In this document: positions 1 to 64,000 of the stretch, piece after piece | Layout of the letters: the number at the start of each line of letters is the position of its first letter | How positions within the stretch are numbered: position 1 is the stretch's first letter | NCBI RefSeq assembly: GCF_000243155.2 | Contig: NC_018017.1 | Coordinates: 1,488,001 to 1,552,000 of the forward strand | DNA: 64,000 bases | Source of the DNA: Desulfitobacterium dehalogenans ATCC 51507 | Lineage (GTDB): Bacteria; Bacillota; Desulfitobacteriia; Desulfitobacteriales; Desulfitobacteriaceae | Direction of reading: 5' to 3' | Notes under the pieces: model-generated | What the model saw: only the letters and a program-made list of their open reading frames with translations | Told to the model about the DNA's origin: nothing | Database searches by the model: none | Translations under genes and position numbers: made by a program

Positions 1-325
1 CCAACAGTTCGTCTTCGGGGGCCAGAATATCTTCGTCCTTGAACATTAAGACTTCGGTGACACTATCGACGATAACGCCAACCGTACTTTCGGAAATATT
101 AAGAATGATGATTCGGGAATGATCGGTAATCGGTTTCTCCTTAAGGCCGAATTTCTCAGATAAGTTAATAATCGGCGTAACCATTCCTCTGAGATTGATA
201 ATGCCTTTGACATACTCCTGGGCATTTGGAACCTGAGTTATAGTCGTTATTTTAATGATTTCTTTGACCGATTGGATGTTGAAGGCGAACTCCTGATCAT
301 TGAGTTTAAATACGACAACCTGCAT
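1..325 (-). CDS. cheW: CheW-like chemotaxis coupling protein (3' end outside window)
   Basis: The 108 visible residues begin MQVVVFKLNDQEFAFNI and continue with VKEIIKITTITQVPNA, a GIINLRGMVTPIINL stretch and an ILNISESTVGVIVDSV stretch. This is the typical CheW beta-barrel signature that couples chemoreceptors to the CheA kinase. The start ATG at 325 is preceded by a GGAGGGA ribosome-binding site. The C-terminal third lies beyond the window's left edge, so a CheV-type fusion (CheW plus receiver domain) cannot be excluded. It is followed upstream by a c-di-GMP phosphodiesterase gene on the same strand, so the two may share a transcript that links motility and c-di-GMP signalling. Confidence 0.9.
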   Translation of the reverse strand, partial: MQVVVFKLNDQEFAFNIQSVKEIIKITTITQVPNAQEYVKGIINLRGMVTPIINLSEKFGLKEKPITDHSRIIILNISESTVGVIVDSVTEVLMFKDEDILAPEDELL

Positions 326-403
326 GTACGGTATCCCTCCTTTGCTCATAAAAGTCATATTTTGAAGTGAATTTGCATCGCGTGCTTTTGAGTCGGCAGA
401 TAG

Positions 404-1348
404 TCAACTGCTGAAACTAAAGTCAAAGTGTTTTTCTTTAAAAAGTCTCACGCAATGCTCAACAACTTCAGAATCATATTTTTTACCCTTAAAACTGCAG
501 ATTTCCTGAAAGGCAGCCTCGATCCCGAGGGCCGGCCTGTAAGGGCGGTGTGAATTCATAGCTTCGACAACATCTGCCACGGCGAGGATTTTACTTTCAA
601 GCAAGATTTGTGAGGAGGTCAGGCCCTTGGGATACCCTGAGCCATCCAACCGTTCGTGGTGCTGGCTGACGATTTTAGGGATCTTCCAAGGAAGTTTGAA
701 ATCTTTAATAATTTCGTAACCGACTTCCACATGGGTTTGGAGCATCTGATACTCAAGTTGGGTCAACGCCCCCGGTTTGTTCAAAATATCGGTGCCGATA
801 TATATTTTTCCGATATCATGTATCGCAGCAGCCATGGAAAGATTATTGATCGCTTCCACGGAAAGTTTCATCTCCGAGGCAATGGCGCAGGCTAGTTTTT
901 GCGTCCTTTTTTGGTGTCCTGAAGTATAGGGGTCCCGAAATTCACTGATTTTGGAGATGAGGCTGATGGTTTGAGTCAGCATTTCTTCAAGGGTAAAGTT
1001 GCCGTTCTCGCTCTCCTGCCGGACCAAATCGGATTTGGGTAAATCGGTTTGTTCCTGTAGAACCATAAAGCGAATCGTTTGTTCGTTATGCAATAAATTA
1101 TTTGCTGAAGCCATCCCATAGTTTAAGGAGCCGTTTTTTGTTTTGATGGATATGGGCCAGCTGCCTTCTTTTGATAATAATCCCAGCTCAAAAGCCGTTT
1201 TGCCCATGACTTCATGCTTTGGATAACCCAACAGATCAAGAAAGGCTTGATTGACATCGAAGATCCTTCCTGTGTTGGGATCGGCGAATAACATAGGTGC
1301 CAACGATTTGTTGAAAGCAAGGTAATACATTTCGTACATTTCCATCAC
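404..1348 (-). CDS. PAS/HD-GYP domain protein, probable c-di-GMP phosphodiesterase
   Basis: This is a cytoplasmic 314-residue protein. Residues about 1-100 form a PAS-like sensor (FADPNTGRIFDVNQAFLDLLGY). Residues about 125-300 form an HD-GYP domain with the metal-binding HD at about 177-178 (IHDIGK) and the diagnostic HHERLDGSGYP motif at about 229-240. Such domains hydrolyse c-di-GMP. The HDIGK, HHE and DGSGYP elements are all present, so it looks catalytically competent. No membrane segment is seen. The gene lies about 80 bases upstream of the cheW-like gene on the same strand. The ligand of the PAS domain cannot be told from sequence. Confidence 0.9.
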   Translation of the reverse strand: MMEMYEMYYLAFNKSLAPMLFADPNTGRIFDVNQAFLDLLGYPKHEVMGKTAFELGLLSKEGSWPISIKTKNGSLNYGMASANNLLHNEQTIRFMVLQEQTDLPKSDLVRQESENGNFTLEEMLTQTISLISKISEFRDPYTSGHQKRTQKLACAIASEMKLSVEAINNLSMAAAIHDIGKIYIGTDILNKPGALTQLEYQMLQTHVEVGYEIIKDFKLPWKIPKIVSQHHERLDGSGYPKGLTSSQILLESKILAVADVVEAMNSHRPYRPALGIEAAFQEICSFKGKKYDSEVVEHCVRLFKEKHFDFSFSS

Positions 1349-1665
1349 CTTTCCAGAAAAAGCACATACTTTTCCCTAAAAGTTTTCAAAACACACAATT
1401 AGGTTGCATTTATTTGCATTAATAGACAATAAAAGATCTTTTTCGTAACATGATACTATAGCGATCTGATAGAATTATGACAACCCATGTGAAATTGCCT
1501 TAGTACCATGAATTTCGGAAGAATTTTTTTGCGAAGCTTCCTAAAAAAGAGGGAAGCCATGAGTCATTAATTGCTCATGGCTATGCAAAACCAAAGTGTG
1601 ATGCTACGATATAGTGCAGACATCCTTTTAAACTGTATATTTTTGACAACGTCAGACTGATTTGA
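1349..1665. other. divergent intergenic region
   Basis: About 317 bases separate the leftward HD-GYP gene from the rightward kinase gene. The only clear structure is a hairpin with AGCCATGAG and CTCATGGCT arms near 1553-1581. On the minus strand it is followed within a few bases by a run of six T, so it could act as a leftward terminator, although no leftward gene lies to its right. Both divergent promoters should lie here. No convincing -35/-10 pair was picked out. Confidence 0.4.
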
Positions 1666-1668
1666 GTG

Positions 1669-3438
1669 ATGGATTCCAAAGTTAGATTGGAGTTTGTTTC
1701 AGTGAAATTTCATCAGCCGTTAACCTTGTTTTTTGCGATCGTTACAATAGGGGTAATTATCTATGGGTATAGGATGCAAGATGTCGGAATAGTTGTTTTG
1801 GCCATAGAAACCGTTCTTGACCCTGCCGAAAGAATTCAAATGCTGCCCACTATGTCTATTACAGGCATGGGTGTTTTTTTAGGTATATCCAGGTATCGTT
1901 TGTTTCCATGGCTGCCCATGGCAAGAGCAGCAGCAATCGATGCGATTCAGGAAGGGATAATCATCATCGATGAACAGGGCAGAGTCGTTGATAATAATAT
2001 TGCCGTAGACAGGCTTATCTACGACATTATCGGTGTAAAGCGCAATGTAATCGGAAAGAACATCGAGCGGGTGCTCTCTGCCTGGCCCCAATGGCAATCT
2101 GCTTGTAAGAATGTACATGAAGATGAGTTTGAGATTGATCTTTTGACTTGGGGGAAAGCAAGATTCTTCCGGGTAAAAGTGTATCCTCTTCAAGGATATA
2201 ATTTCCGGAAAAACGGAACGGTTTCGGTTCTTACGGATATTACAAACAACAGAATCCGGGCCCAGGACGCCGCTGGTGCAGAATGGGCCGAAGAACAGGT
2301 TGAAAACGAGTTGGAGCTGCTTAAGCAGCAAATGGAGACGATTTTCAGCACGATATCGGACCTGGCATTGTTATCCATTGTGGATCGGAACGGCAATTAC
2401 GTGTTATATAACGAGGCCGTCAAACTCCAATTTGTCGAAGCAGATGCCGATCTCACGATTGGCTCGGCCTTTAGGAAAGGATTGTATTTTTCTGCTTGCG
2501 GAACAGAGATGGACTATTGTGATATCCCGGAGATAAAAGTTCTCAGGGGAGAGAAAGTATCCAAATATCCCTTTATGATGAAGAGGAAAACCGGTGAGAC
2601 TCATTTTCTGTTTAACGGGACTCCTATTTATGATAAAAGAGGAAACGTGACCTATGCTATATTCTTTACCCTGGACATCACAGATCAAATCCTTCGTAAG
2701 CGACTGGCACAGGTGACACAGAATCTGGCAGAGCTTAATATGACAAAGGATAAGCTCATTCAGGCGGTTATCCATGATATCCGCAACCCCATCGCAACCC
2801 TGGTCAGCCTGCTGGAATTGGTTGAGGAAAAGGAACATGACCCTGAATATCACCACCTTTTAACGACAGTGTCGGAACAGGTGAAATATACCTATACCAT
2901 GGTCGAAAATTTGTTGAAGTGGTTTCAACAACAGAAAGAGAACGTAATTCTAAACCCTTCCCTGATCAACTTGTATCGGAACACTCAAAAAGCCATTGAG
3001 ATTTATGCCAAACGAGCGGAAGGGAAGGGGATAGTAGTCAAAAACAGGATCAGAGCCACCATGAATGTCTATGCAGACAGTGATTTGATCGAATTTGTTC
3101 TGCGCAATCTCGTGGACAACGCGCTTAAATATACTGCAAAAGGCGGGACAATCTCCATTCAGGCACACTCATCCGCAACCGATGTGATTATTTCAGTCAC
3201 TGATACCGGAATAGGGATTGACCCGGCAAATTTAAGAACCCTATTTAAGAAACCCACCCTATCAACCCGAGGAACAGAAGGTGAAAAGGGTTCAGGACTG
3301 GGACTTATGCTCTGTAAAGAATTCGTGCAGAGTCACGGCGGGGAGATATGGGTTGAGAGTGAACCGGGAAAAGGAAGCACGTTTAGTTTTTCTCTCTCAA
3401 CATCCGGAAAATCAATTCTTGTAGGGGGAGAAGAATGA
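1669..3438 (+). CDS. membrane-linked PAS histidine kinase
   Basis: This is a sensor kinase of about 589 residues. The N-terminus has one clear hydrophobic segment (LTLFFAIVTIGVIIYGY) and a second, shorter one. It then runs into GVFLGISRYRLFPWLPMARAA, the sequence that normally ends the seven-TM sensor of HisKA_7TM kinases, so the 7TM module appears shortened. Two PAS-like domains follow (about 85-185 and 220-350). The H box HDIRNPIA is at about 369, the N box DNALKYT at about 483, then G1 DTGIGID and G2 GSGLGL. The stop overlaps the next gene's ATG by four bases, marking the cognate regulator. GTG at 1666 is an alternative start directly before the ATG at 1669. Confidence 0.88.
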   Translation: MDSKVRLEFVSVKFHQPLTLFFAIVTIGVIIYGYRMQDVGIVVLAIETVLDPAERIQMLPTMSITGMGVFLGISRYRLFPWLPMARAAAIDAIQEGIIIIDEQGRVVDNNIAVDRLIYDIIGVKRNVIGKNIERVLSAWPQWQSACKNVHEDEFEIDLLTWGKARFFRVKVYPLQGYNFRKNGTVSVLTDITNNRIRAQDAAGAEWAEEQVENELELLKQQMETIFSTISDLALLSIVDRNGNYVLYNEAVKLQFVEADADLTIGSAFRKGLYFSACGTEMDYCDIPEIKVLRGEKVSKYPFMMKRKTGETHFLFNGTPIYDKRGNVTYAIFFTLDITDQILRKRLAQVTQNLAELNMTKDKLIQAVIHDIRNPIATLVSLLELVEEKEHDPEYHHLLTTVSEQVKYTYTMVENLLKWFQQQKENVILNPSLINLYRNTQKAIEIYAKRAEGKGIVVKNRIRATMNVYADSDLIEFVLRNLVDNALKYTAKGGTISIQAHSSATDVIISVTDTGIGIDPANLRTLFKKPTLSTRGTEGEKGSGLGLMLCKEFVQSHGGEIWVESEPGKGSTFSFSLSTSGKSILVGGEE

Positions 3439-4565
3439 AGGCAATTCTTATCGACGATGATAAACCTACGTTGTTTATTCTGAACAAAATGCTGGCTAGG
3501 ATCCCCAGGGTGGAGGTCGTAGGTGAATTCCTGAGCGCAGGAGATGCTTATCATTTTCTTAAGAACAATCCTGTGGATCTGGCCTTTGTGGATATCAGAA
3601 TGCCGGAGGAAAGCGGACTTGATTTTGCATGGAGAATCCTGGCGGAATTCCCAGACCTGTATGTGGTTTTTTTGACCGCCTATAAAGATTATGCCCTGGA
3701 GGCCTTTGAAGTCCAGGCCTTTGACTATATCGTCAAGCCGGTCCAACTGGAAAGGCTTGAAAGGACGGTAAGCCGCGCCCTGCAGCGCAAGGCTTCCGAG
3801 ATTTCCTCGCTGAAACCTGTTCAACATTCTAATGTCCTATCCGTCTATTGTTTAGGTGGACTGGATCTTAGAAATACTAACCATGACTTTGTGATGATTA
3901 ATTCATCCAAAGGGCAGGAGTTATTTGCCTATCTTTTAATCAACCGAGAAAGATTGACCTCCAAATGGAGAATCATGGAAGATGTTTTTCATGGCATGTC
4001 CCCTCAGAATGCGGAAACCTACCTTAATACCACCGTCTATAAATTACGAAAAGTATTAGAGCAATATGGAAAACGATCAGCCATCGTGGTCTCCAATGAG
4101 AGCTATGTCATGGAAACGAAGGATTTCTATATTGATTTCATCGAGTTCGAAAACAAAGTGCGTACCCTGCAGAGGATCACGGAGGCTAATCTCGAAGAAG
4201 CCATCCAAGCGGTTAACTTGTTTGCCGGAGAACTTTTTGGAGATAAGGATTACCAATGGTCCTTAGCAGAAAAAGAGAGATTATGGGATATTTATTGCAG
4301 CTTTGCTAAAAAGCTGGGCCGATACCTTTTGGAGAATCGGAATTTGACCTTAGCGCTGCAAGTCTTTAAAAAACTTGTGGCCATAAATGAACTGGATGAA
4401 GAGTCCCACTGCTTTTTGATGCAAGTTTACGCTGCGCAGAACGACCTGCCCGCGCTTATTAGGCATTATGATCGTTATGTCCAACTCCTGCAGCGGGAGT
4501 TGGCAATCTCACCAAGCAATTGGACGGCACAGTTGTTTCTAAGCCTAAAGAAATCCCTTCTGTAA
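3435..4565 (+). CDS. response regulator with receiver, winged helix and BTAD domains (SARP-like)
   Basis: This 376-residue regulator has an N-terminal CheY-like receiver with acidic pocket IDDD, phospho-acceptor D53 in FVDIRMP, the threonine in LTAY and the lysine in IVKPV. A winged-helix DNA-binding domain follows at about 130-225 (ETYLNTTVYKLRKVLEQ). A bacterial transcriptional activator domain made of helical repeats follows at about 235-370. The receiver-wHTH-BTAD order is known in Firmicutes. The ATGA overlap with the preceding kinase gene shows translational coupling and pairs the two as one system. Target genes are unknown. No obvious regulated partner lies immediately downstream. Confidence 0.9.
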   Translation: MKAILIDDDKPTLFILNKMLARIPRVEVVGEFLSAGDAYHFLKNNPVDLAFVDIRMPEESGLDFAWRILAEFPDLYVVFLTAYKDYALEAFEVQAFDYIVKPVQLERLERTVSRALQRKASEISSLKPVQHSNVLSVYCLGGLDLRNTNHDFVMINSSKGQELFAYLLINRERLTSKWRIMEDVFHGMSPQNAETYLNTTVYKLRKVLEQYGKRSAIVVSNESYVMETKDFYIDFIEFENKVRTLQRITEANLEEAIQAVNLFAGELFGDKDYQWSLAEKERLWDIYCSFAKKLGRYLLENRNLTLALQVFKKLVAINELDEESHCFLMQVYAAQNDLPALIRHYDRYVQLLQRELAISPSNWTAQLFLSLKKSLL

Positions 4566-4741
4566 AGGCTCAGTCTGGAAGAAAGCCTGAAACTGATGGA
4601 ATTCAAGGGAGCTATCTGAGAAGAATAGTCAATCCTGTATCATGGTTACAGACGAATTGAATAAGATTGCTTCTGATGCACACCTGTCCGGAGGCCCGGC
4701 ATATTCTATAGCGTAGTCTGAAAAAGACATGCCGGATAAGG

Positions 4742-5581
4742 ATGGGTCATAATATGAGTGATGTAATATCCGCCCGGACGCCTGGGCAAATCGCGTCCGA
4801 GATTAATCTGATTAAGGAACAAAGCGGTCAAATGCTGCTGGTCAATGCCGTCGAGATTGGGCGGCGTCTGACGGAGGCCAAGAAATTGGTACCCCATGGG
4901 GAGTGGATCAACTGGCTTAAGGAATCAGTCAGTTATTCCCGCAGCACGGCGGCCAGACTGATGAAAACCTACCGGGAATACGGTCCCAAACTTACCTCAC
5001 CCGATGGAGAAGACAGTTCAAATGTTGCAGCGCTGCATCATTTGGGCTATATGCAGGGACTCATCCTCTTTGGAGTCCCGGATGAAGAACGGGAGCAATT
5101 TGTGGCAGACAACGGGGTGGAAACTATGTCCGCCCGCGAATTGCAGCAGACCGTCAAAGAAAGGAAGCAGGCGTCTGAGGAAAATGACCAAAACAGCGAA
5201 GCCAGCCCGGGGACAGCGAAGATTCAGGAGCCTTGGAATGGACTGGAAACTGGCAAGCAACAAGAGTTGGAAAGGGCCGCGGAACCGATTCCAGTCGTAA
5301 CGAAAGTCATCATGCCGAAACCTGTGCGGCCTGCCGAAAGTGTTCATCCCGACAGCGAGAGGTACGATACCCAATACGCTATGCACCGTGATAACATCCT
5401 CAACGCTTACGCAGAGTTGCTGAAAACCCTTGTCGCCCTGGACAGAACAGACCCGGTGAAGAAGGAAAGAAACAGAAAAGAGGCCTTGAAGATCGCGACC
5501 AACATGGCGACGACGCTGAAGGAGTATCCGCCCAGGATTAAGACGAATTTGAAGATTCATGGGAACACTACGCTTCCTTAA
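4742..5581 (+). CDS. DUF3102 family protein
   Basis: The protein has up to 279 residues. The N-terminal half carries the DUF3102 signature: EINLIKEQSGQMLLVNAVEIG, then HGEWINWLKESVSYS, then RSTAARLMKTYREYG. The family is common in clostridia and resembles KorB/ParB-like DNA-binding regions with a helix-turn-helix feel, but its function is not established. The middle is acidic and low in complexity; the C-terminus is helical and basic. ATG at 4754 is an alternative start, and neither start has a strong ribosome-binding site. A decayed paralogue lies at about 40060. A bidirectional terminator follows the gene. Confidence 0.8.
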   Translation: MGHNMSDVISARTPGQIASEINLIKEQSGQMLLVNAVEIGRRLTEAKKLVPHGEWINWLKESVSYSRSTAARLMKTYREYGPKLTSPDGEDSSNVAALHHLGYMQGLILFGVPDEEREQFVADNGVETMSARELQQTVKERKQASEENDQNSEASPGTAKIQEPWNGLETGKQQELERAAEPIPVVTKVIMPKPVRPAESVHPDSERYDTQYAMHRDNILNAYAELLKTLVALDRTDPVKKERNRKEALKIATNMATTLKEYPPRIKTNLKIHGNTTLP

Positions 5582-5620
5582 TGTAAAACAGTTCGAGTCC
5601 CATTATCTCCACAGTAAATG

Positions 5621-5678
5621 AAAGACGGTATGAGACCTGAACATTTTGATGAAATGTACAGATTCATACCGTCTTTTT
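5621..5678. terminator. bidirectional terminator between convergent genes
   Basis: Thirteen-base arms AAAGACGGTATGA and TCATACCGTCTTT end in a T run on the + strand and have the matching A run on the other side. The hairpin sits between the DUF3102 gene and the leftward DUF2325 gene. Confidence 0.85.
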
Positions 5679-5710
5679 ATGCTCAAACCGAGAACATGAT
5701 TAAAAATCCA

Positions 5711-6232
5711 TTAATGAGCCGCTAATCGCTTGTTTAATTCTTCAGCTATTTCAAATTCGACTAAATCCATATTTGTTTTACCAATATAACCTGCCGGAAT
5801 ATCATTCGCTCTGATGAAATCGACGGTTTTATAGTAGGTTTTGTGGCTCATATATCTTGAATAGAAGAGAACAAAATCCACCTCACCAAAACTTCTCAGT
5901 TCAATCTTGTCATTAAAGCCATCTACGGTAAGAATGGTGGGGAATTTAGCCTTTAACCGTTTTCTCCAACTTGGGGTCCCGCCGATGATTAAGAGCTTCT
6001 TGTTGGCGATAAACCTCGATAGATCCAATGAGGTATCTGTGGGTGAATAATCGTTCTTAAGATCGATGAAAAACTCCCGAAGCTGAAAAAGTTCCTCTCT
6101 ATTTTTCATTTCAGTATCCAGGTTTATTTTAAGTCTGTCGATCTCCTTATTTAACTCATTGATTTGTGCTTCATAAAATCTGCTTTGCTCTGATAAGGTA
6201 TCCTGAAAATTCTTAACGCTTTCAAAAAACAT
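5711..6232 (-). CDS. coiled-coil protein with DUF2325 domain
   Basis: This protein has 173 residues. Residues 1-55 are a charged heptad-like coiled coil (INELNKEIDRLKINLDTEMK). Residues about 78-170 form a DUF2325 domain: KKLLIIGGTPSWRKRLKAKF, then VDFVLFYSRYMSHKTYYKT. This is a Rossmann-like fold widespread in anaerobic Firmicutes, of unknown biochemical function. No helicase or other catalytic motif is present. It lies 9 bases downstream of a 51-residue TTG-started reading frame on the same strand, so the two probably form an operon. Confidence 0.8.
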   Translation of the reverse strand: MFFESVKNFQDTLSEQSRFYEAQINELNKEIDRLKINLDTEMKNREELFQLREFFIDLKNDYSPTDTSLDLSRFIANKKLLIIGGTPSWRKRLKAKFPTILTVDGFNDKIELRSFGEVDFVLFYSRYMSHKTYYKTVDFIRANDIPAGYIGKTNMDLVEFEIAEELNKRLAAH

Positions 6233-6241
6233 TAATTTATT

Positions 6242-6397
6242 CTAATTATAGATTGAAGCTATATCTTTTCTCATTTCCTTATTTAAAGACAATCCGACAG
6301 AAACAATGGCCATGAAATATTTTTCAGCATCATTGAGGTTTATATCATAATTCTCCGCAAAAAATTCCATGACTTGTTTCATTTTTATACTTGCCAA
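6242..6397 (-). CDS. small 51-residue protein with TTG start, upstream of DUF2325 gene
   Basis: The frame starts at a TTG at 6397 placed nine bases after AGGTGG, a good ribosome-binding site. It reads through MKQVMEFFAENYDINLNDAE and ends KDIASIYN. It is largely helical with no membrane segment and no metal motif. Start site, spacing and tight linkage to the DUF2325 gene (nine bases) support translation. No family was recognised. It may be a partner of the DUF2325 protein. Confidence 0.6.
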   Translation of the reverse strand: MASIKMKQVMEFFAENYDINLNDAEKYFMAIVSVGLSLNKEMRKDIASIYN

Positions 6398-6439
6398 TGA
6401 AGTTCACCACCTAACAATTATAAAATTTATAAAAAAATA

Positions 6440-6468
6440 ATGGCTCCGCCAATAGAAAGCGGAGCCAT
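6440..6468 (-). terminator. hairpin terminator, leftward
   Basis: Ten-base perfect arms ATGGCTCCGC and GCGGAGCCAT are followed on the minus strand by a T-rich stretch (TATTATTTTTTT). The hairpin would stop transcription arriving from 6.5-6.8 kb before the small gene at 6397. Confidence 0.7.
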
Positions 6469-6895
6469 AACTGATTTTAGATACAGTTGGCTTTAATCCA
6501 CCTCCTTTTCAAACGTGAAGGCATACCTGTTTCCAAGTATACCCCGAGGGCCTAGACCCTGTCCGGTGTCCATAGAATTGTTCTTTAGGTTCATTCCGGC
6601 TCGGAGATCGTTTTTCAGTTTTTAATCTAAATTTACCGTCAAAACCAGCGCGATTGACTGGTATCCGATTAGTTCGGGAATATTCAACTAAATGTAGACG
6701 TTTGTTTTGTTTGTTTGTGTTAGTGTTGGTGAGAAGATGAGGTTTGTGAATGTTGTTGTAGAACCAACATAAACATAATTTAAAGTCTTCCAATGATATT
6801 ATACTGCACACCATTCCTGTTTATCAATGTTTTTGTTGGTTTCTGGAGTAAGTGGTTTGGCTTTCGCTGATTAACCCATGCGTCGATGTAGAAAA
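6469..6895. other. gene-poor interval
   Basis: No convincing gene is seen. A minus-strand frame at 6509-6814 could encode about 100 residues (GFDGKFRLKTEKRSPSRNEP region), but it has no ribosome-binding site and matches no family I know. The terminator at 6440 suggests that leftward transcription does cross this interval, so a short RNA or an eroded gene is possible. Confidence 0.4.
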
Positions 6896-6944
6896 GCCCC
6901 GTTGTTCATCGACCAAGACCGACTGACGATGAGATAAACGGGGC
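6896..6944. terminator. hairpin terminator after the alpha/beta hydrolase gene
   Basis: Arms GCCCCGTT and AACGGGGC are extended by imperfect pairing inside. The leftward side ends in TTTTC and the rightward side in CTATTTTTT. It lies ten bases beyond the stop of the leftward hydrolase gene. Confidence 0.65.
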
Positions 6945-6953
6945 ATCTATTTT

Positions 6954-7886
6954 TTATTGGCTCAATATCCACTCTGCAATATCCGCCCAAACCTCTGCAG
7001 ACACTTTTTGAGGGATTTTGTACTCTTTTTTGAAATCCTTGACCCTGCCGTAAACCGACTTCATAAACAGGTGGTTCAGTCCGGGGTAAAGCTTGAAAGA
7101 GATATTAGGTTTATCGATGCAGATTTGCTGATAGAGTGCGAAATCCTTTTCCGTGGAGACCTGAAAATCTTTGTCACCCTGTAAAATTAGAACGGGCTTT
7201 TCCGTCTTGGAAAGGTAATCTGCAGCAGGATGGGCATCCATCTCCTTAAAATACCATGCATAGGTTTTGCCAAAAACCTTCATCTGTTTTGCTTCTTCTT
7301 CATTCATACCGGCGATGGCAGCGAATTTGGCTTTGAGCCCTGTGATTTGCTTATTCGCGATTCTTTGCAGCAACTTTGGGAGTTGGCCGAGCATATCTTC
7401 GTTTTGGCTCAACAAAATATCGCTAAAAAGGCGCGGCGAGCCTGCGCATATGATGATACCCGCGAAATCGCCGCCCTCCGCGTCAATACGCGGCGCGAGC
7501 ATACCTCCGAGGCTGTGACCCAAAATATATACCTGGTCGGGGTCAATTCTGCCGTCATTTTTAAGCAGTTCGGCGGCAAGAATGGCGTCCTCTATGGTCT
7601 CGCTTTTCACAGTCACATCGCCGGGGCTTGCTTTCAGCATCTGTTTTCCGTAAATCTTTGTGCGTTTGTCATAGCGGAGTACGGCGATTCCTTTAGTGGA
7701 CAGCCCTTCGGCAATATCGCGAAACGGCTTATTCGCGCCGATGCTTTCATCCATATCCGCAGGACCGGAGCCATGCACCAGTACCACAGCTGGAACCCGT
7801 GAAGAACAATTATCCGGCAACGACAAAATCCCATTCAAAGGGTATTTTGTTCCTCTGCCAATGATTATTTTTTCATTCATATCCAT
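6954..7886 (-). CDS. alpha/beta hydrolase (serine hydrolase, S9/dienelactone-hydrolase-like)
   Basis: This 310-residue soluble hydrolase has oxyanion motif VLVHGSGPADMDES, nucleophile elbow GHSLGGM at about 148, acid residue in LQGDKDFQV and catalytic histidine in PGLNHLF. The pattern fits the esterase/peptidase group often annotated as 'alpha/beta hydrolase family' with a KYPLNGILSLP N-terminus. The substrate is unknown. No signal peptide is seen, so it should act in the cytoplasm. It is monocistronic, with its own terminator downstream. Confidence 0.88.
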   Translation of the reverse strand: MDMNEKIIIGRGTKYPLNGILSLPDNCSSRVPAVVLVHGSGPADMDESIGANKPFRDIAEGLSTKGIAVLRYDKRTKIYGKQMLKASPGDVTVKSETIEDAILAAELLKNDGRIDPDQVYILGHSLGGMLAPRIDAEGGDFAGIIICAGSPRLFSDILLSQNEDMLGQLPKLLQRIANKQITGLKAKFAAIAGMNEEEAKQMKVFGKTYAWYFKEMDAHPAADYLSKTEKPVLILQGDKDFQVSTEKDFALYQQICIDKPNISFKLYPGLNHLFMKSVYGRVKDFKKEYKIPQKVSAEVWADIAEWILSQ

Positions 7887-8064
7887 AACCTCCGATTAGA
7901 TAAAGAATGGCGCTATTACAGCGGAATGAGTTTAAACTTAATACCTTCCTATAAACTCCTCCATTTTTTTGGCCTGATATAAAACCGTTTCTTAGGCAAG
8001 TTGAACATCGTCGCTTTCTGCCTGAATCCGGGAAAAATCAACTACAAGGAAACACTATAAAATA

Positions 8065-8094
8065 ACACAGTTCTCCATGTAGGATGAACTGTGT
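8065..8094 (-). terminator. terminator after the PEP-synthase-like gene
   Basis: Arms ACACAGTTC and GAACTGTGT, followed on the minus strand by TTATTTTATAG. It lies about 75 bases past the stop of the leftward PEP-utilising gene. Confidence 0.7.
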
Positions 8095-8168
8095 TTTAAA
8101 ATAGTATACTGGGCAAAAATACAACGAATCAAGAAAAATGGTTATGTACTAATGGATAATCACTGCTA

Positions 8169-10838
8169 TCACTCAAGATAGACAGCACCTTTTTTACCAT
8201 CCACAGTGATGGTTTGTCCATCCCTGAAGATTTTGGTAGCGTTCTTCACCCCCAGAACGGCAGGGATGCCGTATTCCCTGGCGACGATTGCTCCGTGGCT
8301 CAAGAGCCCGCCATGTTCAGTTACTACCGCACTGGCAATAGAGAACAACGGGGTCCAGGCCGGATCGGTATTTTCTGCAACCAGGATATCTCCGGCCTGA
8401 AATCGTGAGAAATCGGAGGGAGAATAAATTATTTTGACCTGGCCGTGCACCTGCCCCGGACTCCCTGCCACACCTTTAAGAGCAAATCCCCGCCCGCTGT
8501 TTTTTGATGGGACAGAACCCGTTTGCCTGGCTGCTGCATCTCCGCTTAATTTGGGCCAGCCTTTAAATAAGGATGGTAAATCATCAAGCGCAACTCGGGG
8601 GGCCGATTTCCTTCTGTTGATCTTTTCATAGCCCTGGCTCCAGGCCAGCCTGTGGGACAGCAATCCCTCGAGCTCTTCCAGTGTCAAATAGTAGATATCC
8701 CGTGGATCAAGCAAATATCCTTGCGCTGTAAGTCTTTCCGCAAGGGTGACCACAGCTTTTTTGATTAAGGAGAAGGGCATGGTGACGTAAAAATGGCGGT
8801 TGTCTCTCAGAAGCATATAGGATTGAGTGGATTTAAGTAGTTTATCGAAGATCGCCCTCTGCACAAAATTTAGTTTGCTACGGACTAAGACTTCAGTCTC
8901 TTCCCGCTCTTTTTGCTTTTGCTGCTCCCTTTCTTCCGGATTAATCCGTTTGTCAGCGGTAAGGCTGCCTTTCACCATGGCTAATATGATCCCCGGGTTT
9001 TCCCACCAGAAGTCTTCGGCAATATCCATGTTTACATTGAGATGCCCATAATCCCGTAGAAAATTAGTTAACTGGGCTTTAAGAGCTTTCCCCTCTGCAG
9101 AATCATCCAACCCGCTTAAAAACTCGGGAATAGTGCTCTGTGCCAATAATTCCCGCAAATAAGGCGATGAGGCAACGGTCTCAGTCAATTCCCATAGTTT
9201 GTTGTTGGTCCGGACTGTCAGATTATCCGGCAGGCCTGAGACCAGCTTGGAACTTAAGGATAAATCCTCGTCTCCCAGCCACTTTTTCATGAAACCGGTC
9301 AGCATGTTATATAGAGCCTCGGTCACAGATAAGCTGGGCAGCTGAAGCTGAAAGAACTGTTTGGCCAGCTCCAGATTATTCTTGATATAATCCAGGAGTT
9401 CCGGCATAGTCAGGCTTTTGACATCCGTCTTTTTATGCTTGTCTATATTATCCAGATAATCGGGCAGCATGGCATAAAAAGCTTTAGCCAAAGAGTTTAT
9501 AAGTTTGTTCCCGGCTTTTATGGACCCGATGGTGAGGGTAAGTTCCTTGAACCAGGTCCGCTTTGGTGCGAACTGCTGCCAATCCGGGACAGAAGAATAG
9601 GGCTCGAGCATTTTTAGCGGTTGAAGGGACTTAAGGTTGGTGAAGTTGAGATATAAATAACCATAGATATTGGCAGCAAATATGGGAGAGGGAAGTTCCT
9701 TTTTGCTGATTGAGCGGTAGGCATACAGCCCTCCTTCAGTGTCACAAGGTTCAAGAATCGACCAGCCCAGGACCGAGGACGGCTTATTGTACCGCTCCTT
9801 GACTCCGCCGAGATTTGTCCACTCAAGCTCCGGATCAAAGTTAAAGAATTCACTCTCTCCTATATGCTCATCAACTTGCTCTGTGGATTTATGCAGGGTA
9901 GTGATCGGGCGCGCTTGAAGAATGTAATAACGGTTGCCTGTTTTTGCCCATTCAATATCCTGAGGGAATTGGTAATGTTCCTCTATTCGTTTAATCAGCT
10001 CCGTAAGCTCCAGGATATCCTTTTTGCTTAACGAACTCCTTTGCCGCTGATCCTCTGCAACCTCAGCAAAAGTTGTACCAGGCCCGTTCAAAGGGTGCAC
10101 TGCCATTTTTTCTTTGTCAGCGATGATGTAACGGATGATAGGGTCATTTTGTTTATTAATCACATAGTGGTCCGGGGTTACCTTACCCGAAACGATACCT
10201 TCCCCAAGCCCCCAGACAGATTCGATGACGATCTCATTTTCCTTGGCATTCAAAGGGTTGACACTAAAGGCGACTCCGGAAACTTCCGAGTCCACCATCT
10301 GCTGAACGACAACAGCCAAAAAAACTTGGCGCTGGTCAAAGCTGTTATTTATGCGGTAATGAATGGCCCTCTCCGTCCAAAGGGAAGCCCAGCACAGCTT
10401 AATATGATTGCTCAGCTCAGACAGGGGGATATTGAGATACGATTCCTGCTGCCCGGCAAAGGAGGCCTCAGGCAGGTCTTCCGCTGTGGCCGAGGAACGG
10501 ACCGCAACCAGAGACCCGTGGCCGATCACTTGGGTAAAGGCCTGAACAACCTCCTGCGCCACTTCTTCCGGGAGGGGAGTTTCCAGAATGCGTTGGGAAA
10601 TCTCCTGGGAAAGGAGAGCAATATCCTCATTCTTCATAGTTGAGGGCTCGGCAAGTTGAGCTAAGAGCTCATCTAAGCCCGCCCGGCTCACAAATTGACG
10701 GTAAGCCTCGGCGGTGATGCAATAGCCCGGCGGAACGGGCAGTCCGGCTTGAGTCATTTCACCTAAGTTAGCGCCCTTGCCTCCGACTTCCTGAATACTG
10801 TTGATATCGATTTGCCCAAATTCTTTAATAAACATCAT
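8169..10838 (-). CDS. PEP synthase-like / rifampicin phosphotransferase-like enzyme
   Basis: The protein has about 889 residues. The N-terminal ATP-grasp domain is of the pyruvate phosphate dikinase type (EVGGKGANLGEMTQAGLPVPPG, then VRSSATAEDLPEASFAGQQ, and the QARPITT end). A long helical middle follows. The C-terminal swivelling phosphohistidine domain carries GGLLSHGAIVAREYGIPAVLG with the catalytic histidine near residue 846. There is no PEP-binding TIM barrel of classic PpsA. This layout and length match rifamycin phosphotransferase (Rph) and its relatives, which move the ATP beta-phosphate to a small molecule; the actual substrate is uncertain. ATG at 10838 is chosen because AGGGAG lies six bases before it. 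GTG at 10853 would overlap the upstream tetR stop. Confidence 0.85.
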   Translation of the reverse strand: MMFIKEFGQIDINSIQEVGGKGANLGEMTQAGLPVPPGYCITAEAYRQFVSRAGLDELLAQLAEPSTMKNEDIALLSQEISQRILETPLPEEVAQEVVQAFTQVIGHGSLVAVRSSATAEDLPEASFAGQQESYLNIPLSELSNHIKLCWASLWTERAIHYRINNSFDQRQVFLAVVVQQMVDSEVSGVAFSVNPLNAKENEIVIESVWGLGEGIVSGKVTPDHYVINKQNDPIIRYIIADKEKMAVHPLNGPGTTFAEVAEDQRQRSSLSKKDILELTELIKRIEEHYQFPQDIEWAKTGNRYYILQARPITTLHKSTEQVDEHIGESEFFNFDPELEWTNLGGVKERYNKPSSVLGWSILEPCDTEGGLYAYRSISKKELPSPIFAANIYGYLYLNFTNLKSLQPLKMLEPYSSVPDWQQFAPKRTWFKELTLTIGSIKAGNKLINSLAKAFYAMLPDYLDNIDKHKKTDVKSLTMPELLDYIKNNLELAKQFFQLQLPSLSVTEALYNMLTGFMKKWLGDEDLSLSSKLVSGLPDNLTVRTNNKLWELTETVASSPYLRELLAQSTIPEFLSGLDDSAEGKALKAQLTNFLRDYGHLNVNMDIAEDFWWENPGIILAMVKGSLTADKRINPEEREQQKQKEREETEVLVRSKLNFVQRAIFDKLLKSTQSYMLLRDNRHFYVTMPFSLIKKAVVTLAERLTAQGYLLDPRDIYYLTLEELEGLLSHRLAWSQGYEKINRRKSAPRVALDDLPSLFKGWPKLSGDAAARQTGSVPSKNSGRGFALKGVAGSPGQVHGQVKIIYSPSDFSRFQAGDILVAENTDPAWTPLFSIASAVVTEHGGLLSHGAIVAREYGIPAVLGVKNATKIFRDGQTITVDGKKGAVYLE

Positions 10839-10849
10839 GGGTTGCTCCC

Positions 10850-11467
10850 TCACTTTTGTGTGCAGTTTTCTAAGCCAAGACCTTTGCTGTGATAAGTGTA
10901 AAGGGTATCGATCATCTCTTCCGGAGATGTCTCAAGCTGAAAAACATTCCAGTAACGGACGCTCTGGTATGTGCCGTAAATAAAGCTTACTGCAGCCAGT
11001 TCCGTATTTTGAGGATTGAATTCCCCATTCTCAACAGCCTCATCAAGTACGGTCTTAAACCAGCGGGCGAACTCTTGCAAGGAATCGTCACGCTTAATTT
11101 TTAGATTGCTCATGGTTCTATTGGCAAGAAAAAACTGTGCTTCTGTACGGTCAGGTAGAGCAGACAATACGATTGTTTCGATTACTCTTTGAATGATTTC
11201 CTTAAGATTTGCAACACCATCGATAGCCCGTTCCAAGTGCTGGAGAGATTCATTGTTGATGCGGGAGTATACTTCTTCATAAATGTGTTCTTTGCTGGGG
11301 AAATAAAAATACATTGACCCCACAGATACCTCCGCTGCCTGACAAATGTCCTGAATCGAGGTGTTTTCGAAACCCTTTAGCGCAAATAACTTTAAAGCGG
11401 TATCGAGAATATGATGTTTCTTGGCATCCTTTTTCTCCTGAATATGTTTGGGGGTTTTATACGCCAT
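10850..11467 (-). CDS. TetR/AcrR family regulator
   Basis: This 205-residue repressor has the N-terminal helix-turn-helix ILDTALKLFALKGFENTSIQDI followed by VSVGSMYFYFPSKEHI. The C-terminal ligand-binding helices are not assignable. It lies directly upstream of the PEP-synthase-like gene on the same strand with no gap, so it very likely controls that gene and itself, as expected for a drug- or metabolite-inducible phosphotransferase. Confidence 0.9.
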   Translation of the reverse strand: MAYKTPKHIQEKKDAKKHHILDTALKLFALKGFENTSIQDICQAAEVSVGSMYFYFPSKEHIYEEVYSRINNESLQHLERAIDGVANLKEIIQRVIETIVLSALPDRTEAQFFLANRTMSNLKIKRDDSLQEFARWFKTVLDEAVENGEFNPQNTELAAVSFIYGTYQSVRYWNVFQLETSPEEMIDTLYTYHSKGLGLENCTQK

Positions 11468-11656
11468 TTTATCAGCTCCAAGTGTAGAATGATATTCTAT
11501 ACTTCAAAGATAGCACTTTTTCACCATCAGGTAAAGAGGGTATTTTAAAGGAGTATATATTCTCCTTGGATGCTGCCGGTGAGCTGCTTTCAACAATAAT
11601 GGGTCACAGGGGAAAAGGTTATTCCTAGGATTACTGAACCTATGATATACTAATTA
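11468..11656. other. intergenic region with tetR promoter
   Basis: This stretch lies between the leftward tetR gene and the candidate structured RNA on the right. A TATACT at 11646-11651 could be a rightward -10 box for the RNA. No matching -35 was seen. Confidence 0.35.
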
Positions 11657-11746
11657 TTGTCAACAAGAATGGAGGATAAAGCCTCCGGCACAGATTGAAC
11701 GGGGAAAAACCCAACGCAGAAGAAACAAGCTGAGAGGCTTGTTTTA
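11657..11746 (+). ncRNA. candidate structured leader RNA ending in an intrinsic terminator
   Basis: Three consecutive short hairpins are visible: GGAGG/GCCTCC (11671-11686), GGG/CCC with a GAAAAA loop (11702-11712), and AAACAAGC/GCTTGTTT (11723-11744), the last followed by TTTTAT-type bases as in an intrinsic terminator. It lies about 90 bases before the TIGR04076 gene. It resembles a riboswitch or attenuator leader but matches none of the classes I can recall with confidence. Confidence 0.45.
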
Positions 11747-11835
11747 TGCTATTCACCGTCTTTTTTGTTAATATTAATTCGCAGTAATTACGAACAAAAA
11801 AGATGTTAATTGGGGAAATTCGGGGGTGACAACAA

Positions 11836-12156
11836 ATGAAGAAGGTTAGGATTACAGTTATTCGAAAAGAATTTTATCCTGAATTTGCGGACAGATATTT
11901 AACGGGAGGTAAGAATGTCGGTCCCTGCCCCTTGATGAACGAAGGAGATATATTCCTGTATGAAGGAGGAGCTGAAATACCGAAAGGATTTTGCCCCTGG
12001 GCATGGATTGACATTTATCGGGGTGTAAATGCACTCTCTGCAGGGGCAACCTATAAACCGTGGAACAATCAAGACGGGGTACAGATACTCTGTTGCACTG
12101 ATGGTATCAGACCAGTCGTATTTTTAGTCGAAGCAGTCAATGATGAGACAGAGTAG
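11836..12156 (+). CDS. TIGR04076 family protein
   Basis: This protein of 106 residues has the hallmark pattern of the family: VRITVIRKEF at the start, GPCPLMNEGDIF, then PKGFCPWAWIDIYRGVNALSAG and a CCTDGIRPVVF end. Conserved Cys residues in GPCP, GFCPWAW and CCTDG are all present. The function of the family is unknown; it is frequent in anaerobes. A GGGGGTG ribosome-binding site precedes the ATG. It is followed nine bases later by a DUF5680-like gene, so the two should be co-transcribed. Confidence 0.85.
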   Translation: MKKVRITVIRKEFYPEFADRYLTGGKNVGPCPLMNEGDIFLYEGGAEIPKGFCPWAWIDIYRGVNALSAGATYKPWNNQDGVQILCCTDGIRPVVFLVEAVNDETE

Positions 12157-12165
12157 GAGGAATCA

Positions 12166-12672
12166 ATGATCACACAGGATAGGCTCATGCAAATTCTTAT
12201 TAAAGGACGGTATGAATGCTACGCAAGGAAAAGCACTGACTATAATCCATATGTAAAGTCAGATTTGTATGATTGGAAATTTACCCTTCCCATTGATAAC
12301 TATAGTTTCACAGATGCATATCAGGGCTTTAACCCATATAGCGGCGTTGAATATATCTATGTGGATCAAATTAAATTGCCCATTTGGTCCTGCGACTATA
12401 TCGGGTATGTAAATCTAGACTCTATTATGTCTGCAGAAGCGATATATGCATTTCTAAAAGAAGCCAGAGGCATACATTTGATGAACTGTCAGGGGAACCT
12501 TTTTTCCGATTATGAGTACGAAAATGAATTCCTCCGATATAAAACATATTTTCAAGGGAATTTGGCCGGGTTATTGCAAAAGGAAGAGTTTTTCTACAAA
12601 AATAAGCTTGTAGCCCAACAGCTCTCAGCAGGAAGATTAAACGAACAGCTTTTGAGAAACCCATCACGTTGA
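12166..12672 (+). CDS. DUF5680-like protein
   Basis: A soluble protein of 168 residues. The central region has the DUF5680 type of pattern, with aromatic residues in WKFTLPIDNYSFTDAYQGFN, then SGVEYIYVDQIKLPIWSCDYIG. The C-terminus is predicted to be helical. There is no catalytic motif. The start ATG follows GGAGG. It is linked to the TIGR04076 gene by nine bases. The family assignment rests on pattern memory and is tentative. Confidence 0.6.
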   Translation: MITQDRLMQILIKGRYECYARKSTDYNPYVKSDLYDWKFTLPIDNYSFTDAYQGFNPYSGVEYIYVDQIKLPIWSCDYIGYVNLDSIMSAEAIYAFLKEARGIHLMNCQGNLFSDYEYENEFLRYKTYFQGNLAGLLQKEEFFYKNKLVAQQLSAGRLNEQLLRNPSR

Positions 12673-12746
12673 GAAGCATTGGAAGCATATGGACTATCAT
12701 CCAGACGTACTTGCCTATCAGACCAATTTAAGGGGAGACGCTCATC

Positions 12747-13328
12747 ATGATGCAGCTATTTGGTAAAATAGATATGAATCTGCTTAAATTAATCCACGAT
12801 TATACACAAAATGCCTTGTTTGACAAAGCTATGCCCATTATAACCTTCTTAGGGGATAAGGGACTGATTTGGATCATCATAGCGGTGGCTTTAATTGCAA
12901 GCAAAGAATATCGAAAAGTAGGGACGATGGTCATTTGCGCATTGCTATTAAGTTCAATTTTGGGGGAGGGGCTCTTGAAGCATTTGGTACAGAGACCAAG
13001 GCCCTTTACTGTTGTTCCAGCGATTCAATTATTAATATCAAAGCCCCTAACCTATTCATTTCCATCGGGGCACACAGCTTCAGCGTTTGCAGCAGCAGGG
13101 GTACTTTCCAAAATGATGAGGAAATACAGGGTTTATGTGGTAATGTTAGCTTTGCTGATTGCTTTTTCGAGGATGTATTTATTTGTCCACTATCCTGCAG
13201 ATATAATTGCAGGGATTATGCTGGGACTTATCTGCTCCAAAATGATAGTGTATTTCTTTGAGTTTGTAAATAAAAGGTTAAATAATAAGCACGAGGATAA
13301 AGGTAGTAAAGGGGGCATCAATTTTTGA
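12747..13328 (+). CDS. PAP2 family phosphatase (undecaprenyl-diphosphatase-like)
   Basis: This 193-residue membrane protein has several hydrophobic segments and all three phosphatase motifs: KHLVQRPRPF, PSGHTASAF and SRMYLFVHYPADIIAG. These provide the catalytic histidines for hydrolysis of a lipid or isoprenoid diphosphate, most likely undecaprenyl diphosphate in cell-wall recycling. An AGGGGAG ribosome-binding site precedes ATG at 12747; a second in-frame ATG follows directly. The C-terminal tail is short and basic. Confidence 0.9.
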   Translation: MMQLFGKIDMNLLKLIHDYTQNALFDKAMPIITFLGDKGLIWIIIAVALIASKEYRKVGTMVICALLLSSILGEGLLKHLVQRPRPFTVVPAIQLLISKPLTYSFPSGHTASAFAAAGVLSKMMRKYRVYVVMLALLIAFSRMYLFVHYPADIIAGIMLGLICSKMIVYFFEFVNKRLNNKHEDKGSKGGINF

Positions 13329-13499
13329 GATTTAGCAATGCGAATAGTTCATATATATTTAGTTTTAACCCAGTGATGTACAGAGGGGGAGGACTCCACA
13401 TGAAAAAAGTTTATTTAATATAGGCTATGTAAAACCAGGTGGCAAGAGCGTAAAATAGCATTAATATTCAAAGCAAGAGGAAGTTGAAGGAGAGAAAAG

Positions 13500-14060
13500 A
13501 TGAACACAAGTTTATTTCATTCATTGGAAGGTGAAAATATCTGCTTTAAATCTCTAAGTACAAATGATGCTAAGGATATACATAATTATGCGTCAGATGA
13601 GGAGGTTTCACGTTTTATCGGCTGGAACTTAATGAATACCTTGAAGGAAACTCGTGAACACATTGAAACAATGATACAACGTGAGTCAGCAGGTACTCAT
13701 CTATATGCCTCTATTGTTCTAAAATCAACCCAAGCAGTTATTGGGACCGCCATGATTTTTAACTTTAACCAAAAAGCAAACCATGCTGAAATTGGTTATA
13801 TTTTTAATAAAGAATATTGGGGCAAGGGTTATGGCACAGAGAGTGTTACACTAATGAGTGATTTTGCCTTAACATCACTTAATCTTCACAAACTCCATGC
13901 CAGTGTAGTGGATGCAAATATTGGTTCTGCCCATATACTTAAAAAAAATGGGTATGAGTTAGAGGGACGATTAAAAGACCACTATTTTATAGAAGATAAA
14001 TATTATGATGCATTGCTTTTCGGCAAAATCCTAGAACCCGAAAAAGGAGATTGTTTATGA
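13500..14060 (+). CDS. GNAT N-acetyltransferase, RimJ/RimL type
   Basis: A 186-residue acetyltransferase with acetyl-CoA-binding motif A GYIFNKEYWGKGYGTESVTL and the following LHKLHASVVDANIGSAHIL stretch with the typical N-x-x-S-x-x-x-L pattern near the C-terminus. This subgroup acetylates protein N-termini, aminoglycosides or small amines, and the substrate cannot be assigned here. The stop overlaps the ATG of the next gene (ATGA), so the GNAT and GrpB-like genes are translationally coupled. Confidence 0.88.
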   Translation: MNTSLFHSLEGENICFKSLSTNDAKDIHNYASDEEVSRFIGWNLMNTLKETREHIETMIQRESAGTHLYASIVLKSTQAVIGTAMIFNFNQKANHAEIGYIFNKEYWGKGYGTESVTLMSDFALTSLNLHKLHASVVDANIGSAHILKKNGYELEGRLKDHYFIEDKYYDALLFGKILEPEKGDCL

Positions 14061-14575
14061 AAGTCGAAGTTGTAGAATATAATAGCGAATGGGCTAATTT
14101 ATATCAGGAAGAAGCTGAAAAAATCAAAAACATACTCGGGAATGAATTAGTTGATATATACCACATCGGAAGCACATCAGTGGTGAATTTGAAAGCTAAG
14201 CCAATTATAGATATTATGCCTGTAGTAAAGGACATTAAGAAAGTTGATGAATATAATAAAGAGTTTGAAGCTTTGGGTTACGAGCCAAAAGGTGAATTCG
14301 GTATGGTTGGCAGAAGATATTTTAGAAAAGGACTGGAAGACAGAACCCATCAAATTCATGTGTTCGAAAAAAGAAATACTAATGATATTGAAAGACATTT
14401 AGCTGTTCGCGATTATTTAAGAACACACCCAGAGGATGCGCTTGAGTATGGCGAATTAAAAAGCAGATTAGCTACGATGTTTCCTTTGGACATTGAGGCT
14501 TATTGTGATGGTAAAGATAACTTCGTTAAGGAATTAGAAAGAAAAGCGTTAGAATGGTATCACCAAACAAGATGA
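14057..14575 (+). CDS. GrpB family protein (nucleotidyltransferase-like)
   Basis: A 172-residue member of the GrpB/UPF0157 family, recognised by VEVVEYNSEWANLYQEEAEKI, HIGSTSVVNLKAKPIIDIMPVV and the RTHQIHVFE region. The GSTS-x(n)-D-x-D-like arrangement belongs to a nucleotidyltransferase fold, and some homologues act with CoaE (dephospho-CoA kinase), but the role of stand-alone copies is unclear. ATG 14057 is chosen for its AAAGGAGA site. TTG at 14051 is in frame but too near that site. Confidence 0.88.
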   Translation: MKVEVVEYNSEWANLYQEEAEKIKNILGNELVDIYHIGSTSVVNLKAKPIIDIMPVVKDIKKVDEYNKEFEALGYEPKGEFGMVGRRYFRKGLEDRTHQIHVFEKRNTNDIERHLAVRDYLRTHPEDALEYGELKSRLATMFPLDIEAYCDGKDNFVKELERKALEWYHQTR

Positions 14576-14597
14576 CATAGCAGATTTACAAGAAGGT

Positions 14598-15053
14598 ATG
14601 GAGATGAGCGATGAAATGGTTGTTGAAAATCCGAATAGAACAGAGCAGTTAATAAGTGAATTAGCTTCAGTTTGGGAAGCATCTGTAAAAGCTACTCATA
14701 TGTTTCTAAATGAAAGAGACATCATTGCTTTACGTTCTTTTGTAGAAACAGGAATTAAAGAAGTTGACAATCTAATTGTCGCGTATGAGAATCAGAAGCC
14801 CATAGGCTTTATGGGGATAGCCCAAGGAAAAATTGAAATGTTATTTCTTGAACCAGCTTGTATTGGCAAAGGTATAGGGAAAAATCTTGTTACAAAGGCC
14901 ATTCATGAGCATGAAGTGTCATATGTAGATGTAAATGAGCAAAATCCTCATGCAGTGGATTTCTATAAACGCTTTGGCTTTGTGGTATATGAGCGTACAG
15001 AATTTGACGAACAGGGTAATTCATTCCCAATTTTAAAGATGAAACTTAGATAA
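14598..15053 (+). CDS. GNAT N-acetyltransferase (YjaB-like)
   Basis: A protein of up to 151 residues with the GNAT core: LIVAYENQKPIGFMGI, then IEMLFLEPACIGKGIGKNLV (motif A) and SYVDVNEQNPHAVDFYKRFGF. This is the YjaB/PhnO-like arrangement. Several in-frame ATGs occur at 14598, 14604 and 14613. AAGG with seven-base spacing favours 14604. It stands alone, followed by an IS256 insertion about 100 bases downstream. Confidence 0.85.
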   Translation: MEMSDEMVVENPNRTEQLISELASVWEASVKATHMFLNERDIIALRSFVETGIKEVDNLIVAYENQKPIGFMGIAQGKIEMLFLEPACIGKGIGKNLVTKAIHEHEVSYVDVNEQNPHAVDFYKRFGFVVYERTEFDEQGNSFPILKMKLR

Positions 15054-15142
15054 GTAAGAAAAAGTTTATTATTTGAACAAAATTTAATATGAAATTATGA
15101 GGCTAAGTTTTTAGGTCGGCTTCAATGACCTAAAGACTAAGC

Positions 15143-16662
15143 CTCTTGGTTGGGTGTGAATCTATTTCAGTGTAAATGGAATAATCATCCAGACGATTGA
15201 CAATACTATGGTTGCGGTATAAATCGGGCAACGCTGAGGAGCGACCCAACGCCTATCGCGGCTTATACGATGAACGGTGGAGTGTCTTCCGCCGTTTTTT
15301 GTTCATCGGTAAGCTCTAAGCGGATAAACCTCGGGAGTTTGAGGGCAGAGCCCTCAACACCTTACGCTGTAATCCTGTCTGCAAAGAAGATCATCATCTG
15401 GCTGTACGCCATGGGCCAGTCTCTTGAAGGCTGCGTCCATTTTTTCGTGATTTCCTTCGTCGAAAGAAAGACCACTTTCCGGATGGAATCATCCGTAGGG
15501 AAAATGGATTTGGTCTTCGTAAATTTCCTCACCATTCTATGATACCCCTCCACGGCGTTGGTCGTATAAATCAAATGCCGAATTTGTTCGGGATAGCTGA
15601 AAAATGTGGTGAGGTCTGCCCAATTGGCATCCCATGACCTCAGGATCGATGGATATTTTCTATCCCATTTTTCCCTGAATTCCTCCTTGGCATACTCCGC
15701 ATCATCAAGGTTGACCGCACCGTAGATTTTCTTCAGGTCAGCGCAGATGCTCTTTCTGTCCTTGTACTGTACGAATTTTGTTGAATTCCGTATCTGATGG
15801 ACGATGCATAATTGTTGTTTCGTCTTGGGAAACACCGCGTTGATAGCTTCACCAAGTCCTTTCAAGTTGTCATGACAGGCGATGAAAATATCCTGTACGC
15901 CACGCTTTTTAAGGTCGGAGCAAATCGAGGCGTAAAAACTTGCACTCTCGTTTTCGCTGATCCAGATGCCCAGAATATCTTTCTGTCCGTTCATATCGAT
16001 GCCCAGCACCGAGTAGACGCATTTGTTGATGATTTGGCTGTCCTTGCGGCTTTTGAATACGATCCCATCAAAGTAAATAATGGGGTAGAGCGACTCCAGT
16101 GGCTGGTTTTGCCACTCGTTGACTTCGGGAAGAATTTTATCGGTGATTTTGGAAATCAGTGTCTGGGGGATCTCTGCTCCGTAAATCTCCCGCAGATTAT
16201 CTTCAATATCGCGCTGACTCATTCCCTTGGAATACATAGCCAGGATTTTCTGTTCAATTTCATCGGTTCGGGTTTGCCGTTTTTCCAGAATTCTCGGCTC
16301 AAATTCGCCGTTTCGGTCGCGAGGTACGGCAATTTCACTTTCGCCGTAATCGCTGATGATCGTCTTACGGTTATAGCCGTTGCGACTGTTGCCAGAGTTG
16401 TTTCCCTCAATGCTGTTTTTTTCATAGCCCAGATGGTCTTCCATCTCGGCTTCCAGCATCTGCTCGATGGTTCCGGCGAACAGTCTTTTTAGTTTCGACT
16501 GAATATCCCCTGTGCTTTGGCAGTCTTGCATCAGTAGGCTGATCAGTTCCATTTCCTTGTCAGTAAGAATGTTTTTCGATTGTTTCATTTCATAACCTCC
16601 ACTTTTGTTGTATGTGGAGATTATTGCCATTTACACAGGTGTTTAGTCAGTCTCTCTTGGTT
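15143..16662. mobile_element. IS256-family insertion sequence with 9-bp target duplication
   Basis: The element body spans about 15152-16653 and encodes one transposase. Its ends carry imperfect inverted repeats that share GTGTAAATGG followed by AATAATC: left arm at about 15170-15186, right arm reading inward from about 16640. The nine-base sequence CTCTTGGTT occurs directly before (15143-15151) and after (16654-16662) the element. This is the 8-9 bp target duplication expected of the family and suggests recent insertion. The left 200 bases are non-coding and contain short GC-rich dyads. Confidence 0.85.
15362..16588 (-). CDS. IS256-family transposase
   Basis: The 408-residue transposase has the three acidic residues of the mutator-type DDE core: the first D in PIIYFDGIVF, the second in FIACHDNLKGLGEAI, and the E in TTNAVEGYHRMVRK. 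The C/H spacer region LCIVHQIRNSTKFV is also present. Length is normal for the family and no frameshift is seen, so the enzyme may be active. ATG at 16588 is chosen because GGAGG lies seven bases before it; an upstream frame extension to 16630 lacks a ribosome-binding site. It is the only gene of the element. Confidence 0.93.
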   Translation of the reverse strand: MKQSKNILTDKEMELISLLMQDCQSTGDIQSKLKRLFAGTIEQMLEAEMEDHLGYEKNSIEGNNSGNSRNGYNRKTIISDYGESEIAVPRDRNGEFEPRILEKRQTRTDEIEQKILAMYSKGMSQRDIEDNLREIYGAEIPQTLISKITDKILPEVNEWQNQPLESLYPIIYFDGIVFKSRKDSQIINKCVYSVLGIDMNGQKDILGIWISENESASFYASICSDLKKRGVQDIFIACHDNLKGLGEAINAVFPKTKQQLCIVHQIRNSTKFVQYKDRKSICADLKKIYGAVNLDDAEYAKEEFREKWDRKYPSILRSWDANWADLTTFFSYPEQIRHLIYTTNAVEGYHRMVRKFTKTKSIFPTDDSIRKVVFLSTKEITKKWTQPSRDWPMAYSQMMIFFADRITA

Positions 16663-16705
16663 TCACTACTTCAATTGATACCCAGTTAAAATGCTCCTCC
16701 TTGTC

Positions 16706-17257
16706 TTAGAACTTATCTGCTAATGCTATGGCTTGTTCAATCCCGTTTGTCTTGTGAATATCACCAGGTGCGGCAACCGATGGAACTAAAACCTCACCAA
16801 CTGATTGCCATTGAAGTAAGTCAGTGGTTTGCTTGTAAGCAAAGCGGATTCCGTCAAACATAGGCAGATCATTATCTTCGCAGCAGACAATGAGTGCGCA
16901 TTCCTTATTTCCAACAGCTCTCTTGCTAACTAGAAAAGCGTAAAACTTATCAATTACGGCTTTAATTTTTGCCGGAAATGTAAACCAATATAGCGGTGTG
17001 GCAAAAACAATTGCATCAGCTTCTTCAATTGTAGGGGCTATTTTATTAAAATCATCATCAAAACTGCAAGCCTTACCTGTCTTAAAACAGGTTTCGCAAG
17101 CGGTGCAGCCCTTAATAGTCATATCGGCTGCATCATAGCGCGTGATACTGTGACCGTTCCTTTCGGCCTCCTTCGTGAATACCTCCACCATAGCAAAACT
17201 ATTGCCGTTTTTTCGCGGACTGCCGGTTATGATAACGATTTTTTTACTTTTTTTCAT
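16706..17257 (-). CDS. flavodoxin-like NAD(P)H-dependent FMN reductase
   Basis: A 183-residue flavoprotein with N-terminal phosphate-binding loop ITGSPRKNGNSFAMVE, then cysteine cluster GCTACETCFKTGKACSFDDDF and ATPLYWFTFPAKIKAVIDKFY. This is the IsfD/iron-sulfur flavoprotein-like group of small reductases common in anaerobes. The cysteines resemble the compact motif of iron-sulfur flavoproteins but may not bind a cluster. It is divergent from an hxlR gene 180 bases away, the usual arrangement for HxlR control of a redox enzyme. Confidence 0.87.
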   Translation of the reverse strand: MKKSKKIVIITGSPRKNGNSFAMVEVFTKEAERNGHSITRYDAADMTIKGCTACETCFKTGKACSFDDDFNKIAPTIEEADAIVFATPLYWFTFPAKIKAVIDKFYAFLVSKRAVGNKECALIVCCEDNDLPMFDGIRFAYKQTTDLLQWQSVGEVLVPSVAAPGDIHKTNGIEQAIALADKF

Positions 17258-17319
17258 ATAATCTACCTTCTTTCAATTGATTGATGACGAAACCGAGCGG
17301 TGTTAATTGCAATATAATG

Positions 17320-17348
17320 TTGACACCAATCGGTATGTTTGCTTTAAT
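17320..17348 (+). promoter_or_regulatory. candidate promoter for the hxlR gene
   Basis: TTGACA at 17320-17325 and TTTAAT at 17343-17348 are separated by 17 bases in the divergent region between the flavodoxin-like gene and the hxlR gene. This gives a leader of about 85 bases. No operator dyad was firmly identified. Confidence 0.45.
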
Positions 17349-17437
17349 TTTATTATAAACTAGCTGTTATTCAAGTACGCACATTAATGTTCAATACTAT
17401 AATTAAGGTTTAGTACTTACCCAAAGGAGAGTGTGAA

Positions 17438-17776
17438 ATGAGTTTTTCGTGTATTTCAGAAGCTGAAGATTTGGAAAAGACAGGATTTAGCTATACTTTA
17501 TCCCTGATAAATGGAAAATACAAAATGGTAATATTATATTGTTTGATGGAGTTTGAGGTGGTAAGATTTAATGAAATGAGGAAATATATCAAAACAATAT
17601 CATATAAGACATTGAGTACAATGTTGAAGGAATTAGAAGCTGACAAGCTTGTGCATCGGGAGGAATATCCTCAAATTCCGCCTAAGGTTGAATACAGCTT
17701 AACCGAGCGCGGCAAATCCTTAATTCCAATTCTTGATACCATGTGTGAATGGGGCAATACCAATCGAATGACCTAA
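17438..17776 (+). CDS. HxlR family transcriptional regulator
   Basis: A 112-residue winged-helix regulator. The N-terminus FSYTLSLINGKYKMVILYCLM and the recognition region TISYKTLSTMLKELEADKLVHREEYPQIPPKVEYSLTERG (seen in segments) are diagnostic for HxlR. There is no conserved cysteine near the start, so thiol redox sensing of the HypR type is less likely. It probably controls the divergent flavodoxin-like reductase. A strong terminator follows. Confidence 0.92.
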   Translation: MSFSCISEAEDLEKTGFSYTLSLINGKYKMVILYCLMEFEVVRFNEMRKYIKTISYKTLSTMLKELEADKLVHREEYPQIPPKVEYSLTERGKSLIPILDTMCEWGNTNRMT

Positions 17777-17840
17777 TACATTAAGTATTATGCTAAAGGA
17801 TTATGCTTTTTTTGAGTTAAAGTGATTACCAGTTTGACCA

Positions 17841-17889
17841 CAAGCAAGGCACCCTAAGCTTGATTTTGTAGGGTGCCTTGCTTGTTTTT
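17841..17889 (+). terminator. strong terminator after hxlR
   Basis: Arms of at least 13 bases, GCAAGGCACCCTA and TAGGGTGCCTTGC, are followed by TTGTTTTTG. Confidence 0.88.
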
Positions 17890-17943
17890 GAAGTTATCCT
17901 TGACATGAAAGGATGAAAGAATTCAGGAGGCTAATACACATAA

Positions 17944-18714
17944 ATGGAACTTAATATGGATTATTTTCTACAAATGTTAGACTTGTCCCGGATACAATGT
18001 GTAGTAGTGATTATAACTGCATTTTTAGTAGGCTTTTCAAAGACAGGGATTAACGGTGTGATAATGCTCGTGATACCTATTCTCGCGAGTGCCTTTGGTG
18101 GGAAGGATTCCACAGGGATTCTGCTCCCGATACTGTTAGTCGGAGATGTGTTTGCTGTATGGTCCTATCGCAAGAGTGTTGATTGGAAAAAGGTTTTTGC
18201 GCCTCTGCCTTGGGCTTTGATCGGCCTGTTCATTGGTGCTGTCGTTGGAAAAGTTATCAATGATCAGGTATTTATCATCTTGATCGGAATCATTATTATA
18301 TTCTGCTTAGGGATTTTAATGTACACGGAAAAGATGGGGAAGAACTTTACAGTGCCTACGGGGACATGGTTCTATATAACAGCGGGAATCTTAAGCGGAT
18401 TCGCTACCATGATTGGAAACGCCGCCGGTCCGATTTTTAGCGTCTACTTATTGGCGCTCGGATTACAGAAGAATGATTTCATGGGAACTAATGCCTGGTT
18501 CTTCTTCATCATAAATTTCATCAAGGTTCCCGTTCAGATTTTTGCATGGCATAATATAGAGCTACGGTCATTCATACTAACGGCGGTGATGACACCAATA
18601 ATCGCTTTGGGAGCGGTTTTAGGATTCTTTATAATTAAAAAAATAAATGAGAAATTTTTCAGGCATCTGATTATCTGCATGACAGCACTATCAGCGCTAA
18701 GACTATTTGTATAA
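17944..18714 (+). CDS. TauE/SafE family membrane permease
   Basis: A 256-residue integral membrane protein with about eight hydrophobic segments and the two family repeats: GFSKTGINGVIMLVIPILAS near the N-terminus and GFATMIGNAAGPIFSVYLLA in the middle. The family exports sulfite, sulfonates or related organic anions. No linked sulfur gene is present, so the substrate is open. GGAGG lies 13 bases before ATG 17944. A terminator follows directly. Confidence 0.9.
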   Translation: MELNMDYFLQMLDLSRIQCVVVIITAFLVGFSKTGINGVIMLVIPILASAFGGKDSTGILLPILLVGDVFAVWSYRKSVDWKKVFAPLPWALIGLFIGAVVGKVINDQVFIILIGIIIIFCLGILMYTEKMGKNFTVPTGTWFYITAGILSGFATMIGNAAGPIFSVYLLALGLQKNDFMGTNAWFFFIINFIKVPVQIFAWHNIELRSFILTAVMTPIIALGAVLGFFIIKKINEKFFRHLIICMTALSALRLFV

Positions 18715-18738
18715 GGATGTCTTTGGTTTTTGAGTACT

Positions 18739-18776
18739 GCCGCCAAGGCCCCATCAGGCTTAGGCGGCGTTTTTTA
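18739..18776 (+). terminator. terminator after the TauE-like gene
   Basis: GCCGCC and GGCGGC arms followed by GTTTTTT, 25 bases beyond the stop codon. Confidence 0.8.
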
Positions 18777-18870
18777 TATCTTCATGGCATACAGAAAAGT
18801 ATTTTTCGATTGATTGATAATTAATGGATTTTAAAGAATACTATACTTTGGAGTTATTCTTCTTTCCAGG

Positions 18871-19105
18871 ATGGAACATCGTGCGAATATAGTTAGAAAC
18901 GGCTATCTTTCCGCACAAGATTATGTCGCAACGAAATCCTAAAGTTTTTAATGAATTTTTAACGAGTTACCGCCCTCCTCATCCTGGAATGGTTCGGATT
19001 AGTTTAGCTTTTTATAATACTAAGGATGAAATTAGTCGATTCCTTCAAGCGTTAAGTCAGATAATTACCGATAAGAAACAGCTTGTTGAGAAATACTCTG
19101 TCTGA
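18871..19105 (+). pseudogene. C-terminal remnant of a class-V aminotransferase / cysteine desulfurase-like gene
   Basis: Two adjacent frames carry pieces of one C-terminus. The first (from 18871) reads VRNGYLSAQDYV, equivalent to the VRxGxxCAQ loop of this family. The second (from 18923) reads PPHPGMVRISLAFYNTKDEI, equivalent to the PGxxRxSxxxYNTxEEID end. The body of the enzyme is missing and the pieces are out of frame, so this is a decayed gene. The SxAQ position lacks the catalytic cysteine. Confidence 0.65.
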
Positions 19106-19190
19106 AACAAATTTTTATACTTCTTCAATAAGTAACAAAAGATAGTGTGAAGCATATTTTGTAGAAAATATTGAAGGGGTAGAAGGTTCT

Positions 19191-19778
19191 ATGAATCAAG
19201 GAATTTATGGACAGTTTCCGGTTATCGGAAATATGATTCCGAAGGATTATGTAGTCACGAAAGGCTACGGGGATACTGATATAAATTCAGGCAACAAATA
19301 TCCATGGAAGACAGGGTCTTTTGACTCGGCCTGTGTTATGGCCGGTATTGAGAATTTTAATATCGTTAAATATACTTCCATACTGCCTCCGGAAGCTACA
19401 GAAATCCCTATGGAGCAAGCGAGGGCTTTATATCATCCTGGTGCGGTAATGGGAACAATTATGGCTCAGGTTAATGGTTATAAAGGAGAGCGGATCTGTG
19501 CAGGGGTGGGAAGAATTCAAGTAAGAAGAAATTACGATGGTCTTTATATTGCAGGTTATGCGGCGGAATACTTAGGCGATGGGGATGAGCAGGTGGCAAA
19601 AAGAAGTTTGCACGAGTCATTACTCAGCATGGTTTTCCGTCGCTTTAACCCACGGGATGTTACCGTATTTAATGAAAGATTGTGTATTCAGGAACATATA
19701 GTAAAACATCAATACGGTACTGTAATTGCTGTGATTGGATTCTTAAATAATATTTATCCGGTAATAGGTGGTTTATAA
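19191..19778 (+). CDS. pdaD: pyruvoyl-dependent arginine decarboxylase
   Basis: A 195-residue proenzyme. The key region IVKYTSILPPEATEIPMEQA contains the serine that self-cleaves to form the pyruvoyl group (KYTS-ILPP). The later GAVMGTIMAQVNG segment and the C-terminal core GRIQVRRNYDGLYIAGYAAEYLG followed by MVFRRFNPRD match the PvlArgDC family. It would make agmatine from arginine for polyamines or acid resistance. It is monocistronic, with no agmatinase or arginine antiporter nearby, so the physiological role is open. Confidence 0.88.
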   Translation: MNQGIYGQFPVIGNMIPKDYVVTKGYGDTDINSGNKYPWKTGSFDSACVMAGIENFNIVKYTSILPPEATEIPMEQARALYHPGAVMGTIMAQVNGYKGERICAGVGRIQVRRNYDGLYIAGYAAEYLGDGDEQVAKRSLHESLLSMVFRRFNPRDVTVFNERLCIQEHIVKHQYGTVIAVIGFLNNIYPVIGGL

Positions 19779-19796
19779 TTTTTCATGTGTAAATTA

Positions 19797-19820
19797 ACCA
19801 GAAAGCATAGGCTTTCTGGT
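19797..19820. terminator. hairpin between convergent genes
   Basis: Perfect ten-base arms ACCAGAAAGC and GCTTTCTGGT with a four-base loop lie between the decarboxylase gene and the leftward ymaF-like gene. The flanks are T/A-rich without a long T run, so it may act in both directions with modest strength. Confidence 0.6.
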
Positions 19821-19830
19821 ATAAGCAAAT

Positions 19831-20136
19831 TTAGAAGAGTCGGGAGTATTTTTCATTTCCTGTTAAGGAGTTGTAATTGTGAGTATGGCCATGTTCAAAT
19901 GAAGTAGTACCTTGGTACTGATGGATATGGCCACCGCCGGATAAGGGTATTGCGGGACCTGTAGTCCCGGAGAAGGAGTGGACATGGGCATGGTCAACGG
20001 TTGTTACTCCATTATAAGGATGGACATGTGAGCTACCACAAGGTATATCATATCCTGTAGTACAGCGCATTCGATGGGAATGTCCACAATCAAAAGTGGT
20101 TTCATTACAAAAGTCATGAACGTGAGGTTTTTTCAT
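19831..20136 (-). CDS. YmaF-like histidine-rich protein
   Basis: The protein has about 101 residues with repeating H-x-H modules: HVHDF, CGHSHRM, SSHVHPYNGVTT, DHAHVHSFSGTT, GGHIHQYQGTT and HGHTHNY. This spacing of His pairs with intervening S/Y-x-G-x-T is the signature of YmaF proteins of Bacillus, of unknown function and presumably metal binding. ATG 20136 starts MKKPHVHDF; GGAG lies about 14 bases upstream, slightly far. An upstream in-frame extension to 20172 would place the ribosome-binding site inside the gene. Confidence 0.82.
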   Translation of the reverse strand: MKKPHVHDFCNETTFDCGHSHRMRCTTGYDIPCGSSHVHPYNGVTTVDHAHVHSFSGTTGPAIPLSGGGHIHQYQGTTSFEHGHTHNYNSLTGNEKYSRLF

Positions 20137-20270
20137 ATTCTTACATTCAGCTCCTTTCTGTGGAAAATACATCCAATATAGGTTATGATTTGTCTCTAAT
20201 TCATGTCAATGCTTTGTGCAAAATACTTAATAGGAAAACCCAAATATTACCGTGTTAGTACTTTTTAAGA

Positions 20271-20301
20271 AAAAGCAGCCAGTGAAACGTACCTGGCTGC
20301 T
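20271..20301. terminator. orphan hairpin
   Basis: Arms AAGCAGCCAG and CTGGCTGCTT form a perfect ten-base stem. On the minus strand a run of five T follows. It lies between the ymaF-like gene start and the methyltransferase promoter and would insulate the leftward gene from transcription entering on the right. Confidence 0.55.
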
Positions 20302-20349
20302 TGCGTTTATTTTCGGGGGGTGTATATTGCGCTGTTAAATAAAGGCTTT

Positions 20350-20368
20350 ATTACTTATAATAAGTAAT
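20350..20368. promoter_or_regulatory. 19-bp perfect palindrome, candidate operator
   Basis: ATTACTTAT, one central A, ATAAGTAAT. It lies 60 bases before the methyltransferase start, in the place expected for an operator. The binding regulator is unknown. Confidence 0.45.
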
Positions 20369-20427
20369 ACGGAAACAAGGTTGAGACAGATAAAACAGAT
20401 GACATAAGGTAGATTGGAGAGGTAATA

Positions 20428-21030
20428 ATGGGAAATACGGATAAGTTTGAACTGATAGCTAATATATATGACACTTCTGAAAGAATCCAAATTGCAAAGG
20501 TATCATCAAATGCCATTCGTGAATATTTAGTTGATGCTAAAGGTAAGAATGCTATTGATTTTGGGTGTGGAACTGGTCTAGTTGGAATGAACTTGTTAAA
20601 CGATTTTAATTCTATGCTTTTTCTGGATACATCACAAAATATGATTAATCAAATAAAGCAAAAAATTTCTGGTTCTAATATACAGAATGCAGCAACATTA
20701 TGCTTTGACTTTGAAAAAGATAGTCTTCCGGATTTACATGCTGACTATATTTTTATGGCACAGGTTTTGCTCCATATTAATGATGTTGAATTAGTTTTAT
20801 CAAGATTGTATAAGGTTCTAAATGAAAGAGGACATTTATTAATCGTAGATTTTAATAAAAATGAAAAAATAGTTCCAGATATGGTTCATAACGGATTTGA
20901 TCAAATAGAGTTAGCAGATATTATGACAAAAATAGGATACAAGGATATTCAATCTAAAACTTTTTATACTGGAAGTAAAATATTCATGGGGCATGATGCA
21001 TCTTTGTTTATTCTTGATTCTCAGAAATAA
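20428..21030 (+). CDS. class I SAM-dependent methyltransferase
   Basis: A 200-residue methyltransferase with the SAM-binding motif I AIDFGCGTGLVGMNLL, the acidic end of motif II (LFLDTSQNMINQI) and YIFMAQVLLHINDVELVL as motif IV. A C-terminal cap is short. This is the UbiE/Methyltransf_11-25 type; the substrate is unknown. AGGT precedes the ATG. A palindrome just upstream suggests dedicated regulation. No partner gene is linked. Confidence 0.88.
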   Translation: MGNTDKFELIANIYDTSERIQIAKVSSNAIREYLVDAKGKNAIDFGCGTGLVGMNLLNDFNSMLFLDTSQNMINQIKQKISGSNIQNAATLCFDFEKDSLPDLHADYIFMAQVLLHINDVELVLSRLYKVLNERGHLLIVDFNKNEKIVPDMVHNGFDQIELADIMTKIGYKDIQSKTFYTGSKIFMGHDASLFILDSQK

Positions 21031-21106
21031 AGTTAGAAATATTAATTGCCTGCTAGAGCGATCATAAGGCCTTCATATGGTAGGAGAGAAAATAAACAAC
21101 ACCAAA

Positions 21107-21236
21107 TTAGCTGTTTATTTCTTCCGCTGCAAAATAATTTTCTTCAACACCTGCAAAGTTAAAGGTTCGGCTGCTCTCCAACCGTTACCCCTTTGGCTAT
21201 AAGGTCGCTCCCCATGGCGTTTATGTTGTAGCTGCC
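21107..21236 (-). pseudogene. possible coding remnant in two frames
   Basis: On the minus strand one frame reads GSYNINAMGSDLIAKGVTVGE and stops; the next frame continues FNFAGVEENYFAAEEINS before its stop at 21107. The two pieces read as one protein C-terminus split by a frameshift. I do not recognise the family. This interval (21031-21432) otherwise contains only a hairpin and the promoter of the next gene. Confidence 0.35.
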
Positions 21237-21394
21237 AAAAAGAATTATTATATAAATTACACCTAACTCTAAGTCAAGGATGATTATGAAAATATTTTAT
21301 ATAAGGTTATACTTACTGTATCCTAGGGAGTATAAATTTATTAATATATGAAAATTCTTTTTGCATACTATTGACTTACAGTTAAGTATAGGGT

Positions 21395-21411
21395 CTATAC
21401 TTGTTGTATAG
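21395..21411. promoter_or_regulatory. dyad in the promoter of the FMN reductase gene
   Basis: CTATAC and GTATAG with a five-base spacer TTGTT lie about 20 bases before the ATG of the flavodoxin-like gene. TTGACT occurs at about 21371. The dyad overlaps the expected -10 region and could be an operator. Confidence 0.4.
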
Positions 21412-21432
21412 CAGAGATAGGAGTGTGGATTT

Positions 21433-22059
21433 ATGAAAGTGATAGCTATTAATGGTAGTCCCCGTAAAAATGGTAATACAAGCCAGGCACTCAAGGTTAT
21501 GGCCGATGAGTTGGAACAGCAGGGTATAGAAGTTGAAATCATTCAAATTGGCCAGCTGAGTATTCATGGGTGCATTGGTTGTGGATACTGTCGGACTTCT
21601 GAGGAAAATCACTGTGTTTTTAAAGAGGATATTGTTAATGAAGTTGCAAAGAAAATGCGGGAGGTGGACGGCTTTATTCTTGCATCCCCTACCTATTATG
21701 CAGGAATAGCAGGAACAATGAAGGCTTTTCTGGACAGAGTATTCTACACAAGTTCAGGCTATTTCAAATATAAGGTTGCAACTTCCATTTCTGTTGTAAG
21801 ACGTGCCGGTGGTGTAGATGTAGTACACCAGCTCAATAACTATCTTAACTTAGCTCAGACAGTCATACCGCCGTCCCAATACTGGACAGTAGCGTATGGT
21901 ATGGAAAAAGGAGAAGTTCTTCAGGACGGAGAAGGTATTCAGACCCTTCGTAAAAATGCCAGATCAATGGCCTGGCTCCTTAAGACAATTGACGCTGGAA
22001 AAGAAAAAATACCTGTTCCTGTAGAAGAAGATCGTGTTAGGACAAATTTCATACGATAA
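21433..22059 (+). CDS. flavodoxin-like NAD(P)H-dependent FMN reductase
   Basis: A 208-residue flavoprotein similar to that at 16706-17257. It has AINGSPRKNGNTSQALK (FMN phosphate loop), the cysteine segment IHGCIGCGYCRTSEENHCVF, and ASPTYYAGIAGTMKAFLDRVFY. The C-x2-C-x2-C-x7-C spacing is that of iron-sulfur flavoproteins that bind a [4Fe-4S] cluster, so it may be an ISF-type oxidoreductase. GGAG precedes the ATG. It is monocistronic with its own promoter dyad. Confidence 0.88.
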   Translation: MKVIAINGSPRKNGNTSQALKVMADELEQQGIEVEIIQIGQLSIHGCIGCGYCRTSEENHCVFKEDIVNEVAKKMREVDGFILASPTYYAGIAGTMKAFLDRVFYTSSGYFKYKVATSISVVRRAGGVDVVHQLNNYLNLAQTVIPPSQYWTVAYGMEKGEVLQDGEGIQTLRKNARSMAWLLKTIDAGKEKIPVPVEEDRVRTNFIR

Positions 22060-22277
22060 TAAATCAGAAGGGAACCACTATGATTGCGTTCCTTATATCG
22101 TTAAATAAGTGAATATGCAGAACATGGATAGAGTGCATTTCTTGAACAAGGGATTGCACTCTATTTACGTCAGTAATGAAATAGAAAAAAAGCTAAAGCA
22201 GGAAAATAACAAGTTTAAAACATATTAAAGAATAAGCCCATTAATATGGAAAAAAACGATTTTTATTTGATATAATT
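22060..22277. other. intergenic region with two hairpins
   Basis: One small hairpin follows the reductase gene (GGAAC/GTTCC around 22071-22092). A second, larger one lies at about 22129-22165 (ATAGAGTGCA/TGCACTCTAT). Neither has a strong T run, but they probably end the upstream transcript. A TATAAT at 22271-22276 may be the -10 box for the downstream leader. Confidence 0.4.
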
Positions 22278-22440
22278 AATGTTAGTTACAGGGTCAGCAC
22301 AGGATTCGTTAAAAGAATCATCGTCGCATTCTTCCGGGTCTTTAGGTTACGGTTACAGTGACAAGCCATGCCGGTCATTCCACGGCTTGGGAAAACCCAG
22401 AAGGTCTAGCTTCTGTTATCAGTAGCGGAATTCTGTCAGC
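22278..22440 (+). ncRNA. candidate structured leader of the HXXEE gene
   Basis: Several short stems occur in a row: GATTC/GAATC (22303-22319), AAGCC/GGCTT (22373-22388), GGG/CCC with an AAAA loop (22389-22398), and AGAAG/CTTCT (22399-22414). A TATAAT lies just upstream. The leader precedes the HXXEE-domain gene by 50 bases. It may be a riboswitch-like element or another small RNA; I could not match it to a class. Confidence 0.35.
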
Positions 22441-22490
22441 TAAATAATCAAAGTTTGATATATGCAAATAGAAAGGCTAGGGAAAACGAA

Positions 22491-22967
22491 ATGTTTGAAT
22501 TATTATTTTTGATGTCCTTCACATTGCATAATCTTGAAGAAGGGATTTGGTTGCCAAAGTGGTCAAAGAACGCGGGCAGATATCATCAACAAGTAGGAAA
22601 TAATGAGTTTCGCTTTGCAGTCATGGTCGTGACGGTATTTGGATATATTTTAACGTTTGCTTTTTTAGTAGCAGAAAACTCAAATGAGGTAATAAAGTAC
22701 TTATATCTCGGTTTTATAATGATGATGTGCTTTAACTCAATATTCCCCCACCTGATAGCAACAATATTTCTAAAGAGGTATGCTCCAGGAACATTAACGG
22801 GTGTTTTTCTAAATTTGCCGATCGGATTGTATTTGATATTTTGGCAATATGGTAATCAGCTCGAGGTTAACAAATTGGTAATCGGTTTTGTTGTGATTGC
22901 GACTGCAACACTTACATCGCTGCGACCACTATTTAAACTAGGAAGAGGATTATTTAATGAGTGTTAG
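22491..22967 (+). CDS. HXXEE-domain membrane protein
   Basis: A 158-residue integral membrane protein with about four or five hydrophobic segments. The N-terminal MSFTLHNLEEGIWLPKW contains the eponymous H-x-x-E-E motif within a membrane helix. The family function is unknown; it is thought to resemble membrane-embedded metal-binding enzymes. ATG 22491 follows AGGG. A longer in-frame TTG start at 22455 exists but lacks a ribosome-binding site. It has a possible structured leader. Confidence 0.8.
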   Translation: MFELLFLMSFTLHNLEEGIWLPKWSKNAGRYHQQVGNNEFRFAVMVVTVFGYILTFAFLVAENSNEVIKYLYLGFIMMMCFNSIFPHLIATIFLKRYAPGTLTGVFLNLPIGLYLIFWQYGNQLEVNKLVIGFVVIATATLTSLRPLFKLGRGLFNEC

Positions 22968-23031
22968 CTAAGTAATGGACAGCTTGGTTTTTTCGTAGCT
23001 TAACATGGAGTGTTTTCTGCAATATACCAGA

Positions 23032-23067
23032 TTGCCGATGGAATACCAGTTTCATACGGCATCTTTT
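23032..23067 (+). terminator. terminator after the HXXEE gene
   Basis: TTGCCGATGG and CATACGGCA pair imperfectly around a 14-base loop and run into TCTTTTTTA. Confidence 0.6.
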
Positions 23068-23154
23068 TTATATCTTAAGGCATGTGTGGTAGGGCTATAA
23101 AGCGAGAAGCTGAGAGTGGAAAGCTTATTGTTGAAAGTAATCAAGGATTAACCA

Positions 23155-23556
23155 TTGCAAACCGCTATTAATGGAATGCTTCGTATTGCAACAGGCTCTC
23201 TTTTAGGGGCTACATTTATTTCTTTTTTTGTCGGCGTGATTATCTTGATTATTTTGATATTGATTACTCAACGTCGCTTAGAGTTTCCTTTGTATGACAT
23301 CCAAAAAAACCGTATTCCGATTTGGGTATATATGGGTGGTATATTTGGCATCTTTATTGTATCTGGCAACATTTTGTTGTTACCTGTACCTGGATCGGTT
23401 CTAACTACTATGGTTTTCCTATTGGGACAAAAGATTATGGCATTAGCAATTGATCAGTTTGAAATATTTAACTTACAAAAAAGAAAAATTGATAGTAGAA
23501 GAATTGCCGCTCTGGTATTGACGACTATTGGAATAATATTTGTTAAGTTCTTGTAA
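23155..23556 (+). CDS. DMT-type (DUF606/YdcZ-like) membrane protein, N-terminally short
   Basis: A 133-residue protein of four or five hydrophobic segments. QTAINGMLRIATGSLLGATF followed by SFFVGVIIL matches the first part of YdcZ/DUF606 transporters, and the FLLGQKIMALAIDQF region with LTTIGIIFVKF end matches the last. The family normally starts with a further 15 residues of the first helix, absent here. TTG 23155 is preceded by AAGGA at seven bases. An in-frame stop upstream rules out a longer form, so the gene may be slightly truncated. Confidence 0.7.
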   Translation: MQTAINGMLRIATGSLLGATFISFFVGVIILIILILITQRRLEFPLYDIQKNRIPIWVYMGGIFGIFIVSGNILLLPVPGSVLTTMVFLLGQKIMALAIDQFEIFNLQKRKIDSRRIAALVLTTIGIIFVKFL

Positions 23557-23654
23557 TCTTCGATGAGGTATGCAAAAATCAAGGAAATGTTTGTGCTGAT
23601 GATAGGGTCCGAGGGCTATGCTAACTGGACTATTTTCGGTTTATAACAAGCAAA

Positions 23655-23688
23655 ATCCGCTACACCAAAGTTACAGGGTGTAGCGGAT
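23655..23688. terminator. hairpin before the RibD-like reductase gene
   Basis: Twelve-base perfect arms ATCCGCTACACC and GGTGTAGCGGAT with a ten-base loop. It is probably the end of the previous transcription unit. Confidence 0.65.
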
Positions 23689-23754
23689 ATATTATGTTTC
23701 GAGATTAAGTTTAACCGGAAAGTACTTGAAAGAATTTATAAAGGAGAAGATACA

Positions 23755-24276
23755 ATGAGCGGAAAAATTATTATGAACTTAGCCATCAGCATTGACGGAT
23801 ATATTGCTGATGAAAGCGGCGGCTTTGACTGGATTGTGGGGCAAGGCGATACCGCTATTGATACAGTCGAAAGAAGTGAGTTTGAAGAGTTTCTTGCGGG
23901 TATTGATATTGTTGTTATGGGCAAGAACTGCTATGAGCAGGGCTTTGCTAAAGATTACCCAACAAAAACGGTTTATGTAGCTACCAGTGAAAAGAAAGAA
24001 GATGAGGGTAATATCCGTTTTATACGTGGTGATATTGTCAGCAAATTTGAAAAAGAAAAGAACAGCGGTAAAAATATATTTCTGTTTGGTGGCGGCGGTC
24101 TGATAGATCATTTTGTCAAGACCAATGCTATTGACGAATATATTGTGGGAATCATTCCAACGATACTCGGAAAAGGCCGTCCGCTGTTTTTAGGAAACAA
24201 CCCGACAATACAGCTTCATCTTGATAAATACACCGTTAGCGATGGAATTGCTGTGTTTCATTACTCAAAACGATAA
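23755..24276 (+). CDS. dihydrofolate reductase family protein (RibD C-terminal-like)
   Basis: A 173-residue protein of the YyaP/RibD-C group: KIIMNLAISIDGYIADESGG at the start, IVVMGKNCYEQ in the middle, NIFLFGGGGLIDHFVKTNAIDEYIV (seen in two segments), and PTILGKGRPLF near the end. These residues form the NADPH-binding dihydrofolate-reductase fold. The true substrate in this subgroup is unknown. GGAG precedes the ATG. It is monocistronic. Confidence 0.88.
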   Translation: MSGKIIMNLAISIDGYIADESGGFDWIVGQGDTAIDTVERSEFEEFLAGIDIVVMGKNCYEQGFAKDYPTKTVYVATSEKKEDEGNIRFIRGDIVSKFEKEKNSGKNIFLFGGGGLIDHFVKTNAIDEYIVGIIPTILGKGRPLFLGNNPTIQLHLDKYTVSDGIAVFHYSKR

Positions 24277-24305
24277 CATAGTAGTTTCATAGAGCGAAAT
24301 CCCAT

Positions 24306-24927
24306 TTGTCACATTATGCTGAAATACAGGGCGATTGTGACTCTCCGGATGCCCTAAAAAAAGCTATTGAATTAACTTGTCCTGATATGATCATCCATAT
24401 GATCGCTATGTATCAAAGCCATATTGAGGCACTGGAAAAAGCTCTCGAGGGCCAGAGAATAAAACTTCTGCTTATCTCCAGTGTCGATGTTTATAAGGGC
24501 TTTGAAGTTTTCAATAAACTATCCTCCGCTCCGATTGAGCCGATTCCATTTACAGAAAAATCTCCTTTGCGAGATATTCGATTTCCTTATCGGGAAAAGC
24601 CAGGTATTAACTTTGGATATTATTATGACAAAATTTTAGTAGAGGAAATCGCCTGTGGGCGCAGGCAATCAATCGACTTTCCTAATTGCGGCGACACTCA
24701 CGGTGCTGCCAACCATAAAAAAAGTGCAGGTAGCTGCGTTAAATCCAGTAAATGCAAAAAAGTTTGTCAATGGTATTAGATATAAGCTTCAAAGCGAATT
24801 TGAAATTAGTACACAAGATATCCTATTTGAAGCAGTAGAAGATTTGGAAATTGCAGTGAAAGAAAGTGATATTATAATTACAGTGACACCATCAAGAGCA
24901 CCAATAATAAAAAAGAATTGGATTTTT
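24306..24927 (+). pseudogene. chimeric remnant: epimerase fragment joined to ornithine-cyclodeaminase fragment
   Basis: From 24306 to about 24650 the sequence encodes part of an extended SDR/epimerase: LTCPDMIIHMIAMYQSHIEA, then LLLISSVDVYKGFEVFN, without the N-terminal Rossmann glycine loop and without the C-terminus. At about 24650 this frame becomes meaningless, and a different frame begins GAGNQSTFLIAAT followed by VLPTIKKVQVAALNPVNAKKF and SDIIITVTPSRAPIIKK. The latter is the NAD-binding core of ornithine cyclodeaminase/mu-crystallin proteins, cut at both ends. Two gene remnants were thus joined by deletion. Confidence 0.75.
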
Positions 24928-24936
24928 TAGAACAAA

Positions 24937-24977
24937 AATCGGGCTGAAAGAGTGGATTTTTCGGCCCGATTTCTTTT
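24937..24977 (+). terminator. terminator hairpin
   Basis: AATCGGGC and GCCCGATT arms around a 19-base loop are followed by TCTTTT. It sits just after the ornithine-cyclodeaminase-like fragment and is probably the original end of that operon. Confidence 0.7.
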
Positions 24978-25097
24978 AGATCCTGTTAAAAATATCAATA
25001 TAAGGCACAGAGTCTACAGAATCTAGTATAAGCGAATAAGAAAACGGCCGATATTGTGGCCGTTGAAGTTTAACTAAAGATATAAATGTCTCGCCGA

Positions 25098-25385
25098 TCA
25101 TGGAAGATCGTAAAGCGGGTTAAATGGTTGAGGAATTCCCATCCTTCTCTCTAAACGTTGTAACCAAGGCGGCTCGAATTGTTCTTCATAAAGCTCCCAC
25201 CAGATAGGTTCACGACCCGGTATTATACCCATACGACGTTCAAGTTGTTTCAGCCAAAGTGGATGAAACTGTTCTTCAAATCTTTCCCACTCCGGTGGTT
25301 CATAACTACCGATATGAGTCAATGGATATCTTGCTACCATCCGGGGATATGGTGCATAGACGGGTATGGTTGTAGGATAGTACAT
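25098..25385 (-). CDS. unrecognised Trp/Glu/Arg-rich protein with a tandem repeat
   Basis: A 95-residue protein that I cannot assign. After a tyrosine/proline-rich N-terminus (MYYPTTIPVYAPYPRM) comes a near-duplicated unit of about 33 residues. Copy one contains EEQFHPLWLKQLERRMGI and copy two EEQFEPPWLQRLERRMGI; each is preceded by a W-E-x-F/Y segment. No membrane segment is present. ATG 25385 follows AGAGGTGATC at good spacing. Small Y/P-rich proteins of spore formers often belong to the coat; that suggestion is only inference. Confidence 0.65.
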   Translation of the reverse strand: MYYPTTIPVYAPYPRMVARYPLTHIGSYEPPEWERFEEQFHPLWLKQLERRMGIIPGREPIWWELYEEQFEPPWLQRLERRMGIPQPFNPLYDLP

Positions 25386-25736
25386 TAAATAGATCACCTC
25401 TTAATACATTCTCGATGGTAATATATTCCACAGGGGGTGTCTAAGAAAGTTGTCAGAGGGTTTTCTGTGTAATTTAGGTCAGTCTGACATAATGATCGTT
25501 TAGCGGTCAGGGGAAGGGAACATTCCTGCCTGTATTAACGGATGCTGCTTATTTTACTCCGCCGACATAAGGTATTAAGACCGATTATATATTTTGGGAG
25601 TTTTGGCATGTTATAAAGTGTTAAATGAGCGACTTCTCTAAAAGTTCAATGAAATTCATTTGTACTAGTGTAACCGTCAGTACAATCCTGGAATAACATG
25701 TACTAAATAGTCAAAGAAAGGAGGTATTACCGAATA
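25386..25736. other. divergent intergenic region
   Basis: About 350 bases lie between the leftward repeat protein gene and the rightward DUF2935 gene. A GTCAG-T-CTGAC near-palindrome occurs at about 25482-25492. No gene, clear terminator or convincing promoter pair was seen. Confidence 0.35.
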
Positions 25737-26735
25737 ATGTTATTTAATTCGGGAATTACTGATGGGTTATTACCAACAAATGTCTTTATTCGTCAGTCAC
25801 TAAATTTAAATCTTTTCTTTTTGCGTATTATGAAGGAACACTCCTTCTTCTTAGCAGCGGGATTTCTTTCTAAAGATGAAGCTTTGTCACAACAGGCGAT
25901 TCATTTCATGAATTCCTTTAATGCCCTTTTAACTGAGGCTGTTCTTTTAGCGAATGGCAATGTAGATTCCGCTGTATTGTGTTCTGGAGAAGTTGCAACG
26001 AATATGACTTTAAGGGCTGAACAGAAGACGCAAGGATTAGGTGGAGTTCCACTTGATACGTCACTAACTGTTCAAGAGCTAAGACTTTTACCTGCAGCAG
26101 AAAATGTGAACCCAGCTATTGAAGGAAATGTTCAAAGCCTAAATGAAAGAGCTATCGTGCTAACGAGAGAATTAGTTAAATTTAAAACCCAAGTCTTGGA
26201 TGCTATGTTATCTGGTCGGTTGTTTACTTTTAACTTTCCACTTCTTATTGTCCACATTCGACGCGAAGCGCTCCTTTTTATTGAGCAACTAAGATTGCTG
26301 CAGAGAAGGGGATCAATCGACTTGACACAAGAAGTAATTTGCCAAAAAGTATTCTGGGATCTGCAAATGGCTGAACATGCCCAATTCATTGCCCATTTGT
26401 TAGACCCGACTGAAGCTGCCTTGATAGATCAAGCCAATAATTTTGCAAGGTTATTTTTTAATTTACGTGCCCAAACAGAGAGTGGTGCAAATCCTTTAGG
26501 TCAATTGATTGGCCAAGAAATTGCGGCTACAAGCAATTTGCGTAATTTTAAAGCTACTGCAGAAGAATTAATATTAGCTAACCGCATAAAGTCAATCATA
26601 TTTCCTTTGCTTGCCGATCATCTCCTACGGGAGGCAAATCACTTCTTACGAATACTAGATACTTCTGGGAGAATCTTTGGTTTGAAAAACGAGTTGTCAG
26701 GACAATTAAAAATTCGTACACCTTCTTTATTCTAA
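25737..26735 (+). CDS. DUF2935 domain protein
   Basis: A 332-residue mostly helical protein. It contains two copies of a four-helix, metal-type motif pattern: LNLFFLRIMKEHSFFLAAGF at about residue 20, and in the second half FWDLQMAEHAQFIAHLLDP, each with conserved E and H. These features identify DUF2935, known from Bacillus and clostridia with a ferritin-like di-iron look. The function is not established. AAAGGAGGT lies 11 bases before the ATG. It is monocistronic and followed by a strong terminator. Confidence 0.85.
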   Translation: MLFNSGITDGLLPTNVFIRQSLNLNLFFLRIMKEHSFFLAAGFLSKDEALSQQAIHFMNSFNALLTEAVLLANGNVDSAVLCSGEVATNMTLRAEQKTQGLGGVPLDTSLTVQELRLLPAAENVNPAIEGNVQSLNERAIVLTRELVKFKTQVLDAMLSGRLFTFNFPLLIVHIRREALLFIEQLRLLQRRGSIDLTQEVICQKVFWDLQMAEHAQFIAHLLDPTEAALIDQANNFARLFFNLRAQTESGANPLGQLIGQEIAATSNLRNFKATAEELILANRIKSIIFPLLADHLLREANHFLRILDTSGRIFGLKNELSGQLKIRTPSLF

Positions 26736-26767
26736 TCTAACGATCAAAAAGTAGTTAAAAAACAATA

Positions 26768-26806
26768 TGAGTTGGCCTTAAAGCTTGTTTAAGGCCAACT
26801 CAAAAT
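26768..26806 (+). terminator. strong terminator after the DUF2935 gene
   Basis: Fourteen-base perfect arms TGAGTTGGCCTTAA and TTAAGGCCAACTCA with a seven-base loop, followed by AAATTTAT. It may work in both directions, ending also the leftward membrane operon. Confidence 0.75.
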
Positions 26807-26905
26807 TTATATAAACACCATCGTTTAAGAATCGGCGATAAACATTTGATTCTGATAATTAATGAAATCCCCCATTCTTACCCGCCAGAATTAAAGGAGC
26901 TTATA

Positions 26906-27067
26906 TTACCATAGAACATGTTGTTCTTTATGCTCTAAAATCATTTTCAAGGCAGTAATTATGAAAACAACAAAGATAAATGCCCCCAGCGATACCAACG
27001 GAGAGAAATAGGCAAAGGGTTGTGCGTATAAAAGTGTGCCGTGTGCCCATAAATCATATAAAGTCAT
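26906..27067 (-). CDS. small single-span membrane protein, third gene of membrane operon
   Basis: A 53-residue protein with aromatic N-terminus (TLYDLWAHGTLLYAQPFAYF), one hydrophobic span (LVSLGAFIFVVFIITALKMI) and a charged tail. ATG 27067 follows GAGGAGA at seven bases. It lies 48 bases after the 241-residue membrane protein gene on the same strand. I do not recognise the family. Context suggests a subunit of a membrane complex with the two preceding genes. Confidence 0.65.
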   Translation of the reverse strand: MTLYDLWAHGTLLYAQPFAYFSPLVSLGAFIFVVFIITALKMILEHKEQHVLW

Positions 27068-27115
27068 GGTATCTCTCCTCTTGGCGAGCATAAGCTGGAA
27101 ATCGTAACTCTGCGA

Positions 27116-27841
27116 TTATAAACTGCACCTTATTTCATCAAGGAGCTCCTGATTTAGGCTTAGGATAAATTTAAAAATAATGCCACAGAGAAAAAGTCCG
27201 ACAGACAGAAACATAATTCCAAGTTGCAGGGGAAAAGGTGCATATATATCTATAAATCGAATGAGACTTTTGATATTTTCATTGGGCTCTAAGGATTGTT
27301 TAATACTAAATTCTATGTGTCGCAAATCGATTGTCAAAAAACCGATTGAGGTGTGATCATCAATGATAGGAAAATATATAGACATGCGTGGAGTTAAATT
27401 GAAGGGATTTAAAGACGGCGTCACTGACTCATCTGTTGGCACAATATTTTCGTATTCTGAACGAACAGCCTGAACAATTTTATTCGCTCCGTCGGTTAAG
27501 ACTAACCCCAAGGAAGCAAACATGATGAGCAATGTCAAAGGGATTGGAGAATTTAATTCTAATATTTTAAACATTAGATAGATGGTCTGATTTGGTTCTA
27601 TCTGTTGGCGTCCGTAGACTGCTATTCTCTGAAGGTCAAGGATTGAAATGCCAATTGCTCTGTAGGGGGGGATAAAAAACCAAAAGAGAATTGTACGCGG
27701 ACACAAGTTAAAAGGATCTAAGCGGTTATGGAAGTATTTTCGAGTTATTCGACAGAGTTTGGAATGGAATTCACTCTGCCAGTATCTCTTTAGAAAATAA
27801 TAGCAATTCGGAAATCTATTAATAGATTTATCGGATGACAT
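27116..27841 (-). CDS. unrecognised membrane protein with internal duplication
   Basis: A 241-residue protein made of two similar halves. The first half has RLDPFNLCPRTILFWFFIPP, then AIGISILDLQRI, then PLTLLIMFASLGLVL. The second half has SLNPFNLTPRMSIYFPIIDD, then SIGFLTIDLRHI, then PLQLGIMFLSVGLFL. Each half ends in one membrane span, so a hairpin-like two-span topology with two homologous extracellular or cytoplasmic domains is likely. The ribosome-binding site is a run of eleven G residues six bases before the ATG. Neighbours are two single-span membrane proteins in the same operon. No family recognised. Confidence 0.7.
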   Translation of the reverse strand: MSSDKSINRFPNCYYFLKRYWQSEFHSKLCRITRKYFHNRLDPFNLCPRTILFWFFIPPYRAIGISILDLQRIAVYGRQQIEPNQTIYLMFKILELNSPIPLTLLIMFASLGLVLTDGANKIVQAVRSEYENIVPTDESVTPSLNPFNLTPRMSIYFPIIDDHTSIGFLTIDLRHIEFSIKQSLEPNENIKSLIRFIDIYAPFPLQLGIMFLSVGLFLCGIIFKFILSLNQELLDEIRCSL

Positions 27842-27847
27842 GAAAAT

Positions 27848-27858
27848 CCCCCCCCCCC
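27848..27858 (-). repeat. G11 homopolymer acting as the ribosome-binding site
   Basis: Eleven consecutive C on the + strand read as G11 in the mRNA. It ends six bases before the ATG of the 241-residue membrane protein, in the exact place of the Shine-Dalgarno sequence. Such tracts change length by slippage, so expression could vary between cells. Confidence 0.75.
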
Positions 27859-27877
27859 TTTTTATTCCTATGCAAAA

Positions 27878-28063
27878 CTAAAAGGAGTCAATTATTTGGG
27901 GCACTGATTTTTCAATTGGGTTTTCAACATACCCTACTGTTCGGAGAATTAACCATGTCCAGAATAAAGAGTTTATGATGGCTATGACGGTAGGGACGGG
28001 CAACCATATTCCCCAAAATTTAGTTGTCGTTTTTGTATTGTCCGTTAAGCCCATGCTGTTCAT
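27878..28063 (-). CDS. small single-span membrane protein, first gene of membrane operon
   Basis: A 61-residue protein with a polar N-terminus, one hydrophobic span (WLPVPTVIAIINSLFWTWLI) and a short tail ending IEKSVPQIIDSF. ATG 28063 is preceded by AAAGGTGATG. It begins the three-gene leftward membrane operon. It was not recognised as any known family. Confidence 0.65.
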   Translation of the reverse strand: MNSMGLTDNTKTTTKFWGIWLPVPTVIAIINSLFWTWLILRTVGYVENPIEKSVPQIIDSF

Positions 28064-28297
28064 ATCTTCATCACCTTTGTTAAGATGGTAAGGTCAAATA
28101 GTTTCTAAAGATAACGTAACCCAGAATAGAAGAGAAAAGAAAGGAAAAAAACAACCATATAAGCCAGTAATATTGGACTAGGCGCAACGCAAAGTCATAC
28201 ACCAATATCATCCTTTTTTGATATTATATGGATTGACTTCGGTGTTGTTCGTAAAGTAGGAAAATGTATACACACGACCAAACTATAACAATTCTTC

Positions 28298-28326
28298 TTG
28301 TAAATTTATTTATAGATGCATATAAT
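28298..28326 (+). promoter_or_regulatory. serS promoter
   Basis: TTGTAA at 28298-28303 and TATAAT at 28321-28326 are separated by 17 bases, and the T-box leader starts a few bases later. Confidence 0.75.
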
Positions 28327-28339
28327 ACATTTAATAGCG

Positions 28340-28562
28340 ATGATAAAAACTAAGGTTTATAAATCTCCCAGAGAGCCGGTAGTTGGTGCGAACCGGTGAG
28401 AAATTAAACCGTTCCATTTTTTGAGCTGTCGGCGATGAGTCGAAGGGTGTGCCCTTTACAGCACTTTAGAGTGGTCAGTGTTATCTGACAATTTGGGTGG
28501 TACCGCGGATGCTTTCCGTCCCATATTATTTGTATGGGTTCGGAAGGCTTTTATTTTTCTAA
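28340..28562 (+). ncRNA. T-box leader (serine type) with terminator
   Basis: The leader shows the stem I elements AGAGAGCCGGTAGTTGGTG and GAACCGGT, and the T-box sequence GGGTGGTACCGCGG at 28495-28508 that pairs with the uncharged tRNA end. It ends in a terminator whose arms are GCTTTCCGTCCCATA and TATGGGTTCGGAAGGC followed by TTTTATTTTT. The likely specifier is TCC at 28413-28415, followed by the expected purine, matching a serine codon and the serS gene downstream. Low charged tRNA-Ser would favour antitermination. Confidence 0.93.
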
Positions 28563-28611
28563 ACTCATACTGTTATCTCTAATGAAAAGAATATAGATGA
28601 GGAGGAAAATA

Positions 28612-29892
28612 ATGTTAGACATTAAGTTGCTGCGTGAAAACACTGAGATCGTTAAAGAAAATATCAGAAAAAAGTTTCAGAATGAAAAAATCACCCTTGT
28701 AGATGAAGTTATTGCCTTAGATACTCAAAATCGGGAAGCGAAATCAAGACGTGATTATCTCAGAAGCAGAAGAAATTCAATCAGTAAAGAAATTGGTGTA
28801 TTGATATTAAAAGGACAAAAGGATGAAGCTGAATCAGCGAAGGCAGACATAGTTGCTATGGCAGATGAACTCGCAGAATTGGAGAGAAAAATTGATGACT
28901 TTGACATCCAGATTCGCGAAAGGATGCTGATTATCCCCAATATTATGGATCCCACAGTACCAATCGGTAAGGATGATAGCGAAAATGTCGAAATTGAACG
29001 ATTTGGTGAGCCTGTTGTACCAGACTTTGAGATACCCTATCATGTTGATATTATGGAAAAGTTTAAGGGTATCGATTTTGATAGTTCAAGAAAAACAAGT
29101 GGAAACGGTTTTTATTATCTTTGCGGTGATATAGCACGTTTGCATTCTGCGATTCTCTCCTATGCGCGGGACTTCATGATTGACAGAGGATTTACCTATT
29201 ATATCCCCCCATTTATGATTAGAGGCAATGTTGTAAACGGTGTTATGAGCTTCTCAGAAATGGAAAATATGATGTATAAGATTGAAGGTGAAGATTTATA
29301 TCTCATCGGCACGAGCGAGCATTCTATGATTGGTAAATTTATTGATACAATCCTAGATGAAGAAAAACTTCCTCAAACACTAACCAGTTATTCGCCGTGT
29401 TTTCGTAAAGAGATTGGTGCCCATGGCATTGAAGAGCGGGGTGTATACCGAATTCATCAATTTGAAAAACAGGAAATGATTGTGGTATGCAAACCGGAAG
29501 ATAGTGCAGGTTGGTTCGAAAAACTATATCAATATACGGTTGAGTTTTTCCGCACTTTGGATATCCCTGTACGTACTTTGGAGTGTTGTTCGGGTGATTT
29601 GGCAGATCTAAAAGTAAAAAGTATAGACATAGAAGCGTGGTCACCGAGACAGAAAAAATATTTTGAAGTTGGTAGTTGCTCCAACTTGGGGGATGCACAG
29701 GCAAGACGTCTTTCTATCCGGATAAAAAGTAAAAACAAAGAAAACTACATCCCGCATACTCTTAACAATACAGTCGTAGCACCTCCAAGAATGTTGATAT
29801 CATTTTTAGAAAATAATTTGAAGGAAGATGGTACCCTATCAATACCGAAACCATTGCAAATGTATATGGGGGGTAAAGAGTTAATCAAATAA
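28612..29892 (+). CDS. serS: seryl-tRNA synthetase
   Basis: A 426-residue class II synthetase. The N-terminal part is the long coiled-coil arm that contacts tRNA (ENIRKKFQNEKITLVDEV through AELERKIDDFDIQI). The catalytic part shows TSEHSMIG (serine binding), motif 2 SPCFRKEIGAHGIEERG and motif 3 NNTVVAPPRMLISFLEN. SerRS normally has GxTR-type arginine near motif 3, replaced here by PPRM, still with the arginine. Length is normal. ATG 28612 follows GGAGG; ATG 28597 is too early. The gene is under T-box control and is followed by a terminator. Whether it is the only serS of the genome cannot be told. Confidence 0.93.
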   Translation: MLDIKLLRENTEIVKENIRKKFQNEKITLVDEVIALDTQNREAKSRRDYLRSRRNSISKEIGVLILKGQKDEAESAKADIVAMADELAELERKIDDFDIQIRERMLIIPNIMDPTVPIGKDDSENVEIERFGEPVVPDFEIPYHVDIMEKFKGIDFDSSRKTSGNGFYYLCGDIARLHSAILSYARDFMIDRGFTYYIPPFMIRGNVVNGVMSFSEMENMMYKIEGEDLYLIGTSEHSMIGKFIDTILDEEKLPQTLTSYSPCFRKEIGAHGIEERGVYRIHQFEKQEMIVVCKPEDSAGWFEKLYQYTVEFFRTLDIPVRTLECCSGDLADLKVKSIDIEAWSPRQKKYFEVGSCSNLGDAQARRLSIRIKSKNKENYIPHTLNNTVVAPPRMLISFLENNLKEDGTLSIPKPLQMYMGGKELIK

Positions 29893-29905
29893 TTGCTGTT
29901 TGTTA

Positions 29906-29928
29906 CCGCCACTTTTGTGGCGGTTTTT
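29906..29928 (+). terminator. serS terminator
   Basis: CCGCCAC and GTGGCGG with a TTTT loop, followed by TTTTTAT. Confidence 0.9.
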
Positions 29929-30054
29929 ATTGGGGGAGTGATTTTACTCAGTCGCCAAGATTCACTGGATTCAGGGGGTATCTGCTTGTACACTAAGATA
30001 TATATAGACAGTTATGAAGCTAAGCAAAAAATAGCATAAAGTAGGAGAGTGAAT

Positions 30055-30717
30055 ATGAATAAAGAGATAAAGTTCGCATCATCTTATAGTGGAGGAAAGG
30101 ATAGTGTACTTGCGCTGTATCGAGCTATAAAGAGTGGGTGTGAGCCGGTAAGTTTACTGACTACTTATAACAAGAACGCCGGTCGTTCATGGTTTCATGG
30201 GGTTCCAGTAGAGGTTTTGAATAGAGTTTCACAGCTTATGGATATCCCTTTAGAACTTGTAAAAACAGGAGTGGGTGATGACTATACTAAAGATTTTGAA
30301 AAGGCACTCTTAAAACTAAAAGACAATGGCATTAATGCTTGTGTTTTTGGTGATATTGATATCCAGGCTCATTACGATTGGTGTGATGCTCGTTGTAAAG
30401 TTGCTAAGATAGAAAGTATATTTCCACTTTGGAATGAAAGTAGAAAAGAATTGGTTTACGAATTTATAGAAAGTGGTTTTAAAGCTGTTATAACTGTTGT
30501 GGATTCATCCAGGCTTAGTGAAAGGTTTCTAGGAAGAACCTTAACCAAAGACCTTATGGCAGAAATTGTAGCCGAAGGTGCAGACATTTGTGGAGAAGAG
30601 GGAGAATACCACACCTTTGTATACGATGGACCACTTTTTAAAGAACCTGTAAATTTTAAATTAAATGAAATAATAAGAAATGGTAATTATGCAATATTGC
30701 CTCTTTTATTAGAATGA
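30055..30717 (+). CDS. Dph6-related adenine nucleotide alpha hydrolase-type ATP pyrophosphatase
   Basis: A 220-residue protein with the PP-loop ATPase motif SSYSGGKDSVLALYRAI at the start, and the Dph6/MJ0570 features NACVFGDIDIQAHYDWCDARC and the C-terminal GEEGEYHTFVYDGPLF. Archaeal and eukaryotic members are diphthine-ammonia ligases; bacteria lack diphthamide, and the bacterial role is unknown (an amidation or B12-related activity has been proposed in the family). ATG 30055 follows AGGAG at seven bases. It is monocistronic, ending in a terminator shared with the convergent transporter gene. Confidence 0.88.
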   Translation: MNKEIKFASSYSGGKDSVLALYRAIKSGCEPVSLLTTYNKNAGRSWFHGVPVEVLNRVSQLMDIPLELVKTGVGDDYTKDFEKALLKLKDNGINACVFGDIDIQAHYDWCDARCKVAKIESIFPLWNESRKELVYEFIESGFKAVITVVDSSRLSERFLGRTLTKDLMAEIVAEGADICGEEGEYHTFVYDGPLFKEPVNFKLNEIIRNGNYAILPLLLE

Positions 30718-30723
30718 AAATAA

Positions 30724-30765
30724 AAACGGCTAAGGGGGTACAATCGATCACCCCATTAGCCGTTT
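30724..30765. terminator. bidirectional terminator
   Basis: AAACGGCTAA and TTAGCCGTTT arms plus inner GGGGT/ACCCC lie between the convergent Dph6-like and EamA transporter genes. Confidence 0.8.
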
Positions 30766-30794
30766 AATGTTTAGAAAGCGGTTTGGAGAAAATG

Positions 30795-31757
30795 TTATAA
30801 GCTGGCGAAGTTCGCTCCGTCGGAAGTTTTCACCGTTGACTTAGGATCGTTAGGCATCCGAGATAATTGCAGTACAGCAAGCCAGACTATGGCAAACCCA
30901 ATCCATTGCCCTAGATCTATGGTTTGGTGCAGAATAAACCAGTTCAAAAGTAGGCCGGTTGCAGGGAATGCGAGTTCGGCGATGGTGGCATAAGAGGCTC
31001 GCACACCATTTAACCCGCGGTAATAGAGCAATAGACTTATAAGACTTGGCACGAGAGTCTGGAATAACAGGTTCGCCCAGACCGGAGCCAGGCTGAGAGC
31101 CTGACCGATATTAGCCCAGTTCGGGTGCTGTGCAAATACAATGATGGTTAATAGTGGCAGAGCTATAGCAAATCTAAGTGCGGTTAAGGTCGTGAACGAC
31201 AATTTTCCGACAAGACGCTTTCCCATAACAGTCGATCCGCCCCATAGCGCGGCTGCACCGATGGCACATAATGATCCGATAAGCTCTGAGGAGCTGACTC
31301 CGGAAGTTGGCATGTGCAAACCAAAAGTAAGTAGATAAGCGCCTATAAGTGCTGCAACAAATAGAGCATAGAAGTCTTTTCGCATGCGTTCCTTGAGCAA
31401 CCAGGAGGCGAGAAGAATAGCAAAGATGGGCTGAACTTTCTGCAGGAGAAGGACGACATTTGGATTGCCGTAAGTAAATCCGGCGGTAAACAAAATCGAG
31501 GCTAAAGCCGATCCGCCCCATGCGATAAATAAAAGAGCGAGCCAGTCCCCAGGATTGAGTCGTTTCAGCTCATGACGCTTCAGTAGGAGCACAGGTACGG
31601 CGAATAAGGATAATAACAGGTGCTCCAACCATACTATCTGAGAAGATGTTACATGTTGTAGTAAGGCTACAATGAGGACACCGTCGAGTCCCCACAAGGC
31701 CGCTCCGAGGGCAATTAACCATATGCCTCTATTTGATTCTTTCTTTGATTGTAACAT
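30795..31757 (-). CDS. EamA-family transporter, probable riboflavin/flavin transporter
   Basis: A 320-residue membrane protein of ten hydrophobic segments arranged in two EamA repeats: GIWLIALGAALWGLDGVLIV in the first, and IGSLCAIGAAALWGGSTVMG in the second. Drug/metabolite transporters of this family carry many solutes. Here an FMN riboswitch with terminator lies directly upstream on the same strand, which makes uptake of riboflavin or a related flavin precursor the best guess. It has its own transcription unit. Confidence 0.85.
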   Translation of the reverse strand: MLQSKKESNRGIWLIALGAALWGLDGVLIVALLQHVTSSQIVWLEHLLLSLFAVPVLLLKRHELKRLNPGDWLALLFIAWGGSALASILFTAGFTYGNPNVVLLLQKVQPIFAILLASWLLKERMRKDFYALFVAALIGAYLLTFGLHMPTSGVSSSELIGSLCAIGAAALWGGSTVMGKRLVGKLSFTTLTALRFAIALPLLTIIVFAQHPNWANIGQALSLAPVWANLLFQTLVPSLISLLLYYRGLNGVRASYATIAELAFPATGLLLNWFILHQTIDLGQWIGFAIVWLAVLQLSRMPNDPKSTVKTSDGANFASL

Positions 31758-31823
31758 TTAAAAATCCTCCATTAGTGAATTGGTGTTTAGAATAAAAGCC
31801 TTCTGATGTGATAGAATTAAAAA

Positions 31824-31856
31824 ATGCCTCAAGGAGATAATGTTTCCTCAAGGCAT
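31824..31856 (-). terminator. riboswitch terminator
   Basis: On the minus strand the arms TGCCT..AGG and CCT..AGGCA, interrupted by a small internal loop, are followed by TTTTTTAATTC. It lies between the FMN aptamer and the transporter gene and is the expression platform. Confidence 0.8.
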
Positions 31857-31897
31857 ATACATACAACCAGAAATATGACCGCTTGGTCTAATCCAGT

Positions 31898-32048
31898 TTG
31901 TACCTTCTCCCATCCGGACTATACCGTCGGCCTTGGAGTTTCACCAAGTCAGTCAATGCTGCAATATGCTGCACTGAGTTGCGGGCTGGATTGCACAGGC
32001 AATCATTACCGCCGGTCGGGAATTTCACCCTACCTCGAAGGTTCATAT
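31898..32048 (-). ncRNA. FMN riboswitch (RFN element)
   Basis: On the minus strand the conserved blocks occur in order: AGGGTGAAATTCCCGACCGG, CGGTAATGATTGCC, AGCCCGC, TTGGTGAAACTCCAAGGCCG, and ACGGTATAGTCCGGATGGGA followed by GAAGG. All five helical segments of the RFN aptamer are present. It ends about 40 bases before an intrinsic terminator and then the EamA transporter gene. FMN binding is expected to switch the gene off. Confidence 0.95.
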
Positions 32049-32243
32049 TCAACTGAAAAAAAGTATAGCACAAAATTATTCTTAGTGGTAGATAAATTTT
32101 TTATAAGTTAAAACCAATCAAGGTGCAAGGATAAATATATTGGAAATTCTAGTACCGACATCAGGCCGGCTTAGAAGATATGTCTTTTGGTTTCAATCGA
32201 AACTGAAGGGCGATTTTTTTTACTTCTGAAAGGGGATGATAAA

Positions 32244-32303
32244 ATGTCAGAAAAAGAAAAAGAAAAAGAAAAAGAAAAAGAAAAAGACATATCTGTAGAA
32301 TAG
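32244..32303 (+). repeat. hexanucleotide repeat inside a possible 19-residue reading frame
   Basis: Six copies of GAAAAA (32250-32285) lie inside a frame starting ATG 32244, reading MSEKEKEKE..KDISVE before a TAG. AGGGGATG precedes the ATG at a suitable distance. The repeat unit is two codons, so copy-number changes keep the frame. The peptide may be a remnant or a leader; evidence for translation is weak. Confidence 0.4.
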
Positions 32304-32375
32304 ATAAGGGTTCAAGCTATGTATGGGGATGGGAAAAATTGGAAATAAAATGAGATTGTGAATCCTCATTATATG

Positions 32376-32396
32376 TGTTATAGTCGATATATAACA
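32376..32396. promoter_or_regulatory. candidate GntR operator
   Basis: TGTTATA, seven bases, TATAACA lie 23 bases before the gntR start, in the core promoter region. Autoregulation by the GntR protein would be typical of YtrA-type regulators. Confidence 0.5.
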
Positions 32397-32418
32397 TACA
32401 TGTGAAGGGGGCATATTA

Positions 32419-32811
32419 ATGTTAATCGAAATTGATATGCACAGTTCAATTCCGATTTATAAGCAATTGAAAACAGCCATTGTAAGTGGAATTTTATCTG
32501 GAGAACTACATGAAGGAGATAATTTACCATCGATCCGGCAGCTTGCAAGTGACCTGGGGATCAACCTTCATACAGTGCGAAAGGTATATGAGATGCTTTG
32601 TGACGAAGGGTATATCAAAATTCATCGAAGCAAAGGTGCCGAGATTTGCAGTCCGCCAAAGTTGAATAAAGAGGATTTGTCGGTCTTTGAGAAACTTCTC
32701 TTGCCCATTGTCATTGAGCTTCGTGCCCGAGATATTGGTGAAGAACGGTTTGCAGCTTTAATGAAGGATCTCTGGGAGAAAAGTATAGAAGGAGGAAACC
32801 ATCATGAATAA
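32419..32811 (+). CDS. GntR-family regulator (YtrA type)
   Basis: A 130-residue regulator with the winged helix PIYKQLKTAIVSGILSGELH, NLPSIRQLASDLGINLHTVR and YEMLCDEGYIKIHRSKGAEI. The short C-terminal part, without an effector domain, is the YtrA subfamily. The last eight bases overlap the following DUF1648 gene, so the two proteins form a regulator/target pair. GGGG precedes the ATG at a good distance. Confidence 0.92.
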   Translation: MLIEIDMHSSIPIYKQLKTAIVSGILSGELHEGDNLPSIRQLASDLGINLHTVRKVYEMLCDEGYIKIHRSKGAEICSPPKLNKEDLSVFEKLLLPIVIELRARDIGEERFAALMKDLWEKSIEGGNHHE

Positions 32812-33886
32812 TAGTTTGAATTTTATTATTGGAGTTATGGGACTCTCCTGGCTTCTTGTTGTGCTTGTCACGGCCTTTACTCCTTATTTTGTACGGAGAA
32901 ACATCTGCTTTGGTATTTCTGTTCCAGAAAGTGAATATTACAATCCACAGTTGAAAACATTAAGGCGCAATTACAGTATAGGCTGTCTTTGGGCAGGCTT
33001 GATCTTGGGAATCGGAAGCTCTCTCTGTTATATCTGGACATCGGCAGAAAATACAATGTGGATTCAGACCGGCGGCCTGTTTTTGTATTTTATAATCAGC
33101 ATACTGGTATATTTCTCTATGCGTACAAAGATTAAGGCTATTAAACAAAATAGCGACTGGGAAATTGAAACTAAGACAGTCGCAGAAATCAGCGAAAAAT
33201 CCGATAAAACCATCCGTACTGCGTGGTACCTTTTGTATCTTGTTGTCATTGCTATCACCGTTTTTGCATCGGTGCTGAAATACCCATCTCTGCCTGAACA
33301 AATTCCTATGCATTATAATATTGCCGGCGAGGTGGACCGCTATGCTGCAAAATCCGTCGGAACCTTTGCCCTAATGCCGGTGATGCAACTTCTAATGGGT
33401 TTGCTGTTTGCAGGAATCAACCTTGCCATCGGCACATCCAAGCGTCAGCGGGATTTTAAGAGAAGCAGCGCTTTCCGTGGTGTCATGAGCATTACTTTGT
33501 TTGTCATCGGGTTTCTGGTAATGCTGATGTTTACCTGCATTCAGCTTTCCATGCTAACCATCTTAAATGAAAAATTGATGATGTTTTTGCCGATTGGTTT
33601 TTTGGTTGCTACATTTATTATCTGCATTTATCTTGCGGTAAAAGTAGGTCAGGGCGGAAGCCGATTGAAAACAACGGATGATGCGCTGGTAAATACGGTG
33701 GATGACGACCGTTATTGGCTCGGTGGATTTCTATACTGCAACAAAAACGACCCATCTCTTTTTGTAGAAAAGCGATTTGGAATGGGCTATACTTTGAATT
33801 TTGGAAATCCAAAAAGTTTAATGGCTATTGGCATGCTTATTATTTTAATTGTTGCACTTATGGTGTTGCCATTAATTTTGAAATAA
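32804..33886 (+). CDS. DUF1648/DUF5808 membrane protein
   Basis: A 360-residue membrane protein with about eight hydrophobic segments. DUF1648 is centred on YPSLPEQIPMHYNIAGEVDR with the adjoining helices at about residues 145-190. The C-terminus has DDRYWLGGFLYCNKNDPSLF and KRFGMGYTLNFGNP, the DUF5808 signature. Such proteins are linked to YtrA-type regulators and to signal-peptide-like or SdpI immunity-like functions in Firmicutes; the precise role is unknown. Coupled to the preceding gntR gene by an eight-base overlap with GGAGG just upstream. Confidence 0.88.
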   Translation: MNNSLNFIIGVMGLSWLLVVLVTAFTPYFVRRNICFGISVPESEYYNPQLKTLRRNYSIGCLWAGLILGIGSSLCYIWTSAENTMWIQTGGLFLYFIISILVYFSMRTKIKAIKQNSDWEIETKTVAEISEKSDKTIRTAWYLLYLVVIAITVFASVLKYPSLPEQIPMHYNIAGEVDRYAAKSVGTFALMPVMQLLMGLLFAGINLAIGTSKRQRDFKRSSAFRGVMSITLFVIGFLVMLMFTCIQLSMLTILNEKLMMFLPIGFLVATFIICIYLAVKVGQGGSRLKTTDDALVNTVDDDRYWLGGFLYCNKNDPSLFVEKRFGMGYTLNFGNPKSLMAIGMLIILIVALMVLPLILK

Positions 33887-33924
33887 ACGGAGGTGTATTA
33901 AAGAGATGGAGGAATACCTTCTAT

Positions 33925-35337
33925 CTATTGCACGTTATGGATTTTGGTCTTTGATAACTCATCAATATAATATTTCCATAAATCGGAGCTGAAATCCATG
34001 ATTGTCTGAGTACTCCCTGCCACTTCGCTGTTCAATAGATTGTTGAGCATATCCGTTTCAAAACAATGTATTTTTTCGGACTTATAGTCATGGTCAATCC
34101 AATAAAGCAGGCTTAACCCCTGTGAACAGAGCACCGCGACTTTAGGAGGTTCGCTGTTCACAATCCTGATTTTATCATGGCTTTTTTCATTGATATATGA
34201 CTCAAACCGTTTAAGGTAGGGGATGCGTTGCTCAGGTGCAAGATCAACAGCACCAAGGAGAGGTACAATGGCCTTACCCGTGGCGTAAATACTCATCATG
34301 GCATCTATCGTTACAAAAAAAGTAGTCTCTTTTAAAAGGATATCGTTAAAAAGTTTCAGAATGCTCTTCTTTACGATTTCTTTGCTTTCTATAGTTTCCA
34401 ATTCTTTCTGTTCAATCAAATATCCTATGGATATGAAATTATACACGGCATCAATATGCCTATCAGTCAGCTTATCGATGAGTGAAGGATCAGCTTCTAA
34501 GGCGGAAATAACTTCATTTCTGTTATAGCTGATTTTTTTTACGTTCTTTTTCATAAGGGAATTGAAAAACACGGTTAAATAACCTTTATGAATGATGAGT
34601 ACCATGAGGGGTGTCCCATCCATCTGAATGCTGAAAAGCAAGAGGAATTGTCCTTTTAATAACAAAAAGGTAGAATCTATCTCTTTTGTGATTTTCCATA
34701 AATTCAAATCAAGATACTGCTGCGCTTTGACGATAGATGAAAGAGCGTCAATATCGTATTCCTCGTATGTGGCCTCAAAGGATGGCATATCAAAGAAGTG
34801 ATTGAAGGAGATATTTTTTTGCTTTTTTGAGTTTATTATTTTAATTCGACGAAAAATATCGGAATACCGTCGGCTGAACAGAGGCAGAGTACTGTAAAGC
34901 TCTAAGGGAGTATTCTCATTTACGATGGAATCTGAAACAATCACACAAAGCATATTCAAAATGGTCTTTTTCCCCAGAAAGCTTGTTTCTCTTTCTGGAT
35001 AGTCCAGATTTATGTCATTTTCTGTGGACAATCCTTTATCCAATTCGTATTCTAACGCATGGGCCAAAAACGTTTCCAATTCATATTTCGAACTGAAATC
35101 ATAGATGACCGGAAAAATATTCTCGAATTTTAAATAACACCCCAGACAATATATAGCTTCGGCGAAGTAATTAGCGGCTTGCCTGCAGAATGCTCTTTTT
35201 TCTTTGAAAAGAGGCAGCCTTTTCCCTGTCAGGATTTTGCTCAATCCACTTGGTGTCATATTCATACTTATTGCAAAATCAGTTTTAGATGTTTGTGCTA
35301 TACAGATAAGTTCTTCTAACAGTACACCGATTCCCAT
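33925..35337 (-). CDS. unrecognised 470-residue protein with N-terminal helix-turn-helix
   Basis: The first 60 residues (GVLLEELICIAQTSKTDFAI then SMNMTPSGLSKILTGKRLPL) look like an XRE-type helix-turn-helix, with Ser/Ser positions as in cI-like repressors. The remaining 400 residues are mixed alpha/beta, soluble, without a known motif; a Cys-x2-Cys-like YCLGCYL occurs at about residue 62. ATG 35337 is preceded by GGGAGGAG. It is convergent with the DUF1648 gene and divergent from the prenyltransferase-repeat gene, and may regulate the latter. Family not recognised. Confidence 0.7.
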   Translation of the reverse strand: MGIGVLLEELICIAQTSKTDFAISMNMTPSGLSKILTGKRLPLFKEKRAFCRQAANYFAEAIYCLGCYLKFENIFPVIYDFSSKYELETFLAHALEYELDKGLSTENDINLDYPERETSFLGKKTILNMLCVIVSDSIVNENTPLELYSTLPLFSRRYSDIFRRIKIINSKKQKNISFNHFFDMPSFEATYEEYDIDALSSIVKAQQYLDLNLWKITKEIDSTFLLLKGQFLLLFSIQMDGTPLMVLIIHKGYLTVFFNSLMKKNVKKISYNRNEVISALEADPSLIDKLTDRHIDAVYNFISIGYLIEQKELETIESKEIVKKSILKLFNDILLKETTFFVTIDAMMSIYATGKAIVPLLGAVDLAPEQRIPYLKRFESYINEKSHDKIRIVNSEPPKVAVLCSQGLSLLYWIDHDYKSEKIHCFETDMLNNLLNSEVAGSTQTIMDFSSDLWKYYIDELSKTKIHNVQ

Positions 35338-35699
35338 TGTACTCCTCCCAATCCGAATATAATGTCTCTTAATTATACATGATTTTCTCACTGCTACGTT
35401 TCTAAAAAGGAAATAATATTAAAATATTATCTTTTTTTGTCCATTTCTAGAATATATCCGTTCGGATTTTTCAAGCGTTGCTTAAATTTATTAAAAATAG
35501 TTCCATCGTCAGGAGATTAGCTAATCTTAAGAAGAAATTGATAGATTAACCAAAATCATGCATAATAGGAATATATATAGCTAAAATGGAGAGTTATCAT
35601 GAGAATTCCTTCTAGGGGCTTGAAGATAGCATTGACTGATATGTTTTTATAGAGATGGAAAAGACCCTGAAGAAACGATTGGAGTAGGAGGTGGCAGAG
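35338..35699. other. divergent intergenic region with a 14-bp palindrome
   Basis: AGATTAGCTAATCT at 35514-35527 is a perfect palindrome midway between the leftward HTH gene and the rightward prenyltransferase-repeat gene. It is a candidate operator. Nothing else stands out. Confidence 0.4.
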
Positions 35700-36530
35700 A
35701 TGGCAGTGATCAAACAATATGAGGATGATGTTAACGCGATATTGGCCAAACGTTATGATAACGGTGCGGATTTCTGGACGACTCCTGACAAACGTCTTTG
35801 TAAAGGAAGTCCGTATTCCACCCTAAATTGTGCCCATATGTTGCTGGAATTGGGCGTGGAGCCATCTGAACCGGTGCTGAAGGAGATTGCCGGTCTTTTT
35901 TTCAGTTCCTGGCGTGAGGATGGGCGATTCAAGTTGTCCCCACAGGGTGCCATATACCCCTGTAACACCATTAATGCCGTTAATGTTCTTTGTCACTTAG
36001 GGTATGCGTCTGATTCAAGACTCCAAAAAACCTTTGATTACCTTTTAAATATTCAGCAAAGCGACGGAGGGTGGCGATGCAATAAGTTCAGTTACGGGAA
36101 AGGTCCGGAAACGGAGTATTCAAATCCCGGCCCGACGCTGACAGCTTTGAACGCGTTTCGCTTTACAGAGCTGCTTAATACAGAGCCGGCTCTTGATGAA
36201 GCAGTGGAATTTCTGCTGGAGCATTGGAGGATACGTAAGCCCCTCGGGCCATGTCATTATGGAATTGGGACTCTGTTTATGCAGGCTGAGTATCCCTTTG
36301 CCAGTTACAATATTTTTGTTTATGTTTACGTACTTTCCTTTTATGACAGAGCCAAAAAGGACAAGCGGTTTGCGGAGGCGCTGGAGGTTTTGCAATCAAA
36401 GTTGGTTGAGGGCAAAATTGTAGTGGAACGGCTGAATCGGGGATTAACAGGGCTTGCTTTCTGTAAAAAAGGAGAACCGAGCGACTTAGCGACAAAACGC
36501 TACCATGAGATATTGAGAAACCTGGGCTGA
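35700..36530 (+). CDS. prenyltransferase / squalene-oxidase repeat protein
   Basis: A 276-residue soluble protein with alpha-alpha barrel repeats. The LLNIQQSDGGWRCN segment carries the QxxxGxW (QW) motif of terpene cyclases and prenyltransferase beta subunits, and NPGPTLTALNAFRF follows. It is much shorter than squalene-hopene cyclase (about 630 residues) and lacks the DxDD motif, so cyclase activity is unlikely. Its role is unknown. ATG 35700 follows AGGAGG at eight bases; GTG 35691 lies inside that site. Confidence 0.75.
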   Translation: MAVIKQYEDDVNAILAKRYDNGADFWTTPDKRLCKGSPYSTLNCAHMLLELGVEPSEPVLKEIAGLFFSSWREDGRFKLSPQGAIYPCNTINAVNVLCHLGYASDSRLQKTFDYLLNIQQSDGGWRCNKFSYGKGPETEYSNPGPTLTALNAFRFTELLNTEPALDEAVEFLLEHWRIRKPLGPCHYGIGTLFMQAEYPFASYNIFVYVYVLSFYDRAKKDKRFAEALEVLQSKLVEGKIVVERLNRGLTGLAFCKKGEPSDLATKRYHEILRNLG

Positions 36531-36593
36531 AATTGCCGGCAGCCGGGGTAATTGCGATCGCTACCCAGGATGGGATGAAGAGAGGAAATACTA

Positions 36594-37076
36594 ATGTTTA
36601 GAGAAATGAGAAGAAGTAAGCAATTATTATCAAGGGAAGATACTGTGGCTGTCATGGACAGATGCACAAATGGCGTCCTGGCGTGCTTAGGTGATGAAGA
36701 TTATCCTTATGCTGTTCCCCTAAGCTATGTTTATTTTAATGACAAAATCTATTTTCATTCTGCAAAAGCTGGACATAAAATCGATGCTATTGCGAAGAAC
36801 CCGAAGGTGTCTTTTTCAGTAATAGATGAAGATACGATAGTAAGTAAAGAATATACGACCTATTTCCGTAGTGTTATAGCTTTTGGCAAAACAAGAATTG
36901 TAGAAGGTGATGAATGGCTGGAAGCTTTTAAGGCTTTGGTTGAAAAGTATTCAGGGGATCAGTCAGAAGAAGCCAAACATAAAGAAATAACCGGATGTAC
37001 CCGAGCTCATCTTATTGCCATTGATGTCGAACACATAACCGGCAAGGAGGCCATTGAATACGTCAAAGCTAAGTAG
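36594..37076 (+). CDS. pyridoxamine 5'-phosphate oxidase-like flavoprotein (NimA type)
   Basis: A 160-residue split-barrel flavin protein: FREMRRSKQLLSREDTVAVM at the start, then NGVLACLGDEDYPYAVPLSY and KIYFHSAKAGHKIDAIAKNP, and SFSVID near the middle. This is the NimA/5-nitroimidazole reductase-like branch, which reduces nitro compounds or binds F420/FMN. A paralogue of equal length lies at 53750. The two share the CxxG-type pattern in the first strand region but differ in detail. It is monocistronic. Confidence 0.88.
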   Translation: MFREMRRSKQLLSREDTVAVMDRCTNGVLACLGDEDYPYAVPLSYVYFNDKIYFHSAKAGHKIDAIAKNPKVSFSVIDEDTIVSKEYTTYFRSVIAFGKTRIVEGDEWLEAFKALVEKYSGDQSEEAKHKEITGCTRAHLIAIDVEHITGKEAIEYVKAK

Positions 37077-37122
37077 CCATACCCAGGCTGGTGTGGACAT
37101 CTTAGAAGAAAAGAGGGGTAAT

Positions 37123-37559
37123 ATGGCTGTTAAGAAGGTGTTTTGCCTTTTCCGGAGGGCAACAATCTGACTCGGGAACGATAGGTGGATTTGAAATAGT
37201 AGAAGCGCGGAAAGACGGAAAAGAAATCTTCTATACACTTGTGGGAAACCATGATTTGAAACAGAATCAAAATGTTATGGTAAAAATCGATTGGGACAAA
37301 AGATATCGATTGATGAAACTACATTTTGCGGCTGAACTTGTTTTAGAGCTGGTTTATCAGGGGTATGACCATCCTGAAAAAATCGGTGCAAACATCACGA
37401 AAGAAAAAGCCAGGGTGGATTTCTTTTGGAAGGGGAATATTTCGGAGATCTTTCCTGAGCTTATGAGCAAAATAAACCAACTCATTGATTCCAACCTGGA
37501 TGAAAAGAAACAATTTGGGCGGTGGCAAGGAAAGAATTGAAATTTACCTGCAAGCCTAA
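37123..37559 (+). pseudogene. alaX: alaX (alanyl-tRNA editing protein) with two internal deletions
   Basis: The ATG at 37123 starts MAVKKVF, the N-terminus of AlaX. The next 30 or so residues are missing and the frame changes; it resumes AFSGGQQSDSGTIGGFEIVE and KIDWDKRYRLMKLHFAAELV. After KINQLIDSNL the region with the zinc-binding CGGTH motif is missing. A third frame then ends KRNNLGGGKERIEIYLQA at 37559, which is the family's C-terminus. Both losses shift the frame, and the HxxxH metal pair reads HFAAE rather than HTAAH, so the gene is dead. Confidence 0.88.
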
Positions 37560-37608
37560 TGACTTCGAAAAATTATTGTGGAAAATCCCTGGGGTATTAA
37601 TCAAAATA

Positions 37609-37655
37609 AAAGTCTGTCATCAAGGAGCAATCAGGTCTTGATGGCAGACTTTTTA
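37609..37655 (+). terminator. terminator after alaX remnant
   Basis: Fifteen to sixteen-base arms AAAGTCTGTCATCAAG and CTTGATGGCAGACTTT, followed by TTATC. Confidence 0.85.
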
Positions 37656-37668
37656 TCGACTTGAAGAT

Positions 37669-38100
37669 ATGGCGGGAACGCTGATTGTTGGGTTCTTCAT
37701 GGGCATTACTCTACCGATCCCCCAGCTGTTGCTGATTTTGGCGCTATCCCCCTTAATCTGTCTTTCGGCCGGGGCGTTGGCCATGATTCTGATTGGGCTG
37801 ATTCAAAACAGAAAGACTGCGAACATGGCAGTTATGCTAATCACCATGCCGCAAATGTTTTTGTCGGGCGCGATTATCCCCATTAATCATTCCAGCGGGG
37901 TTTTGCAGGTTTTGAGCCGGATGATGCCCATGACCTACTGCCTTGACTTGGTGCGGGCGGTGGTGTATAGGGGCACACCGGAATATGGCAGTGTGGTGAT
38001 GTTGAATCCGGCTGTCAATTTTGCCGCCATTGTCGGATTGACGGTGGTTTGCTTGGTCATCGGCACCTTCTTCTTTGCCAGGAGTGAGAAGAATCGATAA
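37669..38100 (+). pseudogene. C-terminal remnant of an ABC-2 type permease
   Basis: 143 residues remain, with the last four hydrophobic segments: LPIPQLLLILALSPLICLSA, MAVMLITMPQMFLSGAIIPI, then RMMPMTYCLDLVRAVVYRG and a final helix. PMTYCLDLVRA matches the conserved end of ABC-2 permeases. The N-terminal half is absent, the terminator of the previous unit lies within 15 bases, and no ribosome-binding site precedes the ATG. It is therefore a truncated leftover. The ATPase subunit is not nearby. Confidence 0.75.
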
Positions 38101-38194
38101 AAGACAACATCATAAATCTGCAGTTCGGGTTTTAAAATCGGTAACACCAACATATAATCGTTTAAGTATAACTTTGATAGCAGGGAAAGCGCGT

Positions 38195-39589
38195 ATGAAA
38201 AGTATTAGGACAAAAAAGATTTTTAAGAATAAGGTTCCAGAAAATATCCTGATTCCGGTATTTTTCATTGTATTGATCTATTTGCTTTTTTTATTATATT
38301 TTGTGAACCATTTTTTCTTTAATACAGTTATAAATGGGGTAGACCTTTCCTGCAAAGCACATAAAGACACGGACCATGTGGTAAGGAATTACGTAAAAAA
38401 CTATAAACTGCAATTGATAGAAAGAGATGGTGAGACAGAAGAAATAACAGGGCAGGCCATACAGATGCAATACAATAAAGATAACGGCATTCCTGAAATA
38501 TTACGTAAGAAAAAGCCGCTTACCTGGGGAAGTTCATTGTTTAAAAAACAAAAATATTATGTAAAGGATCTGTTTATTTATAATGCAAATGCTTTGGATA
38601 GTAAAACAAATAATCTGAATTGCTTGCAAAAGGATATGATTGAGCCCAGGAGTGTTGATTTTAAGTACTTGAACGGCTCCTATGCACTGATTAAAGAAGT
38701 GCAGGGAAATAAGATATTGAAAGAAAAATTGTATGAAGCTATAAAATTGGGCATAGCAAATGGAGATTTAAAATTAGATATAAATGAAAAGCTTTGCTAT
38801 GAAAATCCAAAGCATACCGTAAATTCCGGCAAAACCCAGGAAACATTATCTTTGTTGAATAAATATGTATCCACAAATATAAATTATAAGTTCGGTAGTG
38901 AAAATGAGATACTGAATGGAGAAAAAATAAATGAATGGCTTACTGTAGATGAAAATTTAGATGTGGCAATCAGCAAAACAGAAGTCATGAAATATTTAAA
39001 AGAATTAAGCAGAAAATATAATACGGTCGGGATCAAAAGAAATTTTAAAACATCCGTAGGCAAAACAATAGAGGTTGAGGGCGGGCTTTATGGATGGAAA
39101 ATTGACTTGGATGCTGAAGCCAAAGCATTATTGGAACATATAGATCTTGGTGAAACAATTGAAAAAGAACCTGTCTATGCTCAAAAGGCCTTATCCAGGG
39201 GTGTAGATGAAATCGGCGGCACTTATGTAGAGATTAATATAACCAGACAGTATTTATGGTTTTATAAAAATGGAAAGCTTATTACCCAGAGTCCTATCGT
39301 AACGGGAGATCCCAATAAGGGAAATGCCACGGTGACCGGAACTTTTATGCTTAATTATAAACAAAAGGGCGCAACCTTAAGGGGAGCGAATTATTCAACT
39401 CAAGTAAGCTATTGGATGCCGTTTTTCGGGAATATAGGAATCCATGATGCCGGATGGAGGCATTCTTTTGGAGGACAGATCTATAAAAACAATGGAACCC
39501 ATGGCTGCATAAATACACCGTTGTATGTGGCAAAAGCGATTTTCGATAATATAGAAGAAGGAATCCCGATTATTAGTTATAAAGAATAA
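38195..39589 (+). CDS. L,D-transpeptidase with peptidoglycan-binding domain (YkuD type)
   Basis: A 464-residue cell-wall enzyme. Residues about 20-45 are a signal anchor (LIPVFFIVLIYLLFLLYFVN). A VanW/PG4-like peptidoglycan-binding region spans roughly 170-330. The catalytic YkuD domain at about 340-460 shows YVEINITRQYLWFYKNGKLI, the histidine in IGIHDAGW, and the active-site HGCINTP. The enzyme would make 3-3 crosslinks outside the membrane. GGGAAA precedes ATG 38195; the frame extends upstream into the permease remnant but without a start signal. Confidence 0.9.
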   Translation: MKSIRTKKIFKNKVPENILIPVFFIVLIYLLFLLYFVNHFFFNTVINGVDLSCKAHKDTDHVVRNYVKNYKLQLIERDGETEEITGQAIQMQYNKDNGIPEILRKKKPLTWGSSLFKKQKYYVKDLFIYNANALDSKTNNLNCLQKDMIEPRSVDFKYLNGSYALIKEVQGNKILKEKLYEAIKLGIANGDLKLDINEKLCYENPKHTVNSGKTQETLSLLNKYVSTNINYKFGSENEILNGEKINEWLTVDENLDVAISKTEVMKYLKELSRKYNTVGIKRNFKTSVGKTIEVEGGLYGWKIDLDAEAKALLEHIDLGETIEKEPVYAQKALSRGVDEIGGTYVEINITRQYLWFYKNGKLITQSPIVTGDPNKGNATVTGTFMLNYKQKGATLRGANYSTQVSYWMPFFGNIGIHDAGWRHSFGGQIYKNNGTHGCINTPLYVAKAIFDNIEEGIPIISYKE

Positions 39590-39670
39590 GGCGCAGTAAA
39601 TTTCTCACTTTCCCCGAAACACTCCGAATATATAACTGATTTGATGTAACCAATAAATTTGACATTGGGA

Positions 39671-39704
39671 AAGGGGCTGTGCGAAAATTTCGACACAGCT
39701 CCTT
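39671..39704. terminator. terminator between convergent genes
   Basis: AAGGGGCTGTG and CACAGCTCCTT pair with one wobble. It lies between the transpeptidase gene and the leftward DUF1659 gene. Confidence 0.75.
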
Positions 39705-39721
39705 TCAGGTTGGAGAGGGTG

Positions 39722-39955
39722 TTATCCCTCCGGTTCTTCCACTAACTCCGTACTATCCTGTAGAATCACGGCAGTGAGCGGATGATCGGAGAGGCTGAAC
39801 AATGCGACGGCAATGTCGTGGAGGTCTGCATGATCAGCATCGGGCTTAACGTGTTTTAAGCCCATTTGTCTGATTCGGGGAGCGCCGGCAGGTGTCAGCC
39901 CGTCTTCATATTTCAACACTAAGGTTGAAGTCAACGGCTTGCCAATGACAGCCAC
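39722..39955 (-). CDS. DUF1659 family small protein
   Basis: A 77-residue protein with GKPLTSTLVLKYEDGLTPAG, IRQMGLKHVKPDADHADLHD and IAVALFSLSDHPLTAV. This is the DUF1659 pattern of Bacillus and clostridia. The function is unknown. It is usually followed by a DUF2922 gene, which is missing here. The GTG start at 39955 is preceded by AAAGGAGG at eight bases. The open frame to 40168 upstream is not part of the gene. Confidence 0.8.
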   Translation of the reverse strand: MAVIGKPLTSTLVLKYEDGLTPAGAPRIRQMGLKHVKPDADHADLHDIAVALFSLSDHPLTAVILQDSTELVEEPEG

Positions 39956-40059
39956 TTCTTTTTCCTCCTTTCTTGATCCAGAGGCCGATAGGCTCGGCAT
40001 GGTTGTATAGTGTATGGAGTTGCTTGTACTATGGTTACTGTTGGGAGAGTCCTCACGCT

Positions 40060-40435
40060 TGTCTGGGGCTATGGGGAGTGGATCAAATGGCTGACTGAGT
40101 CGGTGAGTTGCTCTCGGAGCACAGCCAGTAGATTGATGAAGATCTTCCGGGAGTATGGGCCGGAACATTTTTCAGTCGATGGGGAAGAGGGCTCAAATGG
40201 TGCATCGATGCAACATTTGAACTATACCCAGGGGATCATCCTTTTTGGGATTCCGGAAGAGGACCGGGAGCAATTTATAGAGGACAATGATGTGGGGAGC
40301 ATGAGCCAGCGGGAGCTGCGGCAGACAATCAAGGAGTTCTTTAGGGGTTTTATAAAAGGGCAGATGGGTAACATCTTTGGGGAAGGAAAAGTTATATTCC
40401 GAACCCGGCTATGTTTTTTATTGAAAAACACTTGA
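40060..40435 (+). pseudogene. truncated DUF3102 gene, paralogue of the gene at 4742
   Basis: The frame reads GEWIKWLTESVSCSRSTASR, LMKIFREYGPEHFSVDGEEG, then LNYTQGIILFGIPEEDREQF. It follows the same order as residues about 55-140 of the DUF3102 protein at 4742-5581. The N-terminal 50 residues are missing and replaced by unrelated sequence, and after LRQTIKE the reading diverges and stops at 40435. It lies next to the divergent DUF1659 gene. Confidence 0.75.
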
Positions 40436-40459
40436 CTCCAACCTAAGGACACACCTTAG
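40432..40459 (+). promoter_or_regulatory. merR promoter/operator region
   Basis: TTGACT at 40432-40437 is followed by the dyad CTAAGG-ACACA-CCTTAG at 40443-40459, and by TATATT about ten bases after. A dyad inside an over-long spacer is typical for MerR-family activators. It lies 95 bases upstream of the merR start. Confidence 0.55.
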
Positions 40460-40551
40460 AGTTATATTCGAGCCAATGAATTGGAAAAAAAACAGGGAGG
40501 TGTTTTGAATGAAGGCAGGTAAGTCTATACTTAATAACGAGGTGAAGTCAA

Positions 40552-41289
40552 GTGTCCTATACAGTACATGAAGTAGCTGAACTTTCTGGTGTAACCATTA
40601 AGACATTGTACCATTATCAAAAAATTGGGTTACTAATGCCGGAAAGGGTAGCTGAAAATGGTTATCGCTATTATGGTCATAAGGAATTAAAACGATTGCA
40701 ACAGATTTTATTTTATCGTGAGTTGGATTTTTCTTTGGAAAATATAAAGAACGCATTAGACAATGAATCGGATCGGCTGAATTGTCTATACGAACAGTAT
40801 TCACTGTTAAAAGCAAGAGAGCAAAGGCTTGCCAACATTTTGCGTACGCTGGAGGAAACAATCCAACATGAAGAGAAAGGAGTACCTATGAGCAAGGAAA
40901 AAATGTTTAACGGATTAAACCAAAAGGAATGGGAGGAAACTATTGCTTATCAGAATGAACATTTGCAGAAAGAATACGGCTATGAGATTGATACAAGTGA
41001 AATCGATGCGGAGGTAATGAACCCAAAAGCCAGTGAAGCCGTTGAATTTATGTCGTTTATGGCAGCCTCACTGAAGAATGGCGTAAGCGCCAATGACAAA
41101 AGTGTATTAGATGCCATGGAGAAGCATATTAAGTTTATGCAGCAGGATATGAACATTGATGCAATGGGTTTTGCAGCTCAAACCAGATTTTTAATGACGG
41201 ACGATTTTCACAGGGAAATGATGGAGGGGCAGCAGACAGGATTAAGCTATTATATCTGCTTTGCAGCAGAGAGTTACGCGGCTAAATAA
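40552..41289 (+). CDS. MerR-family regulator with TipAS-like effector domain
   Basis: A 245-residue regulator. The N-terminal winged helix reads YTVHEVAELSGVTIKTLYHY then ENGYRYYGHKELKRLQQILF; a coiled-coil linker follows. The C-terminal domain (about 120-245) contains KMFNGLNQKEWEETIAYQNE and ends MEGQQTGLSYYICFAAESYA, the TipAS drug-binding fold of TipA and Mta. It probably senses amphipathic antibiotics or peptides and activates its own promoter. GTG 40552 is preceded by GAGGTG. No exporter gene is adjacent. Confidence 0.88.
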   Translation: MSYTVHEVAELSGVTIKTLYHYQKIGLLMPERVAENGYRYYGHKELKRLQQILFYRELDFSLENIKNALDNESDRLNCLYEQYSLLKAREQRLANILRTLEETIQHEEKGVPMSKEKMFNGLNQKEWEETIAYQNEHLQKEYGYEIDTSEIDAEVMNPKASEAVEFMSFMAASLKNGVSANDKSVLDAMEKHIKFMQQDMNIDAMGFAAQTRFLMTDDFHREMMEGQQTGLSYYICFAAESYAAK

Positions 41290-41396
41290 AAGGGGGGATG
41301 TTCATTTTAAAACGAGTACAATGGTAGGATTGAAAAGGAAATTTTGATTATGATATAGGGCATAGTATGAATTGGCTCCAGGAAAGGGAATAGAGC

Positions 41397-41972
41397 ATGT
41401 CACAAACAACCAAGCGGGCATTGGAAGAATCCTTGAAGAGAATGCTTTTAAAAAAGCCGATTAATAAAATCACAATTTCGGATATTACGGAGGATTGCGG
41501 GATCAACCGTATGACATTTTATTATCACTTTAAGGATATCTACGATCTGGTGGAGTGGTCTTGTATAGAAGATGCCAGAAAAGCACTTGACGGTAAGAAA
41601 ACATATGACACCTGGCAGCAAGGATTCCTGCAGATTTTTCAAGCAGTTTTGGATAATAAGCCCTTCATTCAGAATGTGTATCAGTCGGTCAGTCGGGAAC
41701 AGGTAGAAAACTATCTGTATACCCTTACTCACAATTTATTGATCGGAGTGATTGAAGAAAAAGCTGTGGGGATGGAGGTTCGGGATACAGATAAGGAGTT
41801 TATTGCTAATTTCTATAAATTTGCCTTTGTCGGTCTGATGCTGGATTGGATCAAGGACGGAATGCGGAAAGATCCGCAGCAGATTATCGACCGGCTCAGC
41901 ATCCTGATTGAGGGAGATATTACAAGAGCCTTGAACAAGTATCGCATTGATAAAACTCATCAAACACCCTAA
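41397..41972 (+). CDS. TetR-family regulator, probable regulator of oleate hydratase
   Basis: A 191-residue regulator whose N-terminus reads TKRALEESLKRMLLKKPINK, ITISDITEDCGINRMTFYYH and KDIYDLVEW. The C-terminal part (YKFAFVGLMLDWIKDGMRKD) is the TetR_C DhaS-like type. It lies 140 bases upstream of the oleate hydratase gene on the same strand, separated by a terminator, and probably represses that gene until unsaturated fatty acids are present. Confidence 0.88.
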   Translation: MSQTTKRALEESLKRMLLKKPINKITISDITEDCGINRMTFYYHFKDIYDLVEWSCIEDARKALDGKKTYDTWQQGFLQIFQAVLDNKPFIQNVYQSVSREQVENYLYTLTHNLLIGVIEEKAVGMEVRDTDKEFIANFYKFAFVGLMLDWIKDGMRKDPQQIIDRLSILIEGDITRALNKYRIDKTHQTP

Positions 41973-41996
41973 TATGATAAGAATCTTTACATTTTG

Positions 41997-42031
41997 AACG
42001 CCATGATAAAACTTTTATCATGGCGTTTTTA
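41997..42031 (+). terminator. terminator between tetR and ohyA
   Basis: Arms AACGCCATGATAAAA and TTTTATCATGGCGTT are perfect and are followed by TTTATTG. Confidence 0.85.
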
Positions 42032-42112
42032 TTGATTATAGTAAATTTGGTTATAGAGAATAGAATTAAAGACACAAGAAGCTTAAATAACAACACAGAC
42101 GGAGGTATGACT

Positions 42113-43888
42113 ATGTATTATTCCAGTGGAAACTATGAAGCATTCGCACGCCCTGAAAAGCCCGAAGGAGTCGACCATAAATCCGCTTATATTGTCGGTT
42201 CCGGACTGGCTGCTCTTGCAGCAGCGTGCTTCCTTGTCCGCGATGGACAAATGAGCGGGAAAAGGGTTCACATTATTGAAAAGGACCCGATCCCCGGCGG
42301 CGCCTGCGATGGCTACCAGTATGATAACCTGGGATATGTGATGCGCGGCGGCCGTGAAATGGACAACCACTTTGAGTGTATGTGGGATTTGTTTCGATCT
42401 ATTCCATCCATCGAGACTGAAGGGGTCAGCGTCCTTGATGAATACTATTGGCTCAATAAACGCGACCCGAACTTCTCGCTGATGCGGGCTACCGTCAATC
42501 AAGGGGAAGATGCTCACACCGATGGTAAATTCGGCCTCTCTGACAAGGGAGCTATGGAAATCATGAAGCTCTTCTTTACACCGGATGAAGATCTATATGA
42601 TAAGCGAATCAATGAGATCTTTGATGATGAAGTCCTGAATTCAAATTTTTGGCTGTACTGGCGCACCATGTTTGCGTTTGAGAACTGGCACAGCGCGCTG
42701 GAGATGAAGCTCTATATCAAGCGATTCATTCACCATGTAGGCGGTCTGCCGGATTTCACTGCCCTTCGCTTCACAAAATACAACCAGTATGAGTCCATGA
42801 TCCTGCCGATGATCAAATATCTGGAAGCCAATAATGTTCAGTTCCATTACAATACCAAAGTCGTGAATGTGGAATTCGACATCCAGAAGGATAAAAAGAT
42901 TGCCAAACGCATTGCAGTCATCCGGGATGGCAGCAAGGAAAACATCGATCTTACCGAAAATGATCTGGTTTTTATCACCAATGGCGGATGTGTTGAAAAT
43001 TCCTCCTTGGGTGACCAGAATCATCCCGCCCCTTTCAATAGGGAGATTAAGGAAGGCGGGGGCTGGGATATGTGGCGTAAGATCGCGGCACAGGACCCAG
43101 CCTTTGGACACCCGGACAAATTTTGCTATGACCCGGAGCAGAGCAACTGGATGTCCGCGACCGTGACAACGCTGGATGACCGTATTCCTCCTTATATCCG
43201 GAAAATCTGCCAACGTGATCCTTTCAGCGGCAAGGTGGTTACCGGAGGTATCGTCACCGCTAAGGACTCCAACTGGCTCCTTAGCTGGACATTCAACCGC
43301 CAGCCTCAGTTCCGCAGCCAGCCCAAGGATCAACTGGTAGGATGGATTTACGGACTGTTCAGCGACAAACCCGGTAATTATGTGAAAAAGACCATGCGTG
43401 AGTGCACTGGTAAAGAGATCTGCATGGAATGGCTGTACCATATGGGAGTGCCTGAAAACCTGATCGAGGATATGGCAGAACACAGCGCCAATACCGTGCC
43501 CTGCATGATGCCCTATATCACCGCCTTTTTCATGCCCCGCAGCGCGGGAGATCGTCCTGCCGTTGTACCGCAGGGTAGCGCGAACTTTGCATTCCTTGGG
43601 CAGTTTGCCGAAACGGTACGGGATACCATCTTTACAACGGAATACTCTATCCGTACCGGTATGGAAGCTGTCTACACCCTGTTAAATATTGACCGCGCTG
43701 TGCCGGAGGTCTGGGGAAGCACCTATGACATCCGCGATTTGCTGAATGCGACCATCCAACTGCGCGACGGCAAAAAAATCACGGAGATGGATCAATGCCT
43801 GATCGAAAAACTGGCACTCAAAACACTCCTTAAAAAAGTGAGCGGCACCGATATCGAGAAGCTATTGAAGGAATATCATATGATCTGA
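42113..43888 (+). CDS. ohyA: oleate hydratase
   Basis: A 591-residue FAD-dependent enzyme that adds water to the cis-9 double bond of oleate to give 10-hydroxystearate. Seen: the FAD-binding IVGSGLAALAAACFLVRDG, the GMREMD-like RGGREMDNHFECMWDLF with the catalytic glutamate, and the conserved CMMPYITAFFMPRSAGDRP near the C-terminus. Length is exact for the family. ATG 42113 is preceded by GGAGG at seven bases; the in-frame ATG at 42107 is inside that site. It is controlled presumably by the preceding tetR. It acts in the cytoplasm or at the membrane in detoxification of unsaturated fatty acids. Confidence 0.95.
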   Translation: MYYSSGNYEAFARPEKPEGVDHKSAYIVGSGLAALAAACFLVRDGQMSGKRVHIIEKDPIPGGACDGYQYDNLGYVMRGGREMDNHFECMWDLFRSIPSIETEGVSVLDEYYWLNKRDPNFSLMRATVNQGEDAHTDGKFGLSDKGAMEIMKLFFTPDEDLYDKRINEIFDDEVLNSNFWLYWRTMFAFENWHSALEMKLYIKRFIHHVGGLPDFTALRFTKYNQYESMILPMIKYLEANNVQFHYNTKVVNVEFDIQKDKKIAKRIAVIRDGSKENIDLTENDLVFITNGGCVENSSLGDQNHPAPFNREIKEGGGWDMWRKIAAQDPAFGHPDKFCYDPEQSNWMSATVTTLDDRIPPYIRKICQRDPFSGKVVTGGIVTAKDSNWLLSWTFNRQPQFRSQPKDQLVGWIYGLFSDKPGNYVKKTMRECTGKEICMEWLYHMGVPENLIEDMAEHSANTVPCMMPYITAFFMPRSAGDRPAVVPQGSANFAFLGQFAETVRDTIFTTEYSIRTGMEAVYTLLNIDRAVPEVWGSTYDIRDLLNATIQLRDGKKITEMDQCLIEKLALKTLLKKVSGTDIEKLLKEYHMI

Positions 43889-43907
43889 TTTTATCCATGT
43901 AACTCTT

Positions 43908-43940
43908 AAGAGGAAGTTGTCAAATTGACAGCTTCCTCTT
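43908..43940 (+). terminator. terminator after ohyA
   Basis: AAGAGGAAGTTGTCAA and TTGACAGCTTCCTCTT form a long stem with one wobble; the T run is short. Confidence 0.6.
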
Positions 43941-43998
43941 GCTATCGGCTTAGAATGTCCCATAATGTTATTTTTATAGTAATTGTCGCAATCTCCGA

Positions 43999-44202
43999 TC
44001 ACTTTTTGAGCCTTTGGGGCGGGATGGCATTCCATACACCAAGATAAGCATCGTTGATACACTCGTCAGCATCCTCGTGATTTGATAAAATATGATAAGC
44101 AATACTTTTAGAAAATCGCCCGTATTTTTTGCTGGTTACCGTGATATGGGAAGAGTCTTCATTTATATATAGTTGATTTTGGAGGTTAGTGCAAATAGGC
44201 AA
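43999..44202 (-). pseudogene. N-terminal remnant of an ECF sigma factor
   Basis: The 66-residue frame contains LYINEDSSHITVTSKKYGRF, SKSIAYHILSNHEDADECIN and DAYLGVWNAIPPQRLKK. This is sigma-70 region 2 of a clostridial ECF-type factor. Region 4 and most of the gene are missing. No ribosome-binding site supports the TTG at its start. Confidence 0.75.
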
Positions 44203-44235
44203 CTACTCATCCATTAATGAGAGGAGAAACGTCAT

Positions 44236-44976
44236 ATGCAAAGAGGTGTTATCCTAACCGGAGGAGGACATGGCATAGGAAAACAAATCTGTTTGGATTT
44301 TTTAGCGGCAGGCGATAAGGTCTGCTTTATGGACTTTGATGAAAAACATTCTAGTGAATTCGCGGCTCAACATACAGATTTGTTTTATTATTGTGGTGAT
44401 GTCGCCAACCCCGAAAGATTGAAAGAGTTTGTTGATTTTGCAATGGAAAGGCTGCAGAGAATTGATGTACTAGTAAACAATGCGTGTAGAGGCAATCACG
44501 GAATTTTGTCCGACTTGGATTATAATGGATTTGATTATGTGCTGTCGGTAGGACTAAAAGCGCCCTATGAATTAAGCCGCCTGTGTAAAGATGAACTCAT
44601 CAAAAACCGTGGTCGCATTATCAATATTGCGTCCTCAAGGGCTTTTCAATCTGAACCTGATAGCGAAGCTTATGCAAGTGCAAAGGGCGGTATCGTTGCT
44701 TTAACGCATGCTTTGGCCATTTCCTTAGGTCCTGATGTGTTGGTTAATTGTATCGCACCCGGATGGATCAATGTTAGTGCACAGGAGGATTACACTCAAA
44801 CCGATAAAGCTGCCATCCCGGCAGGTAAGGTCGGAAATCCAAACGATATTTCAAGCATGGTTATGTATCTTTGCAATCATGATTTTCTGACAGGGGAAAC
44901 CATCACGATTGATGGCGGAATGAATAAGCGAATGATCTATCACGGTGACTGGAATTGGCAGTATCATACCGACTAA
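44236..44976 (+). CDS. SDR-family oxidoreductase
   Basis: A 246-residue classical short-chain dehydrogenase with cofactor loop LTGGGHGIGKQI, NNA motif VLVNNACRGNH, the catalytic serine in NIASSRAFQ and YASAK (Y-x-x-x-K). The acidic residue after strand 2 (FMDFDEKH) points to NAD rather than NADP. The substrate is unknown. GAGGAG precedes the ATG at eight bases. It is monocistronic, although it sits next to remnants on both sides. Confidence 0.9.
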   Translation: MQRGVILTGGGHGIGKQICLDFLAAGDKVCFMDFDEKHSSEFAAQHTDLFYYCGDVANPERLKEFVDFAMERLQRIDVLVNNACRGNHGILSDLDYNGFDYVLSVGLKAPYELSRLCKDELIKNRGRIINIASSRAFQSEPDSEAYASAKGGIVALTHALAISLGPDVLVNCIAPGWINVSAQEDYTQTDKAAIPAGKVGNPNDISSMVMYLCNHDFLTGETITIDGGMNKRMIYHGDWNWQYHTD

Positions 44977-45014
44977 TGTCAAGAAAAGACTGAGTTCATG
45001 ACTTTAGCAATGAA

Positions 45015-45350
45015 ATGTTGAAAATGATGATCCTTTTCAACATTAACATGGCGACAATGTTATTCATTCTTATTTTAGGTCATCTTTTGACAGGCGCACT
45101 TATCATTGTTTATGCTTTCATGATACTGAAAAACAATTACACCGAGAAGGTGAAACAGAATTATACCGCTTTACTTATTGTTTGTATCATCATATTTATT
45201 GGGGCAACAGCCTATGGTTTCCCGGATAATATCAGAATACTATTTGCGTCCTTGATTGGAGCCAATTGCCTATTTGTTGATTGACATAGACGATTTTAAA
45301 GAAATCAATGCACAAGGAAAGAACTGTTGCCTAAACTGGGCGGAGATATA
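45015..45350 (+). pseudogene. remnant of a membrane GGDEF-type protein
   Basis: From 45015 a frame of 89 residues encodes three hydrophobic segments (MATMLFILILGHLLTGALII and following). At about 45280 the frame ends, while a neighbouring frame reads LIDIDDFKEINAQGK, equivalent to the IDIDxFKxINDxxGH metal-binding start of a GGDEF domain. It is followed by NW-AEI and a stop; the GGDEF core is absent. This is therefore a frameshifted and internally deleted diguanylate cyclase gene. Confidence 0.6.
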
Positions 45351-45453
45351 AAAAACATGTGGAATGCCTTTAATCTTGATCATTGTAAGTCTATAATGGA
45401 TTAGATGAGAGACAGATGGACTACATTTTAGCAGCAAAGGGAGGGGAGTCCGA

Positions 45454-47046
45454 ATGTTGCAATATATTATATTTTCAATCGTTTATGGTATTATGATGTT
45501 TATCTGGAGTTTTGTCTATTTAAACAAAAGTAAAGATAAAATCAATCAGGCTTTTTTAGTTTTTTTAAGTGTAATCATTGTGTGGATGATTTTAAGTATA
45601 AGCAATGGCAGTGATGATATTTCAACGTTCGGACTGATCATCAAAACATTATATTTTTACAGTATGTTGAATATGTCCATTGCTTTTCTGTTGTTTGTCT
45701 ATCAGTTTATTAAGAGAAAATTAGATCGATTATTTTATATAGCAGTAACGATCAACACCCTCACTATTTTATCCAGATATCTGTTTCCGATCGATTATTC
45801 AGACCCCACATTCTGGCGTTTAAATACTCCGGTGGTTGCGCCTGTCATGTCTCTGATATTCAGCCTTCCGGCTATATTTGCCTTGTTTCTTCTTATACAG
45901 CACTATAGATTAACAAAGGATTGTAAATTGAAAGCCCAATTAAGGAATTTATTTATCGGTACTGGTTTGGCATGCTTGATTTCTATAATATCTGAATACA
46001 TTCTGCCGACCTGGTTTGGTTTGGATACGCATTTGTTTCTAATGTATTTTGCAATTCTTATCTTTGTAATGTATATTTTTGTCTCAATAATAAAGTGTAA
46101 ATTTTTGAATATACAGTCTGACTATATTTATAGAAAATTATTTTTAAACTCCAATGATGGAATTATTATAGTCAATAGAAATTCTAAAATTATCAGTATT
46201 AATAATTTGGCAAGAGAAATATTGCAGAATGAAGATATAGAATCAGGGGATAAAATTACTAACTTTATAAAAGAGTATGATTTTGAAGTTAATTATAAAC
46301 AGTATGAGGTAACTATAGTAGCTGACGGTCGGGAAAAGTACCTATCTATCACGCAGCATACAATAGATCCTGAGGATCAGGATTCTGAAAAATTACTGAT
46401 GATCAACGATATAACCGCGGCAACATTAAAACTAAAGCAGGAAAAAGAAATGCTGATGGAAAGAACGTCAATTGATCAACATACAGGTTTGTTTAATAAA
46501 CAATATTTTATTGACAATTATTGTATGGAAGAGCCGGAGTTAACCGATAGAAAATTAGTTTTACTGTTCATGGATATAGATGATTTTAAATCAATCAATG
46601 ACTTTCACGGCCATTTAGTGGGAGACAGTATCCTAAAATCTGTGGCAGAATGTATTAAAGATGAATTAAGCAGTAATGCAAAAGGAATAAGGTTTGGCGG
46701 GGACGAGTTTGTTGTTATATTTGAAAATGCTGAGATAAATGAGGTATATGGAGCCGCAGAGAGGATAAGAAATAGGGTATATGCCCTTGATTTTTCGAAG
46801 CACTATGGAAATTTGAAAATATCGCTGAGTATCGGTTTGGTTGAAGGTGCGGCTCCGGTTAAGGAGCTGATAGTTAAAGCGGACAAGGCTATGTATAATT
46901 CCAAAAGCAGCGGAAAGAACAAGACGACCATTTTCTCTGATTGTTATAACGAAAGCTCGATTTTGACTGCTTCCTTAAAATATTATCTTAAACAGGATCA
47001 TATGTTTGGTGATTCAATAGATAACAGCAAAATTGCTGATACATAA
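45454..47046 (+). CDS. 7TM-PAS-GGDEF diguanylate cyclase
   Basis: A 530-residue membrane protein. The N-terminal 220 residues contain about seven hydrophobic segments of the HisKA_7TM type (ending YIFVSIIKCKFLNIQSDYIY). A PAS domain follows at about 225-325 (NDGIIIVNRNSKIISINNLA). The GGDEF domain is at about 345-510 with MDIDDFKSINDFHGHLVGD, the catalytic RFGGDEFVV and LSIGLVEG. An RxxD inhibitory site is not obvious before GGDEF. It makes c-di-GMP from two GTP. AGGGAGGGGAG precedes the ATG. It is an opponent of the HD-GYP protein at 404-1348. Confidence 0.93.
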   Translation: MLQYIIFSIVYGIMMFIWSFVYLNKSKDKINQAFLVFLSVIIVWMILSISNGSDDISTFGLIIKTLYFYSMLNMSIAFLLFVYQFIKRKLDRLFYIAVTINTLTILSRYLFPIDYSDPTFWRLNTPVVAPVMSLIFSLPAIFALFLLIQHYRLTKDCKLKAQLRNLFIGTGLACLISIISEYILPTWFGLDTHLFLMYFAILIFVMYIFVSIIKCKFLNIQSDYIYRKLFLNSNDGIIIVNRNSKIISINNLAREILQNEDIESGDKITNFIKEYDFEVNYKQYEVTIVADGREKYLSITQHTIDPEDQDSEKLLMINDITAATLKLKQEKEMLMERTSIDQHTGLFNKQYFIDNYCMEEPELTDRKLVLLFMDIDDFKSINDFHGHLVGDSILKSVAECIKDELSSNAKGIRFGGDEFVVIFENAEINEVYGAAERIRNRVYALDFSKHYGNLKISLSIGLVEGAAPVKELIVKADKAMYNSKSSGKNKTTIFSDCYNESSILTASLKYYLKQDHMFGDSIDNSKIADT

Positions 47047-47113
47047 TCCGGGAGGAAAGGCCGTTGATGATCTGCGAAACAGGCGCAACTGGGACAGAAA
47101 GGCGGATAAAAAG

Positions 47114-47872
47114 ATGCTGAGTTATTATGGCAGATTATCTTCTGAAGTATATGATATGGATAAGCCTATCGGTCATTCTTTTGGAGATGTAGAATTTTAT
47201 GCCAATCGATTAAAGTCGTGTGAAGGGCCTATTCTTGAACCTGCAACAGGAACTGGCCGTATATTAATTCCGCTTTTAGAAAAAGGATTAAATGTTACTG
47301 GATTTGACAGTTCAAAAGATATGCTCAATATATGTCATAATCATTGCAGGAAAAGAGATCTGAATCCGAAACTTTTCGAGGCCAAAATGGAGTCTTTTTC
47401 ACAAGATGCAAAATATGATGCGATAATCGTGCCGACGGGAACATTTCTTCTGCTGCATAAAAGAGCAGATTCAATAAAAGCATTACAAAACTTTTTTAAG
47501 CATTTATCGAATGGCGGCCGATTAATTGTTGATATATTTTTACAAACGGATTTTTCAATAGGTACAGTTTCTACAAAAACTTGGAAGTGTTCTAATGGTG
47601 ATATCATTACATTAGAAAACAAAATTGTGGAAGTCGACTCTATAAATCAATATACTATTTCTCATGGACGATATGAAAAGTGGCGTGAAGGGGTACTTCT
47701 GCAAACAGAATTGGAATATTTCCCATTGCGCTGGTATGGAGTGGAAGAGTTTCGATTAGTACTTGAAAGTATAGGTTTTAAAGATATTATGATTTCTTCA
47801 GATTACAGATTGGGACACTATCCATCAGATTCTGAACAGATGATTACGTTTGAGGCTGTCGCTATTCAATAA
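47114..47872 (+). CDS. class I SAM-dependent methyltransferase
   Basis: A 252-residue protein with motif I PILEPATGTGRILIPLLEKG, acidic motif II GFDSSKDMLNICHNHC, and AIIVPTGTFLLLHKRADSIK. The substrate is unknown. The start is taken at ATG 47114 after AAAGG; the upstream frame to 47033 overlaps the cyclase gene and lacks a good start. It is probably co-transcribed with the cyclase. A terminator follows. Confidence 0.85.
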   Translation: MLSYYGRLSSEVYDMDKPIGHSFGDVEFYANRLKSCEGPILEPATGTGRILIPLLEKGLNVTGFDSSKDMLNICHNHCRKRDLNPKLFEAKMESFSQDAKYDAIIVPTGTFLLLHKRADSIKALQNFFKHLSNGGRLIVDIFLQTDFSIGTVSTKTWKCSNGDIITLENKIVEVDSINQYTISHGRYEKWREGVLLQTELEYFPLRWYGVEEFRLVLESIGFKDIMISSDYRLGHYPSDSEQMITFEAVAIQ

Positions 47873-47886
47873 AATTGGAGTTGCTT

Positions 47887-47916
47887 GGGCATAGCTATGT
47901 GACTATGCTCTTTTTG
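47887..47916 (+). terminator. terminator after the methyltransferase gene
   Basis: GGGCATAG and CTATGCTC arms with an eight-base loop, followed by TTTTTG. Confidence 0.8.
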
Positions 47917-48029
47917 TTTTCGAAATAACGGGTGAAACATCTTGAATCAGCGGACCACATCGCATAGTCTACGGAACGTGGATTGTCTATTTAAAACTAG
48001 AGGATTATGCTGATTATGAGGTGAAAAAA

Positions 48030-48371
48030 ATGGACAGAAAAAAACAACTTCTGATGAAGTATAAATATAGGAAAACTGAGATGGGGATCATTTCGTTTCT
48101 ATGTATTCCAACAAAGGAAAGCTTTATTGGTTTTTCACAGGATACTAAAGCCTATATCAACAGCAATTGTTTTAAGCTGGGGGCAAATCTGCACCGTAAT
48201 TCTGAATTGCAGAAGTTGTGGAATCAATATGGGGAATCTGCTTTTGAAACTGGGGTTTTGGAAGTGTTGCCTTATGATGAAAAGGATAAGGAGAAAGAAG
48301 ATTACACCAAGGAATTGGAAGGAATGTGTAACCGCTACCTTAGAAATATGGAGAGGGCAAGGAGGATTTAA
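48030..48371 (+). CDS. degenerate GIY-YIG-like protein
   Basis: A 113-residue protein. MGIISFLCIPTKESFIGFSQ followed by NCFKLGANLHRNSELQKLWN and QYGESAFETGVLEVL follows the order of the GIY-YIG nuclease core (GIY, YIG, then the LxxGxHxNxxLQxxWxxYG segment). However the first Tyr is Ile and the second Phe, and the catalytic arginine position is not preserved, so cleavage activity is doubtful. GAGGTG precedes ATG 48030. It is the first gene of a tight run with the AAA+ ATPase (two-base gap) and the VWA gene. Confidence 0.75.
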   Translation: MDRKKQLLMKYKYRKTEMGIISFLCIPTKESFIGFSQDTKAYINSNCFKLGANLHRNSELQKLWNQYGESAFETGVLEVLPYDEKDKEKEDYTKELEGMCNRYLRNMERARRI

Positions 48372-48373
48372 GA

Positions 48374-49486
48374 ATGGATCAATGGCTTCTGTCTCCTGGC
48401 AGAAGGTTATCGGAAGAAGAGCAGACTCTTGTTTGGTGCAAGCCCTCCTCTCATAAGGACAGTGAGGAAGAAATCAGAATTTGTAATGAAATAAAGCGTA
48501 GCTGGAATCAAAGTGAAATGAAAATCGCCAATATACTTTTAGAAGGCGATGCCGGCTCAGGCAAAACGCAACTGGCCAAAGCCCTGTCCGCCAACTTCGG
48601 ACTGCCTTATACCAAAGTAACCTGCTTTGCCGATATGGATAAGTCGGATATCATCGGCGCAATTCTGCCGGTTCTATCTGATGAACAGCAAGAAAGTATG
48701 GGTCGTGAAGAAAAAGAAGCACTCAAGGCTTTATATCAAAGTGATAATTTGTCTGCTGCTGTCGGGATATTAGTCAAGACCCTTGGCATCACGGAGAAGC
48801 AGGCAGGGGTTAGAATAAGGCAGATGGTAAAAGTCCTTGAACAGCTGCCGCAGACGGAAAATGTCAAATACCGTTTTTACCCTTCCGAAATTGTTCGGGC
48901 ATTCCGTAACGGTTATCTTTTAGAGATACAGGAACCAACAGTAATCCGGGATGCGGCAATGCTGATGGCCTTAAATTCGGCACTGGAACCCGATGGGATC
49001 ATCAATTTACCGACTGAAATTATCCATCGGCATCCCGATTTTATTGCGGTGATTACTACAAACAGGGGCTATAATGGTTGCCGCCCCTTGAATGAAGCCT
49101 TACGTGACCGTATTCAGCACGCTGAAAGAATGGATATGCCCTCTATAGAGGTAATGATAGAGCGGGCTATTGCAAAAACAGGCTATACAGATCGGTATGT
49201 TTTGTCTGTGCTGGCAAATGCAATTTTTGTGCTTGATCAGACAGCGAGGGCAAATGCCATAAAAGGTGTGGCGGGCATGCGCTCCTATTTCTACTGGATC
49301 GATGCCGTTGCTTATGGAGCTGATGTAAAAGAGTCTCTTTATCATAAGGTAATTTATAAAATCACTACCGACCCGGACGAAATTCGTATTTTGGAAGAAG
49401 CATTGAAGGCACAAGGCATCACTTCAGAGCTGAATGATATCAATAGTAATAGAAATGTAAAAAAAAACATGATTCCGACGTCATAG
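48374..49486 (+). CDS. MoxR-type AAA+ ATPase
   Basis: A 370-residue ATPase. Walker A is LLEGDAGSGKTQLAKALS at about residues 55-70. The Walker B region reads YLLEIQEPTVI, glutamate-rich rather than LLLDE. Sensor 1 is VITTNRGYNGC, followed by LNEALRDRIQHAE. The ending is KKNMIPTS after an A9 tract. In the -1 frame the sequence continues open into the next gene, so the natural product may be longer (see findings). RBS AGGAGG lies in the end of the GIY-YIG gene. These ATPases usually work with VWA proteins, as here, to insert metals or remodel partners. Confidence 0.88.
   Translation: MDQWLLSPGRRLSEEEQTLVWCKPSSHKDSEEEIRICNEIKRSWNQSEMKIANILLEGDAGSGKTQLAKALSANFGLPYTKVTCFADMDKSDIIGAILPVLSDEQQESMGREEKEALKALYQSDNLSAAVGILVKTLGITEKQAGVRIRQMVKVLEQLPQTENVKYRFYPSEIVRAFRNGYLLEIQEPTVIRDAAMLMALNSALEPDGIINLPTEIIHRHPDFIAVITTNRGYNGCRPLNEALRDRIQHAERMDMPSIEVMIERAIAKTGYTDRYVLSVLANAIFVLDQTARANAIKGVAGMRSYFYWIDAVAYGADVKESLYHKVIYKITTDPDEIRILEEALKAQGITSELNDINSNRNVKKNMIPTS
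49459..49467 (+). repeat. A9 tract with an A-AAA-AAC slippery heptamer
   Basis: Nine A lie at the end of the ATPase frame: GTA AAA AAA AAC ATG in frame zero. A shift to the -1 frame, or insertion of one A in the transcript, changes this to GTA AAA AAA AAA CAT and joins the following open frame that leads into the VWA protein. Confidence 0.7.
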
Positions 49487-49554
49487 AAATCCGTATATGG
49501 GATGACGGCCAGACTTCCGGAGAGGATGAGCCGGAAAAGGATGATAATGCTGTC

Positions 49555-50571
49555 ATGCTGAGGAAGGCTGCCAACAGTGAGGGACAATCAAATAAAGCAT
49601 CGGAAGAAACACAAAACACCCGAAACTCTGATTTGGGTGAATACGGAAACCCAAACTACCATCAAATGAATTCATGTGACCAGGAAGATAAACGCAAAAA
49701 GCAGGAGTTCCGGAAACAATTGAACCAGGATGCCCGCAAGACACTGGTCGGGACAATCCATCAGGGGATTAAGCTTATTGTTCACCGCCCTGAGGCTATC
49801 TTGCAGCAAAGAGAAGAATACTATCGGCTGTCTTCAGAGATCATGCCGGTTATCCGGGAGCTTGTGAGAAAAGCAAAGCCACTATTGGAGCATGAGGTAT
49901 CGGTGGATTTTGCCAGGCACCATGTTTATGGAAGTAGATTTCATGCCGAAAGCATAGCCTCAAAGGATTTTCGCTACTTTGCCAAGAAGCGGCCTCCGGA
50001 GGAAGCTCCATCCCTGGCGGTGGCATTACGGATTGACGAATCGGCGTCCATGTCTGCATTTGGACGGCTGGGTGCAGCGAAAGGTGCTGCTATTGCTGTA
50101 TACGAATTTTGCGACCAGTGTGATATTCCTCTGCTGATCTATGGTGATACGGCAGACCGCTCAAAAATGGAGCAAATGTCGGTCTATGCATACAGTGACT
50201 TTTCGAAAAAAGAAGCCGATGACCGCTTTCGCTTGATGCATATTCAGGGCAGAAGCAATAACCGTGATGGTCTGGCGTTACGGATTCTGTCCGAGAAGCT
50301 GCTGACCGCCCCAAAGCAGACCAAATTGCTAATAAGCATCAGTGACGGGCAGCCGAAGGCAACCCCTGATTATACCGGCAGCTTTGCTGTCGAGGATGTG
50401 CAAAATACCATAAAGGAATATAGCCGGAAGGGAATCACTTTTATAGCGGCTGCGATTGGGCAGGATAAGGATATAATCAGTCAGATTTACGGGAAAGACC
50501 GATTTTTGGATATTACTGATTTGAATCATCTGCCCACACAATTGGTAAACATGATCACACGTTATTTATGA
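49555..50571 (+). CDS. VWA-domain protein (CobT/NorD-like)
   Basis: At least 338 residues. A charged linker is followed at about residue 45 by a helical region (IHQGIKLIVHRPEAILQQRE). The VWA domain lies at about 150-335 with MIDAS motif ALRIDESASMSAFGR, threonine-like position in NNRDGLALR and ISDGQPKATPDY. The ATG at 49555 has only AAGG 14 bases upstream. The frame is open back to 49453 through an acidic stretch (DDGQTSGEDEPEKDD) that looks coding, so translation probably enters from the ATPase gene by frameshift, or the upstream start is lost. It is presumably the partner of the AAA+ ATPase. Confidence 0.82.
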   Translation: MLRKAANSEGQSNKASEETQNTRNSDLGEYGNPNYHQMNSCDQEDKRKKQEFRKQLNQDARKTLVGTIHQGIKLIVHRPEAILQQREEYYRLSSEIMPVIRELVRKAKPLLEHEVSVDFARHHVYGSRFHAESIASKDFRYFAKKRPPEEAPSLAVALRIDESASMSAFGRLGAAKGAAIAVYEFCDQCDIPLLIYGDTADRSKMEQMSVYAYSDFSKKEADDRFRLMHIQGRSNNRDGLALRILSEKLLTAPKQTKLLISISDGQPKATPDYTGSFAVEDVQNTIKEYSRKGITFIAAAIGQDKDIISQIYGKDRFLDITDLNHLPTQLVNMITRYL

Positions 50572-50603
50572 GTCCAAGTTCAATCGACAGGGGGGAGTGA
50601 AAG

Positions 50604-51221
50604 ATGGACTGTGCTAAAGTAGGAAAGCTGATATTACATCTGCGCAAAGAACGGGGCCTTACCCAAAAAAATGTTGCTGATGCCTTAAACATCAGCAACA
50701 AAACTGTTTCGAAATGGGAACGTGGACTTGGATGTCCGGATGTTTCCCTTTTGGCAGAACTATCCGAGGTCTTAGGAGCGGATATGGAAAAGATGCTGGA
50801 AGGGGAACTTGATCCCAACAGGCCGGATAATGGGAACATCAACAGAATACGCTTCTATGTCTGTCCGACTTGCGGCAATGTCCTAACCAGCTCAAATAAA
50901 GCATCGATTTCCTGCTGCGGCAGAAAGCTTGTGCCCCTTGTGCCAAAGGAACACTTGGAGCATCATGTGATGACCGTAGAGGAAATCGATATCTACAATT
51001 ATATATCCATGGATCATGAAATGATAAAATCACATTTTATCAGATTTATCGCCTATGTGGGACCCGATATGGTTCTCTTAAAACGACTTTATCCGGAGCA
51101 GAGTGCCAATATCTATATTCCGGTTATGGGACGTGACGGAAAACTTTATGGCTATTGCAGCCGGCATGGGCTGTGGGTACAGTCTATGCATCCTAAAGAA
51201 GGAGCTGCTTATGATGAATGA
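50604..51221 (+). CDS. HTH regulator fused to a desulfoferrodoxin-like domain
   Basis: A 205-residue protein. Residues 1-65 form an XRE-type helix-turn-helix (LHLRKERGLTQKNVADALNI then SKWERGLGCPDVSLLAELSE). Residues about 80-110 look like the desulforedoxin Cys4 iron site: YVCPTCGNVLTSS..SCCGRKL. Residues about 115-200 follow the superoxide reductase centre II pattern: LEHHV, DHEMIKSHFIRFIAYVG and YCSRHGLWVQ, which supply His and Cys ligands. It may be an iron-containing redox or superoxide sensor, or a bifunctional protein. ATG 50604 follows GGGGGAG. The next gene, phzF-like, overlaps or nearly overlaps its end. Confidence 0.85.
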   Translation: MDCAKVGKLILHLRKERGLTQKNVADALNISNKTVSKWERGLGCPDVSLLAELSEVLGADMEKMLEGELDPNRPDNGNINRIRFYVCPTCGNVLTSSNKASISCCGRKLVPLVPKEHLEHHVMTVEEIDIYNYISMDHEMIKSHFIRFIAYVGPDMVLLKRLYPEQSANIYIPVMGRDGKLYGYCSRHGLWVQSMHPKEGAAYDE

Positions 51222-51238
51222 TAAAAGGGGATGAGAGT

Positions 51239-52129
51239 TTGTTAGAAAAAAATAATATAATAAATGTTCTTCACTATGAGGCATTCTCCGATATTCCTAA
51301 CAAAGGGAATCCCGCAGGGGTAGTCTTTGATTCTGACAGGCTGACAGAAGAGCAGATGCAGAGTATAGCAAAAAAAGTGGGCTTTAATGAGACCGCTTTT
51401 TTATTAAAGTCAAATAAAGCAGACTTGCGCATACGCTATTTTACGCCGGGGCATGAAATGAATTTATGCGGACATGGTACTATTGCATCAATTTTTGGAC
51501 TGATGAAAAGAAATAATACTACGTCCTCAAGGGATTTGAGCATCGAGACATTGGCAGGAATCCTTAATGTTCAGTATGATCATGAACAACAGGAGATTAG
51601 AATGGCTCAAGCACCAGCTGAATTTAAGGAGTTTCACGGGGATTTAGACCAGTTGGCAGATTCTATTGGACTACTAAGCGAGGATATTGCTTTGGAGTTA
51701 CCAGTTGTTTATGGGAGCACAGGTATCTGGACTTTAATTCTCCCGATTAAGAAGCTCGATGCTTTCTTACGTATGAAGCCGGACAATAGAAGATTTAAAG
51801 AGATTTTAACTCAAATACCGACTGCTTCAATCCATCCGGTATGTCTGGATACATTCGATAAAACGTGTAGAATGCATGGCAGGCATTTTTCAGCTTCACA
51901 TTCAGGAACCATAGAAGATCCGGTTACAGGTACTGCCTCCGGGGTAATGGGCGCTTACTATATATCCTATATTGAACCTTCTAATCAAGCGGAATTTCTC
52001 ATAGAGCAGGGGAATGAGATCGGGCGGAAGGGAATAGTCAGGGTATACGTGGAAAAAAAGAACTCACTAATCAATATTAGTATATCGGGAAAAGCGGTAT
52101 ACATGGGAGATATTCTTATAGAGTATTAA
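51239..52129 (+). CDS. PhzF-family isomerase/epimerase-like protein
   Basis: A protein of about 296 residues, PhzF fold. N-terminus LHYEAFSDIPNKGNPAGVVF, then KKVGFNETAFLLKSNKADLR with the catalytic glutamate, then RYFTPGHEMNLCGHGTIASI, and the C-terminal EDPVTGTASGVMGAYYISYI. The last is the conserved DPVTGSA motif. PhzF itself isomerises DHHA for phenazines; homologues have other unknown substrates and no phenazine genes are nearby. TTG 51239 is chosen because of GGGG eight bases upstream. ATG 51218, overlapping the previous stop, is the alternative. Confidence 0.88.
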   Translation: MLEKNNIINVLHYEAFSDIPNKGNPAGVVFDSDRLTEEQMQSIAKKVGFNETAFLLKSNKADLRIRYFTPGHEMNLCGHGTIASIFGLMKRNNTTSSRDLSIETLAGILNVQYDHEQQEIRMAQAPAEFKEFHGDLDQLADSIGLLSEDIALELPVVYGSTGIWTLILPIKKLDAFLRMKPDNRRFKEILTQIPTASIHPVCLDTFDKTCRMHGRHFSASHSGTIEDPVTGTASGVMGAYYISYIEPSNQAEFLIEQGNEIGRKGIVRVYVEKKNSLINISISGKAVYMGDILIEY

Positions 52130-52157
52130 ATTAATAACGTAAAATTATTTAACAAAA

Positions 52158-52513
52158 ACTCATTATGGCTATGAACCGGACTTTGCCCCGGATGGATGCA
52201 CTTTGATGATCTGCAGCATTAACCAATTTCATTCCGACTATGATCGATGGGATGCCCTTGCTGAAGATCCCAAGTCCTATCGCCGGGAAAAATCGCGAAT
52301 TGGAGAAGCGGTCATTCAGGCAATAGAAGCACGTTTTCCTCATATGAAGGGAAAACTTCGCTTACTGGATGGGCTACTCCGAAGACCTATGAACGGTACT
52401 GCAACGCCTATCGGGGGGCGTTTATGTCATTTTTACCGATGGTTGGCGGGATAATGATGTCCCATACTGGGCGTATCAAAGGTTTGCAAAATGAAAAAAC
52501 AGCCGTTTATTAG
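52158..52513 (+). pseudogene. C-terminal remnant of a phytoene-desaturase-like FAD oxidoreductase
   Basis: The first frame reads HYGYEPDFAPDGCTLMICSI, NQFHSDYDRWDALAEDPKSY and KSRIGEAVIQAIEARFPHMK. At about 52369 it shifts to a frame reading ATPKTYERYCNAYRGAFMSF and GGIMMSHTGRIKGL, then stops at 52513. This is the C-terminal third of a CrtI/RetSat-like oxidoreductase. The N-terminal FAD-binding part and the last residues are lost. Confidence 0.78.
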
Positions 52514-52581
52514 TTGATAAACGACTTCCCGCAAGGAGTAAGCTTCCACAGATACGAATTCTTAATTTCGGAGGGAACAAC

Positions 52582-53448
52582 ATGGGAGTCTTTGCAGAAG
52601 ATTCAGCGCGTATTACTAATCCACAACATCGGACAAGTAGGTTAATTACGATTGAAAATCTTAAATACTACACGGAAGTAAAGGGCTTTGGGCAACCGAT
52701 AATCTGTTTTCATGGTTTTGCCGAAAACTTAAGCACCTGGGAATTTATTCAACTGAATGACTGTCAAATGGTGCTTGTGGATTTGATCGGACATGGTCAC
52801 AGCGAAAAGCCCCATTCTCCTGAACCTTATAGCTTGCCCAACCTTCTACGGCATCTCCATGAACTGATTGACCATTTAGGATTCACAAGGTACTTTTTGC
52901 TGGGCTATTCCATGGGTGGACGTATTGCCTTAGCCTATGGGTTAGCTTATTCGTCGGAAGTTCAAGGGCTGATCCTTGAGAGTTCATCTTATGGTGTATG
53001 CCATGTGGATAGTAGGGCTCGGCGGCGGCAACAGGATGTTTGGCTAGCCGAAGCGATTCAAGAAAAGGGGGTGGAGTGGTTTAACCAGTACTGGTCTAAC
53101 CTCGATCTTTTTGCTTCCCAAAATCAATTGCCCCAAGAAATCCGCTCTAAAATCAACGCAAGACGCCTGCAGAATGCACCTCATGGACTTGCCAATACTC
53201 TGCTGGGAAGCGGACAAGGGATATTCCCCTGTTTAAAAGATCAAATCACGGATTTGTCTATACCGACTCTGTACATCAATGGGGAATACGATGAGAAGTA
53301 TAAGAAAATTGGGCAAGACTTTATTAAGCTAAACCCCCAAATAAAGAGAGAAATTATCCCTGGCGTAGGACATAATTCCCATATTGAGAATCCCGCTGCT
53401 TTCCAGGAAGCAGTCAATGGCTTCTTAGGAGGATTACTTAGTTCTTAA
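52582..53448 (+). CDS. alpha/beta hydrolase (MenH/BioH-like)
   Basis: A 288-residue hydrolase: PIICFHGFAENLSTWEFIQ (oxyanion loop), VLVDLIGHGHSEKP, nucleophile GYSMGGRIAL at about 113, acid in YINGEYDEKYKKI and histidine in IPGVGHNSHIENP. All triad residues are seen. The shape resembles MenH (SHCHC synthase) or small esterases. No menaquinone gene is nearby, so no name is given. GGAGG precedes the ATG. It is monocistronic with a terminator. Confidence 0.9.
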   Translation: MGVFAEDSARITNPQHRTSRLITIENLKYYTEVKGFGQPIICFHGFAENLSTWEFIQLNDCQMVLVDLIGHGHSEKPHSPEPYSLPNLLRHLHELIDHLGFTRYFLLGYSMGGRIALAYGLAYSSEVQGLILESSSYGVCHVDSRARRRQQDVWLAEAIQEKGVEWFNQYWSNLDLFASQNQLPQEIRSKINARRLQNAPHGLANTLLGSGQGIFPCLKDQITDLSIPTLYINGEYDEKYKKIGQDFIKLNPQIKREIIPGVGHNSHIENPAAFQEAVNGFLGGLLSS

Positions 53449-53461
53449 GATGACGAGGGTC

Positions 53462-53508
53462 AGCGTCCTCTCCTTCACGATATAGTGGGAGTGAGGACGC
53501 TCTTTTTT
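53462..53508 (+). terminator. terminator after hydrolase gene
   Basis: AGCGTCCTC and GAGGACGCT around a 22-base loop, followed by CTTTTTT. Confidence 0.82.
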
Positions 53509-53749
53509 AATAGTATACAGTAATTTTTCAGCTCATTTTCAGTCAAGAATCAGGCCCAATTCAGTTTAAAGTGATATGATAAAGAAGAATAATACCTATC
53601 CTCCTTTCGGATACCCCGGGGAAATGCATCCTCGGGTTATTTTTTTATACTGAAATGATTGAATTTTTTGAACGAAAATTATCTATCTGTGCTACAATAA
53701 ATCTTATTAGGATATAACGATACGATAATTATAGAAGGAGAATCCTTTT
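53509..53749. other. intergenic region with a second hairpin
   Basis: About 240 bases. A hairpin with CCCCGGGG and CCTCGGGT elements near 53615-53640 precedes TTATTTTTTT, suggesting a terminator for a short transcript or an attenuator. No gene was seen. A TATGAT at about 53575 lies upstream of it and may be its -10 box. Confidence 0.4.
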
Positions 53750-54232
53750 TTGGATAAACGAGAAATTATGTTTAAAGAGATAAGAAATAAAAAAAGAAAA
53801 TTAAAACTTGAGGAAGCCAAGGAACTGCTGATTAACGGTGAATATGGAATTTTGGCTACAAACGGTGAAAATGGCTACAGCTATGCCATTCCGTTAAATT
53901 ACGTCTATGTCAATGATAAGATATATTTCCATTGCGCAATTGAAGGCCATAAGCTGGATAACATAGCACTGAATAATAAGATTTCCTTTTGTGTTGTAGG
54001 AAAAACCGAATTGGCTCCTGAAAAATTCACTTCAAAGTATGAAAGCGTGTTAATCTTTGGAAGAGCCTTTATTGCCGATGAAGATGAAAAAAAGAAAGCT
54101 CTGATTGGACTTATCAATAAATATTCCTCGGGCTATGAAAAGCAGGGGGGAAAATATATTGACAGGTCTATTCAAGATACATGTGTTGTTAAAATAGAGA
54201 TTGACCAAATAACTGGGAAGGCAAACAGGTAA
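53750..54232 (+). CDS. pyridoxamine 5'-phosphate oxidase-like flavoprotein (NimA type)
   Basis: A 160-residue paralogue of the protein at 36594, with LEEAKELLINGEYGILATNG, YSYAIPLNYVYVNDKIYFHC and AIEGHKLDNIALNNKISFCV. It probably reduces nitro compounds or quinones with FMN. TTG 53750 is chosen because GGAG lies ten bases before it; ATG 53768 has no ribosome-binding site. It precedes the cobalt/nickel operon but is separated from it by nearly 200 bases with its own operator. Confidence 0.85.
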   Translation: MDKREIMFKEIRNKKRKLKLEEAKELLINGEYGILATNGENGYSYAIPLNYVYVNDKIYFHCAIEGHKLDNIALNNKISFCVVGKTELAPEKFTSKYESVLIFGRAFIADEDEKKKALIGLINKYSSGYEKQGGKYIDRSIQDTCVVKIEIDQITGKANR

Positions 54233-54323
54233 TAGAAGATTCAGCCCTATATCCCTATCCGGGGGATACCTTACAGAAAAATACCCCGATTTGCTTAGAT
54301 GGCATACTTAAATTCCCAATAAA

Positions 54324-54345
54324 GATAAATAATGCATTAATTATC
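54324..54345. promoter_or_regulatory. Fur-like dyad before the metal-uptake operon
   Basis: GATAAATAATG and CATTAATTATC form a 22-bp dyad with one mismatched pair, similar in style to Fur-family boxes (GATAAT repeats). It lies about 80 bases before cbiM and could bind a metal regulator (Fur, Zur or Nur). Confidence 0.5.
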
Positions 54346-54424
54346 CCCCATACAGGCTTGTGGCATGATAAAACATCATATATCCTTTGTAATAATCAAA
54401 TTTATGAAAAAGGAGAAAGAGATT

Positions 54425-55444
54425 ATGCATATGGCAGATGCTCTGATTTCACCTGCGGTTGGTGGAATAATGCTGGTTGCCACCGCTGGCCTAGCCACTT
54501 ACTCAATCAAAAAAGTCCAAAATGATTTGGACGACAAAAAAGTTCCTTTGATGGGAGTCATGGGCGCCTTTATATTTGCATCCCAGATGATTAATATTTC
54601 GATACCGGCAACGGGATCGAGCGGTCATATTGGGGGTGGGATGCTGCTGGCGATCTTACTTGGCCCCTATGCGGGATTTTTAACAATGGCTTCTATTTTA
54701 CTTATACAGGCGCTGTTCTTCGGAGATGGAGGATTGCTTGCCTATGGATGCAATGTATTCAACCTTGGATTTTATACGTGTTTTATAGCGTATCCTCTGA
54801 TTTACAAGTGGATGACTCGAAAAGAACTTACTTCCGGCAGGATAGTTGGAGCTTCGATGCTTTCAGCTATTATTGGTTTGCAGTTAGGCGCATTTAGTGT
54901 TGTGTTGGAGACCTTGTTTTCTGGGAAAACAGAATTGCCTTTTCATACTTTTATCCTATTGATGCAGCCGATCCATTTAGCAATTGGAGTTGTTGAGGGG
55001 ATTGTGACAGCGGCGATCGTAACCTTTGTTTGGAAGGCACGGCCGGAGATCCTTGAACGCAATGCCGCAGGCGACCCCATTGGCAATATCTCAATCAAAA
55101 AGGTACTGACGGGGATTTTGGCAGGGGCGCTAATTATTGGTGGATTTGTATCCTGGTTTGCATCTTCAGATCCGGACGGGTTGGAATGGTCCATGGAACG
55201 AACTGCTGGAACAGCCGAGTTAGAAGTTTCAGACAGTGTCTATGATACATTGGCCAATATACAAAGCAAAACGGCATTTTTACCGGATTATAGGTTTAAG
55301 TCGGCAAGTGAAGCGGATTCAAACAGTTATGCAGGAACCAGTATATCTGGAATTGTGGGCGGAGCGTTGACTCTTGGCTTGGCAGGATTGATTGGTTTGC
55401 TTATAAGTATATTTAAAAAGAAGAAACCGAAGATTGAAGGGTAA
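54425..55444 (+). CDS. cbiM: CbiM-CbiN fusion, cobalt/nickel ECF transporter substrate component
   Basis: A 339-residue membrane protein. It begins MHMADALISPAVGG, the CbiM/NikM N-terminus whose His2 and neighbouring residues bind the metal, and has about seven membrane spans. GHIGGGMLLAILLGPYAGFL and GCNVFNLGFYTCFIAYPLIY are family motifs. The C-terminal 110 residues contain SDPDGLEWSMERTAG, the PDGLE/CbiN-like domain, and a last span. Co2+ or Ni2+ is the substrate; the PDGLE form is common with nickel. ATG 54425 follows AAGGAG. First gene of an operon with cbiQ and cbiO. Confidence 0.92.
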   Translation: MHMADALISPAVGGIMLVATAGLATYSIKKVQNDLDDKKVPLMGVMGAFIFASQMINISIPATGSSGHIGGGMLLAILLGPYAGFLTMASILLIQALFFGDGGLLAYGCNVFNLGFYTCFIAYPLIYKWMTRKELTSGRIVGASMLSAIIGLQLGAFSVVLETLFSGKTELPFHTFILLMQPIHLAIGVVEGIVTAAIVTFVWKARPEILERNAAGDPIGNISIKKVLTGILAGALIIGGFVSWFASSDPDGLEWSMERTAGTAELEVSDSVYDTLANIQSKTAFLPDYRFKSASEADSNSYAGTSISGIVGGALTLGLAGLIGLLISIFKKKKPKIEG

Positions 55445-55506
55445 TAAATGAAGGGGGGAGGGCGGAACTGACCGCCCCTTTTCGATTAGGAGAAGGAAAT
55501 AGTGAT

Positions 55507-56274
55507 ATGTCAAAAATTGTGGATTCGATCTATAATGTAAGACTACTGGATGACTTGGCTCGCAAAGACACATCCATACACAGGATACCTCCAGTCATAA
55601 AGATTCTAACAACAATCGTCTATTTGATTGTTGTTGTGTCATTTGATCGATACGAGATAAGCGGACTTCTACCGTTTGTGTTCTATCCTATGATCCTTAT
55701 TCTTCTGGCAGAATTACCGGCAAAGCCGATCTTTAAAAGGTTGCTTATGGTGGAGCCGTTAATCATTGGTATTGGGATTCTGAATCCGCTGTTTGATCCA
55801 AGAGGGTGGATTACTTTTGTATCGATCATGATTAAATGCGGACTGACTGTAACCGTATCCCTGATTTTAGTAGCAACGACGGGCATGGAAAGAATCGCGC
55901 AAGCTTTGAGAGCTTTGAAAGTGCCGAGTGTTTTCGTGCTGCAGCTGCTTCTGACATTTAGGTATATTTCCGTATTAATGGAGGAACTCGCAAGAATGAT
56001 GAGGGCTTATTCTCTGCGTGCCCCTGGGCAGAAAGGGATCCGTCTGAAAGATTGCGGTTCTTTCGCTGGACAACTGCTCCTTCGTACCTTCGATAGAGCT
56101 CAACGTGTTTATGATTCTATGAGGCTGAGAGGGTTTGAGGGAGAGTATCCTATGGGATGCCAATCTAAGATTTTATTTAAGGATAGTATCTATCTAGGAG
56201 CCTGGAGTTTGTTTTTCATTATAGCAAGAGTCTACGATATACCTGTAATGATCGGTTCGTTGTTTGGGAGGTGA
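55507..56274 (+). CDS. cbiQ: CbiQ-type ECF transporter transmembrane protein
   Basis: A 255-residue energy-coupling T component. It has about five hydrophobic segments, RIPPVIKILTTIVYLIVVV near the start, and the two cytoplasmic Ala-Arg-Gly-like coupling motifs near the end: MMRAYSLRAPGQKGIRL and YDSMRLRGFEGEYPM. It couples CbiO ATP hydrolysis to CbiM. GGAG precedes the ATG. It lies 62 bases after cbiM and eight bases before cbiO. Confidence 0.92.
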   Translation: MSKIVDSIYNVRLLDDLARKDTSIHRIPPVIKILTTIVYLIVVVSFDRYEISGLLPFVFYPMILILLAELPAKPIFKRLLMVEPLIIGIGILNPLFDPRGWITFVSIMIKCGLTVTVSLILVATTGMERIAQALRALKVPSVFVLQLLLTFRYISVLMEELARMMRAYSLRAPGQKGIRLKDCGSFAGQLLLRTFDRAQRVYDSMRLRGFEGEYPMGCQSKILFKDSIYLGAWSLFFIIARVYDIPVMIGSLFGR

Positions 56275-56282
56275 GTTAATCG

Positions 56283-57050
56283 ATGAGTGATCATGAACTT
56301 GAAGTAAAAAACCTTCATTTTTCATATCCGGATGGTCATGAAGCCATCAAGGATATTTCTTTCACAATTTATCAGGGTGAATCTGTGGGCATCATCGGCG
56401 CGAATGGGTCAGGAAAATCGACGCTTTTGTCGTTGATTATGGGGGTTCTTTTTCCTGACAAGGGGGAAGTGAAAGTCGGAGATATTACCGTCACGAAAAA
56501 AACGTTATCGACGATTCGACAGAGAGTTGGGATGGTGTTTCAGGACCCGGATGATCAGCTCTTCATGACCACTGTCTTTGATGATGTAGCGTTTGGACCT
56601 AGAAATTATCATCTGGACGAAGAGGAAGTTAAAATCAGAGTCGAAGAAGCGTTGGCCATGGTTGGTATACCTCATTTGATAGAAAGAGCGCCCTTTAAGC
56701 TTTCGGGTGGGGAGAAACGGGCTGCGGCAATCGCCAGTGTACTTTCAATGAAGCCTGATACGTTGATCATGGATGAACCCACAACAGGTTTAGATCCAAA
56801 ATCAAGGCGCAGATTGATTAACATCTTGAACGGTTTTAATCAGACAAGGATTATAACCAGCCATGATTTGGATATGGTCTTGGAAACATGTGAACGTATT
56901 TTAATTATAAAAGACGGTGAAGTTGCGGCGAGCGGCACAACGTCAGAGATTTTAAAAAATGGGGAATTGTTGGAGCAATGTGGATTGGAGATCCCTCTTT
57001 CCTTGCATGATTGTCCAGTGTGTGGAACGATGAAAGGGGGAAAGAGATGA
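56283..57050 (+). CDS. cbiO: CbiO-type ECF transporter ATPase
   Basis: A 255-residue ABC ATPase: Walker A IIGANGSGKSTLLSLI, Q loop MVFQDPDDQLFM, signature KLSGGEKRAAAIA, Walker B DTLIMDEPTTGLDP and H loop ITSHDLDMV. The FQDPDDQLF stretch is typical of CbiO/EcfA proteins. The C-terminal tail carries a CxxC-like HDCPVCG. GGGAGGTG precedes the ATG. The stop overlaps the ATG of the following MBL-fold gene. Confidence 0.94.
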   Translation: MSDHELEVKNLHFSYPDGHEAIKDISFTIYQGESVGIIGANGSGKSTLLSLIMGVLFPDKGEVKVGDITVTKKTLSTIRQRVGMVFQDPDDQLFMTTVFDDVAFGPRNYHLDEEEVKIRVEEALAMVGIPHLIERAPFKLSGGEKRAAAIASVLSMKPDTLIMDEPTTGLDPKSRRRLINILNGFNQTRIITSHDLDMVLETCERILIIKDGEVAASGTTSEILKNGELLEQCGLEIPLSLHDCPVCGTMKGGKR

Positions 57051-57853
57051 AACTAAAGATATTGGTTGATAATAACACCCTTATAGATCACTATTTTTTG
57101 GGTGAGCCAGCGGTAAGCTATTATCTGGAGATTGATGATAAGCGTATCCTGTTTGATACGGGATATTCAGAAGTGATTTTGAAAAATGCTGAAGCCTTGC
57201 GAATCGATTTGAGTCAACTCACCCATATTGTTTTATCCCATGGACATAATGATCATTCCAACGGATTGAAAATTCTAAATGAAAGCATGGATATGTCAAA
57301 GGTGAGCTTAATTGCCCATCCCCATTGTTTTATTCCTAAGTACGATGGGGAGGAATACATTGGAGCACCTTATACAGAAAAAGAAATTCAAAAGAAGATG
57401 CATTATCACCCGAGTATTAAGCCCTATGCCCTATCGGAAAATTGCCTGTTTCTTGGTGAAATTCCCCAGATTATTGATTTTGAAATCAATAATTCTATAG
57501 GCAAGCAGAAGATGGGTCAGGAATGGTGCGATGATTATGTTATGGACGATTCGGCACTGGTATGTAAAAGCTCAAAAGGGCTTTTTATATTGACGGGGTG
57601 CTCTCATAGAGGAATTTGCAATATCGTGGAGTATGCCACAAAGGTCTGTGAAGACCATAGAATTCTTGGTGTTTTGGGAGGGTTTCACCTATTTGAGACG
57701 GATGAGCGTTTAATGAAAACAATCCATTATTTTGAGGAGCGCCATATCGAACAGCTCTATCCTTGTCATTGTGTATCCTTGAAAGCCAAGGCCAAAATGA
57801 TGGATAAACTGAATGTCAATGAAGTGGGCGCCGGACTGGAAATTTCTATTTAA
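57047..57853 (+). CDS. MBL-fold metallo-hydrolase
   Basis: A 268-residue protein of the metallo-beta-lactamase fold. LFDTGYSEVILKNAEAL is followed by the metal motif VLSHGHNDHSNGL (H-x-H-x-D-H), a further His in GCSHRGICNIVEYA and a C-terminal YPCHCVSLKAKA. This is the group related to methanopterin ribofuranosylaminobenzene phosphate synthase-like proteins. The substrate is unknown. It overlaps cbiO by four bases (ATGA), so it belongs to the metal-uptake operon. Its stop overlaps the convergent hxlR gene by four bases. Confidence 0.88.
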   Translation: MKLKILVDNNTLIDHYFLGEPAVSYYLEIDDKRILFDTGYSEVILKNAEALRIDLSQLTHIVLSHGHNDHSNGLKILNESMDMSKVSLIAHPHCFIPKYDGEEYIGAPYTEKEIQKKMHYHPSIKPYALSENCLFLGEIPQIIDFEINNSIGKQKMGQEWCDDYVMDDSALVCKSSKGLFILTGCSHRGICNIVEYATKVCEDHRILGVLGGFHLFETDERLMKTIHYFEERHIEQLYPCHCVSLKAKAKMMDKLNVNEVGAGLEISI

Positions 57854-58176
57854 TTATTTTTCATAGAATTCCGGCCCCATTCAGACATCAATTCCAGAAT
57901 GGGAATAAGGGTTTTACCTTTTTCAGTGAGAGAATACTCCACCTTGGGAGGGACTTCATTATATTGCTCACGATGAATTAAGCCATCCTCTGCCAATTCT
58001 TTAAGCTGGTTGCTGAGTGTCCGATGGGCGATGGGCTGTAATTCATCCCGCAATTTGTTATAGCGTATGATGTTTAGCTTGTATAATTTGTATAAAATCA
58101 GCCATTTCCATTTGCCGTCCATTTTCGTAATGGTATAGTAGATCGGACAGTTGCCGTATTTACTCTCAAAATCCAT
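57850..58176 (-). CDS. HxlR family transcriptional regulator
   Basis: A 108-residue winged-helix regulator: CPIYYTITKMDGKWKWLILY, AHRTLSNQLKELAEDGLIHR and VPPKVEYSLTEKGKTLIPIL. The cysteine before PIYYT is the position used for redox sensing in YodB/HypR-like proteins. It is divergent from a nitroreductase gene 130 bases away, and probably represses it until an electrophile or nitro compound is present. Confidence 0.93.
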   Translation of the reverse strand: MDFESKYGNCPIYYTITKMDGKWKWLILYKLYKLNIIRYNKLRDELQPIAHRTLSNQLKELAEDGLIHREQYNEVPPKVEYSLTEKGKTLIPILELMSEWGRNSMKNN

Positions 58177-58307
58177 GATTGAACCTCATTACTAACAAAA
58201 GGGATAGTATATAACAAAAATGTTCATACTTGTATTTCTGGTTATAAGATATACAATTTATCATGTAAAGTCAATTTAGCTTCGATAATGAACTGGAGGT
58301 TCAGGGT
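58177..58307. promoter_or_regulatory. hxlR/nitroreductase divergent promoter region
   Basis: The 130-base region contains TTCATACTTGTA at 58223-58234. The same core ATACTTGTA occurs before the other hxlR gene at 60262-60273. It is a candidate for a shared HxlR operator. Confidence 0.45.
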
Positions 58308-58841
58308 ATGGACTTTTTAGAATTAGCAAAAAGCAGATATTCAGTAAGGAAATTCAGCACCAATCGGATTGTGGAAGAGAAATTAAGCTTAATATTGGAG
58401 GCCGGTAGGGTGGCGCCTACTGCGGTAAATCGTCAGCCGCAACGGATACTCGTTCTTGAAAACGAGGAAGATCTGGCTAAACTAAAGCCCTGTATCCCCT
58501 ATCGCTTTCAGGAGACATTGGCTTTGTTAGTTTGTTATGATAAAAATGAAAGCTGGAAAAGATCATTTGACAACAAAGACAGCGGGGAGGTTGACGCAAG
58601 CATTGTCGCAACCCACATGATGCTGGAGGCCTATAATTTAGGCATCGGTTCCACCTGGGTGGGACACTTCGATCCGCAAGTCACAAGAGAAATGTTTCAA
58701 ATTCCACAAAATATTGAACCGGTGGTATTGCTATTGCTGGGGTATCCGAGCCACGAGTCATCGCCCAATCCAAATCACTATAAACGCTTGGATAGAGCTC
58801 AGACGGTTTATTATGGATCTTTCCCTGAAGTTGAAAAGTAA
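58308..58841 (+). CDS. nitroreductase family protein
   Basis: A 177-residue FMN-dependent reductase: FLELAKSRYSVRKFSTNRIV, EAGRVAPTAVNRQPQRILVL (FMN phosphate binding), and LEAYNLGIGSTWVGHFDP in the C-terminal half. It would reduce nitro groups, quinones or related electrophiles with NAD(P)H. GGAGG precedes the ATG. It is divergent from an hxlR gene that likely regulates it. Confidence 0.92.
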   Translation: MDFLELAKSRYSVRKFSTNRIVEEKLSLILEAGRVAPTAVNRQPQRILVLENEEDLAKLKPCIPYRFQETLALLVCYDKNESWKRSFDNKDSGEVDASIVATHMMLEAYNLGIGSTWVGHFDPQVTREMFQIPQNIEPVVLLLLGYPSHESSPNPNHYKRLDRAQTVYYGSFPEVEK

Positions 58842-58892
58842 TCTAAACGCTTATAGCCTATGATAAAAGCCAGAGGAGCCTGGCCGGTATTA

Positions 58893-59867
58893 TTATGCTA
58901 ATGCCCAAGGAGGTCTATTCTGGATTTTCGTATTTTCGCCGATACTTTGGGCAGGGAAGCCTTCTATGATTTGGTTATCATCAAAAACACTTCTCTGTTT
59001 AACCAGGCTGCCGGATTTAACCAAGGTATTTTTGCCTAATTTGCTGTAGTCACAAACGATTGAGCCGGACTCTACGATAGTGTTTGAACCAATCGTTGTG
59101 CCATGAATGATGCAGCCTGGACCAATAGTGACATTATCCTCAATAATCAATTCATTGTCAGGCAATAAATGCAAGACTGAGTTTTCCAGTATTTGAACGT
59201 TATCGCCGATTCTTACAGGACCGTGTGAGTTACCAATGATTTTTACACCTGAAGCGATTAATGAATGGTGCCCTATTGTAACATCCCCTGTAATTTCAGC
59301 TGAATCATAGATAAAAGCAGATTCAGAGACTATGGGATACTTGGCACCATATTCATATAATTTCCCCATTTTTTCACTTTCCTTTGCCTCGTTATGGATG
59401 ATATGTTCTATGTAGGTGCTCAGTGAAATATCGTTGCCTCTCATTCTGGAGATCATATTTTTATCTTCCTGAGTCAGCTTTCTTATTGTTTTGCCTGGTC
59501 TTCCCACAACTACAGACTCATCAGGAATAACACAACCCTCCGGAATGATGGTTCCTTCTCCGAATATACACATATTCCCTATTTTTGAGCCCGGAAGAAA
59601 AATAACACCATTTCCGATTTCACATAGATCACCGACTTCTGCGCCAATAACGATACTTTTATGACCAAAAATAGTCTTACCGCCTACTTTCAATGGGTGC
59701 TCAGGTGTTCCGATCAAGACGGAATTTTCAAGAATCCATGACGAATTGCCAAGGGTTATGGAATCATTGATGGAACGGAGAATGGAACCCTGAGCGATAT
59801 AAACATTATTCCCCAGTCTTATCTTGCCGATTAACCTTGTCGAATCGTCAATTTTCAAATTGAGCAT
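58893..59867 (-). CDS. protein with two tandem left-handed beta-helix (gamma-carbonic-anhydrase-like) domains
   Basis: A 324-residue protein that is a duplication. Residues about 1-145 form hexapeptide repeats ending in ESVVVGRPGKTIRKLTQEDK. Residues about 165-310 form a second set ending NQIIEGFPAQSIGENTKIQN. Each set has the gamma-class carbonic anhydrase/PaaY-like order, including NGVIFLPGSKIGN and VTIGPGCIIHGTTIGS. The metal-binding histidines (H-x4-H) are only partly kept (FGHKSIVI and CIIHGTT). The function may be structural or acyltransferase-like. It lies 20 bases after an hxlR gene on the same strand. Confidence 0.8.
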   Translation of the reverse strand: MLNLKIDDSTRLIGKIRLGNNVYIAQGSILRSINDSITLGNSSWILENSVLIGTPEHPLKVGGKTIFGHKSIVIGAEVGDLCEIGNGVIFLPGSKIGNMCIFGEGTIIPEGCVIPDESVVVGRPGKTIRKLTQEDKNMISRMRGNDISLSTYIEHIIHNEAKESEKMGKLYEYGAKYPIVSESAFIYDSAEITGDVTIGHHSLIASGVKIIGNSHGPVRIGDNVQILENSVLHLLPDNELIIEDNVTIGPGCIIHGTTIGSNTIVESGSIVCDYSKLGKNTLVKSGSLVKQRSVFDDNQIIEGFPAQSIGENTKIQNRPPWALA

Positions 59868-59887
59868 AACATACCTCTTGCATAGAT

Positions 59888-60223
59888 TTATTTTTCATTC
59901 TCTTTAAAATGATGTTTGCCCCATTTACTTATACTTTCCAGGATGGGAAAAAACGATTCCCCTAAACTGGTAAGAGAGTACTCAACCTTAGGGGGTATCT
60001 GTGAATAGGCTTTCCTATGGATAAAGCCGTCTGCTTCCAGTTCTTTAAGCTGTTGGCTTAACATTTTATGGGTGATGTTGTTCAGAGATTTTTTGATTTC
60101 ACCGTAGCGCATAACCTTCTCTTGAGACAAATGCCATAAGATAACCAACTTCCATTTGCCTGCTATTAAATTCATGGTGTATTCGATGGGGCAGCTATAG
60201 TTTACTTCGTTTTTGTTATCCAT
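59888..60223 (-). CDS. HxlR family transcriptional regulator
   Basis: A 111-residue regulator with CPIEYTMNLIAGKWKLVILW, THKMLSQQLKELEADGFIHR and IPPKVEYSLTSLGESF. A cysteine again precedes PIEYT, as in redox-responsive members. It shares an operon with the tandem beta-helix protein and is divergent from the pirin gene; the 120-base gap includes the ATACTTGTA motif. Confidence 0.93.
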   Translation of the reverse strand: MDNKNEVNYSCPIEYTMNLIAGKWKLVILWHLSQEKVMRYGEIKKSLNNITHKMLSQQLKELEADGFIHRKAYSQIPPKVEYSLTSLGESFFPILESISKWGKHHFKENEK

Positions 60224-60346
60224 TCTATCTCTTTCCTTTTATATAGTATCCTACTAAAAAGTGCATACTTGTACCAGGTATTGTTTTTGATACTATTATA
60301 GCATAAGGGGAAAATAAAGAATGAAACATTGGAGGTAAACATTAAC

Positions 60347-61042
60347 ATGTTAAAAAGAATAGACCATACTAAAATGGGAAGCAGTGATTTAGGCTGGCTG
60401 AAAAGTAAGTTTCACTTTTCATTTGCAGACTATTATAACCCATCCAACCTTAATTTTGGGACGTTGAGAGTCATCAATGATGATTTGGTAGAGGCAGGTA
60501 CAGGATTTGATACCCATCCTCACCGGGATATGGAGATTGTATCCTATGTTGTGAATGGGGAGCTGACCCATGGTGACAGCATGGGCAATAAAAGAACATT
60601 ATCCCGGGGGCATGTCCAGTATATGAGCGCCGGGACAGGAGTATTGCACAGCGAGCACAATTTTGGAGAAGAGCTATTAAGATTTCTTCAAATATGGATT
60701 ATCCCTAATAAGAAAGGCTACGAGCCAAACTATGGGGACTATCTATTTGACTGGAATGACAGGAAAAACAAATGGCTTCATATTGTTTCTTCTAAAGAAG
60801 GCGATGCCCCCATAAAAATCAATCAGGATTCCAATCTATTTGCCTTGGAATTAGATAAGGATCAGGAAATAGATTTTAAAGTAGGTAAGGACAGACAGGC
60901 CTATTTAGTGCAGATAGAAGGAAGTTCTGATATAAACAGTATCGTTTTGAATATGCAAGATGCCTTGGAGATTACAGAAGAAGATATCAAAATAAAAGCA
61001 CTGGAAACGTCGCATTTTCTTGTGGTGGAAATGAAGAAATAA
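60347..61042 (+). CDS. pirin family protein
   Basis: A 231-residue bicupin. The metal-binding pirin signature is in the N-terminal cupin: FDTHPHRDMEIVSYVVNGEL then GHVQYMSAGTGVLHSEHN. These provide the His/His/His/Glu set. Pirins often act as quercetinase or quinone-related enzymes, or as redox regulators. ATG 60347 is preceded by GGAGG at 11 bases. It is divergent from the hxlR gene, which probably controls it. Confidence 0.92.
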   Translation: MLKRIDHTKMGSSDLGWLKSKFHFSFADYYNPSNLNFGTLRVINDDLVEAGTGFDTHPHRDMEIVSYVVNGELTHGDSMGNKRTLSRGHVQYMSAGTGVLHSEHNFGEELLRFLQIWIIPNKKGYEPNYGDYLFDWNDRKNKWLHIVSSKEGDAPIKINQDSNLFALELDKDQEIDFKVGKDRQAYLVQIEGSSDINSIVLNMQDALEITEEDIKIKALETSHFLVVEMKK

Positions 61043-61073
61043 GTCTGTCATACTATGTTTGGGAGGTGTTCCA

Positions 61074-61352
61074 ATGTTAGAAATAAAAAAAGGAACGAAA
61101 AGTTTTTATATAGGGGATTCGGAGGAGAAGCCATTGGCAGAAATGACATATGTTCTTTCCAATGATCATCTTATTATCATTGATCGCACCTATGTCTCCG
61201 AAGAATTAAATGGTCAAGGGATTGGTAAACTGCTGCTTAAAGAACTTGTGGATTGGGCGCGGAAGGAAAATAAAAAGATCAATCCCATTTGCCCTTATGC
61301 AAAGGCACAAATGGAAAAGAACCCAGAACATCATGATATGATCTACAAATAA
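61074..61352 (+). CDS. small GNAT N-acetyltransferase (YjdJ-like)
   Basis: A 92-residue minimal GNAT: AEMTYVLSNDHLIIIDRTYV then ELNGQGIGKLLLKELVDWAR (acetyl-CoA loop) and KINPICPYAKAQMEKNPEHH. These short proteins, known as YidJ/YjdJ or eukaryotic GTLF3B-type, lack a substrate domain. GGGAGGTG precedes ATG 61074. It lies 31 bases after pirin and should be co-transcribed with it. Confidence 0.9.
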   Translation: MLEIKKGTKSFYIGDSEEKPLAEMTYVLSNDHLIIIDRTYVSEELNGQGIGKLLLKELVDWARKENKKINPICPYAKAQMEKNPEHHDMIYK

Positions 61353-61365
61353 CTGTGGAGACAGG

Positions 61366-61400
61366 AACGGAATAGCGCTAAATAGCGATCCCGTTTTTTA
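61366..61400 (+). terminator. terminator after the small GNAT gene
   Basis: AACGG and CCGTT outer arms plus inner CGCT/AGCG, followed by TTTTTTA. Confidence 0.65.
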
Positions 61401-61413
61401 ATTTCTATGTTTA

Positions 61414-61442
61414 TTGACTTATATGAAAAAGGGAGATATAAT
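61414..61442 (+). promoter_or_regulatory. promoter of tetR
   Basis: TTGACT at 61414-61419 and TATAAT at 61437-61442 with 17 bases between. Transcription would start within the operator array that follows. Confidence 0.8.
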
Positions 61443-61444
61443 TT

Positions 61445-61493
61445 AGGTAACTGATGAGTTACTAACTCCTCAGTTACCTACTCGCGAGTTACT
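61445..61493. promoter_or_regulatory. operator array of tetR
   Basis: AGGTAACTGA (61445-61454) and TCAGTTACCT (61470-61479) form a perfect ten-base inverted repeat. Nested between them is GAGTTA-C-TAACTC (61456-61468), and just after is the palindrome ACTCGCGAGT (61480-61489) leading into a further GTTAC. At least four GTTAC-type half sites occur within 50 bases. Confidence 0.7.
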
Positions 61494-61538
61494 CAATTCG
61501 AAATGATCGAAAAAATTAATAATAGTAAGGAGAACAAA

Positions 61539-62102
61539 TTGAGTTCTAAACCAAAGCAAAGACCGGATACCAGAGAACTGCTTTTAAAGGCTGCGATTAA
61601 AGAATTCTCAGAAAAAGGATTTGAAAAAGCAAGAATATCCGATATTGTGGCTTCCGCCGGTTATTCCCAAAGAACGTTCTATATTTATTTTGAAAGTAAG
61701 GACGCCATTTTTAAAGAGTTATTGACGGAGTGGGAAAAACGGTTAGCGAATAAATTTGATATCGAAGATGAGAAGGATTATAAGCAAAATATTTTAAACC
61801 GGTGGATTCAAATCATTGAATTCATGGCCCAGGACCCTGAGTATTCCAAGGCAGTATACTTTAAATCCCCTTATTTTGAAGAAACCAGGCAGCATATTTT
61901 TGAACATTTGATGGGAATATTGATTAAGGAACAAAGCCATGGCTTTTTGAGAACAAGCGTAGCGGTTGAGATCCTGGCCGAATCAATCCTTTCAGGTATA
62001 GAAGGGATAGCCTATCGGCATGTGATTAACAAAAAGGAGACGGATATTCCTAAGCTGGCGGAACAGATGGTGGATATTTATATCTATGGAGTGGGGATTT
62101 AA
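61539..62102 (+). CDS. TetR-family regulator
   Basis: A 187-residue repressor: TRELLLKAAIKEFSEKGFEK, ARISDIVASAGYSQRTFYIY and SKDAIFKELL in the N-terminal DNA-binding domain. TTG 61539 is preferred because AAGGAG lies six bases before it. The upstream ATG at 61503 is in frame but has no ribosome-binding site. The dense operator array and promoter directly upstream suggest strong autoregulation. It is followed closely by the gene at 62140. Confidence 0.88.
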   Translation: MSSKPKQRPDTRELLLKAAIKEFSEKGFEKARISDIVASAGYSQRTFYIYFESKDAIFKELLTEWEKRLANKFDIEDEKDYKQNILNRWIQIIEFMAQDPEYSKAVYFKSPYFEETRQHIFEHLMGILIKEQSHGFLRTSVAVEILAESILSGIEGIAYRHVINKKETDIPKLAEQMVDIYIYGVGI

Positions 62103-62139
62103 TCCTTTAGCTATTACGTAAGAAGAGGTGGGATTGTAA

Positions 62140-62559
62140 ATGAAAGAGGGTTCAAGTACAATCGACCGCAATCACACGAATCTGAATTCTTACCTTAAAT
62201 CGATCAACCGGGTTATCGCCGAAGCTTTAAATGTCGATGAAACAAGCAGAATATCGGTTCAGACTAGCAAGACTCTTTTAAATGAAGCCTATCTTCAATA
62301 TAAAGATAGTTTGCAGAATAAAGATGACTTGCAGAATGAAACCCTGAGTCAGGAATTGTATTTAATGATTAAACGCTATCTGGAACCCTATCAGAACATC
62401 ATTGAAATACGGAAGGAATTGGAACAGGTTAAAAACAGCAAGTTCAGCCAAATCGAGAAGATTTGTCGGGAACTCTCTTATGGGGAGATCATTTTAAAAG
62501 TGCAAAACGGCAATCCTGTTTTAATAGAGTCTCTGAAAAAACAGGTGAAATTGATATAA
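62140..62559 (+). CDS. unrecognised helical protein downstream of tetR
   Basis: A 139-residue soluble protein, almost entirely helical and charged, without membrane spans or catalytic motifs. Segments include YLKSINRVIAEALNVDETSR and YLMIKRYLEPYQNIIEIRKE. GAGGTGGG precedes the ATG. It starts 37 bases after the tetR stop and should share its transcript. The family is not recognised. Confidence 0.65.
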   Translation: MKEGSSTIDRNHTNLNSYLKSINRVIAEALNVDETSRISVQTSKTLLNEAYLQYKDSLQNKDDLQNETLSQELYLMIKRYLEPYQNIIEIRKELEQVKNSKFSQIEKICRELSYGEIILKVQNGNPVLIESLKKQVKLI

Positions 62560-62735
62560 ACTCCAATGATTAATCATAAAGAAACCTAATATTTTCCCGA
62601 GCGGAAGACCGCAGGGAGCATTAAATAGCAAGGATTTCTCCTTTATATTTATGCTCCCTTTTTATTTTCTCCAAGAAAATAGGAAAGGTCAAAAAATCAA
62701 ATCAAACATTTTTTAGAAGGGAGTCAAAAATTTAA

Positions 62736-62990
62736 ATGATTGTGTGGTGGTCCTATACTATTATTTCCGATCGATGTAAACGATGTCTGAAATGCCTGGA
62801 TGCATGCCCTGCGGGGGCCATCCTTCGGCCTGAACATGGTCCTCTCCGCATCCAAGAAGAAATTTGCATTCGGTGCGGCCAATGTATGCCTCAGTGTGCT
62901 TTTAGAGCCATCTCAAAAGTATTAAAACCTAAAATCGCTAAGAGTGGAGAAAGAAAGGAGATTAACTATGCCGGCATCCATAATTCCTAA
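62736..62990 (+). CDS. 2x[4Fe-4S] ferredoxin-like protein
   Basis: An 84-residue protein with two cluster motifs: CKRCLKCLDACPAGAI (C-x2-C-x2-C-x3-C-P) and CIRCGQCMPQCAFRAI. It is an electron carrier, presumably for the molybdopterin enzyme whose gene overlaps its 3' end by 23 bases. GAAGGGAG lies about 12 bases before the ATG. No signal peptide. Confidence 0.9.
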   Translation: MIVWWSYTIISDRCKRCLKCLDACPAGAILRPEHGPLRIQEEICIRCGQCMPQCAFRAISKVLKPKIAKSGERKEINYAGIHNS

Positions 62991-64000
62991 ACCAGACGGT
63001 GGCAAGGTTGTCAAGACCAATTGCTTTGAATGTCACGCCAAATGCGGTGTTCTCGCCCACGTGGACAGCTCCGGAACATTGGTTAAAGTTGAAGGAAATC
63101 CGGAAGACCCGCGCAACCAGGGCCGCTTATGTCCCAAGGGACGTTCGGCGGTCCAGATTTTAAATGACCCCCACCGGGTAAATTATCCTCTGAAAAGAGT
63201 TGGCAAAAGAGGGGAGGGCAAATGGGAGCGGATTTCCTGGGATGAAGCCATGGATACCATAGAAAAACGCCTGAAAGAGTATAAGAAAAATTTCGGCGGG
63301 GAATCGGTTGTCTTCGGACAGGGAACCGGGAGAGGGACGAACCAATGGAACCACCGGCTGGGCAATACCCTGGGAGTCAATCATTGGTGTTCACCGGCCC
63401 ATATCTGTTTGTTGCCCCTTATGACCACTTCCCTGTATATGTTCGGCATGCTACCCATCTGGGACGGGTGTGATTTCGAACGCAGCCAATGTATGGTATT
63501 CTGGGGTTCCAACCTGGTCTGGACCGAAGCCACGATTTCAGCGGGAGAGGTGGGCCGCAGCCGCAATAGGGGAGCCAAGATTATTGTCATCGATCCCAAC
63601 TATGAACATCCCCTGGCTTCCAGAGCTGATCATTTTCTTCCCGTGCGGCCGGGCAGCGACAGTGCTTTGGCCATGGCCTGGATTAATGTCATCATCGAAG
63701 AGGATCTTTATGACCACGACTTTGTTAAAAAGTGGACAAATGCCCCCATGCTCATCGATGCGGAAACCCTGGATCCCATTACGGAAGCAGCCTTTAAGAA
63801 GGAAGGCAATAAAGGGCAATTGATGATTTGGGATGAGATGACCCATTCCCCTCAACCCATTGGCAGTACCACAGCAAGTCCTGCCCTGAATATAACCCAA
63901 GAGATAACCTTAACGGATGGCAGAAAGATTACGGTTACCACAGCCTGGCAGATTCTGCGTCAACGGGCGGCTGCGATGCCTCCGGAAAAGGCGGCCAAAC
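62968..64000 (+). CDS. molybdopterin-dependent oxidoreductase, 5' part (runs off window)
   Basis: At least 344 residues of a DMSO-reductase-family catalytic subunit. The N-terminal [4Fe-4S] motif is CFECHAKCGV..GRLCPKGRS, followed by the WERISWDEAMDTIEKRLKEY region, GQGTGRGTNQWNHRLGNTLG and VFWGSNLVWTEATISAG. IIVIDPNYEHPLASRADHFL binds the cofactor. No Tat signal precedes the cluster motif, so the enzyme is cytoplasmic. AGGAG precedes ATG 62968. It overlaps the ferredoxin gene and forms its operon. The residue binding molybdenum or tungsten and the substrate cannot be fixed from this part. Confidence 0.92.
   Translation, partial: MPASIIPKPDGGKVVKTNCFECHAKCGVLAHVDSSGTLVKVEGNPEDPRNQGRLCPKGRSAVQILNDPHRVNYPLKRVGKRGEGKWERISWDEAMDTIEKRLKEYKKNFGGESVVFGQGTGRGTNQWNHRLGNTLGVNHWCSPAHICLLPLMTTSLYMFGMLPIWDGCDFERSQCMVFWGSNLVWTEATISAGEVGRSRNRGAKIIVIDPNYEHPLASRADHFLPVRPGSDSALAMAWINVIIEEDLYDHDFVKKWTNAPMLIDAETLDPITEAAFKKEGNKGQLMIWDEMTHSPQPIGSTTASPALNITQEITLTDGRKITVTTAWQILRQRAAAMPPEKAAK

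Follow-up and report, generated by a model that had tools for sequence, protein, structure and literature searches.

Introduction

Long G or C homopolymers close to gene starts are familiar from contingency loci such as those of Neisseria and Campylobacter, which work through frameshifts or through the spacing of promoters, differ between strains, come in sets and often belong to surface genes. Long G runs are prone to slip. Another case is the espR gene of Mycobacterium tuberculosis: one extra G in the poly-G of its 5'UTR raises the output of a reporter while the mRNA level is unchanged (PMC11898584), and espR is the nearest measured precedent found for a length-dependent effect of poly-G. 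Judged from titles and the openings of abstracts, a literature search gave no Shine-Dalgarno (SD) sequence that is itself a poly-G phase-variable tract; one paper, PMC5903667, came up as combining Desulfitobacterium with phase variation.

We analysed a tract of eleven G (G11) that precedes the start codon of a membrane protein gene, here gene c, of Desulfitobacterium dehalogenans. The window, i.e. the whole stretch of DNA analysed, comprises 64,000 nucleotides.

Results

Position of the tract and comparison with homologous starts

Read on the minus strand, the stop codon TAG of gene b (27880-27878) is followed by 19 nt, the G11 tract (27858-27848), ATTTTC (27847-27842) and the ATG of gene c (27841-27839). 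The first-pass annotation, which counted eleven G ending six bases before the ATG, was right in both coordinates and count. The features of the locus are:

28080..28211, minus strand: gene a, membrane peptide of 43 aa, or 40 aa from a GTG (open reading frame; Ka/Ks 0.191 against L083)
27878..28063, minus strand: gene b, membrane peptide of 61 aa, just upstream of gene c (open reading frame; Ka/Ks; found in L084 and L086)
27848..27858, minus strand: G11 tract, SD site of gene c (sequence; homologous to GGAGG of L083, with equal flanking distances)
27842..27847, minus strand: ATTTTC, 6-nt spacer from the tract to the start codon (sequence; the counterpart in L083 is ATTTCA, of equal length)
27116..27841, minus strand: gene c (P0001), internally duplicated membrane protein of 241 aa, ATG at 27841-27839 (open reading frame; relatives; Ka/Ks; repeats)
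26906..27067, minus strand: gene d, membrane peptide of 53 aa, downstream of gene c (within an open reading frame; found in L084 and L086)

The locus L083, the closest relative found (protein identity 82–83%), is laid out as stop, 19 nt, GGAGG, 6 nt, ATG: both flanks have the same length as here, and the site alone differs in length, by six bases. Since a canonical GGAGG stands there at identical flanking distances, the tract is most likely the SD site itself, and the earlier claim that it lies in place of a Shine-Dalgarno sequence is supported by this syntenic relative. The tract also has the placement of an SD, 6 nt before the ATG of a real gene (Ka/Ks 0.145).

L083 has no G11 tract. A G-rich site separates the stop of gene b from the start of gene c at each of the 15 homologous starts examined, the own one included, and the longest G run at this site is 2–8 in the 14 homologues; for the 13 starts other than the own and L083 it is 2–7, or 8 for L021 when the G of the stop codon is counted. 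The repeat tract is thus not kept in the related genomes.

Gene c and its neighbours

Positions 26906-28211 of the window hold, on the minus strand, a module of four open reading frames of 43, 61, 241 and 53 aa; hydrophobic segments occur in every one of them, and the module has no known family. The order a, b, c, d is kept in L083, while the loci L084 and L086, both from Desulfosporosinus, share the order b, c, d. As Ka/Ks against L083 lies between 0.105 and 0.191 across the module (a 0.191, b 0.119, c 0.145, d 0.105), these four genes are kept by purifying selection. Divergent from the module, a T-box leader (window 28331-28526, plus strand; Rfam RF00230, 108 bits) precedes a seryl-tRNA synthetase gene (identified by Pfam).

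The description of gene c as a duplicated membrane protein holds: residues 41–115 are 39% identical to the second half over 75 aa (E 8e-17), and one hydrophobic segment closes each repeat. An AlphaFold model (mean pLDDT 68.5, pTM 0.51) predicts two four-strand repeats with a long helix. Of the 61 genomes of the order, 19 contain relatives of gene c at E<=0.01, a count that includes its own genome, and the three other species of the same genus examined contain none; a scan of named genomes gave nine loci, three of them in Desulfosporosinus, and the plasmids and viral contigs searched gave none. A homologue of 185 codons, present at L015:1378-1932 (G049) and L091:2926-3480, lacks the stretch between the repeats when compared with its near relative L006 (240 codons). 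Family, fold and structure searches gave no name for gene c: there was no Pfam match above the cut-off, no NCBIfam match for P0001 (among ten members of the family, single matches at chance level only), no PDB fold match at E<=0.001 and no match in a PDB sequence search.

G runs in the genome and in the order

The window contains a single G11, and none of 100 dinucleotide-preserving shuffles of the window contains one; the tract is besides the single run of at least eleven G in the whole genome (4,321,753 bp; G+C content 44% in a 464-kb sample), and is in this sense a homopolymer of unusual length near a gene. The number of runs falls with each added base by a factor of 0.13–0.30 (0.14–0.28 as measured in the 464-kb sample), and extrapolating this decay gives 0.05–0.65 runs of at least eleven G per genome; G11 is for this reason a rare tail event, neither impossible nor proof of selection for length. 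The expectation drops to 0.004–0.05 when extrapolated from the two other SD-placed runs of at least eight.

The genome holds 24 distinct tracts of at least eight G (19 G8, three G9, one G10 and one G11), most of which fall within long coding frames. Three of the 24 lie convincingly just upstream of a start codon: the G11 tract, a G8 (L032) and a G9 (L034; G000:C1:1939452-1939460, plus strand). The latter immediately precedes ATG GAT ATG and a frame of about 499 codons, and is a candidate for a further poly-G SD site in this genome. Next in length among the G tracts of this genome is a G10 (L050; G000:C1:3742505-3742514, minus strand), which lies within an intact open frame of 185 codons that resembles MreD; a slip there would disrupt the encoded protein. 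Among the relatives considered here the longest tract is a G20 (L076; G011:C4:73051), with no open reading frame of at least 40 codons starting just downstream.

G-rich and G-run SDs are ordinary in this genome. A search for seven G followed by 4–10 nt and ATG gives 31 rows, which represent 27 distinct tracts, compared with 8 for the reversed control, and 15 of the 95 runs of at least six G in the 464-kb sample have an SD-like placement. Across the 61 genomes of the order, G10 before ATG is hardly above the control (11 rows against 8), while G8 before ATG shows a mild excess (250 against 133 control rows), as G-rich SDs would give. On these row counts a family-wide system of poly-G SDs is rejected.

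Modelled pairing with the 16S tail

The genome has six 16S 3' ends, and its 16S tail carries CCTCC. Pairing was computed with a simple model, which takes all registers against this tail and uses assumed constants for the spacing penalty. According to it, the G11 tract can pair with its own 16S 3' end with an ensemble energy of -12.4 kcal/mol, the GGAGG of L083 giving -6.7 kcal/mol. When the number n of G is varied, the model gives values between -9.2 and -9.4 kcal/mol for n=5–8, of -12.0 for n=9 and between -12.3 and -12.4 for n=10–16, and the predicted aligned spacing of the best register stays at 5–7 nt at all lengths from n=4 to n=16. Between G9 and G16 the modelled pairing stays level, since no slip removes the register adjacent to the ATG; as a register of 5–10 bases persists, slips of 1–3 bases would produce no off state through SD strength or spacing. 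This goes against the first-pass annotation, which expected a change of length to alter both the strength and the spacing of the ribosome-binding site: the modelled energy passes from about -9.4 (G8) to -12.4 (G11), then remains flat. Such a mechanism would fit a homopolymer placed between the SD and the ATG, not an SD made purely of G.

A frameshift switch, with the tract inside a reading frame, was considered and rejected: for n=8–14, a stop codon no more than 48 nt upstream interrupts the frame that leads to the ATG. At n=11 no start codon places the tract in a coding frame, and the sole start codon reading through it is a TTG without SD, at n=10 and 13.

Predicted pairing with the end of gene b

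On the mRNA, the 3' end of gene b may pair with the G11 tract. The RNA fold gives two partners, both modelled and not conserved:

27880..27887, minus strand: CUCCUUUU at the end of gene b, predicted partner of the 5' side of the tract
27898..27901, minus strand: CCCC in gene b, predicted partner of the 3' side of the tract

With the upstream context included (70 nt), the model predicts an unusually high cost for opening the initiation region: 20.8–20.9 kcal/mol for the native n=11, against 13.3 at n=5, 17.1 at n=8, 18.2 at n=13 and 15.2 at n=15, a peak which arises partly from the fixed footprint of the model. When this context is left out, as when the ribosome finishes gene b, the modelled cost is flat (8.0–9.3 kcal/mol). 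Synonymous recodings of the last 18 codons of gene b, its stop kept, have a mean opening cost of 12.9–13.0 kcal/mol, and the native cost is reached by 4/300 and 6/300 of them in two runs.

The high cost could leave the SD weak, or sensitive to length, when gene b is untranslated, and ordinary translational coupling may arise in addition from the predicted hairpin between the tract and the end of gene b. An SD hidden unless gene b is translated is predicted in the own genome only, not in the 14 homologues. In these, 81 to 288 of 300 recodings reach the native opening cost of the homologue concerned, so that the pairing is not conserved. Besides, the predicted fold of the mRNA as a whole does not exceed shuffles in strength (z 0.09), and the opening-cost signal, coming from one of 15 tests, may be due to chance.

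Discussion

Origin of the tract

Taken together, these data lead us to consider that the G11 tract is probably the working SD of gene c, derived from a GGAGG-type site that went all-G and was then lengthened by slippage. An A-to-G change would have turned the ancestral GGAGG-type site into a run of G only, and this all-G site would then have gained about six G through replication slippage. Such growth would be tolerated, in that a pure G run of any length would keep 5–10 bases in register with the CCUCC region, G-U pairs included, without any change in the distance to the ATG. We infer the use of the site, the order of the mutational steps and the small effect of length on SD strength; the direction of change is itself inferred, since one close relative only can be compared.

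Weighing the alternatives

A more dynamic role of the tract was suggested by the first-pass annotation, as a phase-variable contingency switch: frequent slips would generate length variants that raise or lower gene c, selected and reversible. It is true that the genome's sole run of at least eleven G sits on an SD. On the other side, SD energy and spacing are modelled as flat across G9–G16, L083 is without the tract and the 13 other homologous starts have at most G8, the genome offers no collection of similar tracts, and the target, a four-ORF membrane module under purifying selection, lies outside the known contingency classes. The claim of phase variation is in these respects unsupported, and we regard the switch as quite unlikely. 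A softer effect of length would go through the predicted pairing of the tract with the end of gene b and its CCCC: gene c would be translated mainly together with gene b, and length would gradually shift the balance, in the way of a rheostat. The native opening cost, matched by so few synonymous recodings, points in this direction, as does its variation with n in the presence of the upstream context and not in its absence; the poly-G of espR gives a precedent (PMC11898584). Against it stand a whole fold equal to shuffles, the ease with which recodings match the native cost in the 14 homologues, hence no conservation, the possible role of chance in one test among 15 and the share of the model's footprint in the peak at n=11; this reading seems to us unlikely. 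One may further imagine a hypermutable SD, in which slippage would tune the pairing with the end of gene b and yield a graded, reversible expression of the module without the SD ever being lost, an idea to which we give little credence. If length did tune expression, the SD itself would be the slipping element, and this in an apparently environmental dehalogenating bacterium, not a host-adapted one.

Homopolymers are also a common class of error in several sequencing methods. The true length of the tract could then differ from 11 and the site be an ordinary G-rich SD of another length, all the more as the sequence comes from one assembly; conversely, the assembly consists of one contig and has the rating complete. 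Because the tract is placed between reading frames, the sequence argues neither way on this point, and an error of this kind appears very improbable to us.

If the SD was indeed lengthened by slippage, as we favour, it illustrates clearly how a ribosome-binding site can grow in this way and why the G run is tolerated there, each length keeping a working register. Phase variation should not be deduced from the mere presence of a long homopolymer before a start codon.

Comparison with known systems

With the homopolymeric phase-variable loci of Neisseria, Campylobacter and others, the tract shares a long G/C homopolymer near a gene start; unlike them, it is single, unconserved and non-coding. 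With the espR leader it has in common an untranslated poly-G whose length possibly acts via mRNA folding near the ribosome-binding site (PMC11898584). The espR poly-G, for which variants and reporter effects have been measured, is located at the leader's 5' end and at a distance from the SD (PMC11898584); in the present case, known from sequence and models, the SD itself is made of poly-G. The resemblance with G-rich Shine-Dalgarno sequences extends to the position, the 6-nt spacing, the predicted pairing with CCUCC and the homology to the GGAGG of L083; the tract departs from them in being pure G, in exceeding what the register needs and in being the longest G run of its genome.

Follow-up and report, generated by a model that had tools for sequence, protein, structure and literature searches.

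An XRE helix-turn-helix protein with a degenerate desulfoferrodoxin-like domain in Desulfitobacterium dehalogenans and a conserved operator-like site at the promoter of its operon

Introduction

This study asks what purpose is served by a protein that joins a DNA-binding domain to the fold of a superoxide reductase (SOR), and specifically whether the enzyme-like part still looks like an enzyme or has become a sensor. The protein is encoded in a 64,000-nucleotide stretch of the Desulfitobacterium dehalogenans ATCC 51507 genome, which is referred to here as the window. A sequence-only reading of this DNA had described a helix-turn-helix (HTH) fused to a complete SOR domain, had suggested that its iron centre may directly sense superoxide or oxygen, and had seen a notable sensing mode in a regulator built from an enzyme fold. 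The architecture is already known: in SORGOdb the HTH-Dx-SOR class was named in 2011, with 19 proteins and on architecture only (PMC3116461). Members of that class have an N-terminal HTH, a desulforedoxin-like Cys4 module and a SOR module, in that order and in one protein, as does the window protein. In the text consulted, the paper gives neither a function nor an operator for the class, and it describes a screen for centre II by the pattern HX5H-CX2H, which is blind to Lys48 and His49 (PMC3116461). It is likely that the 19 SORGOdb proteins and the HTH-fused set assembled here are identical.

No paper on HTH-Dx-SOR function was found in the open-licence literature. A 104-aa XRE protein of Treponema denticola, TrtA, was considered as a counterpart and rejected, as it is without a desulfoferrodoxin domain, and papers on Filifactor FA519 and on a C. 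acetobutylicum regulator proved to be unrelated to HTH-Dx-SOR. Within the same literature no earlier description was found of the putative operator reported below, of its fixed position at the promoter or of the operons, and the operator appears to be new.

Results

The gene under study is the following.

50604..51221, + strand: HTH-Dx-SOR gene, a 205-aa ORF with an XRE HTH, a Cys4 desulforedoxin-like centre and a degenerate SOR centre II

The fusion of an XRE HTH to a desulfoferrodoxin-like domain within 205 residues, as proposed from the sequence, was borne out: Pfam placed an HTH_3 domain at residues 13-62 (E 7.8e-14), TIGR00320 matched a desulfoferrodoxin domain at residues 80-192 (E 5.8e-11), and Foldseek recovered the same fold. 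Among solved structures, 1dfx was matched by phmmer at E 1.2e-6. For an AlphaFold2 model based on an alignment of seven sequences (mean pLDDT 78, pTM 0.55), Foldseek ranked desulfoferrodoxin crystal structures highest, namely 1vzg (E 4.2e-9, TM 0.73 by target), 1y07_D (TM 0.77) and 1dfx (0.71), so that comparison of the predicted structure with desulfoferrodoxin gave a matching fold. The window protein thus shares with the desulfoferrodoxins 1dfx, 1vzg and 2ji1 both the fold (Foldseek E about 5e-9) and nine metal-ligand positions.

These nine positions, which the sequence-only reading had also named, were all found by alignment. Centre I is formed by C87, C90, C104 and C105 (Cys4), and the putative centre II ligands are H121, H138, H144, C185 and H188, the four histidines and one cysteine that align with the five ligands of the enzyme. 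The SORGOdb pattern for centre II, HX5H ... CX2H, is present as H138-x5-H144 and C185-x2-H188. The published centre II motif is (E)(K)H(x)19-27H(x)5H(x)40-63C(x)2H (PMC11980386), whereas the window protein reads E-H-H(x)16H(x)5H(x)40C(x)2H, beginning at E119-H120-H121. Glu47 of the enzyme is kept, but the position of the catalytic Lys48, a residue whose role was treated by Lombard et al. 2001 (cited in PMC3116461), is taken by His120, and the (E)(K)H loop of the enzyme is therefore altered. The spacing of centre I is CX2CX13CC and not the CX2CX15CC that the SORGOdb paper gives for centre I in general (PMC3116461); together with the 16-residue gap between H121 and H138, this makes two loops shorter than in the enzyme. 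Neither cut-off for the 2Fe superoxide reductase family was reached, with scores of 42.7 bits against 146.9 for TIGR00320 and 18.4 bits against 22.2 for PF01880 (Pfam, residues 118-193). Of the "complete" SOR domain, then, the nine ligands stand, but the lysine, the motif spacings and the family scores do not.

Homologues were gathered from GTDB species genomes, from the window's class and from its phylum, where 30 of 398 sampled genomes carried one at E <= 1e-20. For comparison, 43 HTH-fused proteins were set against 45 stand-alone Dx-SOR enzymes, 30 of which were the best TIGR00320 scorers, so that the enzyme set is biased towards textbook enzymes. In a maximum-likelihood tree the two sets fell on the two sides of a single branch with 100/100 support. 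Centre I was kept almost throughout the HTH-fused set, its four cysteines being present in 43, 43, 43 and 40 of the 43 proteins, with the spacing CX2CX13CC in all 43 against CX2CX15CC in 45/45 enzymes. At centre II, His69, His75 and Cys116 were invariant (43/43), but Lys48 was found in only two HTH-fused proteins against 45/45 enzymes, the ligand His49 in 27/43 against 45/45, and the ligand His119 in 37/43 against 44/45 (one gap). Every centre II ligand is present in the window protein and in its two closest relatives. His49 is absent from a clade comprising L012-L018 and L044-L049 and also from L037-L040; since the latter nest within the window's own clade, it was probably lost on at least two separate occasions. 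As these losses of centre II ligands and of Lys48 run across the family, what the family conserves, judged by its sequences, is Cys4 plus a His2Cys set (His69, His75 and Cys116), and not the full His4Cys superoxide site.

Three further genes precede the HTH-Dx-SOR gene.

48030..48371, + strand: GIY-YIG-like small protein (c2), which opens the operon (match to a homing endonuclease model of PADLOC, E 7.2e-8)
48374..49486, + strand: MoxR/GvpN-like AAA ATPase (AAA_5, E 5.4e-12; GvpN 42.8 bits, below cut-off)
49555..50571, + strand: CobT-like vWA protein (CobT_C, E 3.3e-5)

All four genes lie on one strand with small gaps, HTH-Dx-SOR being the fourth. The ORF of the GIY-YIG-like gene opens at GTG 48021, with a Shine-Dalgarno sequence GAGGTG at 48018-48023, and its likely start is 48030. 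Its product had no Pfam match and appears to be without the usual GIY-YIG tyrosines. An anti-phage system was considered for the locus and rejected, as the PADLOC matches were to generic HTH, AAA and homing-endonuclease models. Relatives within the window protein's clade have these genes arranged as GIY-YIG-like, DUF6530, fused ATPase-vWA and HTH-Dx-SOR; no paper mentioning DUF6530 was found in the open-licence literature. The GIY-YIG-like gene was clustered upstream of the HTH-Dx-SOR gene in 13 loci, and ATPase-vWA was likewise found in 13 loci, in most relatives as one protein of about 680 aa. In the window (48374-50571) and in L001 the ATPase and vWA parts are separate genes, split in the linker, with a gap here of 68 bp. 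The contig of L001, which carries an 89% identical gene and the same operon, is labelled as a Bacteroidetes MAG but was probably mis-binned and belongs to the Clostridia. HTH-Dx-SOR comes directly after the GIY-YIG-like gene in R. papyrosolvens (L002) and Acetoanaerobium (L175). The GIY-YIG-like gene is the most persistent partner in the clade, being kept in these two loci without the ATPase-vWA genes. Downstream of the window operon, a PhzF-like isomerase ORF (51218-52129) has 4 bp in common with the end of the HTH-Dx-SOR gene; it is not conserved beside the relatives examined.

The cargo differs elsewhere in the family. In another lineage the HTH-Dx-SOR gene comes first, and the next gene, for an FMN reductase (PF03358), either lies 13-18 bp away or overlaps it (L068-L070, L072, L074 and L089). 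Among the other partners are a LUD protein (L086), a flavin reductase (L095) and, just 2 bp behind HTH-Dx-SOR, a chloramphenicol acetyltransferase (L085).

A short motif, TCTACGGAGCGTNNATTG (dyad CTACG-N3-CGTAG), is common to the regions upstream of the first gene of each operon. In the window it accompanies a candidate promoter.

47968..47985, + strand: operator-like site TCTACGGAACGTGGATTG (dyad CTACG-N3-CGTGG), the sole exact match anywhere in the 4.32-Mb genome, the window included
47983..48011, + strand: sigma-A type promoter as read from the sequence, with -35 TTGTCT (47983-47988), a 17-bp spacer and -10 TATGCT (48006-48011)

One lineage has a near-perfect dyad (CTACGCTGCGTAG); in the others it is half degenerate. 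When 33 loci were aligned on the site, a -10 element TANNNT stood at one and the same offset in 32 (next best offset, 6), and in most a -35 TTG overlapped the end of the site with a spacer of 17 bp, the sequence of the spacer itself being unconserved. The site and a -10 at the same offset also recurred in loci outside the alignment (L075, L084, L091, L094, L096, L100, L101, L102, and L175 of Acetoanaerobium). It was not found in L001, L005, L081, L092, L103 or L174, in a few of these because of a truncated contig or gene. In L102, where an FMN reductase gene precedes that of HTH-Dx-SOR, the site lies upstream of the FMN reductase; the candidate operator thus precedes whichever gene stands first in the operon. 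Two copies are present in L079 (1069-1086 and 2392-2409), the first preceding an MFS transporter gene and the second the GIY-YIG-like gene, which suggests a two-promoter regulon in that genome. In L003, L004, L006 and L175 an inverted second half-site (CGTAGAC) in the -35/-10 spacer produces a long inverted repeat across the promoter.

Specificity was assessed at two scales. In the D. dehalogenans genome, matches with two mismatches numbered 13, against 25 for a reversed-pattern control, and so no wider regulon is claimed; the single exact site and the lack of any excess over the control point to a local regulator. In a survey of 83 class genomes that tolerated one mismatch, the site was present in 15/15 that carry an HTH-Dx-SOR gene or fragment and in 10/68 that do not (Fisher p 2.7e-10, a descriptive value, since the pattern was partly derived from the surveyed genomes), and the control pattern matched at about the 10/68 background rate. 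Three of the ten gene-less genomes with a site look like relics of the locus, with an operator beside apparent locus remnants and no working HTH-Dx-SOR gene (L116 in G004, L120 in G012 and L121 in G013).

Apart from HTH-Dx-SOR, no desulfoferrodoxin or SOR-like protein was found in the D. dehalogenans genome. A role as sole superoxide defence was nevertheless rejected, because the genome encodes an Fe/Mn superoxide dismutase (SOD) and gave six rubrerythrin-family matches, and HTH-Dx-SOR is thus not needed as a superoxide scavenger.

Discussion

The best explanation of this locus is that HTH-Dx-SOR is a dedicated, local one-component autoregulator, probably a repressor, in which the SOR-derived metal domain serves as a sensor and not as an enzyme; we give this reading a probability of roughly 0.55. 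The idea of a DNA-binding regulator on an enzyme fold, put forward in the sequence-only reading, has become well supported at the level of sequence, given a dyad that abuts the -35 in most lineages and its occurrence in 15/15 class genomes with the gene. That the domain would be a sensor follows from the near loss of Lys48 (2/43 against 45/45), the spacing CX2CX13CC in place of CX2CX15CC, and the branch with 100/100 support that separates the HTH-fused proteins from the enzymes. In this anaerobe, and in many related gut and soil bacteria, the presumed sensor would be a worn-down copy of desulfoferrodoxin.

The proposed mechanism begins with a signal domain that would descend from a two-iron superoxide reductase and have given up its catalytic design. 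The protein would act as a dimer that, like desulfoferrodoxin, is probably held together through the desulforedoxin-like Cys4 module; because desulfoferrodoxin is a homodimer (PMC9916283), the module could hold a pair of HTH domains on the dyad. Such a dimer would bind CTACG-N3-CGTAG adjoining the -35 of its own operon, and we regard binding of the operator-like site by HTH-Dx-SOR as very probable. In the resting, reduced and metal-loaded state the operon would most likely be repressed, and release would come once the metal/Cys centre was oxidised or its metal lost. Since the promoter is otherwise a good one and its -35 lies partly under the site, repression of its own operon explains the arrangement more simply than activation, and we hold it to be probable with a lesser degree of confidence than binding. 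An XRE HTH and a dyad operator-like site at the promoter of its own operon are what would be expected of an XRE/Cro-CI one-component regulator, but the C-terminal part has a desulfoferrodoxin fold in place of an oligomerisation, peptidase or cupin domain.

The position beside the -35 would also suit an activator, and this weighs against the repressor reading. HTH-Dx-SOR could, like lambda cI at PRM, recruit RNA polymerase once oxidation or metal binding has altered its metal site: the centre of the dyad is close to -43, the spacing to the -10 is constant in 32/33 loci, and several clade-C promoters have weak -35 boxes. However, clade A and B promoters combine a good -35 (TTGNNN) and -10 with an optimal 17-bp spacer, and a site overlapping such a -35 suits repression, as do the inverted half-sites within the spacer of L003, L004 and L006. 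Activation is judged somewhat unlikely.

A second alternative keeps the regulator and changes its signal. The most conserved residues, Cys4 with His69, His75 and Cys116, would fit a zinc or iron site, and it is conceivable that Cys4 and the residual His2Cys(His) bind Zn or Fe structurally and report metal supply rather than reactive oxygen species. A ZIP metal transporter does lie downstream in L174, but in that locus only, and it is one in which no operator was found, while the SOR ancestry and the frequency of flavoproteins among the partners speak for redox. A metal-supply sensor is thus a rather unlikely reading.

It is improbable that HTH-Dx-SOR is a bifunctional trigger enzyme, one that has kept superoxide reduction and for which regulation is a secondary role. 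The five ligands and Glu47 are kept in the window protein, its two closest relatives retain all ligands as well, and no other SOR-like protein was found in its genome; yet Lys48 has been lost here and in 41/43 relatives, His49 in 16/43, the loops are shortened, and an Fe/Mn SOD is at hand. That the site belongs to another, global regulator, of which the HTH-Dx-SOR gene would merely be a target, is very improbable given one exact site in the genome, the co-occurrence of 15/15 against 10/68, and the way in which the site follows the operon through differing gene orders.

With the local autoregulator as the preferred reading, its weakest step is the signal, for which we see about an even chance that it is oxidative or redox. 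Direct sensing of superoxide or O2 by an iron centre, as put forward in the sequence-only reading, is one candidate form of it. An oxidative or redox signal is suggested by the SOR ancestry, the retained metal ligands and the flavoprotein cargo of some lineages: FMN_red flavoproteins stand beside HTH-Dx-SOR in several clade-B loci, and a flavin reductase is nearby in L095, which gives a redox theme. Against this, the GIY-YIG-like/DUF6530/MoxR-vWA operon of the window's clade has no known link to oxidative stress, and neighbours such as the chloramphenicol acetyltransferase (L085) and the MFS transporter (L079) are not redox genes. Moreover, as many relatives have lost His49 or His119, a sensing chemistry common to the whole family must be able to work without an intact His4Cys site. 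A broader proposal, that the family is a redox switch made from the SOR fold, with its own operator, widespread in anaerobic Firmicutes and acting as a local regulator for interchangeable cargo operons (flavin reductases, a LUD protein, drug acetyltransferase or efflux, and the GIY-YIG/DUF6530/MoxR-vWA module), is offered tentatively, at somewhat less than even odds.

In the redox regulators SoxR, PerR and OxyR, promoter control depends on a metal or cysteine centre that responds to oxidants. The logic proposed for HTH-Dx-SOR is alike, but the folds are unrelated, and the HTH-Dx-SOR site occurs once in its own genome, in contrast to the regulons of the three. If the signal is superoxide or redox-cycling compounds, obligate anaerobes would have in HTH-Dx-SOR a redox regulator whose fold differs from those of SoxR, PerR and OxyR, and there would also be a first lead to the role of the GIY-YIG/DUF6530/MoxR-vWA operon. 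Regulators built on enzyme folds show how sensors evolve, and here the step can be followed in the sequence record: a two-iron SOR has been deprived of its catalytic lysine and, repeatedly, of ligands of its catalytic iron, and has gained an HTH and a fixed candidate operator. A testable function is thereby added to a known architecture, through the operator-like site with its constant position, the operons and the degenerate active site. As the putative operator is simple, conserved and single-copy, it makes the family a ready test case for the ways in which an enzyme fold can turn into a redox sensor.
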